A DNA stretch of 64,000 bases from Kaistella yonginensis (GTDB lineage: Bacteria; Bacteroidota; Bacteroidia; Flavobacteriales; Weeksellaceae). Each line of letters begins with the position of its first letter. Within the stretch, counting starts at the first letter, position 1. Positions 1-64,000 of the stretch are shown piece by piece. The stretch covers positions 124,001 through 188,000 of the forward strand of contig NZ_JAUFQB010000010.1 of the NCBI RefSeq assembly GCF_030409525.1, written 5' to 3'. The translations under genes and the position numbers were made by a program. The notes under the pieces were generated by a model that saw only the letters and a list, made by a program, of their open reading frames with translations, searched no databases and was not told the DNA's origin.

Positions 1-926
1 GTAATACCAATATTCTGCTCAGTTGCATTAAACCAAATGGTCGCAGAATCTGATTTTGGCAAATGTGTTATTTTGTAATCCTTTAATTTTTCATTTAAAG
101 AAACTATTTTTACGTCTGCTGGATTTCCTTCAAAAGTCATTAAAATTCCACCTGCAATTTCTTTCATCTCTACATACTTTAACGGTTTTTTAGAAGGGTA
201 AAGGTCAATATTCAATCCAGAAACACTTTTATTTAAAGTAATTTTTTCCTTTAAGAAACCTACTTTTTCTTTTCCAAAGTCGTAGACCGAATTTGCGTTG
301 CTGTCTTCAAAAGCTAAAATATGATAATTGCCAGGAGCCAAATAATTAAGCTCATAATATCCGTCAGGATCGGCTTTCGTTATGTAATAAGGTTTTTGCC
401 GATAATTCATAGAGTCTTTTTCTTGGTAGAGGCCAACCACTAAACTCCCTTCTTCCTCTTTTTTATCTTTTTCTTTAAAGAGACTTTTTAATTCTCCGCT
501 GATATACAAACTGTCGATTTTTTCACCCGTAGAAAAAGCAAAATTATAGTAGGTAAGGGCGTTTCCTTCATTGTTATCTACAATTGCATTTCCAAAATTA
601 AAGTTGTAGGTGGTGTTGGCTTGCAAAGTATCTGCCCATTTAATCAGTACATATTTGTTGCCCATTCCAGAGGGAAGAATTTTGGTGATTTTTTGCAAAG
701 GTGGCGAGATAATCAATTGTTTGTTAATATCTTTCAGCACAATGTATTCATCAAAATCAATCCGAAGTTCTCTGATGTCTCGCGGCACATTAATTCTGGG
801 ACTATCAATATTGCTTCCGGTTACTTGCGGGGGAATACTGTCTTTTGCACCTCCCACGGGCGATCCAACTCGTGCGCACGATGCCAAAAGAAAGCTGATA
901 AAAACCAGAAATAAGAATCTTTTCAT
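1..926 (-). CDS. Ig-like (Big_5-type) domain lipoprotein, 3' end outside window
   Basis: This reading frame is open from an ATG at 926 down to the window edge, so only the first 308 or so residues are seen. The N-terminus is a lipoprotein signal with lipobox LASC (Cys17). A segment around residues 35-120 (PPQVTGSNIDSPRINVPRD, then a beta-rich stretch) resembles the bacterial Ig-like fold found in many Bacteroidota envelope lipoproteins. It is followed by a carboxypeptidase-regulatory-like stretch containing YYELNYLAPGNYHILAFED. The likely location is the envelope; the function is unknown. It lies 28 bases downstream of the serine hydrolase gene and could share its transcript. The family assignment is from pattern recognition only. 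Confidence 0.75.
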   Translation of the reverse strand, partial: MKRFLFLVFISFLLASCARVGSPVGGAKDSIPPQVTGSNIDSPRINVPRDIRELRIDFDEYIVLKDINKQLIISPPLQKITKILPSGMGNKYVLIKWADTLQANTTYNFNFGNAIVDNNEGNALTYYNFAFSTGEKIDSLYISGELKSLFKEKDKKEEEGSLVVGLYQEKDSMNYRQKPYYITKADPDGYYELNYLAPGNYHILAFEDSNANSVYDFGKEKVGFLKEKITLNKSVSGLNIDLYPSKKPLKYVEMKEIAGGILMTFEGNPADVKIVSLNEKLKDYKITHLPKSDSATIWFNATEQNIGI

Positions 927-954
927 GAAAAGGATTTGTGCAAAATTAAGAAAT

Positions 955-2214
955 TTATTCGCTGTAACTGTCATTAGAAATATTCTGTTTCAGCGTATCG
1001 GTTTCATTCATCGCTTTTTGAAATTTTTCTATTTCATATGGGAAGTTTTCAAACAAACCAGAAAGAGCCAAAGCAGTGTAGATTCGTGTAGAATATTTAT
1101 TTCCGATGGCGATAATGGTCACTTGAGATTTTTGTAAATGGGCGAAGACTGAATTTGTTCCGTGCCACCAACCATTATGATAAGTGAGTTTTTCCTGGTC
1201 ATCAAAAACCTTCATTCTAAAACCTAAACCGTAATTATTAATTCCAGGTCGCTCGTTGCTATAAGGTTCGAAAATCATTTTTTTCAAATCTGGCCGGAGA
1301 AAATCCTTTGAATAAAGGGCTTTTGAAAAATTTAATAAATCTCTTGGCGTGGTATAGATGTTTTTATCACCAAAAATAACATCCAGCCGATCGTAGGGAT
1401 AAACTCTAGGGCCACGTTGAAAAAAAGATTTTGCCGCCGTTAGGGTATCCTTCTCCTGAAAAACGTATGAATGTTTCATTTTTAAGGGGCGAAAAACCAT
1501 TTGCTTCATCGCTTCGGGAAAATTTTTCTCAGTCACTCTTTCAATAAGTAACGCCAATAGGGCATAGTTCGTATTGCAATACATAAAACCAGTGTCCGTG
1601 GGACGTGCAAGTTCGGGTTGGTAGCGAATGAGTAAATTTAAAATATCTTGATTGGTTAAATATTTCTTTGACAGTTCCGGCGGTGCGGGGCTTATTTTTT
1701 CAATAACATATTCGTATTTTGGCAGCCCACTTCTTTGATTTAAAAGGGTCAAAATAGTCACTTTTGGATAGGGAAATTTCGGAAAATACTTCGTCAGTGG
1801 ATCTTCTAAATTAATTTTCCCAGCTTCTACCAGTTTGAGGGTAGCCATTGCGGTAATCGATTTAGAAATTGATGCGACATGCAGTGCAACTGTATCGTTA
1901 ATCGGTTCTTGGTCGTTTGCCTGAGCAAAGCCACGGTAGCCTTCGTAAAGGATTTCATCGCCTTTAGCCACCATAAATCCGCCCCACAGATTTCCTTTTT
2001 CCCACACATTTTTATAATATCGGTCCAGTACTGCTACAAGTGAATCTTTGTTTTCTAACGTATGGTCTTTATTCTTAAAAACACCATCTAAATCAACATT
2101 TCCAAAATTAGGTAAGGTGGTTTTGATTTGTTCTTCTTCAGAACTTTCTTTTTTACAAGAAAATAGAATGAGTGCAAATAAAATTAAAACGAATAAGGCT
2201 TTTGAAAATTTCAT
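955..2214 (-). CDS. Serine hydrolase of the beta-lactamase / class C PBP family, lipoprotein
   Basis: A 419-residue lipoprotein with lipobox LFSC (Cys20). The three active-site motifs of the family are present: SISK (Ser115 nucleophile, Lys118), YCN in the segment FMYCNTNYALLALL, and HNG in place of KTG within YHNGWWHGT. Such proteins are envelope-anchored D-Ala-D-Ala peptidases, esterases or peptide hydrolases. The sequence alone does not separate these activities, and true beta-lactamase activity is not implied. Length and motif order are normal for the family. The ATG at 2214 gives a complete signal peptide. The Ig-like lipoprotein gene follows closely, so the pair may be co-transcribed. 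Confidence 0.85.
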   Translation of the reverse strand: MKFSKALFVLILFALILFSCKKESSEEEQIKTTLPNFGNVDLDGVFKNKDHTLENKDSLVAVLDRYYKNVWEKGNLWGGFMVAKGDEILYEGYRGFAQANDQEPINDTVALHVASISKSITAMATLKLVEAGKINLEDPLTKYFPKFPYPKVTILTLLNQRSGLPKYEYVIEKISPAPPELSKKYLTNQDILNLLIRYQPELARPTDTGFMYCNTNYALLALLIERVTEKNFPEAMKQMVFRPLKMKHSYVFQEKDTLTAAKSFFQRGPRVYPYDRLDVIFGDKNIYTTPRDLLNFSKALYSKDFLRPDLKKMIFEPYSNERPGINNYGLGFRMKVFDDQEKLTYHNGWWHGTNSVFAHLQKSQVTIIAIGNKYSTRIYTALALSGLFENFPYEIEKFQKAMNETDTLKQNISNDSYSE

Positions 2215-2295
2215 GAAGAAGTTTTTGGCTTAAGAAATCTCTGCAATATAAGGGAAATCCGAGACAAGAAGTAAGATTTAAGTCATAAACTAATG

Positions 2296-3231
2296 TTAAG
2301 TTTGCAGAAACTGGGCATCTATTTTATCTACAATCACCTGTGCCAGTTTCTCCTTGCTTTGAACCGTCCAGCCCGCAATATGTGGGGTTATAATTGTTTT
2401 TTCAGAATTTAATAGGAATTGTAAGTCGTCATTCTCGGTGTCTAGATTTTCAAATGATGCTTTTTCATATTCCAAAACATCAAGTGCGACTCCTTTTATT
2501 TTGCCAGATTTTACGGCTTCTACTAAATCCTTTGTTTTAACATTTTTCCCTCTGGCGGTATTTATGAAATAAAAGTCTTTCGCCATTTCTAAAATGAATT
2601 TTGCATCGATTAGATGATGCGTTTCTTTCGTAATGGGAAGATGAAGGCTAAGGATATCAGCTTCTTTTTTTAATTGATCTAAAGGAACTTGGGTCGCAAA
2701 TTCATCGCCAATATCGGGCAATATATCATGAAAAATAACTTTAGATCCAAAACCTGAAAATCTTTTGGCTACAGCCTTTCCCATGTTGCCATAACCAATC
2801 AATCCAATGGTTTTACCGAGTAATTCGTCGCCGCGATTTTCTTCTCTTTTCCAAATTCCATTTTTCACTTCCAGAGACGAAATAAACAATCGGTTCATTA
2901 AAACCAGCAGCATTCCCACAACATGTTCTGCCACAGCATCACGATTTCCTTCCGGTGAACTGATGAGTTGGATTGCTGATTTTTTCGCAAATTCAACATC
3001 GATGTTTTCCATGCCAGCTCCGACTCTAGCAACGAATTTTAGATTTTTGGCATGTTCTAAGAAATTTTGATCAATAGGAATTCTGCTGCGAATGATGATT
3101 CCCTCAAAATCACCCACTTTGGCTAAGACCTCTTCATATGAAGACGTAAAATCCTCCACCAAAGTAAATCCTCTGGCGCTAAGTTGTTCAGTGATTAAGA
3201 GATGGTTTTTATCGAGCAGAAGAATTTTCAT
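2296..3231 (-). CDS. D-2-hydroxyacid dehydrogenase (phosphoglycerate dehydrogenase-like)
   Basis: NAD-dependent oxidoreductase of the SerA/2-hydroxyacid dehydrogenase family. A Rossmann motif is visible (TIGLIGYGNMGKAVAKRF), and the catalytic Arg lies in INTARG, with Glu in the LEYE region and His in TPHIAGWT. There is no C-terminal ACT domain (about 311 residues), so it resembles the short SerA-like enzymes used for serine synthesis or for reduction of 2-oxoacids. The substrate cannot be assigned. I chose the ATG at 3231 (MKILLLDKN) because family members begin there; an upstream in-frame start at 3270 would overlap the thioesterase gene. The gene follows the thioesterase by about 28 bases on the same strand. 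Confidence 0.85.
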   Translation of the reverse strand: MKILLLDKNHLLITEQLSARGFTLVEDFTSSYEEVLAKVGDFEGIIIRSRIPIDQNFLEHAKNLKFVARVGAGMENIDVEFAKKSAIQLISSPEGNRDAVAEHVVGMLLVLMNRLFISSLEVKNGIWKREENRGDELLGKTIGLIGYGNMGKAVAKRFSGFGSKVIFHDILPDIGDEFATQVPLDQLKKEADILSLHLPITKETHHLIDAKFILEMAKDFYFINTARGKNVKTKDLVEAVKSGKIKGVALDVLEYEKASFENLDTENDDLQFLLNSEKTIITPHIAGWTVQSKEKLAQVIVDKIDAQFLQT

Positions 3232-3259
3232 ATCGGTAATGATCAATGTTAGTTTGTGT

Positions 3260-3775
3260 TTACGAACCAAACAATTTCTTTAATTCCACAGAATCTGCAG
3301 CTTTCATTCTGCCCGATAGAATCAAGGAAAGTTCTTTTCGGCGAAGTGCAGCGTCAAATCGTTGAATTTCTACTTCGGTTTCGGGTACCATTTTGGGAAT
3401 GGGAATTGGGCGGTTAAATTCGTCTACCGCTACAAAAGTGTAAATTCCTGAGTTGGTATGAACTTTTTTTTGATTAATCGGATCATCTAACCAAACATCC
3501 ACATAAATTTCCATTGAGGTTGAAAATGCTCGGGAAACTTTGGACTCTAAAACCACAATTCCCCCTTCCGGAATCGGGTGATCAAAGGAAACGTGGTTTA
3601 CAGAAGCGGTTACCACGCGTCGCTCGCAATGTCTCGCGGCAGAAATAGAGGCGCACCGATCCATTTTAGCTAAGAGTTCACCACCGAAAAGATTTCGTAA
3701 AGAATTCGTTTCATTTGGCAAAACGATATTGGTCATTATGGTTAGCGATTGGGACGCTTTTTTGATTTTTTCCAT
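3260..3775 (-). CDS. Acyl-CoA thioesterase, hotdog fold
   Basis: A single hotdog domain of the YciA/BACH-type acyl-CoA thioesterases. The signature NETNSLRNLFGGELLAKMD is clear, and it is followed by the core strand VTASVNHVSFDHPIPEGG. The enzyme hydrolyses acyl-CoA esters to free acids in the cytosol; chain-length preference is not readable. The start at 3775 (MEKIKKAS) keeps the usual N-terminal stretch ahead of the hotdog core. It overlaps the end of the upstream HU-like gene by 34 bases. An ATG at 3736 would avoid the overlap but trims the first strand. Translational coupling with the upstream gene is plausible. Confidence 0.85.
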   Translation of the reverse strand: MEKIKKASQSLTIMTNIVLPNETNSLRNLFGGELLAKMDRCASISAARHCERRVVTASVNHVSFDHPIPEGGIVVLESKVSRAFSTSMEIYVDVWLDDPINQKKVHTNSGIYTFVAVDEFNRPIPIPKMVPETEVEIQRFDAALRRKELSLILSGRMKAADSVELKKLFGS

Positions 3776-4506
3776 TTGTTTTTTGAATAATTTTTTGCAC
3801 TCCATTTTTTAGCTGGAGGTTTTAGGGGCACAATCGCTTTTTGTAGAGAATCATTCTTCAGAGAATCTATCACTAATTTTACGGTGTTTAAAGAGTCTGT
3901 CTTTAATGAATCAATTTTAACAGGAATGACTTCTTTTTTTGGCGTTTCGTTCTGAAAGGATTTCTGCCCGAAAATCATTTCAGGTTGGGTAATTCCAACA
4001 TAAGTAAGTCCTAAAACACCAACAAGTAAAGGAATAATCCAGAAGAACGATTTACTGAATTGATAAGTGTTGCTGTTTTTGGTAGGACTCGTTTTGATTT
4101 CTGCGATATTGATTTCTTCTAAACCGTAAAAAGCAGGCGAGAGATTTTCCGTTCTATTTCCCGAGAAAATAATTTTGCCATCTTCTAATGATAGGGTTCC
4201 TAAATTTTCAATGGGAACTTGTTGGTTTTTATGAAGCGCTGCAGTCCAACCGTTGATTTGCTTTATAATTTCAATTTCCGCGTCGATTATGGGAATTTTT
4301 TTTCGCTTGGCGAGAAATTCAGCAAAATCATCTCCTTTTCCTGTAACGTCTGCTTTGAAAGCGACTTCGGTGCCGGGTGGTAAAATATTTTCGCCATTTT
4401 TATCGAGTACTGCATTAATCGTATGCAGATAAAATGTTCCAAAACCAGGTAGGCTTATGGTTCCTTGTTTTTTAAGAAATTCGAGAAGAAATAGAACGTA
4501 ATTCAT
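3742..4506 (-). CDS. HU-CCDC81-type domain protein with one membrane segment
   Basis: The N-terminal 130 residues contain two small HU-like modules: LLEFLKKQGTISLPGFGTFY is typical of the prokaryotic CCDC81 HU domain 1, and a second module contains PIENLGTLSLEDGKIIF. A transmembrane helix lies at about residues 154-171 (FFWIIPLLVGVLGLTYVG), followed by a Lys/Ser-rich periplasmic tail. Many Bacteroidota relatives end in a SPOR peptidoglycan-binding domain. That domain is absent here and the tail is short and strongly basic, so this is a shortened variant. The role is unknown; a link between cytoplasmic DNA or protein and the cell wall has been suggested for the architecture. It heads the group with the thioesterase and dehydrogenase genes. 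Confidence 0.75.
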   Translation of the reverse strand: MNYVLFLLEFLKKQGTISLPGFGTFYLHTINAVLDKNGENILPPGTEVAFKADVTGKGDDFAEFLAKRKKIPIIDAEIEIIKQINGWTAALHKNQQVPIENLGTLSLEDGKIIFSGNRTENLSPAFYGLEEINIAEIKTSPTKNSNTYQFSKSFFWIIPLLVGVLGLTYVGITQPEMIFGQKSFQNETPKKEVIPVKIDSLKTDSLNTVKLVIDSLKNDSLQKAIVPLKPPAKKWSAKNYSKNKWKKSKKRPNR

Positions 4507-4544
4507 ACTAGGGCAAATTTATGTTTTTTGATTGATTTAATCAA

Positions 4545-4574
4545 AATAAAAAAGACCGCTCAAAAGCAGTCTCT
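4545..4574 (-). terminator. Rho-independent terminator
   Basis: Read on the minus strand, AGACTGC (from 4572) and GCGGTCT (to 4553) form a 7-bp stem with one mismatch around a short loop, followed by a run of T. It lies just after the stop of the T9SS cargo gene at 4593. Confidence 0.7.
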
Positions 4575-4592
4575 TAAAATCGTATGCAGAAA

Positions 4593-5264
4593 TTATTTTG
4601 TGAATTTAAGCACTTCACTTTGAGTTCCCTGGGTAATTTTAACCAAGTAAAGTCCGTTTTTTCTAATATTTAAATCAATGAGATTTCCATCGGCTTTTGT
4701 TTCAAAGTTGCGTAGGAGTTTTCCAGATATTTCATAGAGCGTTATTGTTAATAACCCTTTCATGGAAGTTTGCAGTTGTCCGTTAACGACTGATGACTTT
4801 TGCTTAGAATTTGGTGTAAAAGCAGATAAGTTAATAATCGTAGTGGGGCCATTTGCATACAAATCCGCAGATTGTTTTGTTGCTCCATTTTGTAAATCTT
4901 TAAACACAAATCCTAATTTATTAACAACAGTTCCTACCGGAATCTCGGCATTGGTTTGTGTAAATAATTTGCTGTTTAAATCGACAATTCCTATATAAGC
5001 CATCGCAGTACTGTCATAATTCATGGTTACATTTGAGTTGATCCATGCATCCTCGAAAGCATTTCCTGAGGAATTGTCTACGGCATTTACAAAACAGTGA
5101 ACGTAAAATGTAGGCACTTCAAAGCCGGGATCATACAAGGTATAATCATCAGTTGCACCGTAGGTTAATTTAAAAACACCTGGACTAAGAACTTCGGTCT
5201 GAATTTGTGCTGATGCAGTTGTAGCAATGATTAATGCTAGAAATAATGAATAAAGTCTTTTCAT
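4593..5264 (-). CDS. Secreted protein with T9SS type A sorting domain
   Basis: A 223-residue exported protein. The signal peptide (MKRLYSLFLALIIATTASAQ) is followed by a beta-rich domain of about 120 residues with DPGFEVPTFYVHCFVN. The C-terminus (about residues 150-223) has the features of the Por/T9SS type A sorting domain: LYEISGKLLRNF, then NLIDLNIRKNGLYLVKI and a terminal EVLKFTK. The protein is expected to cross the outer membrane through the type IX system and be released or attached to the surface. The central domain is not recognised. It is transcribed alone, with its own terminator and a likely -7 element (TATTTTTG on the minus strand, 5285-5292). Confidence 0.8.
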   Translation of the reverse strand: MKRLYSLFLALIIATTASAQIQTEVLSPGVFKLTYGATDDYTLYDPGFEVPTFYVHCFVNAVDNSSGNAFEDAWINSNVTMNYDSTAMAYIGIVDLNSKLFTQTNAEIPVGTVVNKLGFVFKDLQNGATKQSADLYANGPTTIINLSAFTPNSKQKSSVVNGQLQTSMKGLLTITLYEISGKLLRNFETKADGNLIDLNIRKNGLYLVKITQGTQSEVLKFTK

Positions 5265-5284
5265 AATGTATTGTTTTATTAAAA

Positions 5285-5292
5285 CAAAAATA
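5285..5292 (-). promoter_or_regulatory. -7 promoter element for the T9SS cargo gene
   Basis: TATTTTTG on the minus strand fits the Bacteroidota -7 consensus TAnnTTTG, 20 bases upstream of the ATG at 5264. No clear -33 TTTG is seen. Confidence 0.5.
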
Positions 5293-5342
5293 CTATAAAT
5301 TATAATAGGTGGTGTACTTTTTAGTGCAATTAATCATTTTTA

Positions 5343-7460
5343 TTAATGAAATTTCACCGTCAATCCAAATAGGTAATTTGTTCCTGCCTGTGAGAAATAA
5401 AAGGGGTTTTTATCATAGACAAAACCGTTAATTACATATTTTTTATTCAGAATATTGTTAACTAACACTTTAAAATCAACTTGAGTCCGTTTTAAATTTA
5501 AACGATATTGGGCAGTAAAGTCCGTCAGAAAATAGTCGTTCAGTTTTAGGTTTTCATTATTGGTATTGTCCAAAAACTGGCTTCCAACATATTGATTTTG
5601 AAGGCCTAGGTTCAATTTTGAGTTTGGTGAATAATTCAGAAGAACATTTCCCATCACTTCAGGCGAAAATGAAATTGGAGTATTTCCTAAACTTTCAAAA
5701 CCAGTAGCTGTTTCATTTTTAAATTCTTTATTTTCATTTTTACTTAAAGTAAAATTTCCAGAAATATTCCATTGATCTGAAAGTTTTGCTAAGGCTCCAA
5801 CCTCAATTCCCATTCTATAACTTTTACCAGAATTCAGGCGGATAAATTCGCCGATGTCATTAATCTGACCATTCAAAACCAACTGATTTTTATAATTCAT
5901 ATAGTATAAATTGGTGGTGAAAGAAACGCTACCGATTGATTTTTCGAGTCCTGCTTCAAAATCATGTAGCTTTTCCGGTTGAATTTCGGGGTTCGCAAAG
6001 AGGTCATCTCGATTAGGTTCCCGATGTGCATGAGCGTACGACAAGAAAAGTTTCCCAGAATTTATTTTATAATTCAGTCCCATTTTTGGATTAAAGAATA
6101 GCCAGTTTTTAATCAATTCCACGCCTTCATTATCGCCTTGTTGAATAATTTCAGTGTCGTAATTAATGTTTCTTAACTGCATATCTCCGTACAGCTCGAG
6201 TTTATTTATTTTTATAATCGCTTTTGCAAACCCTGAAAATTCAGATTTTGTGCCATTATTTCTATAATATTCATGTTCGAAAATTTCAGGAAAATAAACG
6301 CCAGAAACGTTTCCAAAGTGTTTTCCTTTATATTGATTTCCGACAAGTCCAAAATTTAAATCCAGGTTTTCATACGTTCCGTAAAGCGTAGAAACTCCAC
6401 CATAAAAATCATTATCGAGCCATTTCTTACGAATGAAATCTGTTCTTTTAATTTGTTGATTATCAATCATTAAGATAGGCAAATTGTATTTTGAAAACTT
6501 CGCGTCCTGTTTGTAGTTTTCATAATATCCTTTTCCTTTGGTGTAATGAAAAGTGGTCTCTAATTTCCAGTGATTCTTTAGATTTTGTTCCCATAGTAAT
6601 TGATAATGATTCTGTCGGTAATTGTCGGTTTCGTTATCATAAAAGTCAACGATGTTTTCCCAGTTTTCGTCGTAGATTGCTCCAGAATTGTTAAACTTAG
6701 GATGGTTTTCCCACATTTGCTTGTCGATTGCATTCCAAGCTTGGTAGGTTTTTTCTTTACCACCAAAAGCCAGCAATCTGATTTTGGTTTTGTACGCTTC
6801 AAAAAGTGCAGATAGATGATAAGAGTCTAAATCTGAAAAAGCACGCTCAATATATCCATCAGAATGAATCTTGGTATATCTCCCCATTACGGAAAGTCGG
6901 TCTTTCCAGAATTTTCCGCTTCCGACTTCTGCCGAATATTTATAAGTATTAAAGGATCCGTAGGAGTCATCAGATTTAATATAAAATTTTTCCTCGGGAC
7001 TTTTGGTAAGTACGTTAACACTGGCTCCAAAAGCAGAAACACCATTTGAAGAAGTTCCCACGCCACGCTGGATTACAATTTGCGAGGCTGAACTTGTTAA
7101 ATCACCAACATTAACAAAGAAAGTTCCTTGCGATTCGGAATCGTTATAAGGAACGCCATTTAACATCACATTAATGGCTGTGCCACCTACACCACGGATT
7201 CTAAAACCAGTGTAGCCAACGCCATTACCAGCATCAGAAGTAGAAATTACAGACATCTGATTCTTTAATAAAATCGGCAAATCCTGACCGATATTTTTTG
7301 AACCTAAATCTTTTTCAACGTTGATGATTTCTTTGGTTACAGGCAGTCGCTTTAGAAAAGTGATGCTTGCAATTTCCTTTGTTCTGAGGGAATCTTGCCC
7401 AGTGTTTTGTGGCAAGTAGAATGGACCTGCGATAAGTCCAAAAAAAATAAATCCTTTCAT
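5343..7460 (-). CDS. TonB-dependent outer-membrane receptor, thiamine-regulated
   Basis: A 705-residue outer-membrane receptor. The plug domain occupies about residues 45-155 (GFRIRGVGGTAINVMLNGVP and IVIQRGVGTSSNGVSAFGA), and the rest is a 22-strand-type barrel with alternating aromatic strands, ending in NYLFGLTVKFH with a C-terminal aromatic pattern. It has no N-terminal carboxypeptidase-like domain. The leader carries a TPP riboswitch, so the substrate is very likely thiamine or a thiamine precursor or phosphate. Thiamine-regulated outer-membrane receptors of this kind are known in Bacteroidota. No thiamine biosynthesis gene or inner-membrane PnuT-like transporter is adjacent. Energy would come from TonB-ExbB-ExbD encoded elsewhere. 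Confidence 0.85.
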   Translation of the reverse strand: MKGFIFFGLIAGPFYLPQNTGQDSLRTKEIASITFLKRLPVTKEIINVEKDLGSKNIGQDLPILLKNQMSVISTSDAGNGVGYTGFRIRGVGGTAINVMLNGVPYNDSESQGTFFVNVGDLTSSASQIVIQRGVGTSSNGVSAFGASVNVLTKSPEEKFYIKSDDSYGSFNTYKYSAEVGSGKFWKDRLSVMGRYTKIHSDGYIERAFSDLDSYHLSALFEAYKTKIRLLAFGGKEKTYQAWNAIDKQMWENHPKFNNSGAIYDENWENIVDFYDNETDNYRQNHYQLLWEQNLKNHWKLETTFHYTKGKGYYENYKQDAKFSKYNLPILMIDNQQIKRTDFIRKKWLDNDFYGGVSTLYGTYENLDLNFGLVGNQYKGKHFGNVSGVYFPEIFEHEYYRNNGTKSEFSGFAKAIIKINKLELYGDMQLRNINYDTEIIQQGDNEGVELIKNWLFFNPKMGLNYKINSGKLFLSYAHAHREPNRDDLFANPEIQPEKLHDFEAGLEKSIGSVSFTTNLYYMNYKNQLVLNGQINDIGEFIRLNSGKSYRMGIEVGALAKLSDQWNISGNFTLSKNENKEFKNETATGFESLGNTPISFSPEVMGNVLLNYSPNSKLNLGLQNQYVGSQFLDNTNNENLKLNDYFLTDFTAQYRLNLKRTQVDFKVLVNNILNKKYVINGFVYDKNPFYFSQAGTNYLFGLTVKFH

Positions 7461-7539
7461 TCTTTTAATTTTTAAGATTAATTGAATAAAAGGGGTCGAT
7501 TGTTATACGGATTCGGGCATCATTTAGAATGAAGTCGAA

Positions 7540-7612
7540 TTGTCCCTAAACAGCATTACCTGTTCCAGGTTCAGTGGGTATAATCTCAGCTTTTTACAGC
7601 ACCCCTTTAATT
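7540..7612 (-). promoter_or_regulatory. TPP (THI-box) riboswitch
   Basis: On the minus strand, reading from 7610, the leader contains GGGGTGCTGT, then GCTGAGATTATACCC, then TGAACCTGGAACAGG and TAATGCTG, ending with AGGGA. These are the conserved blocks of the thiamine pyrophosphate riboswitch in the correct order and spacing. It lies about 80 bases upstream of the ATG of the TonB-dependent receptor. TPP binding is expected to lower receptor expression. I did not identify a separate terminator hairpin, so control may be at translation. Confidence 0.93.
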
Positions 7613-7620
7613 TCTGAAGC

Positions 7621-7628
7621 CAAAGCTA
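7621..7628 (-). promoter_or_regulatory. -7 promoter element ahead of the TPP riboswitch
   Basis: TAGCTTTG on the minus strand matches TAnnTTTG. A start about 7 bases downstream would begin the transcript almost exactly at the first conserved base of the riboswitch near 7612. The -33 element is not clear. Confidence 0.55.
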
Positions 7629-7640
7629 CAAAATATTTTT

Positions 7641-8369
7641 TCAATAGGCGTTGTTGTTGATGTCAATATAATAATAATTGTCCCCGTCTTTGGTCACTTC
7701 AAATAATCGACCTAATTTCCAACTGTAATTTCTTTTAATTTCTTCGTATTCAAAGGGAATAATGGTTTTGCCCTTCACATCAATAATTCCAAATTTATCA
7801 TCTCTAACTGCGATAATCATTGGGTTTTTCAGATCATCGCCTTCTAAAATATACAGGTAGTCGAATTGTGGGTAAATGGCGAATTGTCGATAATCTGAAG
7901 CGTCATGAAACTTAGAATCTTCTATAATTCCATAATATTTGTTCAAAATATAGGCATGGAATAATTGCGCTTTAAATTGCGAAGGGCATTTTCCCAAATC
8001 TTCATCTTTGAAGAAATAAATACGTTTGCCACTTTGGTCAATTCTGTAATCTTCGCCATTATACCGGACAGATGCATAATTCTTTGAGCCAAATTTCCGA
8101 ATTGTAAGGTTGGGCGAATGCAAAAGGTGGCAATCTTCAGTAAAAAAACCAACATTGCTGTAAATTGCTGGAATCATGATTTTTCCTTTCTGATTAATAA
8201 AACCAGATTTTCCCTCTTTTTTGTACGGAATAAGTGCAGGAATGGAATCATTAATTTTAATAAAATCCGCCTCTATATTCGTCGAAAGCGGTCTTTTAAC
8301 AATCGGTTTTTTCTGCGAAAAAATAAGTATTGAAAAACTTAATAAAACGAAAGCGAAAAATTTTTTCAT
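7641..8369 (-). CDS. WG-repeat protein, secreted
   Basis: A signal peptide (MKKFFAFVLLSFSILIFSQ) precedes a domain with two recognisable WG-type repeats: SGFINQKGKIMIPAIYSNVG near the N-terminus and KFGIIDVKGKTIIPFEYEEI near the C-terminus. The middle is more divergent. WG/KWG repeat proteins are common in Bacteroidota; most have no known function and are thought to form beta-propeller-like surfaces. I prefer the ATG at 8369 to the TTG one codon upstream. The stop lies 13 bases from the promoter of the TPP-controlled receptor, so it is probably a separate unit. Confidence 0.75.
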   Translation of the reverse strand: MKKFFAFVLLSFSILIFSQKKPIVKRPLSTNIEADFIKINDSIPALIPYKKEGKSGFINQKGKIMIPAIYSNVGFFTEDCHLLHSPNLTIRKFGSKNYASVRYNGEDYRIDQSGKRIYFFKDEDLGKCPSQFKAQLFHAYILNKYYGIIEDSKFHDASDYRQFAIYPQFDYLYILEGDDLKNPMIIAVRDDKFGIIDVKGKTIIPFEYEEIKRNYSWKLGRLFEVTKDGDNYYYIDINNNAY

Positions 8370-8398
8370 CAATTTTAAATTAAAACAAAAATATGAAT

Positions 8399-8773
8399 TT
8401 ATAAATTTCGGAAAATAAAGAATAAAATGACGACGATGAACATAAGAACTAGAGCAGTTGAACTAAATAAAAAGTTGTTTATTTTTGGAAACTGTTCCTT
8501 TAATCTGGTTTGATGAAAGAGCAAACCAACCAAAACCAACGGAAGAGAAACGACCAGCAAGGCATTATAAGAAAATGCACTTTTAAAATTAAAATGCAGT
8601 AACTCATGCGTGGCTCTTTGTGTACCACAACCAGGACAGCTTAATCCGGTCACGCTTTTAAATACACATTTTGGAAATAATTGATAATGAGCAGGATGAT
8701 AAAAATAATAAGTCAAGCCCAGCAATATTGCTAAGGTAAAATAAATACCCAGAGGGATGTTTTTTTTGGTCAC
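8399..8773 (-). CDS. DUF2752 membrane protein
   Basis: A small protein of about 125 residues with three predicted membrane segments (near residues 8-25, 68-88 and 103-122). It carries the DUF2752 hallmark CPGCGTQRA between helices 1 and 2, preceded by KSVTGLS. The family is widespread in Bacteroidota and of unknown function; the two Cys may bind metal or be redox active. No ATG exists near the N-terminus: the frame can start at GTG (8773) or TTG (8776). I chose GTG. A TAAATTTG -7 element on the minus strand at 8831-8838 could drive it. Confidence 0.75.
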   Translation of the reverse strand: MTKKNIPLGIYFTLAILLGLTYYFYHPAHYQLFPKCVFKSVTGLSCPGCGTQRATHELLHFNFKSAFSYNALLVVSLPLVLVGLLFHQTRLKEQFPKINNFLFSSTALVLMFIVVILFFIFRNL

Positions 8774-8925
8774 CAAAATTGATTAATTAAGATTTAGGAA
8801 CGGGAAAATGGGGTTCTTTTATTGAATACGCAAATTTAATTTTTAAAAATAGAGAAATAGAAATAAAGCATCATATTTATTTTTATTCTAAATGACATTA
8901 GGCCCGTCAAAGTTAAAATAATTCG

Positions 8926-8933
8926 TATTTTTG
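8926..8933 (+). promoter_or_regulatory. -7 promoter element of the aconitase gene
   Basis: TATTTTTG fits TAnnTTTG and is placed 35 bases before the ATG at 8969. No convincing -33 TTTG is present. Confidence 0.5.
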
Positions 8934-8968
8934 AATTTCTAATAAAACATAATAAAAAACCACTAGAT

Positions 8969-11245
8969 ATGACTTTTGATATTGATATGATTAAGGAGGT
9001 GTATGCACGTTATCCGGAAAGGATTGAAGCGGCTCGCAAAGCCGTGGGCAAGCCACTTACCCTGGCAGAAAAAATTCTTTATTCCCACCTTTGGGAAGGC
9101 AATGCTTCGCAGGCTCACGAGCGCGGAAATTCGTACGTAGATTTCGCACCGGATAGAGTAGCCATGCAAGATGCCACTGCACAAATGGCACTGTTGCAAT
9201 TTATGCAAGCCGGAAAATCGAAAGTTGCAGTACCTTCTACAGCTCATGCAGATCACTTGATTCAGGCTAGGGTTGGAGCAGAGGCCGATTTACAGGATGG
9301 TATTAATAAAAACTCAGAAGTATTTAATTTCTTGAGTTCTGTTTGCGATAAATACGGTATTGGTTTCTGGAAACCGGGTGCCGGGATTATTCATCAGGTC
9401 GTTTTAGAAAACTATGCTTTCCCCGGTGGAATGATGATTGGGACCGACTCGCATACTGTAAATGCAGGTGGATTAGGAATGGTTGCCATTGGTGTTGGTG
9501 GAGCAGATGCCGTAGATGTAATGGCAGGAATGGCGTGGGAATTGAAAATGCCGAAATTAATCGGGATTAAATTAACAGGAAGACTTAGTGGTTGGACCGC
9601 TGCAAAAGATATTATATTAAAGGTCGCTGGTATTCTTACCGTAAAAGGAGGAACAGGCTGTATCGTAGAATATTTCGGTGATGGTGCCAAATCACTTTCT
9701 GCTACAGGAAAAGGAACAATCTGCAACATGGGTGCTGAAATTGGAGCAACCACCTCAACTTTCGGTTATGATGACTCGATGAGAAGATATCTTTCTGCCA
9801 CAGGTAGACAGGATGTTGTAGATCAGGCAGATAAAATTGCAGACCATTTAACAGGTGATGCTGAAGTTTATGCAAATCCAGAATTATATTTCGATCAGGT
9901 TATTGAAATTAATTTGGATGAGTTAACACCGCATTTAAACGGACCTTTCACCCCAGACTTAGCAACTCCGGTGGCTGAATTCCATGAGAAAGCAGTTGCA
10001 AACGGTTGGCCAATTGAGGTAGAATGGGCCTTGATTGGTTCGTGTACCAACTCTTCGTACGAAGATTTGTCCAGAGCAGCTTCGATTGTTGAAGATGCTT
10101 TTGCGAAAGGAGTTAAACCAAAAGCAATCTTAGGAATTAATCCAGGCTCTGAGCAAGTGAAATTCACGGCAGAAAGAGATGGATTCCTGGATTCATTCAG
10201 AAAATTTGAAAACGCCAGAATCTTTACCAATGCTTGTGGACCTTGTATCGGTCAGTGGGACAGAGAGGGCTCTGATAAAGGACAGGTCAACTCGATTATT
10301 CACTCCTTTAATAGAAACTTTGCAAAAAGAGCTGATGGAAACCCAAATACCCACGCATTTGTAGCTTCGCCAGAAATGGTCGCCGCTGTTGCAATTGCGG
10401 GAAGGTTAGATTTCAATCCAATTACAGATACCTTAACCAATGAAGCTGGTGAGCAAATCAAATTAGATGAACCAAAAGGTTTTGAATTGCCAACAAAAGG
10501 ATTTGCGGTAGACGATAACGGCTATCAAGCGCCTTCTAAAGATGGTTCTGCCGTGCAGATTGCAGTGAGCCCAACATCAGATCGATTACAATTGCTAGAG
10601 CCTTTCCAGCCGTGGGACGGACAAAATATCACTGGCGCTAAAGTTTTAATTAAAGCTTTCGGAAAATGTACGACCGACCATATCTCTATGGCAGGTCCTT
10701 GGTTAAAATACCGTGGACATTTAGATAATATTTCTAATAATATGCTCATCGGTGCAATTAACGCCTATAATATGGAAACCAATACCGTTAAAAATTTACT
10801 TACCGGAGAATATGGTGAAGTTCCGGCTGTAGCAAGAGCATACAAAGCAGCTGGTGTTCCTTCAATCGTTGTAGGAGATGAAAACTACGGCGAAGGTTCT
10901 TCCAGAGAGCATGCTGCCATGGAGCCTAGACATCTTGGGGTAAAAGCAGTTTTGGTAAAATCTTTCGCAAGGATTCACGAAACGAATTTGAAAAAACAAG
11001 GAATGTTAGGTTTAACCTTTGCTGATAAGGCAGACTATGACAAATTTCAGGAAGATGATAAGGTAAACTTCTTAGATTTAGCACAGTTCGCACCAGGAAA
11101 GCCATTGACTTTAGAATTGGTACACGCTGATGGAACGAAAGATCTCGTGGTAACAAACCACACTTATAATGCTCAACAAATCGATTGGTATAAAGCAGGA
11201 TCTGCTTTGAACTTAATCGCCGCAGAAGCAGCAAGAAATGCATAA
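8969..11245 (+). CDS. acn: Aconitate hydratase, mitochondrial-type
   Basis: Converts citrate to isocitrate in the TCA cycle in the cytosol. The 758-residue length and sequence ([24 protein letters not shown] in the N-terminal half, seen in parts) place it with mitochondrial-type aconitases, as is usual in Bacteroidota, rather than AcnB. The 4Fe-4S ligands are visible as the Cys in [15 protein letters not shown] and the pair in [10 protein letters not shown]. The C-terminal swivel domain has [20 protein letters not shown] with the substrate-binding Ser-Arg. Codon use here is less AT-rich than in its neighbours, as expected for a highly expressed gene. It is transcribed alone and ends at a hairpin. 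Confidence 0.96.
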
Positions 11246-11264
11246 TTGTATTTAAAGTTATAAT

Positions 11265-11300
11265 AAAAACCGCTCAAGAAATTGGGCGTTTTTTTATTTT
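11265..11300 (+). terminator. Rho-independent terminator after aconitase
   Basis: CGCTCAA (11271-11277), loop GAAA, then TTGGGCG (11282-11288) form a 7-bp stem with one G-T pair, followed by seven T. The hairpin overlaps the last codons of the convergent LytTR regulator gene and may work in both directions. Confidence 0.85.
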
Positions 11301-11969
11301 TAAAAGAAAATCAGATTTGTAGGTTTCGCCGATTGGGATTATTTTTTCAGAAACCAATTGAATGTTTTTTCCATCAATCGTTTGAATTTTATTTAAATTG
11401 ATAATAAAGGATTTATGAACTCTCAAAAAATGATCGGGAAGTTGATTTTCTAAGGATTTTAAAGTTTCTAAAACGATATGTTCCTGATGTTCTGTTTTGA
11501 TGTTGACGTAATCTTTAATGCTTTCAATAAAAGAAATATCGTCAAAATTAATTCGGTTTTGTTGACCTGAAGATTTCACGAAAAAATGTGAAATGCCAGC
11601 ATTTTTAATTTGAAAATGTTCCTGTGCTTTCAAAGTGCTTTTGCTAAAACGGTCAAAAGATATTGGTTTCAAAAGATAATCGATAACATTGTGTTCATAA
11701 CCTTCTAAAGCATATTCCGAATATGCAGTTGTCAAAATATATTTCAATTGTTCACCTGCAATTTTCATAAAGTTAATACCCGATAATTGCGGCATTTGAA
11801 TATCAAGGAAAATAAGATCAGCCTCATTATTTTGAATATATTCCAAAACAGTAACTGGATTATTGGACGTGAAAACCAAATCTAAAAACGGAATTTTTTG
11901 TACATAATTTTCCAGCAACTGAACTGCCAAAGGTTCATCATCAACGATAATACATTTTATTTTCTTCAT
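11274..11969 (-). CDS. LytTR-family response regulator
   Basis: A 231-residue DNA-binding response regulator. The receiver domain (residues 1-120) has the acidic pocket IVDDEP, the phospho-acceptor Asp in LIFLDIQMP, and the conserved Lys in YLLKPIS. The C-terminal LytTR domain (about 130-231) includes FIESIKDYVNIKT, FLRVHKSFIINLNKI and IPIGETYK. It works with the adjacent LytS-type kinase, whose gene lies 15 bases upstream on the same strand. The likely targets are the two TonB-dependent receptors transcribed divergently; this is inferred from position only. Its last codons overlap the aconitase terminator. Confidence 0.9.
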   Translation of the reverse strand: MKKIKCIIVDDEPLAVQLLENYVQKIPFLDLVFTSNNPVTVLEYIQNNEADLIFLDIQMPQLSGINFMKIAGEQLKYILTTAYSEYALEGYEHNVIDYLLKPISFDRFSKSTLKAQEHFQIKNAGISHFFVKSSGQQNRINFDDISFIESIKDYVNIKTEHQEHIVLETLKSLENQLPDHFLRVHKSFIINLNKIQTIDGKNIQLVSEKIIPIGETYKSDFLLKIKKRPIS

Positions 11970-11984
11970 GTTGATTTTCTTATT

Positions 11985-12989
11985 TTAATGCAAATTGATT
12001 TTCAAATCTACTGTAAATTCTGTTTGAGATTCGGTAATATTTAACTGATGTTTTTGAGGATATAAAATTTCGAGACGTTTTTTAACATTGTCAATTCCAA
12101 TTCCCGAAACTGCATCTTTCACTTTTTCATTTTTAAAATTATGAAGATGGAAATGCACTGTTTTATCGTTATCATTTATTTTTAAAGTAAAACCGTTTCC
12201 ATCAAAATCTCCATGTTTGAAAGCATTCTCTACGAAAGGAACTAATAACATCGGTGAAATATCAAGATCCGCATAGTTGATGTTTTTTTCTACAATTAAA
12301 AGGTCAGGATTTTTAATTCGTAATTTTTCAAGTGCAATCAGACTGGCAATATATCCAATTTCTTTATCTAAAGAGATAAAATCTTTTTCTAAATCTTTGG
12401 TGCTGTATCTCAATAATTGGCTTAATTCTTCAAGTGCAGATAATGCTTTATCTGATTTTTGATAAACCAATGAATAAATATTATTCAAAGAATTGAAAAT
12501 GAAATGCGGATTAATTTGAGTTTTTAACGCTTGAAGTTGTGCGCTTTTCTTTTCACTTAATAAAAGACTTTTTTCTTTTTCAGAATCAGAGAATTTTTTA
12601 AACAACCAAAAAACGGTGCTGATAAATATGGTGTTGCTGCTGAAATAAATATTATCAAAAAAATAGAAGCCAAAACTTGTCTTTTCAGCATAATTTCTAA
12701 AACCCCAATAGTTGGGAAGAAACCATTCTTCAATACAAAATCGGATGATGACAAAAAATAATACACTTAAGAAAAATCCCACAATCGTTTTATATAATTT
12801 ATTGATGTCGAAAAATGCTGATACGACGAAGAAATAATTAATATAGAAACAAGCAAGACTTGTAATAAAGAAGGTAATGTTTAAAATAGGATACTTTGTA
12901 TGGAAGACGAAATAGGGAATTATGACGCTTCCAATCATATTGATTAGCCAATAAAATAAATGTAAATAAAGAAGAGCCTTGTTTTTCAT
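11985..12989 (-). CDS. LytS-type membrane sensor histidine kinase
   Basis: About 334 residues. Four membrane helices fill the N-terminal 140 residues, followed by a coiled region and the His_kinase domain (PF06580 type) with the H-box INPHFIFNSLNNIYSL. The ATPase has an N-box LLVPFVENAFKHG and the G-box GIGIDNVKKRL. There is no extracytoplasmic sensor domain of note, so the signal is probably sensed within or near the membrane. I chose the ATG at 12989 (MKNKALLYLH); an upstream in-frame start at 13046 adds a non-conserved stretch. It forms an operon with the LytTR regulator and is divergent from the TonB-dependent receptor at 13190. Confidence 0.87.
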   Translation of the reverse strand: MKNKALLYLHLFYWLINMIGSVIIPYFVFHTKYPILNITFFITSLACFYINYFFVVSAFFDINKLYKTIVGFFLSVLFFVIIRFCIEEWFLPNYWGFRNYAEKTSFGFYFFDNIYFSSNTIFISTVFWLFKKFSDSEKEKSLLLSEKKSAQLQALKTQINPHFIFNSLNNIYSLVYQKSDKALSALEELSQLLRYSTKDLEKDFISLDKEIGYIASLIALEKLRIKNPDLLIVEKNINYADLDISPMLLVPFVENAFKHGDFDGNGFTLKINDNDKTVHFHLHNFKNEKVKDAVSGIGIDNVKKRLEILYPQKHQLNITESQTEFTVDLKINLH

Positions 12990-13100
12990 GCAACAAAAAT
13001 AGAGATTTATAAAAACTGTGAACCTAATTTTCGACGAACATACCATATTTTCCGATTAAACTATTTAATCGGGTAAGAAAATGGCTTTGTCTAAAATCGG

Positions 13101-13131
13101 TTTTAGTTCTACATCTGCTTTTATAGTTTTG
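13101..13131 (+). promoter_or_regulatory. Promoter of the first OMP_b-brl_3 receptor gene
   Basis: The -7 element TAGTTTTG (13124-13131) matches TAnnTTTG. A T-rich TTTTAG about 19 bases upstream is a weak -33 match. The start codon is at 13190. Confidence 0.55.
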
Positions 13132-13150
13132 CGTCATACAATGTAACAGA

Positions 13151-13168
13151 AACACTTCATTAAGTGTT
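13151..13168. repeat. Perfect inverted repeat in the leader of the receptor gene
   Basis: AACACTT (13151-13157), loop CATT, then AAGTGTT (13162-13168) form a perfect 7-bp dyad. It lies between the promoter and the ATG at 13190. It could be an operator or an RNA hairpin; no T-run follows, so it is not a terminator. Confidence 0.6.
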
Positions 13169-13189
13169 ATAAATAAGAACAATACAATT

Positions 13190-15313
13190 ATGAGCAAATC
13201 AACTTTACTAATTTCATCCCTATTTTCTATTTCCTTATTTGGACAAGTAGAAGATTCTATCAAGATTAAAAATATCGAAACTGTAGTTCTCGAAGGAAAG
13301 AAAAAAATCTTCGAAAGAAAAGTAGATCGGTTTATTTATAATGTTCAAAATGCCATGGTTTCCGAAGGAAGTTCTGGAGTTGAGGTTTTGGAAAATACAC
13401 CATTATTGAAGATTGATGAAGACAAAGGTTTACTTTCTATTGTTGGAAAAAGTGGTGTTTCAGTTATGGTAAACGATCGAATGTTAAATCTTTCCGGTGC
13501 AGAATTAATCAATTATCTCAAAAGTTTACGATCTGAGAATATTGCAAAAATTGAAGTAATTACCACGCCGCCGGCAAAATATGAAGCGCAGGGAAATAGC
13601 GGAATTATCAATATTGTTTTAAAGAAAAACCAAAACCTCGGTTGGAACGGTTATTTAAATTCTTATTATAAACAATCTACTTATGATGGATTTGGAGGTT
13701 CTGGCGGTGTAAATTATCAAAATGAAAAACTAAAAACTTCGGTAAAGTTTCGTGGTTATGATGATGAGAAAAAATCGATAGAAAATTTTAATTTCATCGG
13801 AGTTAATTCTGATCTTGGCAGAGATGAAAGACGCGATATGAATGATGGATTGGGAATGAATGTAAATCTTGATTATTCGCTTTCTGAAAAGGCCACCGTC
13901 GGTTTTATTTATGATCTTTCAAAAAATCATTCTAATATGGATATTGATTCAAAAAGTCGATATTTCTCGGGAACTCAAAATATATTGAATACCAATACTG
14001 ATTCTAAACACCGTTCAACTGCAAATTCACAATTATTGAATTTGTTTTATGACCAAAAATTGGGTGAACACAAATTAAGTTTTGGAGCCAATTACTATGG
14101 AAATTTACCAGAAACGAATGTTAATTTTATAACGACAGATTTGGCGAATCAATCCAATCAAATAGTAAGAAATTTATCGTACGTAGATTATAAAATTTAT
14201 TCTGGGCAAGGTGATCTTTCTTTAAATTTTAAAAATATTAAAGTAGAAACAGGTTTGAAGTATAGCCAGTTCTCTAATAGTTCAGACATTCAATATTTTA
14301 ATTTTATTAATAATGATTACGAAATGAATTCCGAAAGAAGCAATGTTTTTCAATATGATGAAAAGAATTATGCTGCTTATTTAAGTGCCATTAAAGATTT
14401 CGGTGAGAAGTGGTCTGCTAAATTTGGACTTCGATATGAGTATACCCAAACAGATGGATTTTCGAAAACGACTCAATCGAAATCTGAAAATAATTACGGT
14501 CAATTATTTCCAACTGCTTATATTTCGTACGAAGCAAACGAAAACAATCAATTCAGTTTAAACTATTCCAAGAGAATAAATCGGCCTTATTTCCGAGCGC
14601 TTAATCCATTTCGATGGTATTCTAATCCATATAATTATTTTGCCGGAAATCCAATTTTACAACCTTCCTTTAATCATAATATTGAATTTAATTATATTTT
14701 TAAAAGTAAATTTTCCGCAAATATTTATTACCAAAGAAGCATCGATAATTTTGATCAAATCAGTTTTCTGGACGGAATTAACATGATCAGTACCTATGAA
14801 AATTATTTTAATGAGAATACATTTGGTCTTAATCTTAATTATTCGAATACGTTTTTTAAATTTTGGGAAACTAATCTTTCAACTTCTTTGACTTATAGTG
14901 ATTCGCAAATTTTAAAATTTGATGCTTTACCACAAAATGGGCAATCTTTTTATTATTCGACCAACAATACTTTTCAATTGAATAAACAGAAAACTTTCTT
15001 TTTGCTAATGAATTATTGGCAAAATTTACCATCGAAAAGTGGCAATAATTTTTCAGAAAGTAACGCGAATTTCAGTGCAGGAATAAAAGTGAGTTTAATT
15101 GAAAAAGCGTTGCAAATAAATCTTTCTGTAAATGATATTTTCCGTCAATCCGGATATAAGGGAACGGTTTATTTTGCAGATAATATTCAGACCTTCAATA
15201 ACTATTGGGATGCAAGAAAATTTACATTTAGTGCAACCTATAATTTTGGAAACCAGAAAGTAAAAAACAATAACCGTTCTATAGATTTTGATGAAAAGAA
15301 TAGAGCGAATTAA
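13190..15313 (+). CDS. TonB-dependent receptor, outer membrane beta-barrel family (OMP_b-brl_3)
   Basis: A signal peptide (MSKSTLLISSLFSISLFGQ) precedes a plug-like domain (about residues 40-140, with VSVMVNDRMLNLSGAELINY and KIEVITTPPAKYEAQGNSGI) and a large barrel of the OMP_b-brl_3 type. In the barrel, the segment INRPYFRALNPFRWYSNPYN is characteristic of the family. Family members usually start with a carboxypeptidase-regulatory-like domain; it is missing here, which shortens the protein to 707 residues. The likely role is TonB-driven uptake or outer-membrane signalling; the substrate is unknown. It is divergent from the LytS/LytR genes and followed by a related receptor. Confidence 0.85.
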   Translation: MSKSTLLISSLFSISLFGQVEDSIKIKNIETVVLEGKKKIFERKVDRFIYNVQNAMVSEGSSGVEVLENTPLLKIDEDKGLLSIVGKSGVSVMVNDRMLNLSGAELINYLKSLRSENIAKIEVITTPPAKYEAQGNSGIINIVLKKNQNLGWNGYLNSYYKQSTYDGFGGSGGVNYQNEKLKTSVKFRGYDDEKKSIENFNFIGVNSDLGRDERRDMNDGLGMNVNLDYSLSEKATVGFIYDLSKNHSNMDIDSKSRYFSGTQNILNTNTDSKHRSTANSQLLNLFYDQKLGEHKLSFGANYYGNLPETNVNFITTDLANQSNQIVRNLSYVDYKIYSGQGDLSLNFKNIKVETGLKYSQFSNSSDIQYFNFINNDYEMNSERSNVFQYDEKNYAAYLSAIKDFGEKWSAKFGLRYEYTQTDGFSKTTQSKSENNYGQLFPTAYISYEANENNQFSLNYSKRINRPYFRALNPFRWYSNPYNYFAGNPILQPSFNHNIEFNYIFKSKFSANIYYQRSIDNFDQISFLDGINMISTYENYFNENTFGLNLNYSNTFFKFWETNLSTSLTYSDSQILKFDALPQNGQSFYYSTNNTFQLNKQKTFFLLMNYWQNLPSKSGNNFSESNANFSAGIKVSLIEKALQINLSVNDIFRQSGYKGTVYFADNIQTFNNYWDARKFTFSATYNFGNQKVKNNNRSIDFDEKNRAN

Positions 15314-15436
15314 ATTGAGAAATAAGTTTAAATTATGAAGTCGTCATTTAACAAAAGATAGGATAAAGTCTGATCCAAAGAGTAAATTCTGTAACATTTT
15401 CTCAGTTCCGTTGTCTTATTAAGTAGAAATCAATTT

Positions 15437-17629
15437 ATGACCAAAAAACTATCCTCTGCATTTATTGCCTTAATATTTTCTCAACTTTATTTTTCACAGG
15501 AAAAACCAAATTCCCCAACCAAAGAAAAAGAAATTGAAGGGGTCATTATCACCAAAACTAAAAAGGCAGTTGAGCAAAAAGCCGATCGAACAATCTTTGA
15601 TTTTTCTGAGCAAGAATACCTGAACACGGGTTCTGCTATGGAAGGAATTAAAAAACTTCCTGGTTTAATTGCAACCGATGTGGCCGGAATGATGTATCAG
15701 GGAAAAGTACTGGATGTTTATCTCAACGGGCGACCGCTAAATATCTCTACCAACGATTTAATCTCTTTCTTAGAAGGAATGCCGGCAAACTCCATTGAAA
15801 AAATTGAAGTGATTACCCAGCCTGGCGCAGAGTTTCCTGCTACTTCTGGGGGAGCGATCATGAATATTATTACCAATAAAAATGCAAATAAATATTTAAC
15901 CGCCACCTATTCTGGAAACTACGCCTTTACCAATGAAAATAAATTCCGAAGCAGAACCAATAATTCACTAAGTTTAAATGCCAGAAATAAATATTTTGGA
16001 TGGCAATTAAGGGTCGGTCAAAGTTATCGTGAAAGCGAAATGAATAGCAATCAGGATCATTTGGTCTTATCAAATACCGATCGAATTTCTCGTGGAACTT
16101 TTGCAAAAGCGGGGGTAACTGTAGATTTGGGCAATGATAAATTATTATTGAATTATGATGTTTATAGCAATAATAATGATAATATTACTTTAAGCAATGG
16201 GTCATTTACCCTACCAAGCCAGATTGTAAATAAATTCTCGGCTCTTGATGCAGCCAAAACGAATACGCTGCGACAAGAAGCGGTGGTGACCTATCAGAAA
16301 AGATTCGATGACAAGAATAAAAAACTGGATTTTCAGGCAGGTTATACGCGCTCAGATAACGATTTCTACCAAGACAATATTTATAATCAGTCAACGGTTA
16401 ACGGCAATCAATCATTGGGCAGGTTGCTGGATAATAATTCGGTGATGCAGGTGTCTAACTTCAAAGTTGATTTTTCTCAGCCCATTAAAATCTTAGATGA
16501 AGGAAAAGTGAGTTTCGGAGGTTTGTATGAAAATCAAATTTTCGATACCGAAAGTAAAGGAGTGACCAATTTGGAATATGAAAGAAATACCGCTTCCACG
16601 TATTTAGAATTCCAAGCGAAGTTGAAAAAATTTGATTTTGTCTTGGGAACAAGGGCAGAGAATTATGATATCGGGGGAACAACCAGGCTAATAGATTTGG
16701 CAGGTGCTTTACAACGGGAACCACTGATTCCTTTTAATAAATTTAAACTGTTTCCCAATGCAAGTATTCAATACAATTTGATGAATCAGGTTTATTTGGC
16801 TTTGAATTACAATAAGAAAATCACCTTGCCAAGCATTTCAGCGTTGAATCCCAATAACAATACCTTTACTGGACCCAATTCTAGCATTACAGGAAATCCA
16901 TATTTGCAGCCAACGATTTATGATAATTTCGAAATCAAACTTTCGGCCTTTGATTATGCATTTATTGGTTATAATGTTTCCTCTGTTGATAATCAGGTGG
17001 CGCAATTACTTTCGCGAGATGGCGATGTTATTAAAAATGAGCAGGTGAATATTCCAAGCATGAGAATTCACAATTTTAATATCGGGATGCCAATTCCATT
17101 TATGATTTTCACTACGCCATTAAGTGAAATTATGAAAGTGAATTTCAACCCCGATAAAATCAATTTTCTATATGTGTATGCCGGCTATATGAAACATGAA
17201 ATAAAAGAAATCGACCCGAAAGGAATGTTTATCGTAAATCTAATGGCGCAGGTCATGTTGCCATCTCAAATAAAAATGACGGCGAATTATAATGTATTGT
17301 CTAAAAAAGCCGGCTTCTACTATTTTGAATCAGAGAAACCTTTTAATGAAAGATTTGATTTGACTTTTACCAAAAAATTCTTAAATGAAAAACTAACCGT
17401 TTCGGTGTATGGGAATGATCTGTTCAATACACAGGTAACCCAATTGCACTCTAAACCATTGGTTGGAAATAGTGTTTTCCTTTATAACAAAACAGATACA
17501 AGAAACTTTGGGTTTTCTGTGAATTATAAAATACCGACCAAAAATAAATTGGCGAAAGAAGATGCCAATATTCTAAAACAAACCAATCAAAATGATAGTA
17601 ACGGAGGTGCAATGCCAACAACACCCTAA
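15437..17629 (+). CDS. Second TonB-dependent receptor of the OMP_b-brl_3 type
   Basis: 730 residues with the same plan as its neighbour: a signal peptide ending near LYFSQ, a plug-like segment (KVLDVYLNGRPLNISTNDL, then KIEVITQPGAEFPATSGGAI), and a barrel with SISALNPNNNTFTGPNSSI corresponding to the family's LNP segment. It also lacks the N-terminal carboxypeptidase-like domain. The C-terminal tail (KQTNQNDSNGGAMPTTP) extends past the last strand, which is unusual because barrel proteins usually end with the final beta-strand. The gap of 123 bases from the first receptor holds no clear terminator, so the pair may be co-transcribed. Sequence identity between the two appears moderate, suggesting an old duplication. 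Confidence 0.83.
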   Translation: MTKKLSSAFIALIFSQLYFSQEKPNSPTKEKEIEGVIITKTKKAVEQKADRTIFDFSEQEYLNTGSAMEGIKKLPGLIATDVAGMMYQGKVLDVYLNGRPLNISTNDLISFLEGMPANSIEKIEVITQPGAEFPATSGGAIMNIITNKNANKYLTATYSGNYAFTNENKFRSRTNNSLSLNARNKYFGWQLRVGQSYRESEMNSNQDHLVLSNTDRISRGTFAKAGVTVDLGNDKLLLNYDVYSNNNDNITLSNGSFTLPSQIVNKFSALDAAKTNTLRQEAVVTYQKRFDDKNKKLDFQAGYTRSDNDFYQDNIYNQSTVNGNQSLGRLLDNNSVMQVSNFKVDFSQPIKILDEGKVSFGGLYENQIFDTESKGVTNLEYERNTASTYLEFQAKLKKFDFVLGTRAENYDIGGTTRLIDLAGALQREPLIPFNKFKLFPNASIQYNLMNQVYLALNYNKKITLPSISALNPNNNTFTGPNSSITGNPYLQPTIYDNFEIKLSAFDYAFIGYNVSSVDNQVAQLLSRDGDVIKNEQVNIPSMRIHNFNIGMPIPFMIFTTPLSEIMKVNFNPDKINFLYVYAGYMKHEIKEIDPKGMFIVNLMAQVMLPSQIKMTANYNVLSKKAGFYYFESEKPFNERFDLTFTKKFLNEKLTVSVYGNDLFNTQVTQLHSKPLVGNSVFLYNKTDTRNFGFSVNYKIPTKNKLAKEDANILKQTNQNDSNGGAMPTTP

Positions 17630-17770
17630 TTAATATTGCTTTGCTATTCTAAGTTAAAAAACTAATCCAAAAAACAATATCAATTTTCAGAAGGAAATCA
17701 AAGATTTAATCCTAAGATTTCGATTTGGCATTTAATTTTTAGTGATAAATATTTGTGTTTTCTTGATAAT

Positions 17771-18448
17771 TTACACTTCACAAGCTTTCCAAACCGCATC
17801 ATTTTCCGGAACTGGTGCGGTTATTTTTATGTTTTCTTTCGTCACAGGATGAATAAACTCTAACTGTCTAGCGTGCAAATGTATGCCACCATCGGGATTC
17901 GAGCGAGCCGAACCATATTTTAAATCTCCTTTAATTGGAATGCCAATTTTCGCTAATTGTGCACGAATTTGATGATGACGACCCGATTCTAAATCGACTT
18001 CTAACAACTGAAAATTTTCTAAAACTTTCATGATTTCGTAGTTGAGAACTGCTTCTTTGGCACCTTCTGTCGCTTTTGGGAAAACGGTTGATTTATTGTT
18101 TTTTTCATTTTTTTGAAGGTAGTTGATCAGTCGCTGGCTTTGGGGAATTTCAGTTTTGGGAACCACGGCCCAATACGTTTTTTTAATTTCCCGATTTTTT
18201 ACCATCTGTGTTAAACGGGAAAGTGCTTTCGAAGTTTTGGCGTAAATAACCAATCCAGAAGTCGGTCGATCGATACGGTGAACCAATCCAAGAAAGACAT
18301 TTCCAGGTTTCTGATCTCTTTTTTTAATAAAGTTTTTAATTAAATCAAGTAAAGATAAATCACCAGTTTTATCACCTTGAACAAGTTGTCCGGCTTTTTT
18401 ATTGATAATTAAAAGATGATTGTCTTCGAAAATGATTTGTTCTTGCAT
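17771..18448 (-). CDS. RluA-family pseudouridine synthase
   Basis: Isomerises specific uridines in rRNA or tRNA. The catalytic motif is HRIDRPTSG (Asp nucleophile), preceded by GNVFLGLV. The RNA-binding segment GRHHQIRAQLAKIGIPIKGD and the terminal HARQLEFIHP are typical of RluA/RluC/RluD relatives. There is no S4 domain: the 225-residue protein starts directly with the catalytic fold, as in the RluA and TruC groups. The precise target uridine cannot be named. It is a single gene downstream of, and convergent with, the receptor pair. Confidence 0.9.
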   Translation of the reverse strand: MQEQIIFEDNHLLIINKKAGQLVQGDKTGDLSLLDLIKNFIKKRDQKPGNVFLGLVHRIDRPTSGLVIYAKTSKALSRLTQMVKNREIKKTYWAVVPKTEIPQSQRLINYLQKNEKNNKSTVFPKATEGAKEAVLNYEIMKVLENFQLLEVDLESGRHHQIRAQLAKIGIPIKGDLKYGSARSNPDGGIHLHARQLEFIHPVTKENIKITAPVPENDAVWKACEV

Positions 18449-18490
18449 GGTGGAATATTACAATTTTCAAAATTACTGTAAAATATTAGA

Positions 18491-18618
18491 GTCTGTTTAA
18501 AATTTATCAAAATTAATTCCCCAATTCCTAAAGGCTGTCGTTTTGACAAAATCTTTTAGAAATTTTCTACCCTTTAGGATGGGCGAAAAAGATTTTTTTT
18601 ACGTATCATTAAACAGGC
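18491..18618. repeat. Possible MITE-like palindromic element
   Basis: A 128-base intergenic stretch has nested inverted repeats: the ends GTCTGTTTAA (18491-18500) and TTAAACAGGC (18609-18618) pair with one mismatch, and inside them CCTAAAGG (18527-18534) pairs perfectly with CCTTTAGG (18571-18578). There is no coding potential. The layout suits a small non-autonomous mobile element or an intergenic repeat family. Whether copies exist elsewhere cannot be judged from this window. Confidence 0.4.
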
Positions 18619-18648
18619 TTTTTAACTAATCCTTCAAGAAGTTGTTTT

Positions 18649-19161
18649 CTATGATCTTTTATATTTTTCGAAAAATATTTGTTGAGATTCAAAAGCGATT
18701 TCATCTAAATTAATGTCCTCTTTTTTAAGCCAAACAGCTTCCGAAATTTCAGCGATTTCTAACTGAATTTCTAGCTTTTCCGAGACTTCATATTCGTAGA
18801 ATAAATCAATGGTATTGTACAAAATATTTTTGTATTCGTACGTGTTGGGTAAACTCGCTAGGTATTTTAATTGGGAGCGGTCAACTTTAATTTTCATTTC
18901 TTCGAAAAGCTCACGCACACAGGTTTCTTCAGCACTTTCTTTGGGATCTACAAATCCTCCTGCCAAATCTAATTTCCCTTTTTTCGGTTCTTGGTTTCGT
19001 CGGGTAAAAAGAATTTGATCCCCATGCTTAATAATGACCGCAACCGCACCGGCAACATTATGAAAAAGAACGTATTCACAGTTGGAGCAAGTCCATTTTT
19101 TTTCGCCATCCCATTTTAGAGCGGGATTTCCGCATTTCGGACAGTATTTTAAATCGTTCAT
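18649..19161 (-). CDS. Nudix hydrolase with N-terminal zinc ribbon
   Basis: 170 residues. A zinc ribbon occupies the first 30 residues, with Cys7, Cys10, Cys25 and Cys28 in two CxxC pairs. It is followed by a Nudix domain with the complete box: Gly of GGFVDPKE, then ETCVRELFEEMKI, which contains RELxEE. This architecture resembles NADH pyrophosphatase-like and other nucleotide-diphosphate hydrolases, but the NudC-specific SQPWPFPxS motif is not seen, so the substrate is open. The start codon overlaps the stop of xerD by four bases (ATGA), indicating translational coupling in a dcd-like/xerD/nudix operon. Confidence 0.88.
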   Translation of the reverse strand: MNDLKYCPKCGNPALKWDGEKKWTCSNCEYVLFHNVAGAVAVIIKHGDQILFTRRNQEPKKGKLDLAGGFVDPKESAEETCVRELFEEMKIKVDRSQLKYLASLPNTYEYKNILYNTIDLFYEYEVSEKLEIQLEIAEISEAVWLKKEDINLDEIAFESQQIFFEKYKRS

Positions 19162-20069
19162 TCTGTTTTGTTTCTGGGATGATAATTAAGGATTACGTCC
19201 CGTAATTCTTCGTTTTTTAAATGCGTATAAATCTCGGTGGTTGTAATACTTGAATGACCCAGCATTTCTTGAATGTAGCGCAAGTCAACTCCGTTTTGTA
19301 AGAGATGGGTTGCAAAAGAATGACGGAAAGTATGTGGTGAAATCCTTTTACTAATGCCCGCTTTTTCTGTAAGTTCTTTAATAATGATAAAAACAATAAC
19401 TCTAGACATCGCAGTTCCGCGGCTGTTTAGAAACAAAATATCTTCGTGTCTTTTATTGATTTTTCCTTTAGACCGAACCGAATGAATATGTTTTTTCATG
19501 AGTTCTGCGGTATAGGAAGCGAGCGGAACAAATCGTGACTTGTCCCCTTTTCCTTCCACTTTTAAATACAATTCTTTAAAGTTAATGTTGGAAATTTTTA
19601 AATCGATTAGTTCAGAAACGCGCAATCCACATCCGTAGAGCACTTCAATTATACAGCGGTTTCTTTTGCCCAAATCGGTGTTGATGTTGATGGCGTTAAT
19701 GATTTTTTCTACATCCTCAAAACTCAAAGTGTCTGGAAGATAGAGTCCCAATTTTGGTCCCTCGAGTAATGTGGAAGGGTTGTCTTCCCGAACTTCATCT
19801 TCAGTCAAATATTTAAAAAAAGACTTGATGGAAGAAATCCATCTTGCCTGCGTTCGCTCGCTAAATTTTTTCTTAGAAAGCTGAAAGAGGTATTCTTGAA
19901 TATTTTCGTAGGTTATGGTTAGTGGACCTGTGTTTTCTAGGTCAACTTCCGCGTATTCTTTGAGTTTTTTGATGTCTCTTAGATAGGCATCTATTGTGTT
20001 TTGCGAAAAGTTTCTTTCAAATTTTAAAAAAGTTTCGAAGTCTTTAATTTTTTCATCCCAAGTCATCAT
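19158..20069 (-). CDS. xerD: Tyrosine recombinase XerD
   Basis: Site-specific recombinase that resolves chromosome dimers at dif. The N-terminal SAM-like DNA-binding domain covers residues 1-95. The catalytic domain has all the key residues: Arg in GCGLRVSELIDL, Lys in KVEGKGDKSRFVPL, the His-x-x-Arg in SPHTFRHSFATHLL, His in MLGHSSITTTEIYTH, and the nucleophile Tyr in EIYTHL. The length of 303 residues is standard for Xer proteins. It sits among housekeeping genes with no phage or transposon context, which supports a chromosomal Xer recombinase rather than an integrase. It is the middle gene of a likely operon with the deaminase and the Nudix hydrolase. Confidence 0.93.
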   Translation of the reverse strand: MMTWDEKIKDFETFLKFERNFSQNTIDAYLRDIKKLKEYAEVDLENTGPLTITYENIQEYLFQLSKKKFSERTQARWISSIKSFFKYLTEDEVREDNPSTLLEGPKLGLYLPDTLSFEDVEKIINAININTDLGKRNRCIIEVLYGCGLRVSELIDLKISNINFKELYLKVEGKGDKSRFVPLASYTAELMKKHIHSVRSKGKINKRHEDILFLNSRGTAMSRVIVFIIIKELTEKAGISKRISPHTFRHSFATHLLQNGVDLRYIQEMLGHSSITTTEIYTHLKNEELRDVILNYHPRNKTE

Positions 20070-20088
20070 TTTATGTGTGTTTGTGTTT

Positions 20089-20514
20089 TTATTTTATTTC
20101 ATCATCAGGAACTTGCAAGATCTCAATCCCATGATTTTTTAGAAATTTAATCCCATCGTCATCTTTGTAATGATCAACATAGACCAGTTTTTTAATTCCT
20201 GCTTGTAAAATGAGTTTACTGCATTCTTTGCAAGGTGATAAGGTAAGGTAGAGGGTAGAGTCTTTTGCAGATTGCGTAGAGCCAGCTAATTTCAAGATAG
20301 CGTTCGCTTCTGCATGTAAAACAAACCAGTGGGTGTCCCCAGTTTCATTTTCACAGCAATTATCAAAGCCAGAAGGCGTTCCGTTATAACCGTCTGAAAT
20401 AATCATACGGTCTTTCACGATGAGCGCTCCAACTTGCTTGCGTTTGCAGTAGGAGAGTTTTGCCCAGACCTTTGCCATTTTCAAATAAGCAATATCGAAT
20501 TTAGTTACTATCAA
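20089..20514 (-). CDS. Deoxycytidylate (dCMP) deaminase
   Basis: Zinc-dependent deaminase making dUMP for thymidylate synthesis. Zinc ligands and the catalytic Glu are in HAEANAIL, and the two Cys in SPCKECSKL. The segment VGALIVKDRMIISDGYNGTP is typical of the ComEB/dCMP deaminase group. The start is uncertain: TTG at 20514 keeps the first helix (KFDIAYLKMAKVWAK) seen in relatives, while the first ATG is at 20478. A TATTTTTG -7 element on the minus strand overlaps 20512-20519, so a shorter transcript starting inside this region could use the ATG. The gene lies 12 bases downstream of the enoyl-CoA hydratase gene. Confidence 0.9.
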   Translation of the reverse strand: MIVTKFDIAYLKMAKVWAKLSYCKRKQVGALIVKDRMIISDGYNGTPSGFDNCCENETGDTHWFVLHAEANAILKLAGSTQSAKDSTLYLTLSPCKECSKLILQAGIKKLVYVDHYKDDDGIKFLKNHGIEILQVPDDEIK

Positions 20515-20526
20515 AAATATACTTTT

Positions 20527-21294
20527 TTAAAATGAGGGTTTTCTTTTTTCTAAGAAAGCGGCGACTCCTTCTTTTTTATCTGCCATTTCGAAGAGTTCAC
20601 CAAATGCTTTAATTTCCGTCTCGAAACCTTGCTCAGTATCGGATTGATTCACCGCGGCTATTGCTTTGGCTATTCCCATCGGAGAATTTTGAGCGATTGT
20701 ATTGGCCAATTCTTTCGTTTTTTCAAGAAGTTCTTCTAAACTAAAAACATCGTTAACCAAGCCTATTTCTTTGGCACGCTGCGCTGGAATCATTTTCGCC
20801 GAAAATATTAATTCATTGGCCAAGCCTTTTCCGACCAGTTTTGGCAAACGCTGTGTTCCACCATAACCCGGGATTAAGCCTAAAGTTACTTCTGGCAAGC
20901 CTAATCTCGCATTTTCTGACGCATATCTGATGTGGCAAGCCATGGCTAATTCTAAACCGCCACCTAGCGCAAACCCATTTACAGCAGCGATCACTGGTTT
21001 GTTGAGGTTTTCGATTTTGTTAAAAAGAATGTTTTGCCCTTTTCTTGCTAAATCTTCTGCAGCGGCAGTTCCAAAATCAGAAAACTCTTTAATGTCGGCT
21101 CCAGCAACAAATGACTTTTCACCGCTACCAGTAATAATAACGGCTCTGTAAGTTGGATCAGCAGACACTTCATCTAAAACCTGACTTAGTTCCGAAATGG
21201 TTTTCGCATTTAGCGCATTTAAACTCTGTGGACGGTTAATTGTAATGATTGCTGTTTTCTGATCTGTTTTTAAAACTATATTTTCGTACGACAT
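20527..21294 (-). CDS. Enoyl-CoA hydratase/isomerase
   Basis: Crotonase-fold enzyme of fatty-acid or amino-acid degradation, about 255 residues. The oxyanion-hole segments are SFVAGADIKEF and NGFALGGGLELAMACHIRY. The catalytic Glu pair lies in LGLPEVTLGLIPGYGGTQRL, the pattern of true 2-enoyl-CoA hydratases (EchA/PaaF-like). The ATG at 21294 (MSYENIVLKTD) is the conventional start; an upstream start at 21336 would add a non-conserved stretch. No other beta-oxidation genes are adjacent, and it is followed closely by the dCMP deaminase gene, so the operon is functionally mixed. Confidence 0.92.
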   Translation of the reverse strand: MSYENIVLKTDQKTAIITINRPQSLNALNAKTISELSQVLDEVSADPTYRAVIITGSGEKSFVAGADIKEFSDFGTAAAEDLARKGQNILFNKIENLNKPVIAAVNGFALGGGLELAMACHIRYASENARLGLPEVTLGLIPGYGGTQRLPKLVGKGLANELIFSAKMIPAQRAKEIGLVNDVFSLEELLEKTKELANTIAQNSPMGIAKAIAAVNQSDTEQGFETEIKAFGELFEMADKKEGVAAFLEKRKPSF

Positions 21295-21348
21295 CTTTAT
21301 AAAGGTTAAGGTTTTAATACGCTGCAAATTAATCATTTTTTTCTCATG

Positions 21349-21381
21349 GTGGTCTCAAATCTTTGAGGCGGTATTTACCAC
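21349..21381. repeat. Intergenic hairpin between catalase and enoyl-CoA hydratase genes
   Basis: GTGGT (21349-21353) pairs with ACCAC (21377-21381), and inside it CTCAAA (21354-21359) pairs with TTTGAG (21362-21367). On the minus strand it falls after the catalase stop. No T-run follows on that strand, so it is not a standard terminator. It may be an RNA-stabilising or operator dyad. Confidence 0.45.
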
Positions 21382-21413
21382 GCTACTTTGAAATGAATAA
21401 TGCTGATAAATGG

Positions 21414-22904
21414 TTAAATGGTTGAATGACTCATCATGTTTGCATCGATGTTAATCTGCAAGCCCATCGCTATCTTCATTCCTAATTCAATATTCGCTCG
21501 AAAGAAATGACACAACTGTCGATTGATGATTTCATCTCTCTTTGGTCCGGCAATACCTTTCATTGAACTTATAATATTATTAACCAAATTTTGTCGATCG
21601 TGATCGTTCATCGCTTTGGTGTACAGTAACCCCGGCTGTGTATAATGATCATCATCATTTTCATTTCGGTTAAAGTGTGAAACGTGAGTACTGTCTAAAT
21701 CTTCTTCGAAATTTTTAAAGTCAGATATCGGTTTTATTTCATCGAAACTGTTGGGGTAATAGTTCGGTGCATCTTTGTATTGGCTCGAATCTGCCATGGC
21801 ACCATCTCTTTGATAATTATTCACCACAAAAGGACAACGGTTAACTTCTAATAAATGGGAGTTTGCGCCAACTCTGTAGCGGTGCGCATCGGCATAGGAG
21901 AATAGTCGACCTTGTAACATTTTATCTGGTGAAAAACTGATGCCATTAACTAGGTTGCTCGGTGAAAAAGTAGATTGCTCCACATGGGCAAAATAATTGA
22001 CCGGAATTTCATTAAGCTCCATTTCGCCAACTTCAATTAAAGGGAATTCATCGTGAAACCAGACTTTAGTTACATCAAAAGGATTCCATCGAAATTCCTT
22101 GGCTTGTTCGTCGGTCATTACTTGAATGTAAAGCGTCCATTTTGGGAAGTCGCCAGCTTCAATCGCATTCATTAAATCTTCTTGTGCGAAATCAGGATTT
22201 TCTCCCTTCAATTTTACCGCTTCATCTTGATTGAAGTTTTTGATTGATTGTTTTGTCTTAAAGTGAAACTTAACCCAAACTCTTTCATTGGCTGCATTGA
22301 TCATTGAAAACGTGTGTGATCCAAATCCGTGCATATGGCGATAACCATGCGGTGTTCCCCGATCAGACATTAATATTAAAACTTGGTGCAGCGATTCTGG
22401 ATTAAAACTCCAGAAATCCCACATCATCGTGGCGCTTTTAAGATTGGTTTTTGGGAGCCGCTTTTGGGTATGAATAAAGTCTGGGAATTTTTTAGCGTCT
22501 TTAATGAAAAAAACGGGCGTGTTATTGCCCACCAAATCCCAATTTCCCTCTTCTGTATAAAATTTTACCGCAAACCCGCGGGGATCTCTTTCGGTATCAG
22601 CGCTTCCTTTTTCCCCGCCAACAGTAGAGAATCGAGTAAAAATTTTGCAGCTATTTCCTACGGTTGAAAATAACTTTGCTTTGGTGTAATTTGAAATATC
22701 ATGGGTAACAGTAAAAGTTCCGTATGCACCAGTTCCTTTTGCGTGCACCACTCTTTCAGGGATCCTTTCTCGTACGAAATGAGCTAAATTTTCCTGTAAG
22801 ATGAAATCTTGCAATAAAACCGGCCCTCTTGGTCCTGCGGTCTGCGAATCTTCATGCTCATAATAGGGAATTCCAGCGGAGTTGGTTAATTTGTTGTTGC
22901 TCAT
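21414..22904 (-). CDS. katA: Catalase, haem-type monofunctional
   Basis: Breaks down hydrogen peroxide. About 496 residues, matching clade 3 small-subunit catalases. The catalytic His is in RVVHAKGTGAYG, the distal Asn in DLVGNNTPVFFIKD, and the proximal haem Tyr in RLFSYADAHRYRVGAN. It has no signal peptide, so it is cytoplasmic. I chose the ATG at 22904 (MSNNKLTNSAG), which matches the N-terminus of the family; the longer frame from 22928 adds residues of no obvious relevance. It is divergent from an OxyR gene, whose product is the expected peroxide-responsive activator; the shared intergenic region is 90 bases. Confidence 0.95.
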   Translation of the reverse strand: MSNNKLTNSAGIPYYEHEDSQTAGPRGPVLLQDFILQENLAHFVRERIPERVVHAKGTGAYGTFTVTHDISNYTKAKLFSTVGNSCKIFTRFSTVGGEKGSADTERDPRGFAVKFYTEEGNWDLVGNNTPVFFIKDAKKFPDFIHTQKRLPKTNLKSATMMWDFWSFNPESLHQVLILMSDRGTPHGYRHMHGFGSHTFSMINAANERVWVKFHFKTKQSIKNFNQDEAVKLKGENPDFAQEDLMNAIEAGDFPKWTLYIQVMTDEQAKEFRWNPFDVTKVWFHDEFPLIEVGEMELNEIPVNYFAHVEQSTFSPSNLVNGISFSPDKMLQGRLFSYADAHRYRVGANSHLLEVNRCPFVVNNYQRDGAMADSSQYKDAPNYYPNSFDEIKPISDFKNFEEDLDSTHVSHFNRNENDDDHYTQPGLLYTKAMNDHDRQNLVNNIISSMKGIAGPKRDEIINRQLCHFFRANIELGMKIAMGLQINIDANMMSHSTI

Positions 22905-22925
22905 AATAATGAATTTAATAAACCT

Positions 22926-22960
22926 CAAATTTATTTAAAAATAATTACATTTCGGCAAAA
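22926..22960 (-). promoter_or_regulatory. Catalase promoter
   Basis: On the minus strand, TTTTG (22960-22956) and TAAATTTG (22933-22926) are separated by about 22 bases, matching the Bacteroidota -33/-7 pattern. The ATG at 22904 is 21 bases downstream. Confidence 0.65.
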
Positions 22961-22981
22961 TCTAAGTATATTTGACCTAGA
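22961..22981. promoter_or_regulatory. Candidate OxyR operator, overlapping the oxyR -7 element
   Basis: The block begins TCTA and ends TAGA with partial dyad symmetry over 21 bases, and contains the oxyR -7 element TATATTTG (22967-22974). It sits just upstream of the catalase -33. An operator here could both activate katA and repress oxyR. The match to the known OxyR pattern is only partial. Confidence 0.4.
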
Positions 22982-22994
22982 CTAAATTACCCTA

Positions 22995-23948
22995 ATGAAT
23001 ATTCAACAACTAGAATATCTTATCGCAGTAGATAAATATAAACACTTTGGCAATGCGGCGCAAGCTTGTTTTATTACGCAGCCTACCTTGAGTGCCATGA
23101 TCCAGAAATTTGAGGATGAAATGGATGTAAAGATTTTTGATAGAACGACCCATCCCATACGCACCACCGATGTCGGAATGCAACTGGTCGTAGAAGCAAA
23201 GAAAGTAATCGATGCGATTAATGAGTTACGGAGCAAAGCAAATTTACTCAATAATGTTTTGGCAGGAAAACTGAATTTGGGGATTATTCCCACCGTCTCG
23301 GGTTTTATACTACCAACAGAAATTTTCGATTTTCTAAAAAACCATCCTAAGATTGAGCTGAGCGTTAAAGAAATGACCACGGATAATATCATCAAAGCTT
23401 TAAAAAGTGGTGAACTTGATGCGGGAATTATTTCTACTCCTTATACTGCAGCCAATGAATTCTACCACGACTTTTTGTTTAATGAAGAATTGATGCTTTA
23501 TGCAGCCGACGATAGCACCTCGGAAAAGAAAGACAGTTTTGTAGTTCCTGAAGATATTGATGTGCAGAAAGTTTGGCTTTTGGAGGAAGGTAATTGCCTG
23601 AGAACCCAATTTGAAAATATTTGCGAACTAAAGGAAAATACGGTAAAGCCAAAAAATCTAGATTTTGTCGCGTCAAATATCAATACCTTGGTTCAGTTGG
23701 TTGATAAATTAGGAGGAATCAGTATTTTACCTGAGCTCGCTGTAGAACAGTTAACCGATGAGCAGCGGCAAAAAGTAAAGCGTTTTAGAGCGCCATTTCC
23801 GTATCGTGAGATTTCGGTCATTTATTATAAGCCGACTTATAAGCAGAAGATTTTAGATGAATTAATTGCCTTTATTTCTGAGTCATTGAATACCAAGCTA
23901 AATTTTAACAAAAACCCAGAAGAATTTGTGGGCATTAAACCACAATGA
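22995..23948 (+). CDS. oxyR: OxyR, LysR-type peroxide sensor
   Basis: 317-residue LysR-type regulator. The winged-helix HTH is at residues 1-60 (AAQACFITQPTLSAMIQKFE). The effector domain carries Cys201 and Cys210 in a GNCLRTQFENIC context, the same nine-residue spacing as the disulphide-forming Cys199/Cys208 of E. coli OxyR. This distinguishes it from generic LysR proteins. It should activate the divergent catalase gene when oxidised. A -7 element TATATTTG at 22967-22974 precedes its ATG by 20 bases. It is a single-gene unit followed by the metK promoter. Confidence 0.92.
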   Translation: MNIQQLEYLIAVDKYKHFGNAAQACFITQPTLSAMIQKFEDEMDVKIFDRTTHPIRTTDVGMQLVVEAKKVIDAINELRSKANLLNNVLAGKLNLGIIPTVSGFILPTEIFDFLKNHPKIELSVKEMTTDNIIKALKSGELDAGIISTPYTAANEFYHDFLFNEELMLYAADDSTSEKKDSFVVPEDIDVQKVWLLEEGNCLRTQFENICELKENTVKPKNLDFVASNINTLVQLVDKLGGISILPELAVEQLTDEQRQKVKRFRAPFPYREISVIYYKPTYKQKILDELIAFISESLNTKLNFNKNPEEFVGIKPQ

Positions 23949-23967
23949 TTTTTAACATCTAAATAAA

Positions 23968-23999
23968 TTTTGCAATTTCATAAATAGTGGCTAAATTTG
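23968..23999 (+). promoter_or_regulatory. metK promoter, near-perfect Bacteroidota type
   Basis: TTTTG (23968-23972) and TAAATTTG (23992-23999) are separated by exactly 19 bases, the consensus spacing. The predicted transcription start near 24005 is a few bases ahead of the riboswitch-like leader. Confidence 0.8.
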
Positions 24000-24012
24000 C
24001 ACCAATAATTTA

Positions 24013-24094
24013 CCAGAGGAAAAATTTGTACTGATTGCAACCTCATTAAAAAATGCTAAAACCGATTTTTCTCTTTTAGTTTCTGTTGCAATCA
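24013..24094 (+). promoter_or_regulatory. Probable SAM-II-class riboswitch in the metK leader
   Basis: The leader has the SAM-II elements in order: a short P1 stem GAGG (24016-24019) with CCTC (24041-24044); loop blocks ATTTG (24024-24028) and ATTGCA (24034-24039); and, after P1, TTAAA (24046-24050) and GCTAAA (24055-24060), the diagnostic pseudoknot tail. The competing fold is striking: TGATTGCAAC (24032-24041) pairs perfectly with GTTGCAATCA (24085-24094), and inside it CTAAAA (24056-24061) pairs with TTTTAG (24074-24079). That helix uses both conserved aptamer segments, so it looks like an anti-aptamer switch. P1 is only 4 bp, which lowers confidence in the class. The metK ATG is 42 bases downstream. 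Confidence 0.65.
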
Positions 24095-24136
24095 CCCAAT
24101 TTTCTTCTATTTTTTTAATTAAAAACAAATAGAAAT

Positions 24137-25417
24137 ATGTCTTATTTATTTACCTCTGAATCGGTATCCGAAGGACACCCAGATAAAGTGGCTGATCAAA
24201 TATCTGATGCCTTAATCGATAATTTCCTGGCGCATGATCCGGCCTCAAAAGTTGCATGTGAAACATTAGTGACCACAGGTCAAGTTGTTTTGGCTGGTGA
24301 AGTGAAGTCAACAGCCTATCTTGATGTGCAGGATATCGCGAGAAAAGTAATCAATGGAATTGGGTATACCAAAGGCGAATATATGTTTGCAGGCGACTCT
24401 TGTGGTGTTATTTCTGCGATTCATGAACAATCTTCAGATATCAACCAGGGTGTTGATCGAAGCGTTGAGAATGATGATTTTGAAACCAAAGCAAACAGCC
24501 AAGGGGCAGGTGATCAGGGAATGATGTTTGGTTACGCAACCAACGAAACAGATAACTATATGCCATTGGCCCTAGATCTAGCCCATACCATTCTTAAAGA
24601 ATTGGCGATCCTAAGAAGAGAAAATAACGCGATTACCTACCTTCGCCCTGATGCTAAATCGCAGGTAACTATTGAATATTCTGATGACCATAAACCCGTA
24701 AGAATTGATTCTATCGTGGTTTCTACACAACACGACGAATTTGGAAGTGATGAAGCGATGTCTGCAAAAATCAGAAAAGATATCATCGGAATATTGATCC
24801 CAAAAGTAAAAGCAAAACAAAAAAAAGAAATTCAAGATCTTTTTAATGATCAGATTACTTACCATGTAAATCCTACCGGAAAATTTGTTATCGGAGGGCC
24901 ACATGGCGATACGGGCTTAACCGGACGAAAAATTATCGTAGATACTTATGGTGGGAAAGGAGCACACGGCGGTGGTGCATTCTCCGGTAAAGATCCATCA
25001 AAAGTAGATAGAAGTGCTGCTTATGCAGTGCGTCACATGGCCAAAAACCTGGTAGCAGCTGGTGTTGCTGAGGAAATTCTGGTTCAGGTTTCATACGCAA
25101 TTGGTGTTGCAGAACCTTGTGGTTTATATGTTAATACTTATGGAACTTCAAAATTGGGGTTACATGATGGAGAAATTGCCGAAAGAATCCAGAAGATATT
25201 TGATCTGAGACCTTACGCCATCGAACAAAATTTAAAATTAAGAAACCCTATTTATCAGGAAACTGCTTCTTACGGGCACATGGGAAGAGCACATTATGTT
25301 GCTGATAAAACTTTCCGCGGTGCCAATGGTGTTGAGTTTACCATTAAAGATTTAGAATTTTTTACATGGGAGAAACTCGACAAAGTAGACGAGATAAAGA
25401 AAGAATTTAATCTTTAA
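24137..25417 (+). CDS. metK: S-adenosylmethionine synthetase
   Basis: Makes SAM from methionine and ATP in the cytosol. The signature motifs are [14 protein letters not shown] near the N-terminus, the ATP-binding [12 protein letters not shown], and the phosphate-binding loop [19 protein letters not shown]. The length of 426 residues is greater than E. coli MetK because of inserted segments such as [17 protein letters not shown], as is normal in Bacteroidota. It is a monocistronic unit with its own promoter, a structured SAM-riboswitch-like leader and a terminator, so feedback by its product is likely. Confidence 0.97.
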
Positions 25418-25428
25418 AAAATATAAAA

Positions 25429-25463
25429 AGCTGCTTTTACAGAAATGTTAAAGCAGTTTTTTT
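25429..25463 (+). terminator. Rho-independent terminator after metK
   Basis: CTGCTTTTACA (25431-25441), loop GAAA, then TGTTAAAGCAG form an 11-bp stem with one mismatch, followed by TTTTTTT. Confidence 0.88.
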
Positions 25464-25492
25464 ATCTTTATCCCCAATATAAAATTATAGTA

Positions 25493-25981
25493 ATGAAGAA
25501 GAGGATCGTTTTCGCCACCCTATTATTTTTATTAACTTTCGGTAGTACGAAAGCTCAAATGACCGTACATAAAATGGTTCATGTGGGTTACGTATACCAA
25601 AACCAAAATTTTGCAGAACTCGGTGGCCGTTTACTCTTTCTACAAAATGATGATGTTATTTACCGCTTGGGTGCAGCCGGAATGATGGGAAGTGTCAACG
25701 GAAAATTCGCTATCATACCTAAGATTCAGGCAGATATTCTTCTGAATTTTGAAAGGAATGTTGATTTATACCATTCTATCTACTTTGTCGCAGGAGCAGA
25801 AACCACCACGAAATATTTCGCACCCAAAGCCGGAGTAACTTTGTTTGGGGTCATAGATTTAACAGGAGGTTATGCATTTTCAATCGATAAAGCTGGTCTC
25901 AACGGTAAAGAGATGAAAGGTGTCAACGTAAATTTTACGATTAATCTACCATTAGTCATGCTTCACGATTTATTAAAATGA
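25493..25981 (+). CDS. Uncharacterised exported protein, probably a small outer-membrane barrel
   Basis: 162 residues. A signal peptide (MKKRIVFATLLFLLTFGSTKAQ) precedes a domain rich in alternating aromatic and glycine positions (VGYVYQNQNFAELGGRLLFL, then YHSIYFVAGAETTTKYFAPK), suggesting a small beta-barrel or porin-like fold. I do not recognise the family. I chose the ATG at 25493 because it begins the signal peptide; the frame extends upstream to 25445 but that part overlaps the metK terminator. It follows the metK terminator directly, so it must have its own promoter within a very short interval or depend on read-through. Confidence 0.7.
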   Translation: MKKRIVFATLLFLLTFGSTKAQMTVHKMVHVGYVYQNQNFAELGGRLLFLQNDDVIYRLGAAGMMGSVNGKFAIIPKIQADILLNFERNVDLYHSIYFVAGAETTTKYFAPKAGVTLFGVIDLTGGYAFSIDKAGLNGKEMKGVNVNFTINLPLVMLHDLLK

Positions 25982-26097
25982 TTATTTTGCAATTTTTTAT
26001 TAATTAGTTAACAGAGTATTAACTTTTTTACTAATTTAGCCACTCACAATAAAGCCAATTTTATAGATCATATAACTCTATCAGTTTATTAATAACG

Positions 26098-26134
26098 GAA
26101 TTTTCCTAGCCCAGATCATGAGGGGCGAGAATTC
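26098..26134 (+). repeat. Hairpin in the 5' leader of the ECF sigma gene
   Basis: GAATTTTC (26098-26105) pairs with GAGAATTC (26127-26134) including one G-T pair. After a three-base bulge, GCCC (26109-26112) pairs with GGGC (26123-26126). It lies 24 bases upstream of the ATG and is not followed by T. It may affect translation or be an operator. Confidence 0.5.
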
Positions 26135-26158
26135 TTGGATTAAATTAAGAAAAGAGTT

Positions 26159-26749
26159 ATGCATAAAAATACAGATAGTTGGCTGATTTCAAGTTTCAAA
26201 AATGGGGACGAAAAAGCGCTAGCCATACTCATTGAAAGACATCAGAAAGAAATTTTTACCTTTATTTTTTATAAGTTAATGGATGAAAGCTTGGCCAATG
26301 ATATTTTCCAAGATACGTTCATGAAAATAATTGTTACCTTAAAAGAAGGCCGCTATAATGAAGAAGGGAAATTTGTTTTGTGGGCAAAGAGAATTGCTCA
26401 TAACCTGGTCATCGATCACTTTCGCTTAAAAGCCAAACATAACAAAGTCTCAGAAACCTCTTACGACAATGAAGAATTTTCAATTTTCGACCTCATTTCT
26501 GTGCAAGAAGAAAATATTGAAGAGCAATTGGTAAGTCGGCAAATTCAAGAAGATTTGATGAGAATGCTCGATTATCTGCCAAAAAATCAGCAAGAAGTAA
26601 TAAAATTGCGCTTTTTTGATGGTTTGTCTTTCAAAGAAATCGCCGATCAAACCGATTCCAGTATCAACACTACGCTGGGTAGGGTACGCTACGCTTTAAT
26701 TAATTTGAGAAAAATTATGGAAGAACATCAAATTATTTTAACCAGATAA
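26159..26749 (+). CDS. ECF-type RNA polymerase sigma-70 factor
   Basis: 196 residues with region 2 (LANDIFQDTFMKIIVTLKEG, then LVIDHFRLKAKHNK) and region 4 (DYLPKNQQEVIKLRFFDGLSFKEIADQ, a typical HTH). There is no region 3, which is the ECF layout. It directs RNA polymerase to a small regulon. No anti-sigma factor gene is adjacent, which is unusual for many ECF groups. The gene is followed by a 44-residue basic ORF. The leader carries a hairpin 24 bases before the start. Confidence 0.9.
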   Translation: MHKNTDSWLISSFKNGDEKALAILIERHQKEIFTFIFYKLMDESLANDIFQDTFMKIIVTLKEGRYNEEGKFVLWAKRIAHNLVIDHFRLKAKHNKVSETSYDNEEFSIFDLISVQEENIEEQLVSRQIQEDLMRMLDYLPKNQQEVIKLRFFDGLSFKEIADQTDSSINTTLGRVRYALINLRKIMEEHQIILTR

Positions 26750-26790
26750 TAATATGCAAAATCTTTCGTTTTTAGTTAAATATTTCGCGT

Positions 26791-26925
26791 ATGAAAAATA
26801 ATTACACTTTAAATGAAAGACAATTGAGACCAAAGAAACAAACCATTGATTTTCTCTTAAGCTATTCCAAAAGTATTCAAGCTATAAAATTGAAATCAAA
26901 AACCTACCTTGTTTCAACCAATTAA
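26791..26925 (+). CDS. Small basic protein, 44 residues, hypothetical
   Basis: An ATG-started ORF of 44 codons begins 41 bases after the sigma factor stop and ends with TAA at 26923. It starts MKNNYTLNERQLRPKKQT and ends SKTYLVSTN; it is rich in Lys, Arg and Ser and has no membrane helix. Codon use is ordinary for this genome and its position is between two real genes. I recognise no family. It may be a small conserved cytoplasmic protein co-transcribed with the sigma factor, possibly a partner of it. It is too short for coding statistics to be decisive. Confidence 0.5.
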   Translation: MKNNYTLNERQLRPKKQTIDFLLSYSKSIQAIKLKSKTYLVSTN

Positions 26926-26937
26926 TCTTTATTTCCT

Positions 26938-26945
26938 TAAATTTG
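26938..26945 (+). promoter_or_regulatory. -7 element giving a possibly leaderless HAD-phosphatase transcript
   Basis: TAAATTTG fits TAnnTTTG and ends only 6 bases before the ATG at 26952. A start 6-7 bases downstream would fall on or beside the start codon. The -33 element is poor (TTG at 26909-26911, spacing 26). Confidence 0.45.
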
Positions 26946-26951
26946 TGCTGT

Positions 26952-27647
26952 ATGAAAATTCAGCACCTTTTTTTTGACCTCGACAATACCCTTTGGGACC
27001 ACCGCGGAAATGCTTTTTTAACTTTAAAGGAAATTTTTAAAAGACAAGAAGTCCGCGATAAGTATAATTTGGATTTTGATGATTTCCATCGGGAATACTT
27101 CACCATCAATGAGCGACTTTGGGAGCAAATTCGTGATGGCGAAATAGATAAAGAATATTTAAGAAAACACCGGTTTTACGATTCTTTCTTGTTTTTTGGA
27201 ATTGATGATTTTGAATTAGCACAAGCTTTTGAACGCAATTTCTTAGATGAAATCCTGAATTATAATGATTTGGTAGAAGGCGCTTTCGAAATATTAGAAT
27301 ACCTGCACGATAAAGGCTACAAAATGCATATTCTTTCCAATGGTTTTCAAGAAGTCACCCATAAAAAATGTGAACTTTCTGGAATTCAAAACTATTTTGA
27401 AACCATTACCAGCGCTGATGAAATCAATATTAGAAAGCCGAAACCAGAGATTTACAAGTATGCTTTGGACAAAGCCGGAGTTACCGCTGCAGAATCATTA
27501 ATGATCGGTGACGACTGGATTGCTGATGTGGAAGGTGCAAAATCCTTTGGCCTAAGCGTTATTTATTTTGATGTCTTCGATGATAAATTTGAAGCTGATG
27601 AGGTGAAAGTCATTAAAAAATTAATAGAATTAAGAGATCATTTATAA
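26952..27647 (+). CDS. HAD-family phosphatase, YjjG-type
   Basis: 231 residues of the haloacid-dehalogenase superfamily. Motif I is FFDLDNTLWDH (nucleophile and acid Asp), motif II the Ser/Asn in HILSNGFQEV, motif III the Lys in RKPKPEIYKYAL, and motif IV GDDWIADVEGAKSFG. A helical cap lies between motifs I and II. This closely fits the YjjG/noncanonical pyrimidine nucleotidase group, which removes phosphate from nucleoside monophosphates. I chose the ATG at 26952 (MKIQHLFF). It is convergent with trpS, sharing a bidirectional terminator. Confidence 0.87.
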   Translation: MKIQHLFFDLDNTLWDHRGNAFLTLKEIFKRQEVRDKYNLDFDDFHREYFTINERLWEQIRDGEIDKEYLRKHRFYDSFLFFGIDDFELAQAFERNFLDEILNYNDLVEGAFEILEYLHDKGYKMHILSNGFQEVTHKKCELSGIQNYFETITSADEINIRKPKPEIYKYALDKAGVTAAESLMIGDDWIADVEGAKSFGLSVIYFDVFDDKFEADEVKVIKKLIELRDHL

Positions 27648-27649
27648 GC

Positions 27650-27681
27650 AAAAACCTTTCCGAGTGGGAAAGGTTTTTTTT
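27650..27681. terminator. Bidirectional terminator between HAD phosphatase and trpS
   Basis: AACCTTTCC, loop GAGT/G, then GGAAAGGTT forms a 9-bp perfect stem. It is flanked by a run of A on one side and eight T on the other, so it can act on both converging genes. Confidence 0.88.
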
Positions 27682-27692
27682 GAGTTCTTCAA

Positions 27693-28661
27693 TTAAACGC
27701 CAACACTTTTTCGAACCCGACTTAAGGTTTCCAAAGCGATCACTCGCGTTTTAGCAGCGCCTTCCTGTAGCTTTTCTTCCAGTTCTGGCAAGTTGTTCAT
27801 ATAATAGGTGAACAGTTCTCTTTCCTTTTCAAATCGGTTTAGAATCAAATGCAATAATTCTGTTTTTGCATGACCATAACCGAAGTTTCCGGCCAGGTAT
27901 TTTTGTCTTAAAACTTCTGTTTGTTCAGCACTTGCGATTAATTCGTACAAAGCGAAAATTTTGTCGGTCTCTGGATCTTTCGGATCTTCTAGTGATTTAG
28001 AATCCGTTTCAATTGCCATGACCTGTTTTTTTAATTCCTTTTCGGGTAAGAAAATATTAATAATATTGCCTCTTGATTTCGACATTTTTTGGCCATCAGT
28101 TCCCGGTACATATTTGGTGTCTTCTTGTAATTTGGCCTGGGGCAAAACAAATACTTCTCCCATTTGATGGTTGAATCTGGCACCCATATCTCTTGCCATT
28201 TCCAAATGCTGCAACTGATCTTTTCCGACCGGCACAATTTCGGCATCATACAACAAAATATCAGCAGCCATTAAAACCGGATAGGTAAACAGACCTGCAT
28301 TAACATCATCCAAACGGTCAGCTTTATCTTTAAAAGAGTGCGCCAAAGTCAACCGTTGATACGGAAAAAAGCAGGATAAATACCACGTTAATTCACACGT
28401 TTCCGCAATGTCACTTTGTCTGTAAAAAAATGTTTTGTTGGTGTCCAAACCACACGCAAGCCAAGCTGCGGCGATTTCATAGGTGTTTTGCTTTAGTTCT
28501 TCTGCATTTTTAATCTGTGTTAATGAATGCAGGTTGGCGATAAATAAAAAAGATTCGTTTTCTGGTTTTTTAGACAGGTCGATGGCAGGAATAATTGCTC
28601 CTAGTAAATTCCCTAAATGCGGTGTTCCCGTGGCTTGTATGCCGGTAAGTATTCTGGACAT
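27693..28661 (-). CDS. trpS: Tryptophanyl-tRNA synthetase
   Basis: Class I aminoacyl-tRNA synthetase that charges tRNA-Trp. The HIGH-like motif is GTPHLGNLLGAI, the KMSKS motif is KMSKSRGNIINI, and the Trp-binding region includes YPVLMAADILLYDAEIVPVGKDQ (seen in parts). The length of 322 residues is typical. It is a single-gene unit. Confidence 0.96.
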   Translation of the reverse strand: MSRILTGIQATGTPHLGNLLGAIIPAIDLSKKPENESFLFIANLHSLTQIKNAEELKQNTYEIAAAWLACGLDTNKTFFYRQSDIAETCELTWYLSCFFPYQRLTLAHSFKDKADRLDDVNAGLFTYPVLMAADILLYDAEIVPVGKDQLQHLEMARDMGARFNHQMGEVFVLPQAKLQEDTKYVPGTDGQKMSKSRGNIINIFLPEKELKKQVMAIETDSKSLEDPKDPETDKIFALYELIASAEQTEVLRQKYLAGNFGYGHAKTELLHLILNRFEKERELFTYYMNNLPELEEKLQEGAAKTRVIALETLSRVRKSVGV

Positions 28662-28683
28662 GGTTTTTGTTGTAATTTAAAAG

Positions 28684-28714
28684 CAAAAATACAAAACTAA
28701 AGGTCGTTTGGCAA
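28684..28714 (-). promoter_or_regulatory. trpS promoter
   Basis: On the minus strand, TTG (28714-28712) and TATTTTTG (28691-28684) are separated by 20 bases, a good Bacteroidota match. The ATG at 28661 is 22 bases downstream. Confidence 0.65.
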
Positions 28715-28730
28715 GCCTCAATTTTTTGGT

Positions 28731-29867
28731 TTACACGATTTGTTTTGCTTTTGCCATTGTTTCTAATATTTTCTTTTGGCGCAGGTTCTTTTTCTTGAGC
28801 TTGATAATTTTCTGAAGGATAAAAAATAAGATGGCAAAAGCAAAAACCAGCGTTAACACTTCATAAAGTCTGAACTTTTTTTGAACCTTAGAATTTAGCT
28901 CTCGTTGTTCCAGTTCTTGCGTGTTCAAATATCTGTTTAAAGATTTTAATTCATTTTGTTCTAAGTTTTTCTGAATCGCTAAGTATTTTGTATTATAATG
29001 CTGAAATTTTTCAAAATTATTTATCGCCAGATTGCTGCTTGCCAAAAGCCTGTAGAGGCCTTCATTTAAAACCAAATCTCCGCTTGATTCTGCAAGTTTT
29101 TCTGCGCGATATAAGACGGTAAGGGCTTCTTTATAAAAATGATTCAGGAATAAGCTTTCACCCTGACCTTTCAACGCATAGGCTTCTAAGCTGTTTGTTT
29201 TGGAGTCTTTTGCAAAATTTTCTGCCTTTTTAAAATCGATGGCTGCCTCTTGAAATTTTAACAAATCCAGATAACAGTTTCCCATATTATAGTAGATGAT
29301 GCTTAAATTAGCCAATGTTTTTGAATCTGCTTTTAACTCATGAAAATTTTGGGCAGCGAGTTTAAACTTTTTCAATTCCAAATCAGGATTTGATTGGTTC
29401 CTATAAATCATGCCGTGTACCGCACTATTAAAGGCGGAGTAGAAGACCCGGTCTTTGTCGCCAAATGGCAGTTTTTCTGTTAAAACCAAGGCCCGATCTA
29501 AACTTTCCAATGCCTTATCGTACAATTCCATTTGTTGGTATTGAACGGCTACCGAATTTAAAATTTTAATTTTAGTGGTGATTAGGGTCGTGGTGTTGAT
29601 GAGATCCGTTGCTTTTAAAATATAAAATAAGGAGCTGTCATTATTTCTTTTTGCAATATACGCATTGGAAATGAGCATATAAAGATGTGCCCTTTCATCT
29701 GCTTTCTTTTCTTGTAGAAGTAGTTTTTCGACAATTTTTATGGTTTCTTCGGGCTGATCATAGATGATTTCCTTTGCCCGCTTTCGTAAAGAATCGGTAG
29801 GGTTTTGCGCGCTTACGGCTAAAGAAAACGAACAGAGCAATAAAAGAAAAATTTTAATTCTGATCAT
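28731..29867 (-). CDS. Tetratricopeptide-repeat protein with C-terminal membrane anchor
   Basis: 378 residues. A signal peptide (MIRIKIFLLLLCSFSLAVSA) precedes several TPR-like helical repeats over residues 40-300 (for example LYDKALESLDRALVLTEKL and LDLLKFQEAAIDFKKAENF). A membrane helix lies near residues 335-352 (LTLVFAFAILFFILQ), followed by a short Lys-rich cytoplasmic tail. The topology therefore matches the N-terminal part of the upstream AraC-type regulator but has no DNA-binding domain. The start overlaps the upstream stop by four bases (ATGA), so the two are co-translated. It may be a partner or decoy sensor of that regulator. Confidence 0.8.
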   Translation of the reverse strand: MIRIKIFLLLLCSFSLAVSAQNPTDSLRKRAKEIIYDQPEETIKIVEKLLLQEKKADERAHLYMLISNAYIAKRNNDSSLFYILKATDLINTTTLITTKIKILNSVAVQYQQMELYDKALESLDRALVLTEKLPFGDKDRVFYSAFNSAVHGMIYRNQSNPDLELKKFKLAAQNFHELKADSKTLANLSIIYYNMGNCYLDLLKFQEAAIDFKKAENFAKDSKTNSLEAYALKGQGESLFLNHFYKEALTVLYRAEKLAESSGDLVLNEGLYRLLASSNLAINNFEKFQHYNTKYLAIQKNLEQNELKSLNRYLNTQELEQRELNSKVQKKFRLYEVLTLVFAFAILFFILQKIIKLKKKNLRQKKILETMAKAKQIV

Positions 29868-31381
29868 AATGCTTGATTTCTTAACGTTTGTAGGTATTCA
29901 TTTGGAGACATACCCGTAACCGATTTAAAAATATTGGTGAATGCACTGTGCGAGGTAAATCCTCCGATTTCTGCAATGTAGCTGATTTTGTATTGTAGAT
30001 AGCTTGAATCGGTCGATAAAAGATGCGTGATATATTTAATCCGCAACTCATTAATATACGCATTGAAGTTTTTGTCTTTGTACGTATTAATGATTTCTGA
30101 AAGATATTTGGTGTTCGTTTCCAGTTCTACGGCAAGGTTTGCCAGTGACATATTATTATCTAAATATTTTTTTGAATCCTCAAACTGGTTGAGTTTTTCA
30201 AGCAGTTCAAGTTCTTTTTCTTTTGGAATATTAAGCGGTTTTCGGCTAAAATCTTTGGTTTTTATTGGAGCAGAACTTAAGCGTAAATACGGAATCCTAA
30301 GCGATCTAAAAAACCGTATTTGTTTAAAAAGACTTTTACTGCTGTTTATTTCCCGGAATAAAAAATAGACAGAAACGGAAATAAGCAATAGCGAAACCCC
30401 AATGAGATACAGAAGTTGTGTTTTATGTTTTTGAAAAATATCTTTGTTGTTTTCAGCAGTTAATTTACTGCTAAGCTGTATAAGTTCCCGCCGTGCATCC
30501 TTTTTTTGACTTTCTAAATTTTTCGAACTTTCTTCGAATCTGCTGGTATACCACTGGTACTTTTCATTTTGATTGGCAACAAGATAACTCTTGGATAAAT
30601 CCATAAAGAGACTGTTTTTCAACGGTTCATAACTTGTTCCCTCCAACGCTTTTAGTGAGCTTTCTAAACAGGTGATTGATTCCTTGTAATTTTGTTCTTC
30701 AAAAAACAAATGGCCGCGAAACTCTTGGGTTAAAGCAAATAAATAGGTTGCTCTAGGTAACGCATCCAACGAATAAAACAACTGATTGGCTTGTTTTTTC
30801 GCCTGACCAAATTGGCCATTTAGTAATAATATATTGGCGGCGATAAGTTCATTTTCTTTCAGAATAAGAGTCGCAGTAGTATTTTTATTCAGAAGATTTG
30901 AGCTTTTAGAAATGCTTTTTTTTGCGGCCTTTAAATCCTTAAGAGCGATGAAGTTCTTTGCTTGTAATTGGTAGAGTTGCGCCAGCCATAGACTATTCTG
31001 CGGGGGATTTTTTGCAGATACTGCCGTTTCAATTATTTTTGCGGTTTGCTCATAAAGATTTAAACTGTAAAATTCCCGTGCTAAAACCAATCGGATGAGA
31101 AGCTCTCGTTGAGGTTTTTGCAAGCTGGATTTTTCAAAACTAATGCGCACGGATTCCAAATAATTTCCTTTCAACAAATAGGCTTGTGCTAGAATATCTT
31201 TGATGATGAGCTGCTCCTCTTCAGTCCGGATTTCCTCTGCGGCATGGATCGCAACATCTGGATTCTCATATAACTTTGCAAAACTATTTTCTACCCGCAA
31301 TCTGAAATCAGGTGGAGATTGCGCCAAAAATAAATTGGAGCCTAGCAGAAGGAATACAAATATTCGTAGAAAATGCGACAT
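29864..31381 (-). CDS. Membrane-spanning AraC-type regulator with periplasmic TPR domain
   Basis: 505 residues. A signal peptide (MSHFLRIFVFLLLGSNLFLAQ) is followed by about 290 residues of TPR-like helices, one membrane helix at about residues 320-340 (YLIGVSLLLISVSVYFLF), and a cytoplasmic AraC/XylS HTH domain at about 395-505. The HTH carries LANLAVELETNTKYLSEIIN and the second helix pair IAEIGGFTSHSAFTNIFKSV, TGMSPNEYL. It is a one-component transmembrane regulator: the external domain presumably senses a signal and the DNA-binding domain acts at the membrane. It forms a tight operon with a TPR protein of the same topology. Confidence 0.87.
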   Translation of the reverse strand: MSHFLRIFVFLLLGSNLFLAQSPPDFRLRVENSFAKLYENPDVAIHAAEEIRTEEEQLIIKDILAQAYLLKGNYLESVRISFEKSSLQKPQRELLIRLVLAREFYSLNLYEQTAKIIETAVSAKNPPQNSLWLAQLYQLQAKNFIALKDLKAAKKSISKSSNLLNKNTTATLILKENELIAANILLLNGQFGQAKKQANQLFYSLDALPRATYLFALTQEFRGHLFFEEQNYKESITCLESSLKALEGTSYEPLKNSLFMDLSKSYLVANQNEKYQWYTSRFEESSKNLESQKKDARRELIQLSSKLTAENNKDIFQKHKTQLLYLIGVSLLLISVSVYFLFREINSSKSLFKQIRFFRSLRIPYLRLSSAPIKTKDFSRKPLNIPKEKELELLEKLNQFEDSKKYLDNNMSLANLAVELETNTKYLSEIINTYKDKNFNAYINELRIKYITHLLSTDSSYLQYKISYIAEIGGFTSHSAFTNIFKSVTGMSPNEYLQTLRNQAL

Positions 31382-31459
31382 CGAACAAAATTAATCTATT
31401 TTAAGATGTTTTCTAGATTTTTTTAAGACCCAAATAATGGGCTTTTCATTTGGTTTATT

Positions 31460-31606
31460 TTACTGAATGTTATAGAATCTCAACAAATAATCGGATTCGT
31501 AATCTTTGGTTGGTTGAACGATTATGTAATTCGCCCAGAATGTAAATAAAATTCCCAATACGGTAAGTATCAGGAATGTTATGGGTGTTTTATTAAATAG
31601 TTTCAT
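31460..31606 (-). CDS. Small single-helix membrane protein, 48 residues
   Basis: An ATG-started ORF begins 10 bases after the lspA stop on the same strand. It encodes a membrane helix (FLILTVLGILFTFWANYIIV) after a short MKLFNKTPIT N-terminus, then a polar tail ending LLRFYNIQ. The spacing and the clear helix favour a real gene co-transcribed with lspA. The family is not recognised, and length limits confidence. Confidence 0.5.
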   Translation of the reverse strand: MKLFNKTPITFLILTVLGILFTFWANYIIVQPTKDYESDYLLRFYNIQ

Positions 31607-31616
31607 TTAGTCCTAT

Positions 31617-32255
31617 TTAAAAATCCAAGCCATTTGGCAAAGCTTTTTTTCTGAAAATCAATAGTAATGCAGCGCCCACGGTAATTGCAGAATCGGCTAC
31701 ATTAAAAATATATTTAAAAAATTCAATATGTTTTCCGCCGATTAAAGGCCAGCTTTCTGGCACGTACCAGTCAACCAAAGGAAAATGTAACATGTCGACC
31801 ACGCACCCTTTCATAAAGCTAGAATAACCCTCCCCAATAGGAACGACTTTCGAAATACCACCATATTCGATCCAGCGACTGATGCTTTCATCATAAACAG
31901 TACCACTGTCGAAGAGCATTCCGTAAAACATTCCATCGATTAAATTACCGATGGCACCGGCAAAAATCATGGCCATTGGGATGAGTAAATAATTGCTCGC
32001 ACCTTCTTTCAGCCATTTGTTAAATAAATAAACCATACCGCCAATTAGAAAAACGCGCACAATTACAAGTGCATATTTTCCCAATAAACCACCGAAATGA
32101 AAGCCATAAGCCATGCCGGGATTTTCTACAAAAGTTAATTTAAAACCAGGAAATACAGGAATGCTTTCGCCTAAATTAAAATGCGTTTTGATATAAAATT
32201 TAGAAACCTGATCGATTAAGAGAATGATAAAGGTAATTAATGCTATTTTCTTCAT
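31617..32255 (-). CDS. lspA: Lipoprotein signal peptidase (signal peptidase II)
   Basis: Integral membrane aspartic protease that removes signal peptides from prolipoproteins. Conserved boxes are FVENPGMAYGFHFGGLLGKY, GAIGNLIDGMFYGMLFDS and FKYIFNVADSAITVGAALL, containing the Asp pair of the active site. The 212-residue length exceeds the 160-170 of E. coli because of an insertion between the second and third conserved boxes, which is usual in Bacteroidota. Several lipoproteins in this window (for example the serine hydrolase and the Wza-like protein) would be its substrates. The ATG at 32255 overlaps the stop of the preceding small gene by one base, so the genes are coupled. Confidence 0.93.
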   Translation of the reverse strand: MKKIALITFIILLIDQVSKFYIKTHFNLGESIPVFPGFKLTFVENPGMAYGFHFGGLLGKYALVIVRVFLIGGMVYLFNKWLKEGASNYLLIPMAMIFAGAIGNLIDGMFYGMLFDSGTVYDESISRWIEYGGISKVVPIGEGYSSFMKGCVVDMLHFPLVDWYVPESWPLIGGKHIEFFKYIFNVADSAITVGAALLLIFRKKALPNGLDF

Positions 32256-32455
32256 TACAAATCGTTCTTTGGTTTATCCTTGAAATTTCTGGCAGGTTTT
32301 GCTGATTTATTTGCGGGTGATTTCGATTCGGATTTTGGAGCAGCATGATGATTTCTCGTATGAAATTTTTCATATTTTATGCCCATATCTTTCATGACAC
32401 TTTTCAGTGCATTAAGTTCCATTTGATTTTTAGGATGTACAATTAGGGATTCCAT
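32255..32455 (-). CDS. Small DUF2683-like protein
   Basis: 66 residues. The N-terminal half (MESLIVHPKNQMELNALKSV, then MKDMGIKYEKF) matches a small family seen in Bacteroidota and often annotated DUF2683. The C-terminal half is a Lys/Ser/Pro-rich basic tail. Relatives are sometimes encoded next to toxin genes, but here no toxin gene is nearby and the neighbours are housekeeping. The function is unknown. It is coupled to lspA and lies two bases after the upstream membrane-anchored gene. Confidence 0.65.
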   Translation of the reverse strand: MESLIVHPKNQMELNALKSVMKDMGIKYEKFHTRNHHAAPKSESKSPANKSAKPARNFKDKPKNDL

Positions 32456-32457
32456 TT

Positions 32458-32706
32458 TTATTTTATTTTTTTTGAAAGTTCGTCGAGTCGTTTTCTCTCT
32501 TCTGTTGAAAGATCTTTTAATCCGTTTTTTCCTATTTTGCTCAGGATTTTATCAATTTCATTTTCACGTTCTTTTTTTTCAGTATTAAACTGATCGTCGA
32601 TCGTTACATATTTTTCTTTATTCGGCACGAATTTATGCTTCAGATCTTTTCGAAAAAAATAGATCAAGATAACCGCTACTGCCAGGATGATAAGAATAGT
32701 GTTCAT
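32458..32706 (-). CDS. Small membrane-anchored protein, DUF6576-like tail
   Basis: 82 residues with an N-terminal membrane helix (ILIILAVAVILIYFF) and a charged tail whose end, EIDKILSKIGKNGLKDLS followed by TEERKRLDELS, resembles the DUF6576 motif also found at the C-terminus of Bacteroidota rhomboid proteins. The function is unknown. It is the second gene of the dksA-like/membrane protein/DUF2683/lspA run. A structured hairpin lies between it and the dksA-like gene. Confidence 0.65.
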   Translation of the reverse strand: MNTILIILAVAVILIYFFRKDLKHKFVPNKEKYVTIDDQFNTEKKERENEIDKILSKIGKNGLKDLSTEERKRLDELSKKIK

Positions 32707-32721
32707 GAATTAAAATGATAA

Positions 32722-32767
32722 ATGCACAAAGTATTCTGTGTAAAATTACACAGCGCACTTTGTACAT
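32722..32767. repeat. Nested perfect hairpin between the dksA-like and membrane protein genes
   Basis: ACAAAGT (32726-32732) pairs with ACTTTGT (32757-32763), and inside it CTGTGTAA (32736-32743) pairs with TTACACAG (32746-32753). One mismatch further out, ATG/CAT extends the stem. It is not followed by a T-run on either strand, so it is not an ordinary terminator. It is likely a transcript feature (stability or processing) or a binding site. Confidence 0.6.
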
Positions 32768-32788
32768 TATTCGTGGAATACGATGAAT

Positions 32789-33169
32789 TTATCGTTGCAT
32801 ATTTTTGGCTTCGATGCTCAAAGTTGCATGCGGAACAGCCATCAATCTTTCCTTAGGGATTAATTTTCCGGTCACTCTACAAATTCCATAGGTTTTGTTT
32901 TGAATGCGAATCAAAGCGTTTTTTAAGTCACGTACAAATTTTTCTTGTCGACCTGCCAAAATTGCGTTTTGTTCTTTGCTTAAAGTTTCAGCGCCTTCTT
33001 CAAAGGCTTTGAAAGTCGGAGAGGTGTCATCAGTGCCATTGTTTTGGTCATTGATGAAGCTTTCTCTAATCAACATTAAATCTCTTTCCGCCTTTTCTAT
33101 TTTTGCCTGAATAACTTCTTTAAATTCTTGTAAGTCGGCGTCACCGTACCTTTGTCTGTCTTCTGCCAT
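32789..33169 (-). CDS. TraR/DksA-family protein with degenerate zinc finger
   Basis: 126 residues. A coiled-coil (EFKEVIQAKIEKAERDLMLI) leads to the DksA-type finger region TYGICRVTGKLIPKERL, VPHATLSIEAK. Only one Cys remains of the four zinc ligands, as in several Bacteroidota relatives, so it probably folds without zinc. DksA proteins bind the RNA polymerase secondary channel and, with ppGpp, adjust transcription at start-up. I chose the ATG at 33169 (MAEDRQRYG); the frame extends to 33199 without support. It lies 48 bases downstream of ileS and may share its transcript. Confidence 0.85.
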   Translation of the reverse strand: MAEDRQRYGDADLQEFKEVIQAKIEKAERDLMLIRESFINDQNNGTDDTSPTFKAFEEGAETLSKEQNAILAGRQEKFVRDLKNALIRIQNKTYGICRVTGKLIPKERLMAVPHATLSIEAKNMQR

Positions 33170-33216
33170 AGCTGTATTTTTAAAAAACCAGTTCCTCACT
33201 GGCCATTATGATGTGT

Positions 33217-36200
33217 TTATTTTTTTTTAACTTCTACCTTAAATTGTAGATCATCAATCTCGATTTCGTCAAAATTTGAGAGTGAAATTACAATTTCTAT
33301 TCTATCTGACAATACTTCTGTTGAAATATATGTCTCATTATTGATAATTTCTTTTTCAAAAGGACTATTTTCCTCTAAACGGATTGTTATTCTGTCTGTT
33401 AAGTCGAAATCTTTTTCCTTTCTTAAATTCTGCACCCGATTGATGAATTCCCGTGCGATTCCTTCTGCTTTCAGTTCATCAGTTAGGGTTAGATCTAAGG
33501 CTACGGTTAATTTTCCTTCACTGGTAACCGTCCAGCCTGGGATATCTTTGGTGAAAATTTCTACATCATCCAATGAAATTTCATAACCTTGAATTTCCAT
33601 GCGTCCTTCTTTTTCTAAACTTGAAATCTGCTCCGCCGTAAAAGTCGTAATTTCTCCAGCAACTGTTTTCATGTCTTTCCCAAGTCTTGCACCCAAAGTT
33701 TTAAAGTTAGGTTTGATTTGTTTCACAATGAGGTCTGCCGCTTCATCAGCCTTGATCAGCTGTAATTCTTTTACATTAACTTCCTGTTTTATCAAGTCCG
33801 AAACCGCTAAAATCTGCGCTTCTGTTTTCTGATCCAAAACCGGGATCATTACTTTTTGCAGTGGCTGTCTTACCTTAATGTTTTCTTTCTTTCTTAGGGA
33901 AAAAACCATCGATGTAATTTGCTGTGCAAGATGCGTTTTTTCTACCAAATCCTGATCGATTAGATCTTCATTTGAACTTGGGAAATCGGTTAAGTGAACT
34001 GATTCTAAGGTGTTTTTTCCCGTTACTTTATTCAAATCCTGATAGAGCTGATCCATGAAAAATGGCGCAATTGGAGCCGCAATTTTTGAGATTGTTTCCA
34101 AACAAGTGTATAAAGTTTGGTAGGCAGAAATTTTGTCTTCAGAGTAATCTCCTTTCCAAAATCTTCGTCTACAAAGTCTTACATACCAGTTGCTTAAGTT
34201 GTCATTGACAAAATTATTAATGGCCCGCGCTACTTTTGTTGGTTCGTAATCTTGATAAAAAGCAGAAACTTCTTTTACGAGTAAATTGAGTTCAGATAAA
34301 ATCCATCGGTCGATTTCTGGTCGGTTTTCTACGTTTTTTTCAGCATAGGTAAAACCATCAACATTTGCATACAATGCAAAGAAAGAATACGTATTGTACA
34401 GTGTTCCGAAGAATTTCCTGCGAACTTCATCAATTCCTTCCAAGTCAAATTTCAAATTTTCCCACGGATTTGCGTTAGAAATCATATACCAACGTGTGGC
34501 ATCGGGCCCGTATTTTTCTAAGGTGGTAAATGGGTCAACGGCGTTGCCCAAGCGTTTCGACATTTTTTGGCCGTTTTTATCTAAAACCAAACCGTTGGAC
34601 ATTACATTTTTGTAGGCCACTGAATCAAAAACAGCCGTTGCAATGGCGTGTAAAGTATAAAACCAACCTCTTGTTTGGTCAACTCCTTCTGCGATAAAAT
34701 CTGCTGGAAAGGCTTTATGAGAATCGATCATTTCCTTGTTTTCAAAAGGATAATGCAACTGTGCGTAAGGCATTGAGCCAGAATCAAACCAAACATCAAT
34801 CAAATCAGTTTCGCGACTCATCGGTTTTCCAGAAGCTGAAACCAAAATTATTTCATCTACAATGTTTTTATGCAAATCGATGTTTGCATAATTTTCATTT
34901 GACATATTTCCAACTTCGAACGCTGCAAAAGGATTTTCGGTCATGAAACCAGCGTCCATTGATTTCTGCATCTCCATCATTAATTCTTCTACAGAACCGA
35001 TGATGATTTCTTCTTTCAAATCTTCGGTGCGCCATATTGGTAATGGGATTCCCCAATATCTTGAACGGGAGAGATTCCAATCATTTACGTTGACCAGCCA
35101 GTTGGCAAAACGGCCTTCGCCCGTAGATTTTGGTTTCCAGTTGATGGTTTCATTTAATTCAACCAAACGGTCTTTCACCGCAGTCATTTTTACAAACCAA
35201 GAATCCAGCGGATAATATAAAACCGGCTTATCAGTTCGCCAGCAATGCGGGTAACTGTGCACGTATTTTTCTACTTTAAAGGCTTTGTTCTCTGTTTTTA
35301 AAAGAATGGCGAGTTCTACATCCCAGGATTTTTCTGGTGCAGTTCCGTCGTCGTAATATTCGTTTTTAATGTATTTGCCGCCAAATAATTCGGGGGTGTT
35401 GCCTCCTGTTAAGAAACGACCCTGCAAATCAACCAAGGGAACGAGATTATCATTTTCATCTTTAATTAATAAGGGTGGGATTCCGTTTTCTTTTCCAACA
35501 CGCGCATCATCAGCCCCGAAAGTGGGTGCGATGTGTACGATTCCAGTTCCATCTTCTGTGGTTACAAAATCTCCGATAATCACACGGAAGGCTTTGTCTG
35601 CATTTTCGGCAGGTAAAAACCAGGGAACTAATTGTTCATATTCGGTTCCGGCTAAATCTGCACCTGTAAATTCTTTTAAAATTTGATAAGGAATTGTTTT
35701 GTTTTCTGAACGATAATTGCTAAAATCCTCCTCTGTTCCTTCAATATATTTTTTACCAAAATTCTTTTGTAAAAGTACCCTTGCCAAAACAATATGAATC
35801 GGCTCAAAAGTATATTGGTTAAAGGTTTTTACCAAAATATATTCAATGTCTCTTCCCACTGCCAAAGCCGTGTTAGAAGGTAAAGTCCAAGGAGTGGTCG
35901 TCCACGCTAGAAAATAAACATTCGCCTTAGGTTGCTCAGCCTCAAATTCTTCCCAATGCAAGGCGCCACCACAAGAAACTCCTGCGATTTCGGAAGTGTC
36001 AATATTTGATTCAGGATAAGCGATTGCCGATAATTTTTTCCAAGTTTCGCTCGCATTTTCAGGAGCGCGCTTCACTTTGAACTGTGCAACCACAGTCGTA
36101 TCTGAAACATCGCGATAGGTTCCCGGCTGGTTTAATTCGTGAGAAGAAAGGCCGGTTCCAGCTGCGGGAGAATACGGTTGAATCGTGTAACCTTTGTACA

Positions 36201-36717
36201 TCAGGTCTTTCTCGTAAAGTTGCTTCAAAAGCCACCAAACGGTTTCCATGTATTTGGGTTCGTACGTGATATAAGGGTCTTCTAAATCTACCCAATATCC
36301 AATTTTTTCGGTCAGGTCATTCCACACATCGGTATAGCGCATTACCGCATTGCGACAGGCTTGGTTATAATCTTCAACCGATATTGTTTTACCGATATCT
36401 TCTTTTGTAATCCCCAATTCTTTTTCTACACCGAGCTCAATCGGTAAACCATGCGTATCCCAGCCAGCTTTGCGGAAAACCTGCTTCCCGTTTTGGGTTT
36501 GGTAGCGACAGAAAATATCTTTCAACGCTCTCGCCATCACGTGGTGAATCCCAGGCATCCCGTTTGCAGAAGGAGGACCTTCATAAAATACATATTCCGG
36601 CTCGCCATCGCGCATTTCGACGGATTTTTTAAAGGTTTGGTTCTCGTCCCAAAATTGGGTAATATTCTCGGCAATGGTTGTTAAATCGAGATTTTTATAT
36701 TCGGTAAACTTCTTCAT
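33217..36717 (-). CDS. ileS: Isoleucyl-tRNA synthetase
   Basis: Charges tRNA-Ile. About 1166 residues, longer than E. coli IleS and consistent with the eukaryote-like type found in Bacteroidota. The HIGH motif is PPSANGMPGIHHVMA, and the KMSKS-type motif is KMSKRLGNAVDPF. The editing domain contains the segment SNTALAVGRDIEYILV, and the anticodon-binding region includes DRWILSELN. I chose the ATG at 36717 (MKKFTEYKN); five further residues upstream at 36732 are not typical. No T-box leader is seen. Confidence 0.96.
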   Translation of the reverse strand: MKKFTEYKNLDLTTIAENITQFWDENQTFKKSVEMRDGEPEYVFYEGPPSANGMPGIHHVMARALKDIFCRYQTQNGKQVFRKAGWDTHGLPIELGVEKELGITKEDIGKTISVEDYNQACRNAVMRYTDVWNDLTEKIGYWVDLEDPYITYEPKYMETVWWLLKQLYEKDLMYKGYTIQPYSPAAGTGLSSHELNQPGTYRDVSDTTVVAQFKVKRAPENASETWKKLSAIAYPESNIDTSEIAGVSCGGALHWEEFEAEQPKANVYFLAWTTTPWTLPSNTALAVGRDIEYILVKTFNQYTFEPIHIVLARVLLQKNFGKKYIEGTEEDFSNYRSENKTIPYQILKEFTGADLAGTEYEQLVPWFLPAENADKAFRVIIGDFVTTEDGTGIVHIAPTFGADDARVGKENGIPPLLIKDENDNLVPLVDLQGRFLTGGNTPELFGGKYIKNEYYDDGTAPEKSWDVELAILLKTENKAFKVEKYVHSYPHCWRTDKPVLYYPLDSWFVKMTAVKDRLVELNETINWKPKSTGEGRFANWLVNVNDWNLSRSRYWGIPLPIWRTEDLKEEIIIGSVEELMMEMQKSMDAGFMTENPFAAFEVGNMSNENYANIDLHKNIVDEIILVSASGKPMSRETDLIDVWFDSGSMPYAQLHYPFENKEMIDSHKAFPADFIAEGVDQTRGWFYTLHAIATAVFDSVAYKNVMSNGLVLDKNGQKMSKRLGNAVDPFTTLEKYGPDATRWYMISNANPWENLKFDLEGIDEVRRKFFGTLYNTYSFFALYANVDGFTYAEKNVENRPEIDRWILSELNLLVKEVSAFYQDYEPTKVARAINNFVNDNLSNWYVRLCRRRFWKGDYSEDKISAYQTLYTCLETISKIAAPIAPFFMDQLYQDLNKVTGKNTLESVHLTDFPSSNEDLIDQDLVEKTHLAQQITSMVFSLRKKENIKVRQPLQKVMIPVLDQKTEAQILAVSDLIKQEVNVKELQLIKADEAADLIVKQIKPNFKTLGARLGKDMKTVAGEITTFTAEQISSLEKEGRMEIQGYEISLDDVEIFTKDIPGWTVTSEGKLTVALDLTLTDELKAEGIAREFINRVQNLRKEKDFDLTDRITIRLEENSPFEKEIINNETYISTEVLSDRIEIVISLSNFDEIEIDDLQFKVEVKKK

Positions 36718-36809
36718 TTTCAAACAGTTCAATAAGAATTATCTTCATTAATTAAGTTTGCGAATATAAGAATTTTCAGGGAATTATGAGGTATTGAATA
36801 CGCTAAAGA

Positions 36810-38261
36810 TTAGGGAATTGGAATTTCTAAAACGACCATGGTTCCACAGGGTTTATCATTTTGGTGCAAATCATGATACTTGATTTTATAGGAGTTAGTG
36901 CCGAAATAGTTTTTCAACATTCCATCAGCGATTTTTGTGCCTAGGGAATTGCTCAAACTTTTCTGCCGAACCCGATTTCGTTCTGCTTCTTTTCTGCCCA
37001 CCCCATTGTCGCTAATTCGTATTTCTATATGATTGCAGTTTTGATGAATTTGTAGATTGATTTTCTTTTCGTTGACCAAAGTTACTCCATGTAAAATCGC
37101 ATTTTCTATGAAAGGCTGCATCACCATTGGCGGAAGTTTTATTTGCTCAGGATTGATCTGCTCATCAATGGATATTGTGAAATCTATTTTTTTATTAAAC
37201 CGTAGGTTTTCAAGATCTACATACACTTTGATTATTTGGATTTCTTCCTCTAAGGTAAAATCTTTAACGGTTGAAGAAATAAGAATTGACCGGATTATTT
37301 TTGAAAATTTAGTGAGGTAGTTTACCGCATTTTCACAATCATTTTCTCGGATGTAAAATTTAATAGAATTAAGAGCGTTAAAGATAAAATGAGGATTCAT
37401 TTGGTTTTGCAAAATAGAAAGTTTCAAATCAGAAATCTCTTGTTGGTACTTTATTCGCTCATTTTCAACCAAAAGCTTGTTTTGATTTTGTAAGTTTATT
37501 TTATCTTTTAGGATTGCATTTTTCTGCATTTCTACAATTAAATTTTTATTAAAAGAAACTTTTTCCTGATAAGTAATCCTTTGTTTACGACCTAGAGCGA
37601 AGGAAAACGCTATGTTTTCTACGATAAGTCCGATGAAATAAATAAAATCGCCTGCCTTTCTACTTATATTTAGAAAAGGTGACTCTCTTACCGGTTGCTC
37701 GCCCAAAATGGAGCAGATGTATAGAAATATCCCCCCAAAAATAATATAGTATTTGAGTTTGTTTTTAACTTTTGTTAGAATGTAAAACGAGATGATGGTC
37801 TGAACAGTAATGAGATACGGAAATAGGTCGTAGAAACGATTAAAAACAATTTCGATATTCCATATTTGTAAAATTCCGAGTCCGATTGCCGCAATACTAA
37901 TTAAAAAATAAATGGGTAAAACAATGATTTTATACCAGGTCTGGTTGGTTTCTTTGATGTTTAAAAATTGCGCGAAAAATAAGAAATAAATACCGTTGAA
38001 AATGATGGTAAAAAACTCCTTAGAATGGTAATTGAAATTGAAGAAATAGGACAGGTCAAATAGAAATCCACTTTCTGCTAAAGTCATATAAGCGAGAAAA
38101 GAAGTAAAAGTATAAGAACTGTATAGTAAATAAGATTGATCTCGATTTTGAAAAAAAAGAGATAAGTGATAAATCGAAAGCAATAGTAGTCCGCCCAATA
38201 CCGCATATAAGATGCTTTCATAAGTGTCTCGCTCAATGATTACATTTAATATTTCGGACAT
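36810..38261 (-). CDS. 7TM sensor histidine kinase, LytS type, orphan
   Basis: 483 residues. Seven membrane helices in the first 225 residues fit the 7TM module of diverse intracellular signalling (7TMR-DISM) kinases, without an N-terminal extracellular domain. A coiled-coil linker (about 230-280) leads to the His_kinase core with NQMNPHFIFNALNSIKFYI and the ATPase N-box PPMVMQPFIENAILHGV; the G-box is SDNGVGRKEAERNR. No response regulator lies nearby, so the partner must be elsewhere. A promoter of the TATTTTTG type lies on the minus strand at 38278-38285. Confidence 0.87.
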   Translation of the reverse strand: MSEILNVIIERDTYESILYAVLGGLLLLSIYHLSLFFQNRDQSYLLYSSYTFTSFLAYMTLAESGFLFDLSYFFNFNYHSKEFFTIIFNGIYFLFFAQFLNIKETNQTWYKIIVLPIYFLISIAAIGLGILQIWNIEIVFNRFYDLFPYLITVQTIISFYILTKVKNKLKYYIIFGGIFLYICSILGEQPVRESPFLNISRKAGDFIYFIGLIVENIAFSFALGRKQRITYQEKVSFNKNLIVEMQKNAILKDKINLQNQNKLLVENERIKYQQEISDLKLSILQNQMNPHFIFNALNSIKFYIRENDCENAVNYLTKFSKIIRSILISSTVKDFTLEEEIQIIKVYVDLENLRFNKKIDFTISIDEQINPEQIKLPPMVMQPFIENAILHGVTLVNEKKINLQIHQNCNHIEIRISDNGVGRKEAERNRVRQKSLSNSLGTKIADGMLKNYFGTNSYKIKYHDLHQNDKPCGTMVVLEIPIP

Positions 38262-38277
38262 TCTAATAAGTTTATCA

Positions 38278-38311
38278 CAAAAATATGTTATTTTAAATTA
38301 GTGATTATCAA
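38278..38311 (-). promoter_or_regulatory. Promoter of the orphan histidine kinase gene
   Basis: On the minus strand, TTG (38311-38309) and TATTTTTG (38285-38278) are separated by 23 bases. The -7 box is a good match, and the spacing is at the upper limit. Confidence 0.55.
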
Positions 38312-38328
38312 TTATATTGATTTTTCTT

Positions 38329-38829
38329 TCAATGATCCCTAACCATCTTTTTTCTGGAAGGGCTGAATTTTTCTAGAATAAAATATGATAAAAAACCCAT
38401 TAACAGAGCGCAGCTCACTGATAAAATTAAGCTCCCTATTATATATTGTGTGATATTGTTTTTGATAAAATCATAATCGAAACTTTGGTTTTCTAAATTA
38501 GAAGTATGGCCTACAAACGGAGCGCCCACAATCATCGAAAGCCATATAATCATGGGGATTAAAGGAGGAAAAGTGATTTGCGAAGTCATAAAAGTCAACA
38601 CTTTATTCAATTTAAAATAAACCGATAAGGTGATGGCTAAAAAAGAGTGAAATCCCCAAAATGGAGAAAGACCAATGAACACGCCCAAGGCAATTGATTT
38701 TGCTTTGCTATGGTTGCTACCATCGGTTTCTAAAATATTTTCTTTAAAAAATCTTTTCAGCCCTTTTCGCCGAAAATAGCGGTAGAAAACTTTTTGACTC
38801 TGTAAGGTGTTTTGAATGAATTTTTTCAA
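38329..38829 (-). CDS. DUF2062 membrane protein
   Basis: 166 residues with a basic N-terminus (RYFRRKGLKRFFKENILE) and a membrane domain carrying the DUF2062 hallmark ALGVFIGLSPFWGFHSFLAI, then QITFPPLIPMIIWLS. Relatives are often fused to, or found beside, glycosyltransferases; the role is unknown. No ATG is available: the frame must start at TTG (38829), which is 68 bases upstream of the DUF2062 core and keeps the basic N-terminus. It is divergent from topA. Confidence 0.75.
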   Translation of the reverse strand: MKKFIQNTLQSQKVFYRYFRRKGLKRFFKENILETDGSNHSKAKSIALGVFIGLSPFWGFHSFLAITLSVYFKLNKVLTFMTSQITFPPLIPMIIWLSMIVGAPFVGHTSNLENQSFDYDFIKNNITQYIIGSLILSVSCALLMGFLSYFILEKFSPSRKKMVRDH

Positions 38830-38933
38830 AAGTAGTTTGTTATCAGAGCAAATGTAAGGGTTTTGTTCCGTTTAAATTTTATTTTAAAACCAGTCAAATG
38901 AAAGAGAAAAACGTCGTATTAAAAAAAAACTTC

Positions 38934-38941
38934 TACTTTTG
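38934..38941 (+). promoter_or_regulatory. -7 promoter element of topA
   Basis: TACTTTTG matches TAnnTTTG and ends 16 bases before the topA ATG at 38958. No clear -33 TTTG is seen. Confidence 0.55.
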
Positions 38942-38957
38942 CAAAAAAGTTTCCGGG

Positions 38958-41516
38958 ATGTCAAAAAATTTAGTGATCGTAGAATCACCTGCAAAAGCAA
39001 AAACCATACAGAAATATTTGGGCAAAGATTTCGAAGTGAAATCGAGTTTCGGACACATTCGAGATTTGCCAAAGAAAGGAATGGGAATCGACCTGGAGAC
39101 CTTCACCCCAGACTATGAGGTTTCTGCCGATAAGAAGAAACTCGTTGCCGAATTAAAAGCTGCAGTTAAAAAAGCAGATATGGTTTGGCTCGCTTCCGAT
39201 GAGGATCGCGAAGGGGAAGCGATCGCTTGGCATTTGGCCCAAGAATTAAAATTGAAGGAAGAAAATACCAGAAGGATTGTCTTTCACGAGATTACCAAAA
39301 ATGCCATTTTAAAAGCGATAGAAAATCCGAGAACAATAGACCAAAATTTAGTCAATGCGCAACAAGCCCGTAGAATTCTCGATAGAATTGTTGGTTTTGA
39401 AATGTCGCCAGTTCTTTGGAAAAAAGTAAAAACCGGACTATCCGCAGGACGCGTTCAATCTGTAGCCGTTCGTTTGGTCGTAGAGCGGGAACTTGAAATC
39501 AGAGGTTTTCAACCGAAATCCACGTTTAAATTAGAAGGATTATTCGTTAATAATAACAAGCAGGAAATTAGCGCAAAACTGAAGAAAGATTTTGCCAAAG
39601 AAAAAGATGCGGAGGATTTTTTAAATCAATGCCAAGCAACTGATTTCAAGGTTTTAAATGTAGAAACAAAACCAGGGACCAGAAGCGCTTCGGCTCCTTT
39701 TACAACCTCAACTTTACAACAGGAAGCCAGTAACAGATTAGGTTATGGCGTGACCGCTACCATGAGAGTTGCGCAGCGTTTATATGAAGAAGGGTTTATT
39801 ACGTATATGAGAACCGATTCCGTGAATCTTTCGCAGGAAGCCATTAACGGAGCGAAAGCGCAAATTTTGTCAGAATATGGTGAGGCGTATTCAAATCCCA
39901 GAAATTATACCACCAAGTCTGCATCTGCACAGGAAGCTCACGAAGCAATTCGCCCGACTGATTTTTCAGTGAAAACAATTGGTGATGCACAATTAAATAA
40001 GTTGTATCAATTGATTTATAAAAGAACTTTAGCCTCCCAAATGGCGAACGCTAAAATTGAGAAAACGGTCATTGAAATTGGGAATACAAAACTCCCACAA
40101 CATTTTGAAGCACAAGGCGAAGTGATTATTTTCGAAGGTTTTCTGAAAGCTTACGGAATTCTGAAAGCCGAAGATGATGAGGAGGATAACAACGATAAGT
40201 TGTTGCCGAAAGTTTCTCTTGGTGAAGAATTGGATTATAAAAAAATAGAAGCGACCGAGAAATTCTCAAGGCCTTCTGCAAGATATACTGAAGCCGGTTT
40301 GGTAAAAAAACTAGAGGAACTCGGCATCGGGAGACCTTCTACGTATGCGCCGACCATTCAAACGATTCAGAACAGAGAATATGTAGATAAGAAAGAAATT
40401 CTTCCGCAAGAAAGAGAAATCGTGAAAATGACTTTAGGGAAGACAGATCTAAAAAAAGAAGTTTTAACCGAAAAGTTTGGTGGTGATAAAAATAAGTTTG
40501 TCCCAACTGATATTGGTGAAGTCGTCAATGATTTCCTCACCCAGAATTTCGCCGAAGTCCTCGATTATGGCTTTACCGCAAAAGTAGAACAAGATTTTGA
40601 CCATATTGCCAGTGGTGAAGAAAAATGGAAAGTGGTTTTACAAGATTTTTATAAAGATTTTCACCCGAGAATCGCCGACGTTGAAGAAAACGCAGACCGA
40701 GCCAGTGGCCAAAGAATTTTGGGCGTAGATCCTAAATCCGGAAAAAACGTGTTGACCAGAATTGGAAGATTTGGACCCATGGTTCAAATTGGTGAACAAG
40801 ACGATGAGGAAAAACCCGTTTTTGCAAGTTTAATGCCGACGCAAAATATTGCGACCATTACTTTAGAAGAAGCGTTAGAATTGTTCAAAATCCCTTTTGA
40901 CTTAAATGATTTTGAAGGTCAAACTGTGACCATTGGAGTGGGTAGATTTGGTCCTTATGTGAAGTGGGGCGATGCTTTCATCAGTATTCCTAAAGGGGAA
41001 GATGCCCTTTCTGTTAACCAGCAAAGAGCCGAGGAAATCATTAAAGAGAAGAAACTTGCCGATGCGCCAATAGCGACTTTCAAAGGAGAGCCGGTTACGA
41101 AAGGTACCGGTCGATTTGGCCCTTTTATTAAATATCAATCCATGTTTATTAATGTGCCTAAACGCTACGATTTCGATAACCTTAGCCAGAGCGACATCAA
41201 TGAATTGATAGAGGCAAAGTTAGAAAAGGAAGCCAACCGTTACATTCAACAATGGACAGACGAAAAGATTTCCATAGAAAATGCAAGATGGGGACCGATT
41301 GTTAAAATGGGTAAAAACATTTTTAAAATTCCAAAAAATAAAAAAGAAGAAAAATTTACGGCAGAAGAATTAGCAGAAGTGTCTTTAGAAGAAGTTAAAA
41401 AATGGATTACCGCGCAAGATAAAAATGCGTTTAAAGAAAAACCTAAAAAAGCAGTAACAAAAAAACCTGCTGTGAAAAAAAACACTACTAAAAAATCAGT
41501 AGTTAAAAAGAAGTAG
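38958..41516 (+). CDS. topA: DNA topoisomerase I
   Basis: Type IA topoisomerase that relaxes negative supercoils. The Toprim domain opens with NLVIVESPAKAKTIQKYLG and contains the acidic motif WLASDEDREGEAIAWHL. The active-site Tyr is in EGFITYMRTDSVNLS. Two C-terminal glycine-rich repeats (VGRFGPYVKWGDAFISIPKG and GTGRFGPFIKYQSMFINVP) are followed by a Lys-rich tail (KKPAVKKNTTKKS) that resembles histone-like DNA-binding tails of other bacterial TopA. I see no CxxC zinc-finger repeats like those of E. coli TopA. About 852 residues from the ATG at 38958. Confidence 0.95.
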   Translation: MSKNLVIVESPAKAKTIQKYLGKDFEVKSSFGHIRDLPKKGMGIDLETFTPDYEVSADKKKLVAELKAAVKKADMVWLASDEDREGEAIAWHLAQELKLKEENTRRIVFHEITKNAILKAIENPRTIDQNLVNAQQARRILDRIVGFEMSPVLWKKVKTGLSAGRVQSVAVRLVVERELEIRGFQPKSTFKLEGLFVNNNKQEISAKLKKDFAKEKDAEDFLNQCQATDFKVLNVETKPGTRSASAPFTTSTLQQEASNRLGYGVTATMRVAQRLYEEGFITYMRTDSVNLSQEAINGAKAQILSEYGEAYSNPRNYTTKSASAQEAHEAIRPTDFSVKTIGDAQLNKLYQLIYKRTLASQMANAKIEKTVIEIGNTKLPQHFEAQGEVIIFEGFLKAYGILKAEDDEEDNNDKLLPKVSLGEELDYKKIEATEKFSRPSARYTEAGLVKKLEELGIGRPSTYAPTIQTIQNREYVDKKEILPQEREIVKMTLGKTDLKKEVLTEKFGGDKNKFVPTDIGEVVNDFLTQNFAEVLDYGFTAKVEQDFDHIASGEEKWKVVLQDFYKDFHPRIADVEENADRASGQRILGVDPKSGKNVLTRIGRFGPMVQIGEQDDEEKPVFASLMPTQNIATITLEEALELFKIPFDLNDFEGQTVTIGVGRFGPYVKWGDAFISIPKGEDALSVNQQRAEEIIKEKKLADAPIATFKGEPVTKGTGRFGPFIKYQSMFINVPKRYDFDNLSQSDINELIEAKLEKEANRYIQQWTDEKISIENARWGPIVKMGKNIFKIPKNKKEEKFTAEELAEVSLEEVKKWITAQDKNAFKEKPKKAVTKKPAVKKNTTKKSVVKKK

Positions 41517-41953
41517 CGTTTTGATTTACATCTTGTTATACAAATCTCATCGATTGATCGGCGGGATTTTTTTTATGGATTTTTTGGCTCAAAACGACTT
41601 GTTTTGGGTCGTAATTTTTACGGTTTTTACCGCCTTTTTTAAGAAAATTAGGCGTTTATGCGTTAAACATATAAATTTTAAGCTATTTTTTTGTATCGTA
41701 TTTAGGGGGAAGATGCACTGCTTATGACTTTATTTACAGGTTGTTACCAATTTACAAATTGGATATTTCCAAACATTCAATATTAAACACCTGTTTTTTT
41801 CTATAACATGTTGATAAGGTGTGAATTATATTTATATATTTGGTCTCACACAAAATGAAAAAAACAAACACAAAACACATTTGATTTAAAAGAAACTAAA
41901 CACACAAAAGATGTTAAAAAATTTACAGTATTAATTTGTATAATTTTTTGATA
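41517..41953 (+). promoter_or_regulatory. Intergenic region: topA terminator, promoter and long leader
   Basis: This 437-base gap holds a probable topA terminator at 41542-41575 (AAATCTC with GGGATTT, an inner ATCGAT/ATCGGC stem, then eight T). It also holds a promoter: TTG at 41811-41813 and TATATTTG at 41835-41842, spacing 21. The leader from about 41849 is A-rich and contains two tiny ATG frames (8 and 6 codons) before the true start at 41954. The ORF at 41521-41727 has no features of a gene. Confidence 0.65.
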
Positions 41954-44900
41954 ATGATTAAAAATCAACTGTTAGCTTTTTGTTTTTTTGCTAATTTATT
42001 TTCCGCTCAAACTTCAAATGAAGCCAAAGCTCCCAATAGTTATATCTTCGATATTGGGCTCGCGCAAACCAACAATTATGGCGGGTTAGAAATCCCCGTT
42101 GCCAAAGCCTATAAAATGTGGGCAGAATACGAGTATCTAAAATCAGATGGTCTCCCAAATCCTATTCCAGCTGGTGTTCAAACTGCTTCTCTTTATTGGG
42201 AAGATGTACCTGGGCTTATTGATAAGGTCAGCCTTGTGCCAGGTGCTGATCCTTCTAAATCCAAAATTAAGGTAGAAATTAATAGAGGAAGAGGCAAAGG
42301 AAATGCGGTGGTCGCTTTAAAAGTTGATGAAACCATCTATTGGAGTTGGCATGTTTGGGTAACTGATAATCCCGCAGAGGGAGTATATTATCAGCAAGGT
42401 ACAGAAACCGATATTGCCGGACGCCCCATCAATATTCAATACATGGACCGTAACCTTGGTGCAACTTCCAGTAGTTTTCTGGGCGATCAGTGGCAAAAAT
42501 CTGGTGGCTTAATGTACGAATGGGGACGAAAGGACCCTTTTCCTCCGTTGTTGTATAAAGATGCCTATTTCTATGAAATTTCTGGCGAAGTCGGCGTGTT
42601 AAAACACAAACAAATTGATCCTGTTAATACGATTCCTGTTGAGATTAGACCCTTTAATGAAATTGAGAAAAACATTCAATATTCAGTAAAAAATCCCATT
42701 ACTTATATTATCAATACAGATGTACAAGGGAATTGGTTTTCTAGCAGCAGGTATAAAATTCCGGGTGCCAGTCCCGATTATGTAGCTTGGGATTTATGGT
42801 CAGATAACGCCAAGGGTTATCATAGCAATGGCAACAGCTCCAACGCAACGCTAAAAAAAGAGAGTCGCTCCTATGAGCTAAAATCAGAACTTGATCCTTG
42901 CCCGAATGGCTGGCGAATTCCCTCTTATTACGGAAGAGAAACACAAAATAATAATTTGGCTTTTTTCGGTAAACAAGATTGGAATAACGATGATAGTAGT
43001 ACAACTTTGCGACAGCTTTTTCCTCAGTCACAAAATCCGAATCTTGATGGAATTAAAGTTTATCCTGGATTAGGAATGGATTTTACTAATGTGCTAGGAG
43101 GGAGTAGAAACCTAGGGATACTTGCTATTTCTGGTGGTTATGTTTACTATCCCAACTCTTCCGCTCCGAATGCTCCAGCAGGAATTTCATTTGAGGATAA
43201 TGCTGCAAATGGGGGACTGTGGAGTTCAACATTTGCTTACGATGGTGCTCGTATTTTTTCAATGATTTCGGATCCTTTTAGAACAAGTACGAATGTAGGA
43301 CTTCATGCAATTTTTAACAATCAAACCAATCCGACCAAAGCAGGTAACGCAGTAAAATGTATGCGGGATCCGAACCTATTATTAATCGGTGATTTTGCAA
43401 CCCAATATTTCACTTCTGAAAAAGAAAATTATACCGTAGGTCTAGAAAACCCTAATTCTTATGTCGTTGTCGATGAAACTTTGGTGAAAATACCAGTCAA
43501 TAAAGCCTTTTCGGTTTATAATCAAATTCTTTCTAATCACGGCATGCTTCCTTCTGATAATTTGGTAGCAAAAGTTTTGTGGACTTCAGATCCTCAATTA
43601 ATTACCTCAGTCGTACTTGAGCCTAATCTCATTGATGGTAGAAACTCCGCTATTAATGTGGTAGTTAATCCTTTGATAAAAGGAAATGCAGTGGTCTCCC
43701 TTCATGACACAGATCCAAATTCTCCTGCGCTTTGGAGCTGGCATATTTGGGCGGCAGAAAGTGACCCAACTGACAATGAAGTTACCTATGTAACAGAAAA
43801 CCTTATCCCAGTTTCTTATAATTTCATCAATCCAACAGCAAGTAAATTACCTCCTCTCAAAACTACTTTTATGGATCGAAATCTTGGTGCAGTAAGCAAT
43901 TCCTTGGCCTCCGGAAAAGCCAATGGTCTTCATTATCAGTGGGGTAGAAAGGATCCGCTGCCTATATTTGCAAATCCAGATACCGATGTAATATATGTTT
44001 TTTCAGATCAGCCCATCCCGGCAAATCCAACCAAATTTTTTAGTAAAAACAATTTAAACTTTACTTCAGTTGGTGCAGAAGACTATAGATTAAATTTCAC
44101 TACGGATTATGCCAGTTACAGCTCTCAAAATGCAACCAACTATAAAAAATTGCAGGAAAATGTGCGCTATTCGGTAGGGAACCCCTTGTCGTTTTTGTAC
44201 CATGCTGGTATAGGTACTATATACGACGGTGGTAATTCATTTTCTAACGATTTAACCAAAGTGCGAGATTGGGTTTCCAACGAGCGTGCTCAAGCTGATA
44301 ACAGATGGGGACATGCAGACAAAAAATCTCCGTTTGATCCTTGTCCTGAAGGTTGGCGTGTCCCAGATGTTACATTTACCAATCTCTATGCAGGTTCAAA
44401 GGGGAGTTCTCCTTGGTACAATGGGTATCAAAATGATGCCTACGGTAAGGTTGGGATTATACAGAATCAATGGCATGATGTAGCAAATTTCTATTCTGGA
44501 ACTGTTGCAGGGAATAGTGGTTGGAAATTTGAAAATCCACTCTTTCCAATCGGAAGCTTTCCAGCTGATGGTATTCGTGGCGAGCTGGGTCAGAACCAAG
44601 TCTTGTTTGAAAGATCAGGAGTGTGGACCGCATCGATGGCAGACTATGGCACAGGCTACGCCCTCGCGATGCAGTTTCAAGGAAGCAAGATGCAAACCGG
44701 TACCGCAGTTTATCCGCAGGCGGGAATGTCAGTAAGATGCGCAAAAGATGAAAATAGATTGCTGGGAACAATTATAAATGGAAATCCTGTAGTTTTAGGC
44801 TCAACCGAAACGCAAACCAATAATGACCCGAAAAATAAAGAAATCAATCTCTATCCTAATCCTTTTAAAAACCAATTCAATATCAAAAGCAAAGATGCGC

Positions 44901-45058
44901 AAGCGGTAGAATTGTATGATTTAAGCGGAAAATTGGTGTTAAAATCAAATATAGAAAATGGGACGGTAAATGCAGGAAACTTAACAAAGGGAGTCTATAT
45001 TGTTAAAATTATCATGAAAGATCAGTCTTTTTTGACTAAAAAAGTAATCAAAGACTAG
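41954..45058 (+). CDS. T9SS-exported protein with two FISUMP-like halves
   Basis: 1034 residues. A signal peptide (MIKNQLLAFCFFANLFSAQ) precedes two homologous halves (about residues 20-480 and 490-960). Each half has an Ig-like strand region (NAVVALKVDETIYWSWHVW; NAVVSLHDTDPNSPALWSWH), then the FISUMP-type motifs MDRNLGA, WGRKDP and DPCP(N/E)GWR(I/V)P. The C-terminal 65 residues form a T9SS type A sorting domain (NLYPNPFKNQFNIK, LYDLSGKLVLKS, GVYIVKI). It should be a surface or released protein; ligand binding or adhesion is only a guess. It has its own promoter and terminator. Confidence 0.85.
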   Translation: MIKNQLLAFCFFANLFSAQTSNEAKAPNSYIFDIGLAQTNNYGGLEIPVAKAYKMWAEYEYLKSDGLPNPIPAGVQTASLYWEDVPGLIDKVSLVPGADPSKSKIKVEINRGRGKGNAVVALKVDETIYWSWHVWVTDNPAEGVYYQQGTETDIAGRPINIQYMDRNLGATSSSFLGDQWQKSGGLMYEWGRKDPFPPLLYKDAYFYEISGEVGVLKHKQIDPVNTIPVEIRPFNEIEKNIQYSVKNPITYIINTDVQGNWFSSSRYKIPGASPDYVAWDLWSDNAKGYHSNGNSSNATLKKESRSYELKSELDPCPNGWRIPSYYGRETQNNNLAFFGKQDWNNDDSSTTLRQLFPQSQNPNLDGIKVYPGLGMDFTNVLGGSRNLGILAISGGYVYYPNSSAPNAPAGISFEDNAANGGLWSSTFAYDGARIFSMISDPFRTSTNVGLHAIFNNQTNPTKAGNAVKCMRDPNLLLIGDFATQYFTSEKENYTVGLENPNSYVVVDETLVKIPVNKAFSVYNQILSNHGMLPSDNLVAKVLWTSDPQLITSVVLEPNLIDGRNSAINVVVNPLIKGNAVVSLHDTDPNSPALWSWHIWAAESDPTDNEVTYVTENLIPVSYNFINPTASKLPPLKTTFMDRNLGAVSNSLASGKANGLHYQWGRKDPLPIFANPDTDVIYVFSDQPIPANPTKFFSKNNLNFTSVGAEDYRLNFTTDYASYSSQNATNYKKLQENVRYSVGNPLSFLYHAGIGTIYDGGNSFSNDLTKVRDWVSNERAQADNRWGHADKKSPFDPCPEGWRVPDVTFTNLYAGSKGSSPWYNGYQNDAYGKVGIIQNQWHDVANFYSGTVAGNSGWKFENPLFPIGSFPADGIRGELGQNQVLFERSGVWTASMADYGTGYALAMQFQGSKMQTGTAVYPQAGMSVRCAKDENRLLGTIINGNPVVLGSTETQTNNDPKNKEINLYPNPFKNQFNIKSKDAQAVELYDLSGKLVLKSNIENGTVNAGNLTKGVYIVKIIMKDQSFLTKKVIKD

Positions 45059-45077
45059 TATTTATCTGATTTAAAAA

Positions 45078-45111
45078 CTAAAGCATCGCCAATGGGTGGT
45101 GCTTTTTTTTT
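45078..45111 (+). terminator. Rho-independent terminator
   Basis: AAAGCATCGCC (45080-45090), loop AATG, then GGTGGTGCTTT form an 11-bp stem with two G-T pairs, followed by a T-run that extends to the next promoter. Confidence 0.85.
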
Positions 45112-45118
45112 ACTTTTG
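45111..45118 (+). promoter_or_regulatory. -7 promoter element of the arginase-like gene
   Basis: TACTTTTG fits TAnnTTTG, 22 bases before the ATG at 45140, directly after the terminator of the upstream gene. Confidence 0.5.
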
Positions 45119-45139
45119 CTACAATCAATATTACCTACT

Positions 45140-46216
45140 ATGAATCTCGAGGACATTCTGCTGCCACCAAGGCCCATAAAAACAGAAAAATGGCAAATCG
45201 GAAATAGCATCTTTAATGAAATACAAGAGTACGGAATTGCGCTCATCTTTTGCTCTGATTACCGTGGACTACAAAATGGTGAGGCAGAAATTCTAGACTT
45301 TAAAAACGTTAGAAAAGAACTTTATCGATTGTCAAATTTAGATTTCGAAGTCCCGATTTGTGATTTAGGAAATTTAATTTCAGGGAGGTCTCATCAGGAT
45401 ACTCATTATATTTTACAAGAGGTATTATCCATGTGTCATTATAAAAATGCCATACCAGTTCTAATTGGCGGCAGTAATGACTTGGCTTTCTCGTTATTCT
45501 CAGCTTTAGATTTTCATCAAAAAAACACGAATTATACCCAAATTTCTAATCTCATTTCTTTGGTAAATGAAGGAGAAGAACTCACGGAGAAAAATTTTCT
45601 GTCCAGAATTTTAGGTTCCAAAACTTTTAGCCTAAATCATTATCATCATCTCGGTTATCAGAAACATTTGAATGAAATGGACTCGGTGAAATTGATGAAA
45701 GAAGTAGAATTTGATGTGGTAAGGCTGGCCGATTTAATGAACAATACTGAGAGAACAGAACCGTTTTTCCGACAAGCAGATCTGGTCACTTTAAATTGTG
45801 ACGCGGTAGAAAGTATAGGCGATGGTTTTTCAGTCAATCCGCAAATCAATGGCTTAAACAAAAGAGAGATTTGTGCCTATATGAAAGAAATCGGGTTGAG
45901 TCAAAAGTTGAAGTCGGTTGGGATTTTTAATTTTAATGCCAATTCTGAATCTTTTCTGAATCACCAATTGATGGCGCAGATGATTTGGCATCTTATCGAA
46001 GGAATTAATATTCAGAAATCTCATCCCGTCGAAAAATCTTTTGAGATCTATTGGTTGATGATTGATGAAGAGAAATATGCTTTTCAGCGGGAAAGATTTA
46101 CGAACCTTTGGTATTTTGGAGCTGATGAAGACCTGTCGCAATTAATCCCGTGTTCGCTGAGCGATTACGAAGCAGCAAAAAAAGGAGCGCTGAACCCACG
46201 ACTGCTAAAAAATTAG
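45140..46216 (+). CDS. Arginase/formimidoylglutamase-like protein, probably not catalytic
   Basis: 358 residues with the ureohydrolase fold order, but the metal-binding motifs are changed. The usual GGDHS is GGSNDLAFS, the DAHxD region reads SLNHYHHLG, and the SxDxDxxDP motif is LNCDAVESI with most Asp missing. Binuclear manganese binding is therefore unlikely. Relatives annotated as arginase or formimidoylglutamase occur next to topA in many Flavobacteriia, in some genomes upstream of gliding genes; that conservation suggests a non-arginase role. I chose the ATG at 45140 (MNLEDILLPP) over an upstream start that would fall in the terminator. Confidence 0.75.
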   Translation: MNLEDILLPPRPIKTEKWQIGNSIFNEIQEYGIALIFCSDYRGLQNGEAEILDFKNVRKELYRLSNLDFEVPICDLGNLISGRSHQDTHYILQEVLSMCHYKNAIPVLIGGSNDLAFSLFSALDFHQKNTNYTQISNLISLVNEGEELTEKNFLSRILGSKTFSLNHYHHLGYQKHLNEMDSVKLMKEVEFDVVRLADLMNNTERTEPFFRQADLVTLNCDAVESIGDGFSVNPQINGLNKREICAYMKEIGLSQKLKSVGIFNFNANSESFLNHQLMAQMIWHLIEGINIQKSHPVEKSFEIYWLMIDEEKYAFQRERFTNLWYFGADEDLSQLIPCSLSDYEAAKKGALNPRLLKN

Positions 46217-46252
46217 TGGGTTTTACGATTCTTCTACTTCAATTAAAATTCT

Positions 46253-46260
46253 TATTTTTG
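46253..46260 (+). promoter_or_regulatory. -7 promoter element ahead of the polysaccharide genes
   Basis: TATTTTTG fits TAnnTTTG, 16 bases before the ATG at 46277. The -33 element is not evident. Confidence 0.45.
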
Positions 46261-46276
46261 ACGCTTAAACACCCTG

Positions 46277-47821
46277 ATGAAATCCGTTCTATCAAAGATT
46301 TTCGCATCTCCTTTTCTGCTTATACTACTGGCTGTTTTGGTAAAAGTCCCTTTGTTTTTCACCAAAAACATTCAGGAGGATTCTTTTATTACTTGGCGTG
46401 TTGCGAGAAATTTCGTGCAATATGGCGTTATTGGTTTTAATGGTGATGAAAGGATTTCGGCTTCTACCACACATTTATATGTTCTTGTAACCGCATTTTT
46501 CCAACTCATTTTTGGTGATGGATTTATTTATCCACTGCTTATTTTCAGTGGGATTCTTTTTGCAATGGGGTCTTGGTGGTTGGCCCAGATTTTCTTTCCG
46601 GGTGATACGCTGAAGCGGGGGTTTTTCTTTCTTTTGCTAAATATTACACCACCCGCTTTAACCGCTTCTTTCCTCGGAATGGAGTATGGGATTTTGTTTT
46701 TCCTCTATAATAGTCTGATTTATTTTGGTCTTTTTAAAAATAAAAAATGGGCCTATTTTCTTTTTCCTATACTTTTACTTTGGACCAGAGTGGATACTGT
46801 AATTTTTCTAGGAATTTTCTTTCTGGGCGATTGGTATCTTAAGAGAAAATTCAATTACCTCTATATTTTAGGTGGGATTATTGGCGTAGTGACTGTGGTA
46901 GGCTTTAATTATTTTTATTTTGGTGAAATCGTCAACCATACGATTACAGCAAAAAAAATTGCCTATAAAAATCTTACACAGAATAACAGCATTGAGTTTT
47001 TTCTTTATCAATGGGCCTATTATGGCGGTTTAATTAAGAAGTATGCAATTTATACGTTTTTACTTTTTGTTGTATTTCTAGGTTTTTTAGGTTATGCTAT
47101 TTTCAAAATTATTAAGAATAAAAAAATAGGAACACCTACAACCAAAGTTATTTTGGGTTTGATTCTTCTATTTGCCCTTTCAAAAATTACGATATTTTCA
47201 ATTTTTAAAGCTTATTTTGATTGGTATTATTGGCTTCCACGGGCATTTTTGTTTGTGGTGACTTTATATTATTTTTTGAACATCACTACTTGGAAGAAGA
47301 AATGGTTGTTTGCCGGAATCTCAATTGCAGGTGTAGGGTTGTATTTTTTTCAAATGCTACAATCATACACAATTGGTTATATGGAAGAGCGCCAAAGAAT
47401 GACCATCGCAGCAGATATCAATAAAGATAACGTGGGTATTGAGCAATCTATTTTGCTGGAGCCCGCTGGGATAATTCCTTTTTATACGAGGCTTTACACG
47501 TATGATGAGGTGGGTTTGGTAAATGAACGCATTAATGACGAAATGCGGAAGGATGAGAAATATTGGTGGATCAATGCTGTTCATCAATTTCAGCCTGATT
47601 ATATTTTAACCATTGCAAAAAAACCGGGTGATACAAACAGTTTATACAAGATAAAACCAGAAGACAGCAAAGATTTTGAGCAAGATTATCAACTCGTCAA
47701 GGACTATCCAATTGCAAAAATTCACGATCATGCACCTTTGCTTTTAAAATGGATTTACCAGATTAGACCGATTGGTAAAGATTATTATCTTTATAAAAAA
47801 CGGATAGAAAACACAAACTAA
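46277..47821 (+). CDS. Multi-spanning membrane protein, probable GT-C glycosyltransferase
   Basis: 514 residues with about 10-11 membrane helices and a polar C-terminal domain of about 130 residues. A charged segment after helix 1 (FTKNIQEDSFITWRVARN) contains acidic residues in the first external loop, as in GT-C/ArnT-like glycosyltransferases that use polyprenyl-phosphate sugars. The aromatic WYYWLPRAFLF segment lies near the last helices. The substrate is unknown. It opens a run of closely spaced plus-strand genes for surface polysaccharide; the next gene starts two bases after its stop. Confidence 0.7.
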   Translation: MKSVLSKIFASPFLLILLAVLVKVPLFFTKNIQEDSFITWRVARNFVQYGVIGFNGDERISASTTHLYVLVTAFFQLIFGDGFIYPLLIFSGILFAMGSWWLAQIFFPGDTLKRGFFFLLLNITPPALTASFLGMEYGILFFLYNSLIYFGLFKNKKWAYFLFPILLLWTRVDTVIFLGIFFLGDWYLKRKFNYLYILGGIIGVVTVVGFNYFYFGEIVNHTITAKKIAYKNLTQNNSIEFFLYQWAYYGGLIKKYAIYTFLLFVVFLGFLGYAIFKIIKNKKIGTPTTKVILGLILLFALSKITIFSIFKAYFDWYYWLPRAFLFVVTLYYFLNITTWKKKWLFAGISIAGVGLYFFQMLQSYTIGYMEERQRMTIAADINKDNVGIEQSILLEPAGIIPFYTRLYTYDEVGLVNERINDEMRKDEKYWWINAVHQFQPDYILTIAKKPGDTNSLYKIKPEDSKDFEQDYQLVKDYPIAKIHDHAPLLLKWIYQIRPIGKDYYLYKKRIENTN

Positions 47822-47822
47822 G

Positions 47823-48812
47823 ATGCCGAAAGTTTCCATAATTGTTCCCGTTTACCAAGTTGAAAAATACCTTAGAAAATGTTTAGATTCTTTGGTTCAT
47901 CAAACTTTGCAGGACATCGAAATTTTAGTAGTTAATGATGGGAGTCCAGATCATTCACAAATCATTATTGATGAATACCAGCACCAATATCCTGTAATAA
48001 TTAAATCGTTCTTCAAAGAAAATGGAGGTTTAAGTGAGGCGCGAAATTTTGGTTTAGACCGAGCAAAAGGCGAGTTCATTGGATTTGTAGATAGCGATGA
48101 TTCGGTTTCGGTAACCATGTTTGAAGAAATGTATGCGTTAGCAAAAAATCATGCTGCCGAAATGGTGGTTTGTAATCTACAAAAAGTAGATGAATTTGGT
48201 AATATCACGCAGAAACTTACGCAAATTCCAAATATGCCCGAGAAAATCGACTTAGAAACGCATTTTTCAGTTTTTTCAGATCTTTCGTATTTTGCATGTA
48301 ATAAAATTTTCAAAAAAGAGCTTTTCGAAAATAAAAGATTTAAAAAAAACATTCATTTTGAGGACATTCAGTTGATTCCACAATTGCTGCTGGAATGCAG
48401 AACAATTGCACAAACCCAATGCTATCATTACGATTATCTAGAACGAAAAGATTCAATCACGAAAACACATAACCGTAGCGGTTTAGATATTTTGAAAGCA
48501 GTGGAAGCAGTAAATGTAGCATTTGAAAAATCGCAGTATGCTGCAAAAAATAAGGAGCTTAAAAATTTTAATATTCTGGAAGGAGTTTATACCTTCTTGG
48601 CTTACTTGGCTTTTGTAAAAGATGATCGGTCGTATGGTGAAATGAGTAATGCACTGAAAAGTTTTAGCAGAAAACATCACCTATCAAAAAGAGAAATATT
48701 TACCTATCAACGCTTTGAAAAGAATTATCTCTTATCTTTGCCACTTAAGAAAAAAGTATTTTATTTCCTTTATTTTACAGGACTCTATTCGTTTGTACGG
48801 AAATTAATATAA
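47823..48812 (+). CDS. Glycosyltransferase family 2
   Basis: 329 residues of the GT-A fold. The N-terminal VSIIVPVYQVEKYLRKCLDS, the nucleotide-sugar binding ILVVNDGSPDHS and the DxD-type GFVDSDDSV are all present, followed by SEARNFGLDRAKG. The C-terminal third is helical and basic (FRKLI at the end) and may bind the membrane. It transfers a sugar to a lipid-linked intermediate; donor and acceptor are not readable. Confidence 0.92.
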   Translation: MPKVSIIVPVYQVEKYLRKCLDSLVHQTLQDIEILVVNDGSPDHSQIIIDEYQHQYPVIIKSFFKENGGLSEARNFGLDRAKGEFIGFVDSDDSVSVTMFEEMYALAKNHAAEMVVCNLQKVDEFGNITQKLTQIPNMPEKIDLETHFSVFSDLSYFACNKIFKKELFENKRFKKNIHFEDIQLIPQLLLECRTIAQTQCYHYDYLERKDSITKTHNRSGLDILKAVEAVNVAFEKSQYAAKNKELKNFNILEGVYTFLAYLAFVKDDRSYGEMSNALKSFSRKHHLSKREIFTYQRFEKNYLLSLPLKKKVFYFLYFTGLYSFVRKLI

Positions 48813-48828
48813 AAACAGTACTTTATTG

Positions 48829-49959
48829 ATGCCAATTTTACACCCTATTTTTATCTTGATTTTTCTCTTTCTTGCCTTTGCGAGTTATTGGGAGATTTTT
48901 AGGTTAGAAAAAAAGCAGAGTGTTTTTGTGTGGGTCGCAGGGATTTTGATTATTGTTGCGGTAGGCTTTCGGATTAATGTTGGTGCAGATTATCCTGTGT
49001 ACAAAATGCTTTTTTCAGGATTTGCGATTTACACCACCTATGGCGATGTTTTAGACAAGGCACTTTTTCGCCCCAATTCAGAAGAGATCGAGTGGATTTT
49101 TGTACTCATCAATAAACTGGTCTTCGATTTCGGACTGCCTTTTTATATTGTGACCTTTATCATGGCCCTTATTGCGGTGACCCTTAAGTTCACCACCATT
49201 TATAAAAATGTTGCGTTTCCTACCTTGGCCTTAATGTTCTATTTTATGCCCATCATGTTTTTTGAGGATTCTGGACAGATGCGGCAAGGCTTAGGAATTG
49301 CGGTTTGTGTGGCTTCCTTCAAATTCATCAAAGAACGTAACTTAATGATGTTTCTTCTATGCATGTATATTGCCTTAGGATTTCACAAAACATCAATCGT
49401 TTTTGTACCTGCATATTGGCTTGTGAAAATACCCATGAATAGCAAAAGAATATTTTGGGTTTTGGTGATCGCCCTCTTATCATCACCGTTTGAATTGTAT
49501 CGATTAGGAGGTGGGATTTTTGGAGCCATCGCACCAGATGACCTTTCTGGAGCCTACACAGGATATCTCGATGATCGCTATTATGGGACAAATGTAGAAA
49601 CAGGGTTGAACGATATTGTAAAATTATTTTTTATCGGGATCCTTATTAAATATGACGAAGAAGCCTGTGATGAGGTTTGGTGGTATGAATACATGAGAAA
49701 TTTAGCGGTTTTTGGTCTCGCGCTGTTTTATTTTTTTCGGTCGAATGAAATTTTTGCCGTACGGCTTCCGGGTGCCTATATGTTTTTTGTAACCATGTTT
49801 TGTATGACCAGTATCGTTTATGCGGTTAAAGGACGAGGCCGACAAATTTTATATTTAGGATTTATGACTTATTTTGTAGCGATGTTTTTTTATTTTGGCA
49901 AAGGAAATGGGCATAAGGGTGGCTTTTCAATAGAACGATATACAAACGCACTTTGGTAA
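48829..49959 (+). CDS. EpsG/Wzy-type polysaccharide polymerase
   Basis: Integral membrane protein of about 376 residues with about 10 helices. The segment VAVGFRINVGADYPVYKMLF is characteristic of the EpsG family, as is RQGLGIAVCVASFKFIKERN in the middle. Members polymerise or extend exopolysaccharide repeat units outside the inner membrane. I chose the ATG at 48829; the TTG three bases upstream is less likely. It lies 16 bases after the GT2 gene and just before the WecA-like gene. Confidence 0.83.
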   Translation: MPILHPIFILIFLFLAFASYWEIFRLEKKQSVFVWVAGILIIVAVGFRINVGADYPVYKMLFSGFAIYTTYGDVLDKALFRPNSEEIEWIFVLINKLVFDFGLPFYIVTFIMALIAVTLKFTTIYKNVAFPTLALMFYFMPIMFFEDSGQMRQGLGIAVCVASFKFIKERNLMMFLLCMYIALGFHKTSIVFVPAYWLVKIPMNSKRIFWVLVIALLSSPFELYRLGGGIFGAIAPDDLSGAYTGYLDDRYYGTNVETGLNDIVKLFFIGILIKYDEEACDEVWWYEYMRNLAVFGLALFYFFRSNEIFAVRLPGAYMFFVTMFCMTSIVYAVKGRGRQILYLGFMTYFVAMFFYFGKGNGHKGGFSIERYTNALW

Positions 49960-49964
49960 ATACG

Positions 49965-51086
49965 ATGAATGAACTAATAAAAGATTTACTGGAGAACCTG
50001 GGAATTTCCCTTTTCTATGCAAAGTTAGTACTAGGCATGATGTTTTCTTTTGCCCTAACTTTTTTTTCAATCCCTACAATCGTCAAAATTTCTCGAAGAA
50101 AAAACCTGATGGATGAACCTGGGACCAGAAGCTCGCACCTTCGTAAAATACCTAATCTGGGTGGTATTGCTATATTTTATTCTTTGGCAGTATGCGCCTC
50201 AATATTTGCATTTGAATTATTTGAACTCTATAAATTCTTATTTGCTTCTTTGGTGATTTTACTTTATATCGGTGTGATGGACGATATTGTGGTCATGCGT
50301 GCATACAAAAAACTCTTGGCGCAAATCATGGTTACCGCCCTTATGGTTCTTGGATCTGATGTTAGAATTAGAAGTTTCTTCGGGGTATTTGGGATTTATG
50401 AACTCAGCTATACGTTCAGTGTTATTTTTAGCATGTTTACCTTTATTGTTTTAATAAACGCCTTTAATTTAATTGATGGTATTGATGGTTTATCTGGCGG
50501 ATATTCTATAATTTGCAGTGCTTTATTTGGAATCAGTTATTTCCGTTTAGGTGAATATAATTATCCGTTGGTCGTTTTGTCCGCAGTAATTATTGGTTCT
50601 GTGATCGGATTTTTGTATTATAATTTATCCCACTACAGAAATAATAAAGTTTTCATGGGAGATACGGGCTCCATGATTTTAGGTTTTTTACTGGCTTTCA
50701 CTGCGATTTGTTTTATTGATATTTTCATTGATAAACAGTTGCCAGAAGTTCCGCGATACTATCTGCAAACTGCCCCAGCAGTCACTGTTGCTATTTTAAT
50801 TCTCCCTATTGTAGACACCTTAAATGTAGTTATGATCCGTTTATTTAAAGGGGAATCCATATTTGCCGCAGATAAAAACCACATTCATCATTCACTTTTA
50901 GATTTAGGACTTACCCATAGAAGGTCTTCGGTGTATATTCTGTGCTATTATTTGCTTGTAGTCGCAGTTGCGTATTTTTATAGGCATATCAATGTGAACT
51001 ATTTACTGCTGCTGGTATTAACCTTAGGATTTATTGGCGCTTATATCCCTCGTTTTATTTTATACACCAGAAATAAAACCAATTAA
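49965..51086 (+). CDS. WecA/MraY-family polyprenyl-phosphate sugar-1-phosphate transferase
   Basis: Starts polysaccharide assembly by moving a sugar-1-phosphate from UDP-sugar to undecaprenyl phosphate in the inner membrane. About 373 residues with 10-11 helices. The cytoplasmic catalytic motifs are visible: GVMDDIVVMRAYKKLLAQI (DDxxD-type), NLIDGIDGLSGGYS, and FMGDTGSMILGF. The WecA-type HIHH is in KNHIHHSLLDLGLTH. This favours GlcNAc-1-P or a similar amino sugar rather than the MraY peptidoglycan substrate. It probably feeds the neighbouring Wza/Wzc-like export genes. Confidence 0.9.
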   Translation: MNELIKDLLENLGISLFYAKLVLGMMFSFALTFFSIPTIVKISRRKNLMDEPGTRSSHLRKIPNLGGIAIFYSLAVCASIFAFELFELYKFLFASLVILLYIGVMDDIVVMRAYKKLLAQIMVTALMVLGSDVRIRSFFGVFGIYELSYTFSVIFSMFTFIVLINAFNLIDGIDGLSGGYSIICSALFGISYFRLGEYNYPLVVLSAVIIGSVIGFLYYNLSHYRNNKVFMGDTGSMILGFLLAFTAICFIDIFIDKQLPEVPRYYLQTAPAVTVAILILPIVDTLNVVMIRLFKGESIFAADKNHIHHSLLDLGLTHRRSSVYILCYYLLVVAVAYFYRHINVNYLLLLVLTLGFIGAYIPRFILYTRNKTN

Positions 51087-51094
51087 TAATTTGT

Positions 51095-51102
51095 TATTTT
51101 TG
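51095..51102 (+). promoter_or_regulatory. -7 promoter element for the export genes
   Basis: TATTTTTG fits TAnnTTTG, 19 bases upstream of the ATG at 51122. The -33 element is unclear. Confidence 0.45.
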
Positions 51103-51121
51103 CAAAACCATAATACTTCTG

Positions 51122-51970
51122 ATGAAAACATTAAAAAAAGCTTTATTCCTCACTCTTCCTTTCTTTCTTTTCTCCTGCATCACTTCTAAAGATGTACGAT
51201 ACATGCAACCTAACGAAAGTTTGGTGATTAATGAAGAAGGTTTGGTTCCCTATAACGTTCCTATTTACAGGATTACTAAAAACGATATTTTAACGCTCAA
51301 CATTGTAACCACCCCACAAGGTGATGCCGCACAGTTTTATTCTACATTAAATGCAACCCAATCGACTGGCAATTCTGGCGGGAGCGCAACGGTTACCAAC
51401 CAAGGTGGCGGTCAAGGTGGGAATACAACCATCTATTTTAATGGATTAAAGGTAGATTCAAACGGAGATGTAAATGTTTTCGGAATCGGATATATCAAAG
51501 CAGAAGGAAAAACGGTTGAGGACATGACAAAAGAAATTCAACAGAAGGTAAACCAAAACTTTGTTGAAGGAAAATCGGAAGTGCGACTGAATATAGATGG
51601 GATCACTTACTATATTTTAGGAGACGTAGAAACAGTGGAGATTAGTGGAGAAAAAAAAGCGCACAAAAATACATTGACCATTACAGAAGCCTTGGCAATT
51701 AATGGCGGACTAAACAGAACTGTTGACCGAACAAATATTGTGATTCATAGAAAACTACCAGAAGGAATCAAAATAGCTAAAATAGATTTAACCCGCGAAG
51801 ACGTGATGAACTCGCCTTATTATTGGGTGCAAAATGGAGACGAAATTTTTCTGACCACCCGATCAAAGAATCTCAATGGTTTTGGAAAAGATCCGATACA
51901 AACACTAACTACCGGAGTTTCACTTGTTACTACCGCGATTACGATTTATCTAATTTTAACAAGACTCTAA
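51122..51970 (+). CDS. Polysaccharide export outer-membrane lipoprotein (Wza-like)
   Basis: 282 residues. Lipobox LFSC (Cys19) is followed by the Poly_export domain (residues 45-160, with YRITKNDILTLNIV and VNVFGIGYIKAEGKTVEDM) and an SLBB domain (about 165-235, VRLNIDGITYYILGDVE). A C-terminal membrane helix (VSLVTTAITIYLIL) may span the outer membrane, as in Wza. It contains an internal low-complexity insertion rich in Gly/Asn/Gln (TGNSGGSATVTNQGGGQGGN). It works with the Wzc-like kinase whose gene starts one base after its stop. Confidence 0.9.
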   Translation: MKTLKKALFLTLPFFLFSCITSKDVRYMQPNESLVINEEGLVPYNVPIYRITKNDILTLNIVTTPQGDAAQFYSTLNATQSTGNSGGSATVTNQGGGQGGNTTIYFNGLKVDSNGDVNVFGIGYIKAEGKTVEDMTKEIQQKVNQNFVEGKSEVRLNIDGITYYILGDVETVEISGEKKAHKNTLTITEALAINGGLNRTVDRTNIVIHRKLPEGIKIAKIDLTREDVMNSPYYWVQNGDEIFLTTRSKNLNGFGKDPIQTLTTGVSLVTTAITIYLILTRL

Positions 51971-51971
51971 G

Positions 51972-54461
51972 ATGATTCCGGGAAAAGAAAATACAAACAC
52001 AACAACCACACAAGATAAGATTGGTTCCTTTGCAATCTTTGATTTTGAGCATTTCCTTAGAAAAATAGTAAAAAACTGGTATTGGTTTTTACTAATGGCA
52101 GCATTGGGCTATGGCATTTCTTGGATGTATAGTAAATACTATGCACAGCGAATATACGCCTCAAGCCTTTCTTTAAGCATTTCAAATAATACTGCAAGTT
52201 ATTTTACCCCAAACCAATCCATCAACTTTATCTGGGGAAACAATGGGAATCAAGATGGCGTTTACTTGAAAAAAATGTTGCTCTCAAGATCACATAATGA
52301 ATATTTGGTAAAGCAATTGGATCTATATGTGAATTACGCCACAAAAGGATTCATCAAGCAAACCTACCTCGATAAGTTCGATTCACCCGTGTTTTTAGAG
52401 GTTGATAAATCATCTTTACAACAAGTAGATTACCCTATAACCATTATCCCAAAAGGAGGCAACCGCTTTGAAATAGTTCTGCCAAAAGAAGGCGAGTCGA
52501 CCTCTTTATATTCGTATGAAAAAGAAGGATTTCAAACAGTAACACCCTACAAAAGAACAGAAAACAAAATCATTTCTTTGAATGAGTGGTACGTTTCACC
52601 CAACTTAAAGTTTAAATTAGTGAAAAACGCTAATCCCAGTGAAATTAAATTTGAAAATATCGTTGTAACACTTGCCACTGTTAATAATACCGTGAATAGT
52701 TTGGTAAGCACCATCGATGTTGATTTTGATAAAGAGATTAATACCATCATGATTATCAGCAAAAAAGGCTATAATCTAAATGGTACCGTTAATTTTCTGA
52801 ATATTTCAGTGGATGAACTTCAGAAAAAAAGATTAATTGATCGAAATGTTGTTGATAAAAATACCGAAAAATATTTGTTGGATAATCTTTCCAATATTCG
52901 AAAAAAATTAGATTCAAGCGCAGCAATTCTCAATCATATGAAAATTTCAGAAGGTCTTTATAATATTAAAGACCGTGACGAAAAATCTTTAGAAAATATA
53001 AAAACATTAGATGCTAAAAAAGCAGATTTTCTAACCCGAATCAATTCTTTAAACAGTATCAAAAACACGCTGGCTTCACAGAATTTAGATCGCATGATCA
53101 GCACCAACAGCGCAGGTGTAGAAGATGGTGTTTTTAATGCGACTGTTTCTGAACTCAAAGCATTGTACGCCAAAAGACGCGAACTTGCACTTGTTTATAC
53201 GCCAAGTTCTGAGCCAATGCGCGAAATCAATCGTTTGATTAATGAAGCAAGAACCAACTCTACAGGCTCGTTACGTAATTATTACAACACCTACCTTAAT
53301 GAAATCTCGAAAATTGATCGAGAAATCGCAAGAGCCAATGTTGATTTGGTTACCTATCCGGAAAAAGAACGCCGGTACATCGACGCAGAGAGAGGTTACA
53401 ATATGATCGAAGCCACTTACAATACCTTACTTGCCAAACAAAATGAAACGCAAATTAGAGTAGCAACCAATAAATCTGATATTAATGTTATTGATCCTGC
53501 GAAAAATCTCGGCCAAGGACCTATTGCACCCAATATCACAAAAACCAAATATACCATCATTGGCGGATTGCTGCTTTTACCTTTAATTCTGATCACCATT
53601 GGCCAAATGCTCGATAGCAGAATTAGAAATATTAAAGAAATGGTGCAGGCCACCAAAATTCCATTATTAGGTGTGATTGGAAAAAGCAGCCACGAAAATA
53701 ATTTAACCGTTTTAGAACAGCCAAGATCATCTATTTCCGAAGCATTCCGGGGAATACGGGCCAATCTAAGGTTTTTGCACAAAGAAGATAACCAATCCAA
53801 AGTGATTCTCGTAACCTCCTCCATCGGCGGCGAAGGAAAAACCTATGTTTCTATTAATATTGCTTCTGTTCTAGGACTCAGTGGGAAAAAAACAATTTTG
53901 CTGGGAATGGATCTTAGAAAACCAAAGATTTTTGGAGACTTTAAAATTAATAATCAATATGGAATTTCTAACTATTTGACTGGCGAAGTAGAAATCGATA
54001 AAATCATTAATAAAACAACAATTCCGGATTTAGATGTGGCAACATCTGGTCCAATCCCGCCCAACCCTTCCGAACTTTTAATGAGCGAGCGCAATATTAA
54101 TTTTATAAAAGAATTAAAAAGCCAATACGATTTTATCATTATCGATTCACCACCAGTAGGCTTAGTGGCTGATTCGTTTGAATTGATGACCTATGCCGAT
54201 GCGAGTGTGTATGTGGTAAGACATGAATATACAGAAAAACACATGCTGAAAATGATTACCGAAAAGTATCATAATCATGAAGTACAAAACCTAGGTTTAA
54301 TATATAACGATTACCAAGTAGATCAAGGTTATGGATATGGCTACGGTTATGGCTATGGCTATGGCTATGGCTATGGCTATTTTGAAGAAGATGCCTATTA
54401 TAAAGAACCAACTCTTATTAAAATTAGAAATAAAATCAGAAAAATTATGGGGAAAGATTAA
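51972..54461 (+). CDS. wzc: Wzc-like tyrosine autokinase and polysaccharide co-polymerase
   Basis: 829 residues. Two inner-membrane helices (about 34-52 and 526-546) frame a large periplasmic Wzz-type domain with coiled-coils. The cytoplasmic BY-kinase domain has Walker A SSIGGEGKT (about 614-622), Walker A' ILLGMDLRKPK and Walker B FIIIDSPPVGL. A Tyr-rich tail ends the protein: nine Gly-Tyr pairs at residues 786-803, then FEEDAYYKEP, which is the likely autophosphorylation cluster. The kinase cycles with phosphorylation to control chain length and export. The downstream leader contains a weak hairpin. Confidence 0.92.
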   Translation: MIPGKENTNTTTTQDKIGSFAIFDFEHFLRKIVKNWYWFLLMAALGYGISWMYSKYYAQRIYASSLSLSISNNTASYFTPNQSINFIWGNNGNQDGVYLKKMLLSRSHNEYLVKQLDLYVNYATKGFIKQTYLDKFDSPVFLEVDKSSLQQVDYPITIIPKGGNRFEIVLPKEGESTSLYSYEKEGFQTVTPYKRTENKIISLNEWYVSPNLKFKLVKNANPSEIKFENIVVTLATVNNTVNSLVSTIDVDFDKEINTIMIISKKGYNLNGTVNFLNISVDELQKKRLIDRNVVDKNTEKYLLDNLSNIRKKLDSSAAILNHMKISEGLYNIKDRDEKSLENIKTLDAKKADFLTRINSLNSIKNTLASQNLDRMISTNSAGVEDGVFNATVSELKALYAKRRELALVYTPSSEPMREINRLINEARTNSTGSLRNYYNTYLNEISKIDREIARANVDLVTYPEKERRYIDAERGYNMIEATYNTLLAKQNETQIRVATNKSDINVIDPAKNLGQGPIAPNITKTKYTIIGGLLLLPLILITIGQMLDSRIRNIKEMVQATKIPLLGVIGKSSHENNLTVLEQPRSSISEAFRGIRANLRFLHKEDNQSKVILVTSSIGGEGKTYVSINIASVLGLSGKKTILLGMDLRKPKIFGDFKINNQYGISNYLTGEVEIDKIINKTTIPDLDVATSGPIPPNPSELLMSERNINFIKELKSQYDFIIIDSPPVGLVADSFELMTYADASVYVVRHEYTEKHMLKMITEKYHNHEVQNLGLIYNDYQVDQGYGYGYGYGYGYGYGYGYFEEDAYYKEPTLIKIRNKIRKIMGKD
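54327..54380 (+). repeat. Hexanucleotide repeat encoding nine Gly-Tyr pairs
   Basis: Nine 6-base units, mostly GGCTAT with GGTTAT, GGATAT and GGCTAC variants at the 5' end. The last five units are identical, so slippage could change the number of Tyr residues without changing frame. It lies in the kinase C-terminal tail. Confidence 0.9.
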
Positions 54462-54468
54462 ATTTTAA

Positions 54469-54497
54469 AAACCTTCCTGCTGAAGGGTTTAATTTCT
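54469..54497 (+). terminator. Weak terminator-like hairpin after the tyrosine kinase gene
   Basis: AACCTTC, loop CTGCT, then GAAGGGTT gives a 7-bp stem with one bulged base, followed by a short, interrupted T-stretch. Confidence 0.4.
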
Positions 54498-54591
54498 GAA
54501 AAACATAATTCGTCGTTTTCAAAGCAATAAATTATGCTTTTTTGAGGTTATTTAACTAAAAATTAAGAATTTCCTTACGGTAAAATTGTTT

Positions 54592-54599
54592 TATATTTG
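54592..54599 (+). promoter_or_regulatory. -7 promoter element of the DUF6089 gene
   Basis: TATATTTG fits TAnnTTTG and ends 11 bases before the ATG at 54611; a start near 54606 would give a very short leader. Confidence 0.5.
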
Positions 54600-54610
54600 C
54601 AAAATTATTT

Positions 54611-55528
54611 ATGAAAATTGATGTACAGTCATTCATGCAAAAAAAATTAATCTACACGCTTATTGCACTGTTTTTTATTTCCGTTGGCTATAAAGGTCAG
54701 CGACACGAAATAGGAGTTCAATTGGGCATGAGTAATTTGGTGGGGGATATCGGCAGAACCAATTATGTTTTACAGAAACCTGTATTGGATAATATTGCTG
54801 ATTACGGAATCCCATTTTACGGTAGTATTTTATACCGAATGAATTTTAACCCTTATCAAACAGTAAGGTTAAATTTGGGCTATAACCATATTCAGTTTAT
54901 TGATGCCTATGCGAAAGAACAATACCGTAGAAACAGAAAGCTATGGGGAACAAATTCTGTGGTAGAAGCAGATTTAATTTTCGAGTACAATTTTTTTCCG
55001 GTCAATGATGAGCAGAAAAGCTTAGTAAGTCCTTATATTTTTGGTGGAGTAGGCGCAATTCTGGCAAGCACACCACAGCTCACTGTAGAAAATGATTTTA
55101 GACGTGATGCCGGTGGAACAGCTCTGGCACCGACGAATGTAAATGATTTTGAAACAAGAACAACCTACACCTCATCCAAAAAATTAACCATGGCAATTCC
55201 TTTTGGAATAGGGTTGAAATATAAATTTAATTATAACTGGGCCTTGTTTGGTGAATTCATGTTCAGACCAACCTTTTCAGATTCAATTGACTACAGTATG
55301 GTTGATGATAAAAGCGTAAAAGTGACCTATAACAAAGATATTTTAGCAGCGGGAAGCAATAACAAATCCCTCTTGCAAGAAAGCCCTTATAAAGAAATAG
55401 CAGAAGCGAAAGTAGCAGAATTGCTTAAAGATAGACAAGTAGGGAACATCAATTCCAAAGATTGGGTCAATACAGTCTCAATAGGTTTAAGCTATTCCTT
55501 CGGAAGACCACCATGTTATTGTGAGTAA
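54611..55528 (+). CDS. DUF6089 outer-membrane beta-barrel protein
   Basis: About 305 residues. The signal peptide (MQKKLIYTLIALFFISVGY, if the second ATG at 54635 is used) is followed by a barrel-like region with HEIGVQLGMSNLVGDIGRTN and YGIPFYGSILYRMNFNPYQ. Members sit just upstream of uppS and bamA in many Bacteroidota and resemble small OmpA-type barrels. The function is unknown but the context is outer-membrane assembly. The first ATG (54611) gives an eight-residue extension that is not typical of a signal peptide, so 54635 may be the real start. Confidence 0.8.
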   Translation: MKIDVQSFMQKKLIYTLIALFFISVGYKGQRHEIGVQLGMSNLVGDIGRTNYVLQKPVLDNIADYGIPFYGSILYRMNFNPYQTVRLNLGYNHIQFIDAYAKEQYRRNRKLWGTNSVVEADLIFEYNFFPVNDEQKSLVSPYIFGGVGAILASTPQLTVENDFRRDAGGTALAPTNVNDFETRTTYTSSKKLTMAIPFGIGLKYKFNYNWALFGEFMFRPTFSDSIDYSMVDDKSVKVTYNKDILAAGSNNKSLLQESPYKEIAEAKVAELLKDRQVGNINSKDWVNTVSIGLSYSFGRPPCYCE

Positions 55529-55532
55529 AAAA

Positions 55533-56285
55533 ATGCAGTCGATAAAAGAAAAATTAAATTTGGATTATCTTCCAAAACATGTTGCCATCATTATGGATGG
55601 GAATGGAAGGTGGGCGAAATCCCGTGGTAAAGAAAGGACCTTTGGGCATAAACACGCCATTCAAGCTGTGAGAAATGCAGTGAATGCTTGTAACGAAATT
55701 CACATCCCTTATCTCACCCTTTATACTTTTTCTTCAGAGAACTGGAATAGACCAGATGAAGAGGTAAGTACGCTGATGGGTTTAATATCAGAAACACTGC
55801 TTTTAGAAGCTGAAGACATTTTCAGCAAAGGCTTGAGAATGCATATCATTGGCGATATTGAAAAACTACCAACCTTGGTTCAGGAACAATTGATGCAACT
55901 GGTAGAAATAACCAAGAACAATGATAAGGGAAACCTTGTTTTGGCGCTGAGTTATGGTTCTCAGAAAGAAATTTTGAGTGCCGTAAAGCAAATCAGCACC
56001 AAAGTGAAAAATGGAGAATTAACAGAAGAAGATATTACAGAAGAGCTTTTTGAAGATCATTTGTATACCAAAGATTTTCCACCAGTGGATTTGTTGATTA
56101 GAACAAGTGGTGAAGTGAGAATCAGTAATTTTCTGCTTTGGCAAATTGCCTATTCAGAATTACAGTTTTTAGATATCTTATGGCCAGATTTTGGGCAAGA
56201 AGATTTCTTCAAATGCATTTACGATTACCAAGCCAAAGAAAGAAGATTCGGTAAAACAAGCGAGCAGCTTGACGAACAAATATAG
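55533..56285 (+). CDS. uppS: Undecaprenyl diphosphate synthase
   Basis: Cis-prenyltransferase that extends farnesyl-PP to undecaprenyl-PP, the carrier for peptidoglycan and polysaccharides. About 250 residues. The catalytic segment HVAIIMDGNGRWAKSRG (with Asp) is followed by YLTLYTFSSENWNRP. The terminal DLLIRTSGEVRISNFLLWQI binds the isopentenyl-PP end. An upstream GTG at 55521 overlaps the stop of the DUF6089 gene; I prefer the ATG at 55533, four bases after that stop. Confidence 0.95.
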   Translation: MQSIKEKLNLDYLPKHVAIIMDGNGRWAKSRGKERTFGHKHAIQAVRNAVNACNEIHIPYLTLYTFSSENWNRPDEEVSTLMGLISETLLLEAEDIFSKGLRMHIIGDIEKLPTLVQEQLMQLVEITKNNDKGNLVLALSYGSQKEILSAVKQISTKVKNGELTEEDITEELFEDHLYTKDFPPVDLLIRTSGEVRISNFLLWQIAYSELQFLDILWPDFGQEDFFKCIYDYQAKERRFGKTSEQLDEQI

Positions 56286-56313
56286 AAATAAGAAATAGTT
56301 AGCAAGATAAAAA

Positions 56314-58851
56314 ATGAAGTTTAAATTCTTACCCATCATCATGTTTGTGGCCTCAGCCCATTTTTATGGTCAGATTACGCCATCGCAAAACACCCAGGAA
56401 AATAATCCTGTTCACGCTCAAGACGAAGCAGGAACTTATATCCTGAAAGACATTGTCGTTGATGGTGTGAAAAAATATACCGCTGCCCAGATTTTAAGAT
56501 TTACAGGTCTTAATAAAAACGAAAGCGTAGAAATTCCAGGACAAAAAATTAGCAACGCAATTAAGAAATTGTGGGAAACACAATCCTTCTCTGAAGTTGA
56601 AGTTTATATCGAAAGCCTCGAAGGCGATCAGGTAGTACTGCGATTTAACCTACAAGATTTAAAAGATTTGGGAGAGGTTAAGTTTAAAGGCAAAGGCATC
56701 GGAAAATCGAAAAGTGAAAAACTAGCGAAAGACAATAATCTAAAGCCTGGGACTAAAATTACCCAGAATTTAATTTCGACACTCAAAACCAATATTCCGC
56801 AAGAGTATATTAAAAAAGGTTTTGCTGATGCCAAAGTGACCATCCAAGATCAAGTGAACGCAGGCGATCCTAATTTAGTCGATTGGACCATCACCGTAGA
56901 TAAAGGCAGAAAAATTAAAATCAGTCATATCGAGTTTGAAGGCAACGAAAATATTTCTGATAAAAAACTTCGAAAAAAAGCTTTTAAAGATACCAAGCAG
57001 AAAAGTTTCGGAATTAAAGCAATCTTGAAACCCTCGAAATTTATCGAAGATAAATACAATGATGATAAGGGTAACCTGATTAACTATTACCGATCACTAG
57101 GATTCCGTGATGCACAAATCGTTTCCGATTCCGTTTGGAGAAATCCTAAAAATCAATATGAAATTAATGTCAAACTCTCCGAAGGTAAAAAATACTACAT
57201 CGGCGATGTTAATTTCTTAGGAAATACCGCCTTTTCGACCGATGACTTACAAAAGGTCTTGGGCTACAAAACAGGTGATATTTATGATGCCGTTGGATTT
57301 AACAAAAAAGTTGGTGAAGATGGTGGAAAGGAAGATGATTCCGACATCAAATCCATTTACATGAACAATGGTTATTTGTTCTCGAACGTTACCCCGATTG
57401 AAAAATCAGTAAAGGGAGATTCTATTAACCTGGAGATTAGAATTAATGAAGGTGAAAAAGCAACCTGGAACCGCGTAACCTGGAGCGGTAATACCACAAC
57501 CCATGACCACGTAGTCCTTCGTTCTTTAAGAACCAAACCAGGAAGTTTATTTGCCAAAAGCGATATCAAAAGAACCTATTTTGATTTAGCAGGAATGCAG
57601 TTTTTTGACCCGCAACAAGTGGGGCAACAAATCACGCCAAACCCTCAAGATAATACCGTAGATGTACATTGGACTCTGGTTGAGAAAGGCTCTTCACAAG
57701 TACAGTTACAAGCAGGTTACGGAGGCGGTTCATTTATCGGAACGCTTGGACTAACTTTTAACAACTTCTCTTTGAGAAACTTCTTAAAATTAAAAGATTT
57801 CAAACCTGTTCCACAAGGTGATGGGCAAACCTTATCAATCCAAGCGCAAGCCGGTCAATTCTTCCAGAATTATGGGATTTCATTTACCGAGCCTTGGTTG
57901 TTCGGAACAAGACCCACTGCACTTTCAGTAGGACTTAATCAGTCTTTGGTTCGCTATACCGATCAATTTGGATTAACACAAAAATTAAATATTTTCTCAG
58001 CAAGTGCGGGGTTAAATAGACTTTTAAGATGGCCAGATGATTATTTCTCTCTCTACACTGGAATACAGTATCAAAGTTATGATTTCGAAAACTATCCTTT
58101 CCAGTTTGGGAATGCGACCGAGTATTATGGCTCGGCGAAGAACTTTAGTTTCAATGTGGGCTTAAGCAGAAACTCAGCTGGGTTAGATCCAATTTTCCCA
58201 ACACAAGGTTCTAATATTGAAGCCTCGATTAAATTTACGCCACCGTACTCACTCTTTAGCGATAAAGATTATGCAAATATGCCGGCGATCGAAAAATATA
58301 AATGGTTAGAGTTTTATAAAATTAAAATGAAAGCCGATATCTACAATACGGTCGTAGGAAAATTAGTTTTAAGAAGTACCGCTGAAATGGGCTTCCTTAA
58401 TGGATATAAGAGTGAACTGGGCGCACCGCCTTTTGAAAGATTCTACGTTGGTGGAACGGGTCTTTTTGGTGGCAGATATGATGGTCGAGAATTGGTGCCA
58501 CTACGTGGATATGAAAATGCTTCTTCTACCGGAGGAACACTTGAGGATGTAACTCCTTACGGTGGAGCAACGATCTACAACAGATTTGCATTAGAATTGC
58601 GTTATCCAATTTCGATGAATCAAACAGCGAAGATTTATGCACTTTCTTTCCTAGAAGGAGGGAATGCCTATAATTCATTCGGCACGTATAATCCATTCCA
58701 ACTGAAGCGTTCAGCGGGGGTTGGGATTAGAGTTTATATGGGGGCTTTCGGTCTGATAGGATTTGATTTCGCATACGGATTTGATAAAACCCTCATCGGA
58801 ACAGAACCTGCCGGTTGGAAAACACACTTCTTGATGAACCAATCATTATAA
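56314..58851 (+). CDS. bamA: Outer membrane protein assembly factor BamA
   Basis: Core of the outer-membrane protein insertion machine. 845 residues: signal peptide (FLPIIMFVASAHFYGQ), then about five POTRA domains up to residue 440 or so (examples: GVKKYTAAQILRFTGLNK, ISHIEFEGNENISDKKLRKK), then a barrel. The barrel begins with SSQVQLQAGYGGGSFIG and ends with GAFGLIGFDFAYGFDK, then a short extension. No other BAM-complex genes are adjacent, but two periplasmic Skp-like chaperone genes follow, as usual. Confidence 0.95.
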   Translation: MKFKFLPIIMFVASAHFYGQITPSQNTQENNPVHAQDEAGTYILKDIVVDGVKKYTAAQILRFTGLNKNESVEIPGQKISNAIKKLWETQSFSEVEVYIESLEGDQVVLRFNLQDLKDLGEVKFKGKGIGKSKSEKLAKDNNLKPGTKITQNLISTLKTNIPQEYIKKGFADAKVTIQDQVNAGDPNLVDWTITVDKGRKIKISHIEFEGNENISDKKLRKKAFKDTKQKSFGIKAILKPSKFIEDKYNDDKGNLINYYRSLGFRDAQIVSDSVWRNPKNQYEINVKLSEGKKYYIGDVNFLGNTAFSTDDLQKVLGYKTGDIYDAVGFNKKVGEDGGKEDDSDIKSIYMNNGYLFSNVTPIEKSVKGDSINLEIRINEGEKATWNRVTWSGNTTTHDHVVLRSLRTKPGSLFAKSDIKRTYFDLAGMQFFDPQQVGQQITPNPQDNTVDVHWTLVEKGSSQVQLQAGYGGGSFIGTLGLTFNNFSLRNFLKLKDFKPVPQGDGQTLSIQAQAGQFFQNYGISFTEPWLFGTRPTALSVGLNQSLVRYTDQFGLTQKLNIFSASAGLNRLLRWPDDYFSLYTGIQYQSYDFENYPFQFGNATEYYGSAKNFSFNVGLSRNSAGLDPIFPTQGSNIEASIKFTPPYSLFSDKDYANMPAIEKYKWLEFYKIKMKADIYNTVVGKLVLRSTAEMGFLNGYKSELGAPPFERFYVGGTGLFGGRYDGRELVPLRGYENASSTGGTLEDVTPYGGATIYNRFALELRYPISMNQTAKIYALSFLEGGNAYNSFGTYNPFQLKRSAGVGIRVYMGAFGLIGFDFAYGFDKTLIGTEPAGWKTHFLMNQSL

Positions 58852-58862
58852 AAGTATTACCT

Positions 58863-59525
58863 ATGAAAAAGTTTCAATTCGTATTCGTATTTCTGCTCAC
58901 CTTTGCAGCCACTGCCACAGCGCAGAAAATAGGAGTAGTTGACACCAATTATATCCTTAGTAAATTGCCTCAGTACGCCGAGGCAGAAGCCAGACTCAAT
59001 CAGCAGATTACCAGTTGGCAGAACGAAATTCAAACTTTGCAAACAGAATTTGAAAAAAAGAAGGCAACCCTTGAAAATGAAAAAGTTCTTTTGATCGGCG
59101 ATCAGCTGAAAGTCCGTCAAAAAGAAGTAGATGATTTAGACAAAAAAATCAAGGCGATGATTAATAATCGTTTTGGATCATTGGGCGAAATAAACAACGC
59201 GCGCTCAAATCTCACCAAACCTTTTCAGGATCTTATATGGGGCGCAATTAAGACGGTTTCAGAGAAAAATACTTTGGGCATAGTTCTTGATAAAAGCAAT
59301 AACATCAGTGTAATTTTTCTTGATAAAAGATATGATTATACAGATAAAGTGTTAGATTTACTGCTGAAAAATTCGCCTGTTAAAAAGATGGAGCAGGAAG
59401 AAAAAAATAAAAGAAATATTTTAGACCAAAAAAATGATCGAATGAATAAAATGAAAGAAAGATCAAATGAAGCGTCTGATGTAAAAGAGAGAAAAGAAAC
59501 GATAAACAAAACAACTATAAATTAA
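58863..59525 (+). CDS. OmpH/Skp-family periplasmic chaperone, first copy
   Basis: About 220 residues: signal peptide (FVFLLTFAATATAQ), then the Skp N-terminal segment KIGVVDTNYILSKLPQYAEA and long helical hairpin arms rich in Lys/Glu (LQTEFEKKKATLENEKVLL), with a C-terminal return strand (NTLGIVLDKSNNISVIFL). A Lys-rich tail of about 35 residues extends past the standard Skp fold and is absent in the second copy. It prevents aggregation of outer-membrane proteins before BamA. I chose the ATG at 58863; the longer frame overlaps bamA. Confidence 0.88.
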   Translation: MKKFQFVFVFLLTFAATATAQKIGVVDTNYILSKLPQYAEAEARLNQQITSWQNEIQTLQTEFEKKKATLENEKVLLIGDQLKVRQKEVDDLDKKIKAMINNRFGSLGEINNARSNLTKPFQDLIWGAIKTVSEKNTLGIVLDKSNNISVIFLDKRYDYTDKVLDLLLKNSPVKKMEQEEKNKRNILDQKNDRMNKMKERSNEASDVKERKETINKTTIN

Positions 59526-59538
59526 TTTATCCCCAATT

Positions 59539-60036
59539 ATGAAAAAATTAAGTGTATTATTTGCAGCAATATTGATGTTTGTAACCGTAGGAGTTGCAAA
59601 AGCGCAAAAAGTTGCAAGTATGGATTATGAAGCAGTGTTAGCTGTAATGCCAGAAACGAAAAAAATGACAACTGAATTAGAAGCTTTTAGTAAAACTAAA
59701 GGGGAGGAATTAGGTAAACAAGCAGACGCATTTCAAAAAGAAGTACAGCAATATCAGCAAGTAGACGGTCCTAAAATGACAGAAGCGCAAAGAACCGCTA
59801 AAGAAGCTGAGCTTCAGAAAAAACAACAAAATTTACAGCAAATTCAAGCTACAGCTCAAAACGATTTAGCTCAAAGGAGAGATGCAGCGGTTAAACCAAT
59901 CATCGAAAAATTGAACAAAGCAGTAGAAAAAGTGGCCAAAGCAAGTGGGTACGAATTTATTATCGACTCAGGTGCTTTAATCTACAAAGGTGGTCCAGAT
60001 GCGACTGCAGCAGTGAAAAAAGAATTAGGACTTTAA
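59539..60036 (+). CDS. OmpH/Skp-family periplasmic chaperone, second copy
   Basis: 165 residues with signal peptide (LSVLFAAILMFVTVGVAKA), the core VASMDYEAVLAVMPETKKM, Gln/Lys-rich helical arms (FQKEVQQYQQVDGPKMTEAQ) and the ending ASGYEFIIDSGALIYKGGPD. It is shorter than its neighbour, and the pair probably arose by duplication; both copies after bamA are typical of Bacteroidota. Thirteen bases separate it from the first copy. It ends in a strong terminator, closing the DUF6089-uppS-bamA unit. Confidence 0.9.
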   Translation: MKKLSVLFAAILMFVTVGVAKAQKVASMDYEAVLAVMPETKKMTTELEAFSKTKGEELGKQADAFQKEVQQYQQVDGPKMTEAQRTAKEAELQKKQQNLQQIQATAQNDLAQRRDAAVKPIIEKLNKAVEKVAKASGYEFIIDSGALIYKGGPDATAAVKKELGL

Positions 60037-60055
60037 GAGATTATTTTATTATCCC

Positions 60056-60087
60056 AAACCATCCCAATAATCTGGGATGGTTTTTTT
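60056..60087 (+). terminator. Strong rho-independent terminator after skp
   Basis: AAACCATCCCA (60056-60066), loop ATAATC, then TGGGATGGTTT form an 11-bp perfect stem followed by seven T. Confidence 0.95.
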
Positions 60088-60094
60088 AATTTTG
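60087..60094 (+). promoter_or_regulatory. -7 element overlapping the terminator tail
   Basis: TAATTTTG fits TAnnTTTG, with its last base only 4 bases before the ATG at 60099. A start 6-7 bases downstream would make the mRNA leaderless. No -33 element is clear. Confidence 0.4.
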
Positions 60095-60098
60095 TACC

Positions 60099-60584
60099 AT
60101 GCAAAAAGAAATTTCAAGTGAGTCGAGAATCCGTTTCAGTGACTGCGATCCAATCGGACACCTCAACAATGTAAAATATTTAGAGTACATGCTCAATGCC
60201 AGAGAAGATCACGTAGAATCGGGTTATGGCTTTACTTATGAGGAATATACACGCAAAACAGGTTGCACTTGGATCACGATTCAAAATGAAATCGCTTATT
60301 TAAAAGAAGTTCGTTATAATGCAAAAGTGCTTATTTCTAGCAAAACGATCGAAGTGGGTGATCGCCTTTCTAAAGTCGAGATTCTAATGAAAAGCGCAGA
60401 CGGTAAAACCATTCACAGCGTATTATGGATGTCTGTAATTTACTTCAACATGAAAACACGTAAATCTGAGGTTCATCCGGTGGATACGAAAAGATTATTT
60501 GAAAGATTTTTAGTAGATTTAGAAGAAAAGGATTTTAAAAGCCGCGTATCCCATTTCAGAAAACAAAATAAAAAAGCAAATTGA
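60099..60584 (+). CDS. Acyl-CoA thioesterase, FadM/YbgC-like hotdog
   Basis: 161 residues of a single hotdog domain. The catalytic Asp lies in RFSDCDPIGHLNNVKYLEYM, as in 4-hydroxybenzoyl-CoA thioesterase-type enzymes. The rest (YLKEVRYNAKVLISSKTIEV) is typical of the fold. It hydrolyses acyl-CoA or related thioesters in the cytosol; substrate unknown. Its stop overlaps the rfbD start by one base. Confidence 0.85.
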   Translation: MQKEISSESRIRFSDCDPIGHLNNVKYLEYMLNAREDHVESGYGFTYEEYTRKTGCTWITIQNEIAYLKEVRYNAKVLISSKTIEVGDRLSKVEILMKSADGKTIHSVLWMSVIYFNMKTRKSEVHPVDTKRLFERFLVDLEEKDFKSRVSHFRKQNKKAN

Positions 60585-61453
60585 TGAAAAAAATTCTCGT
60601 TATTGGCAGCAATGGTCAACTGGGTAATTGTTTTAAAAAATTAGCAGCTGATTTTGAAACTCAATTCGAATTCAAATTTGCAGACTCGCAGGAATTAAAC
60701 ATTACTGATTCTCGCGCGGTTGAAAATTTTTTGGATGAATTTCAGCCGCAATTTTGTGTTAATGCTGCTGCATATACCACCGTTGATTTAGCTGAAAAAG
60801 AAGTTGATAAAGCTTTTGCTGTAAATGCCGTAGGAGTTGCAAACATTTCGGAAGCTTGTAAAAACTCGAATACAACTTTAATTCACATTTCTACCGATTA
60901 TGTTTTTGATGGCGACACGAATATTTCCTATTCAGAAGATAATTTTACCAATCCACAAGGTGTTTATGGAGCATCTAAATTAAAAGGAGAAGAACTGGCA
61001 CTTGAAAATAACCCACGAACGATCATCCTCAGAACTTCTTGGTTGTATTCAGAATTCAATAAGAATTTTGTAAAGACCATGCTTGAATTATTTGCAGTGA
61101 AAGACGAACTGGGAATTGTTGCCGATCAATTTGGTCAGCCTACCAATGCCAACGATTTAGCCAAGGCCGTGCTGAAAATTATTGAATCGGATCCAAAAGT
61201 CTTTGGCATTTTTCATTTTTCAAATTATTCGGAAACAACCTGGTATGATTTCGCTTCGAAAATTGCTGAATTTTCAGGCTCCAAGATTAAATTGAATCCC
61301 ATCACCACCGCAGAGTTTCCAACGCCGGCAAAACGACCGAAACGAAGCACTATGGCTTTGGATAAAATAGAAGAGGTGTACCAAATCGAACCAATCCATT
61401 GGGAAATTTCCCTGCAAGATTGCCTTGAAATTTTAGAAAAAACCAACGAATGA
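60584..61453 (+). CDS. rfbD: dTDP-4-dehydrorhamnose reductase
   Basis: Last step of dTDP-L-rhamnose synthesis. Short-chain dehydrogenase fold of about 289 residues: Rossmann motif VIGSNGQLGNCF, the substrate/Tyr motif STDYVFDGD, the catalytic YGASKLKGEELA, and the C-terminal TPAKRPKRSTMALDKIE. The other rhamnose genes (rmlABC) are not in this window. It supplies rhamnose for the surface polysaccharide made upstream or for another glycan. Transcriptional coupling with the thioesterase upstream is unexplained. Confidence 0.92.
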   Translation: MKKILVIGSNGQLGNCFKKLAADFETQFEFKFADSQELNITDSRAVENFLDEFQPQFCVNAAAYTTVDLAEKEVDKAFAVNAVGVANISEACKNSNTTLIHISTDYVFDGDTNISYSEDNFTNPQGVYGASKLKGEELALENNPRTIILRTSWLYSEFNKNFVKTMLELFAVKDELGIVADQFGQPTNANDLAKAVLKIIESDPKVFGIFHFSNYSETTWYDFASKIAEFSGSKIKLNPITTAEFPTPAKRPKRSTMALDKIEEVYQIEPIHWEISLQDCLEILEKTNE

Positions 61454-62127
61454 AAAAAATCCTTTTATTAAACTTAGCATTATTGTCAACCGTGTTATTC
61501 GGTCAAAATGTAGTGTTGAACAAAGTGGTGAAAACACACACAAACGATGATAAAGTTTTTTATAAAATTAATCCCGAAACGACTGCCGCTGATTATTTAG
61601 GCGAAGTTGAAGTTCAGGGTTTTTCTGAGCAAGATGCCAAAGTATTCGGAATGATTTACAAAAAAGCCAAAGAAATCGGTGCCAACGCTTTTTCTTGGAA
61701 GCCTTTTGAAGAGGTTGATGGGAGTCTAACCAAATTTGAGCCGAGTCATTATAAGCTGAGTTTGTTTTATGTGCAACTTTCAGATTTTCCTAAAGAAGAA
61801 AACACGGTGTACTTTATTTCGTCGCCTTATAAAAAGCAAACCATCTCCATTAATAGAGATAAAAAAGATTTTGAGCCAAGGTCCTACACAAAAATTAATC
61901 TAGATGCAGGCGAAATTTATACGATCTCAACGCGAAAACTACTGGGTTCAACCATAAAAATTGCTGCCCAGCAAAACCAACCGGTTCAGTATTTTCAACT
62001 TTCTGGCTTAGCGGTAAATTCTAATGATGATAATAAGCCGGGAATCAATTTCAAATCTGGTGACATCATAAGACTGGAGCAGTCTTACGCCCAGTTTTTA
62101 ACTACGATTTATCACTATTTTAAATAA
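61450..62127 (+). CDS. Uncharacterised exported protein
   Basis: 225 residues. A signal peptide (MKKILLLNLALLSTVLFGQ) precedes a mixed alpha/beta domain. The sequence has KVFGMIYKKAKEIGANAFSW and a beta-rich second half (SINRDKKDFEPRSYTKINLD). I do not recognise a family. It may be a periplasmic or surface protein. The start overlaps the rfbD stop by four bases (ATGA), and bshB1 follows 11 bases later, so it sits inside an rfbD/unknown/bshB1 run. Confidence 0.75.
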   Translation: MKKILLLNLALLSTVLFGQNVVLNKVVKTHTNDDKVFYKINPETTAADYLGEVEVQGFSEQDAKVFGMIYKKAKEIGANAFSWKPFEEVDGSLTKFEPSHYKLSLFYVQLSDFPKEENTVYFISSPYKKQTISINRDKKDFEPRSYTKINLDAGEIYTISTRKLLGSTIKIAAQQNQPVQYFQLSGLAVNSNDDNKPGINFKSGDIIRLEQSYAQFLTTIYHYFK

Positions 62128-62138
62128 ATTTCGGGAAT

Positions 62139-62858
62139 ATGAAAGTAGATATTTTAGCAATTGGAGCGCATCCTGATGATGTAGAATTAGGATGCGGCGG
62201 AACTTTAGCAAAACTTATTTCAGAAGGAAAGACCATTGCTATTGTTGATTTAACACAAGGTGAACTAGGCACGCGGGGGTCCAATGTTACCAGAGCAGAG
62301 GAGGCTGCCACTGCTTCAAAAATTTTGGGGATTTCTGATCGCGTTAATTTAAAAATGAAAGACGGGTTTCTTTTGAATTCCGAAGAATCGCAAATTCAAA
62401 TCGTGAAAATGATTCGGAAATATCAACCGGAAATCGTTTTTGCTAATTCGATTGATGACCGCCATCCCGATCATGCAAAAGCAGCGAAATTAGTTTCGGA
62501 TGCTTGTTTTCTTTCTGGTCTTGTTAAAATAGAAACCTCACTCGAAAACCTCTCTCAAAAACCTTGGCGACCTAAACAAATTTTCAACTATATTCAATGG
62601 AAACACATCACACCAGACTTCGTGGTAGATATTTCCGAGTTTATGTTCAAGAAAATTGAAGCTTGCCTTGCGTATAAAACACAATTTTATGATCCAGATT
62701 CCCAGGAACCGATGACTCCAATTGCGTCAAAGGATTTTCTAGAAAGCCTTACCTACAGAGCGCAGGATCTGGGTCGATTGTCTGGCGTAGACTACGCAGA
62801 AGGATTTACAACAGAAAAGTTGCTTGCTTTCAAAAATTTTGATGGAATAATTTTGTAG
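62139..62858 (+). CDS. bshB1: Bacillithiol biosynthesis deacetylase
   Basis: Zinc-dependent N-acetylglucosaminyl-malate deacetylase of the PIG-L/LmbE family. The zinc motif AIGAHPDDVELGCGGTLAKL and the second ligand region DRHPDHAKAAKLV are clear, as is LTQGELGTRGSNVTRAEEA, which is typical of BshB1. It makes the low-molecular-weight thiol bacillithiol, used by many Bacteroidota. The two other bacillithiol genes (bshA and bshC) are not in this window. Confidence 0.93.
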   Translation: MKVDILAIGAHPDDVELGCGGTLAKLISEGKTIAIVDLTQGELGTRGSNVTRAEEAATASKILGISDRVNLKMKDGFLLNSEESQIQIVKMIRKYQPEIVFANSIDDRHPDHAKAAKLVSDACFLSGLVKIETSLENLSQKPWRPKQIFNYIQWKHITPDFVVDISEFMFKKIEACLAYKTQFYDPDSQEPMTPIASKDFLESLTYRAQDLGRLSGVDYAEGFTTEKLLAFKNFDGIIL

Positions 62859-62881
62859 TATATCGAAAAATCTTATATTTG
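62851..62881 (+). promoter_or_regulatory. Promoter of tRNA-His
   Basis: TTTTG (62851-62855) and TATATTTG (62874-62881) are separated by 18 bases. The tRNA begins 12 bases downstream. Confidence 0.75.
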
Positions 62882-62892
62882 CACTCTGAAAC

Positions 62893-62967
62893 GGTGGTTG
62901 TAGTTCAGTTGGTTAGAACGTCGGTTTGTGGTACCGAAGGTCGTGGGTTCGAGACCCATCATCCACC
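62893..62967 (+). tRNA. tRNA-His (GTG anticodon)
   Basis: The cloverleaf folds from G-1 (62893) through C73 (62967). The D stem is GTTC/GAAC, the anticodon stem TCGGT/ACCGA with loop TTGTGGT (anticodon GTG), and the T arm is GTGGG-TTCGAGA-CCCAT. The extra G-1 facing C73 is the mark of tRNA-His. The acceptor pairs GTGGTTG with CATCCAC except for one T-T mismatch at the fifth pair. CCA is not encoded in full. Confidence 0.92.
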
Positions 62968-62973
62968 CAAGTT

Positions 62974-63003
62974 AAAACGCATTGATTATCAATGCGTTTT
63001 TTT
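62974..63003 (+). terminator. Terminator after tRNA-His
   Basis: AACGCATTGA, loop TTA, then TCAATGCGTT form a 10-bp perfect stem, followed by a T-run. Confidence 0.9.
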
Positions 63004-63045
63004 ATTTTCTTTTTTTTGGTGTAGAATGTGGCCTAGTTTGTAGGC

Positions 63046-63083
63046 AAAAAAAAGCATTCATTATTTTTGAATGCTTTTGTTTT
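63046..63083. terminator. Terminator for the DUF3276 gene (may be bidirectional)
   Basis: AAAAGCATTCA and TGAATGCTTTT form an 11-bp stem around TTATTTT. It is flanked by A/T runs and lies just after the minus-strand gene at 63097. Confidence 0.85.
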
Positions 63084-63096
63084 TATGGTGATCAGG

Positions 63097-63432
63097 TTAA
63101 ATTTCATCGTCTGATTCGATCGTAAACGATTTTGATTTGTAGTCTTTGTCATGTCTTTCAGAAATTACATCTTCACCTTTTTGACCGATAATGAAATCTG
63201 TAGACTCTTTAAACATTTCTTCGAAGCTCTTAAAATCTTCTTTATACAGATAGATTTTATGTTTCTCAAAACTTGCTTCTCCGTTCTCACCAAAGTTCTT
63301 TTTACTTTCGGTAATGGTTAAATAATAATCTCCCGCTTTGGTCTCTCTCACATCAAAGAAGTACGTTCTTCTTCCTGCCTTCAACACCTTGGTGAAAATT
63401 TCGTTTTCATGGCGTTCCTTGTAATCACTCAT
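63097..63432 (-). CDS. DUF3276 / PUR-domain nucleic-acid-binding protein
   Basis: 111 residues. The core FTKVLKAGRRTYFFDVRETK, then YYLTITESKK and HKIYLYKEDFKSFEEMF, matches the DUF3276 family of Bacteroidota and spirochaetes. Structures of relatives show a PUR-alpha-like fold that binds single-stranded nucleic acid. It is cytoplasmic and probably abundant. The acidic C-terminal tail (FTIESDDEI) is typical. It is transcribed alone, with a TATATTTG -7 element on the minus strand at 63461-63468. Confidence 0.85.
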   Translation of the reverse strand: MSDYKERHENEIFTKVLKAGRRTYFFDVRETKAGDYYLTITESKKNFGENGEASFEKHKIYLYKEDFKSFEEMFKESTDFIIGQKGEDVISERHDKDYKSKSFTIESDDEI

Positions 63433-63460
63433 TTGTAGCTATTTTTGAAATGTTGTGTAA

Positions 63461-63468
63461 CAAATATA
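63461..63468 (-). promoter_or_regulatory. -7 promoter element of the DUF3276 gene
   Basis: TATATTTG on the minus strand matches TAnnTTTG, 28 bases upstream of the ATG at 63432. The -33 is unclear. Confidence 0.55.
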
Positions 63469-63545
63469 AAAGATTTCTTTTAAATGAAGAATTTATTTTT
63501 AATTATTTACAAAAAAATACAGTTAATTGCTAAGGATCAGGTGAA

Positions 63546-64000
63546 TTAGTTCAGATTATCACTTTCTAGCGGGGTCAGATTTAGGAGTTTATCTGCGCGT
63601 TTTGCACTGCTTTCACGGTGCGTAATAATGATTGAAGTGCAATTCTGAATTTCATTTTCAATATTTTGAAGAATGTTTTCCTCTGTTTCTGTATCTAAAG
63701 CTGATAAGGAGTCGTCGAAAATTAAGATCGTTGGTTCTTTAATTAAAGCCCGCGCAATGCAGATTCTCTGTTTTTGTCCCCCAGAAAGCATAACGCCACG
63801 TTCGCCAACCATCGTTTTGTATTGGTCTTTAAAATCGATGATGTTTTTATGAACATCGGCTTTTTTTGCATATTCTTCAACAAGTTTATGAGAAGGTTTA
63901 TCGATAGCAAAACCAATGTTGTTTTCAATCGTATCAGAAAAAAGGAAACTTTCCTGTGGAATATACCCGATGAAGTTGCGGTAATTTTCCAGATTATGAT
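63546..64000 (-). CDS. ABC transporter ATP-binding domain, 5' part outside window
   Basis: Open from the window edge to a stop at 63546; about 150 residues seen, being the second half of an ABC nucleotide-binding domain. The Q-loop is GYIPQESFLFSDTIENNIG, the signature LSGGQKQRICIARAL, and Walker B ILIFDDSLSALD, where the residue after the Walker B Asp is Asp instead of Glu. The H-loop is ITHRESSAKRADKL. The pattern DDSLSALD is known from one partner of heterodimeric exporters, in which that site hydrolyses poorly. The membrane domain lies beyond the window end, so drug or lipid exporter is a guess. Confidence 0.88.
   Translation of the reverse strand, partial: HNLENYRNFIGYIPQESFLFSDTIENNIGFAIDKPSHKLVEEYAKKADVHKNIIDFKDQYKTMVGERGVMLSGGQKQRICIARALIKEPTILIFDDSLSALDTETEENILQNIENEIQNCTSIIITHRESSAKRADKLLNLTPLESDNLN

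Follow-up and report, generated by a model that had tools for sequence, protein, structure and literature searches.

A putative SAM-II long-loop riboswitch with a competing antisense fold in the metK leader of Kaistella yonginensis

The window analyzed here is a 64,000 nt stretch of the Kaistella yonginensis genome, within which the leader of metK, the gene for S-adenosylmethionine synthetase, was followed up (Table 1). Just upstream of metK, at 21414-23948, a minus-strand gene adjoins a plus-strand regulator gene; from their translations we take these to be catalase-like and LysR-type (OxyR-like), respectively. The promoter noted in a first-pass annotation of the window was confirmed and is of the Bacteroidota type, for which a consensus of TAnnTTTG at -12 to -5 has been described (PMC9723704). 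Transcription would be expected to start near 24004. A TTG-N16-24-TAnnTTTG element lies within 70 nt 5' of the aptamer in 33 of 36 leaders of the genus and in 111 of 148 leaders overall. The SAM-II blocks that had been reported, ATTTG (24024-24028), ATTGCA (24034-24039), TTAAA (24046-24050) and GCTAAA (24055-24060), are all present, as are both helices of the second fold described with them.

Table 1. Features of the metK leader, in coordinates of the window
Feature	Position	Strand	Elements	Basis or remark
Bacteroidota-type promoter	23970..23999	+	TTG 23970-23972, 19-nt spacer, TAAATTTG 23992-23999	sequence match
SAM-II long-loop aptamer (RF01726)	24010..24069	+		60.6 bits
P1	24016..24044	+	GAGG 24016-24019 with CCTC 24041-24044	4 standard pairs; the model's fifth pair is mismatched
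P2b pseudoknot strands	24031..24064	+	CTG 24031-24033 with CCG 24062-24064	middle pair U-C in the window
Outer helix HA	24015..24108	+	AGAGGAAAA 24015-24023 with TTTTCTTCT 24100-24108	duplex prediction; also breaks P1
Anti-aptamer helix HB	24032..24094	+	TGATTGCAAC 24032-24041 with GTTGCAATCA 24085-24094	exact reverse complements in the window
Inner helix HC	24056..24079	+	CTAAAA 24056-24061 with TTTTAG 24074-24079	36/36 genus members, never varies
Start-site helix	24080..24135	+	TTTCTGTT 24080-24087 with AATAGAAA 24128-24135, directly 5' of AUG	8 pairs, one G-U
Local hairpin	24105..24134	+	TTCTATTT 24105-24112 with AAATAGAA 24127-24134	forms in ligand-free RNA that includes coding sequence up to 24160
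metK, S-adenosylmethionine synthetase, 426 aa	24137..25417	+		ORF; MetK relatives by tblastn

The leader had been described as SAM-II-like, and an Rfam scan of the window assigned it to the SAM-II long-loop family, RF01726 (E 3.6e-9, gathering cut-off 44 bits). This was the sole riboswitch match within the window and the only RF01726 match in the genome. Comparison with SAM models had been proposed as a check; the SAM_alpha model RF00521 scored 14.2 bits against its cut-off of 36, and RF01726 was well above its own. The position of the aptamer 5' of a SAM synthesis gene and the presence of P1 agree with the latter family. The possibility of a distinct SAM class, raised in the first-pass annotation, was rejected because RF01726 aligns over its full model length and is already listed for Bacteroidetes. 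A match to U4 snRNA (14.2 bits, gathering 46) was attributed to chance. By covariance-model score, the metK leader is a new member of the known SAM-II long-loop family, accompanied by a real and conserved competing fold.

A flavobacterial SAM-II aptamer before metK had been thought unusual, a view that did not hold. RF01726 is found above its cut-off in all 36 genomes of the genus, in 185 of 197 of the family and in 70 of 109 of the order, and the metK start codon lies downstream of the aptamer in all 135 family loci fetched (extraction required it; none failed). SAM-II long loops were presented as a confident riboswitch in Bacteroidetes in 2010 (Weinberg et al. 2010, PMC2864571), and SAM-II in Bacteroidetes was already remarked upon in 2007 (PMC2258182). 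Together with the genome counts, these papers make a metK SAM-II aptamer the normal state in flavobacteria. One genus of the family, g17 (L275-L283), differs in that none of its nine genomes carries RF01726. An Rfam scan at E 0.05 of seven loci, five or six of them from g17, gave no match in the g17 metK loci; one microRNA match in a non-g17 locus was dismissed as chance. The g17 metK leaders also seem short in that a promoter-like sequence, TAAATTTG or one resembling it, lies near the AUG, and the riboswitch may therefore have been lost there.

The P1 helix has four of the five model pairs in standard form, and these are intact and without variation in the alignment of all 36 genus members. 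Outside the genus, leaders L181 and L199 have no GAGG/CCTC P1. The P2b pseudoknot is known from SAM-II structures and is absent from the RF01726 model itself. At least three contiguous P2b pairs can be formed in 133 of 148 leaders; the window has two of three. Within the genus the middle pair is standard in 25 of 36 members and broken in the other 11, the window included, with U-C substituting for U-A; in these the usual CAG tail is replaced by CCG (ten members) or ACG (one). The broken pair could be read as the mark of a relic aptamer that has lost SAM binding in this species. We regard this as very improbable, given that the same P2b state is common to ten species that group together on the metK tree (4 changes, against a mean of 8.9 after shuffling) and in which the remaining aptamer blocks are all intact, and that two of the variants also carry T for C on the 5', loop side and thereby regain four pairs once the register is moved by one position. 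A single origin of the CCG tail was considered as well and rejected, as the metK tree requires 4 changes, of which the starred branches force 2, and the carriers do not form one clean clade.

The competing fold proved to be longer than the first-pass annotation had recognized, with strands downstream of the aptamer that are antisense to its 5' half and to CUAAAA. All energies given here are nearest-neighbour predictions at 30 C with pseudoknots excluded. In the ligand-free fold of the window, UGAUUGCAAC pairs with GUUGCAAUCA, CUAAAA with UUUUAG, and AGAGGAAAA with UUUUCUUCU, forming a long rod whose helices leave neither P1 nor the loop nor the GCUAAA block free. The aptamer and the second fold are mutually exclusive because both use the same aptamer segments, as had been claimed. 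For the 155-nt leader as a whole the predicted folding energy is -29.5 kcal/mol (z -5.10; 0/200 shuffles as low). Pairing between the aptamer and its spacer reaches -25.5 kcal/mol in the window, compared with a shuffled mean of -13.0, and 0 of 300 spacer shuffles paired as well. The same shuffles were applied to 145 of the 148 leaders, L091 (which contains Ns) and two duplicates being dropped, and the genus-mean z was negative in 23 of 23 family genera.

Within the genus the anti-aptamer pairing is strongly maintained. The 10-bp helix HB of the first-pass annotation is exact in the window, but its tenth pair, C24041-G24085, is standard there only (1/36 members). The pair 24032-24094 is kept in 30 of 36 members and the eight core pairs between these two are jointly kept in 35, as are the six pairs of HC in all 36. 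Single pairs of HA occur in 19 to 35 of 36 members, in a region where the alignment is uncertain. When the partner strand was slid by 1-3 columns in the genus alignment, anti-aptamer pairing fell from 92.7% to 22-46%. No two-sided changes in HB or HC were found among the 36 members; the aptamer side is invariant in the genus, which accounts for this and makes pair-count shuffles uninformative. One genus member, L054, has lost the GYAAUC anti-aptamer strand (6/8 core pairs) and has kept the start-site helix. The aptamer end of L054 was set too early in the promoter and pseudoknot counts, in the shuffle, opening-cost, tree and overlap tests and possibly in some draws of the swap test described below; it is correct in the genus alignment, where the P2b of this leader is intact.

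Evidence for coupled change comes from comparisons between genera. In a swap test with one representative for each of 23 genera, the antisense strand paired with its own aptamer 2.35 kcal/mol better than the additive expectation, with a permutation p of 0.0005 (the floor) in each of 20 draws, for a statistic that ignores phylogeny. The segment of the aptamer that is targeted differs by genus, being, for instance, mainly the GGAAGGAUUU stretch in g28 and AUUGCAA in some others. Covariation had been named as a check for P1 and the conserved blocks, where there is none within the genus because they barely vary; it was found instead in the downstream strand, with the aptamer between genera and with the start site within the genus.

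At the level of the order the picture is mixed. An aptamer-antisense strand was detected at p < 0.05 in 10 of 24 loci (mean z -1.50) and was not significant in the other 14, in a test for which 25 loci were tried, L242 could not be parsed and three g21 loci were left out. Because of these 14 loci, we do not claim an antisense platform for the order as a whole. Four loci from other families of the order, L243, L247, L252 and L253, have strong antisense strands directed at different aptamer segments, e.g. GCCAAAUCU against AGAUUUGGC.

We consider it likely that a SAM-II long-loop riboswitch in this leader controls metK, with translation from the SAM-free form and repression at translation initiation when SAM is bound. 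In the proposed mechanism the aptamer would be transcribed first and then fold. SAM bound at this early stage would preserve P1 and the pseudoknot and block strand invasion. Without SAM, the downstream strand complementary to the aptamer's 5' half would invade and form the rod (HA, HB and HC), destroying P1 and the SAM binding site and leaving the start site open for translation. If the aptamer were held, the freed strand would pair with the bases directly before the metK AUG and translation would fall. The outcome would be negative feedback on SAM synthesis, and plentiful SAM probably leads to less of the enzyme that makes it. The computations establish the family membership of the aptamer, the antisense strand with its conservation, the mutual exclusion that follows from overlap and, for most genus members, the start-site helix; we infer SAM binding, the sign of the response, control of translation rather than of transcription, and a decision during transcription.

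Predicted folding of the growing transcript agrees with this order of events except at one point. P1 has a probability of 0.99 in transcripts ending at 24044-24069, is present again in those ending at 24084-24089, and has disappeared by 24094, where the antisense strand is complete. Its transient loss at 24074, where the probability drops to 0.06, speaks against the scheme. HA reaches a pairing probability of 0.95 once the transcript extends to 24109. The ligand-free rod of the window lies 21.9 kcal/mol below the held aptamer, a figure that does not count ligand or pseudoknot energy, and across the genus the gap is 7.7-21.2 kcal/mol in a shorter construct. Given the 21.9 kcal/mol advantage of the free rod, switching at equilibrium is unlikely and a kinetic decision would be needed.

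The same rod, 24015-24108, might alternatively act as a terminator when SAM is absent, in which case SAM would raise metK transcription. In the window it is directly followed by A and seven U (24109-24116), and 13 of the 36 genus members have six or more T among the eight bases that follow the rod. Such a U-tract is missing in the remaining 23, internal loops interrupt the A-U-rich outer helix, and a terminator scan of 23940-24300 (loops 3-8 only) found none in the leader and two sites at 24270-24282, inside metK. A SAM synthetase activated by SAM would also amount to positive feedback. Control of this kind seems quite improbable to us, and repression at translation initiation is retained as the preferred reading.

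To our knowledge, Bacteroidota do not use Shine-Dalgarno pairing. In Flavobacterium, initiation has been described as independent of such pairing and as adjusted by RNA structure around the start codon (PMC6847099), which fits the masking of the start site proposed here. The strand of the start-site helix sits just 5' of the HB strand and overlaps it, sharing 24085-24087 in the window. The full set of nine pairs of this helix can form in 27 of the 36 genus members, and 32 can form eight or more. In the genus alignment 95.7% of its cells are paired and four are changed on both sides, compared with 56-71% pairing for slid versions. Its covariation score is 0.066 vs 0.035, and none of 500 shuffles equalled the helix in pairing or in covariation. 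When the aptamer is kept folded, opening the start region is predicted to cost a mean of 6.54 kcal/mol more over the 36 genus members, and 1.97 more with shuffled spacers. In 31 of 36 members, the masking strand also has three or more bases in common with the strand that the free fold pairs to the aptamer. Across the 23 genera, the swap test for the start-site helix gave a coupling of -1.61 kcal/mol in favor of own pairs (p 0.0005-0.0010, 20 draws). Start-site pairing does not extend to the whole family: in 7 of 23 genera the mean z of this helix lies above zero. In the opening-cost test, which covered 98 leaders (all 36 of the genus and at most 6 per other group), g10, g22 and g28 had little or no switching effect.

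The window itself is a weak example of this output step. Its start-site helix has a predicted energy of -9.3 kcal/mol vs -7.4 for shuffled sequences (p 0.15), and its opening difference is 2.74 kcal/mol vs 1.36, with 6 of 40 shuffles as high. A local hairpin, which shares 24105-24108 with HA, masks the start region in the ligand-free fold with a probability of 0.89 when coding sequence to 24160 is included, so that SAM may not be needed for the start site to be covered. In RNA ending at the AUG (24139) the hairpin has a probability of 0.20 and the outer rod helix 0.85. CCUCU at 24152-24156, inside the start of the metK coding region, can pair with the P1 strand AGAGG and shifts the predicted ligand-free fold. 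That the local hairpin has taken over from the repressing strand in relatives of the window was suspected by eye and dropped, since 19 of the 36 members, inside and outside that group, have perfect local arms of 7 nt or more.

These observations bear on a further explanation, in which the aptamer binds SAM and represses translation, the antisense strand merely tunes the binding threshold, and start-site pairing in this species is incidental to a U-rich leader and an A-rich start region. The weak start-site results in the window are as it would predict, and the frequency of perfect local arms is in keeping with how easily U-rich and A-rich strands yield them. Against it stand the genus-wide covariation and shuffle results, and we judge it unlikely. 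Mutually exclusive helices, one of them over the start region, characterize the genus as a group and are weakly evident in the window alone. Masking of the start site by the freed strand remains our preferred account of the output step.

Several described systems resemble the leader in part. Like the SAM-II long loops of Bacteroidetes (PMC2864571), it is a full-length match above gathering and presumably cis-regulatory before metK, from which it differs by the broken middle pair of P2b. With the alpha-proteobacterial SAM-II type (RF00521; PMC1273637, PMC9373788) it shares the conserved blocks and the H-type pseudoknot plan. The platforms described for that type either hold the Shine-Dalgarno sequence in the pseudoknot or use an intrinsic terminator (PMC9373788), whereas this leader makes no use of a Shine-Dalgarno sequence, contains no terminator that we found and falls below the RF00521 cut-off. 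It is also similar to antisequestor/sequestor platforms (PMC2258182), in which the bound ligand breaks up an antisequestor pairing and thereby allows a sequestor hairpin to form. Here, however, the sequestor would mask an A-rich start region rather than a Shine-Dalgarno sequence, and the part of the antisequestor falls to a strand complementary to the aptamer. Among the open-access article texts that we searched, RF01726 is named in two papers and no account of an antisense expression platform was found; PMC2864571 refers its details to its Additional File 1.

We tentatively propose, with slightly less than even confidence, a platform common to the family in which the strand antisense to the aptamer also serves to mask a start site that lacks a Shine-Dalgarno sequence, and the outcome is decided during transcription. 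The aptamer would be fixed and the platform rewired, with targets and covarying masks that differ by genus and a mask that can lie 5' or 3' of the anti-aptamer segment. Within this family there is nothing unusual about the aptamer, and it is the platform that could matter. How riboswitches of Bacteroidota control translation without Shine-Dalgarno pairing is a question of practical interest, for which the 135 metK leaders offer a set of exact, mutually exclusive helices for mutation. They may also provide a case of a fixed sensor whose output part has been rewired between genera.
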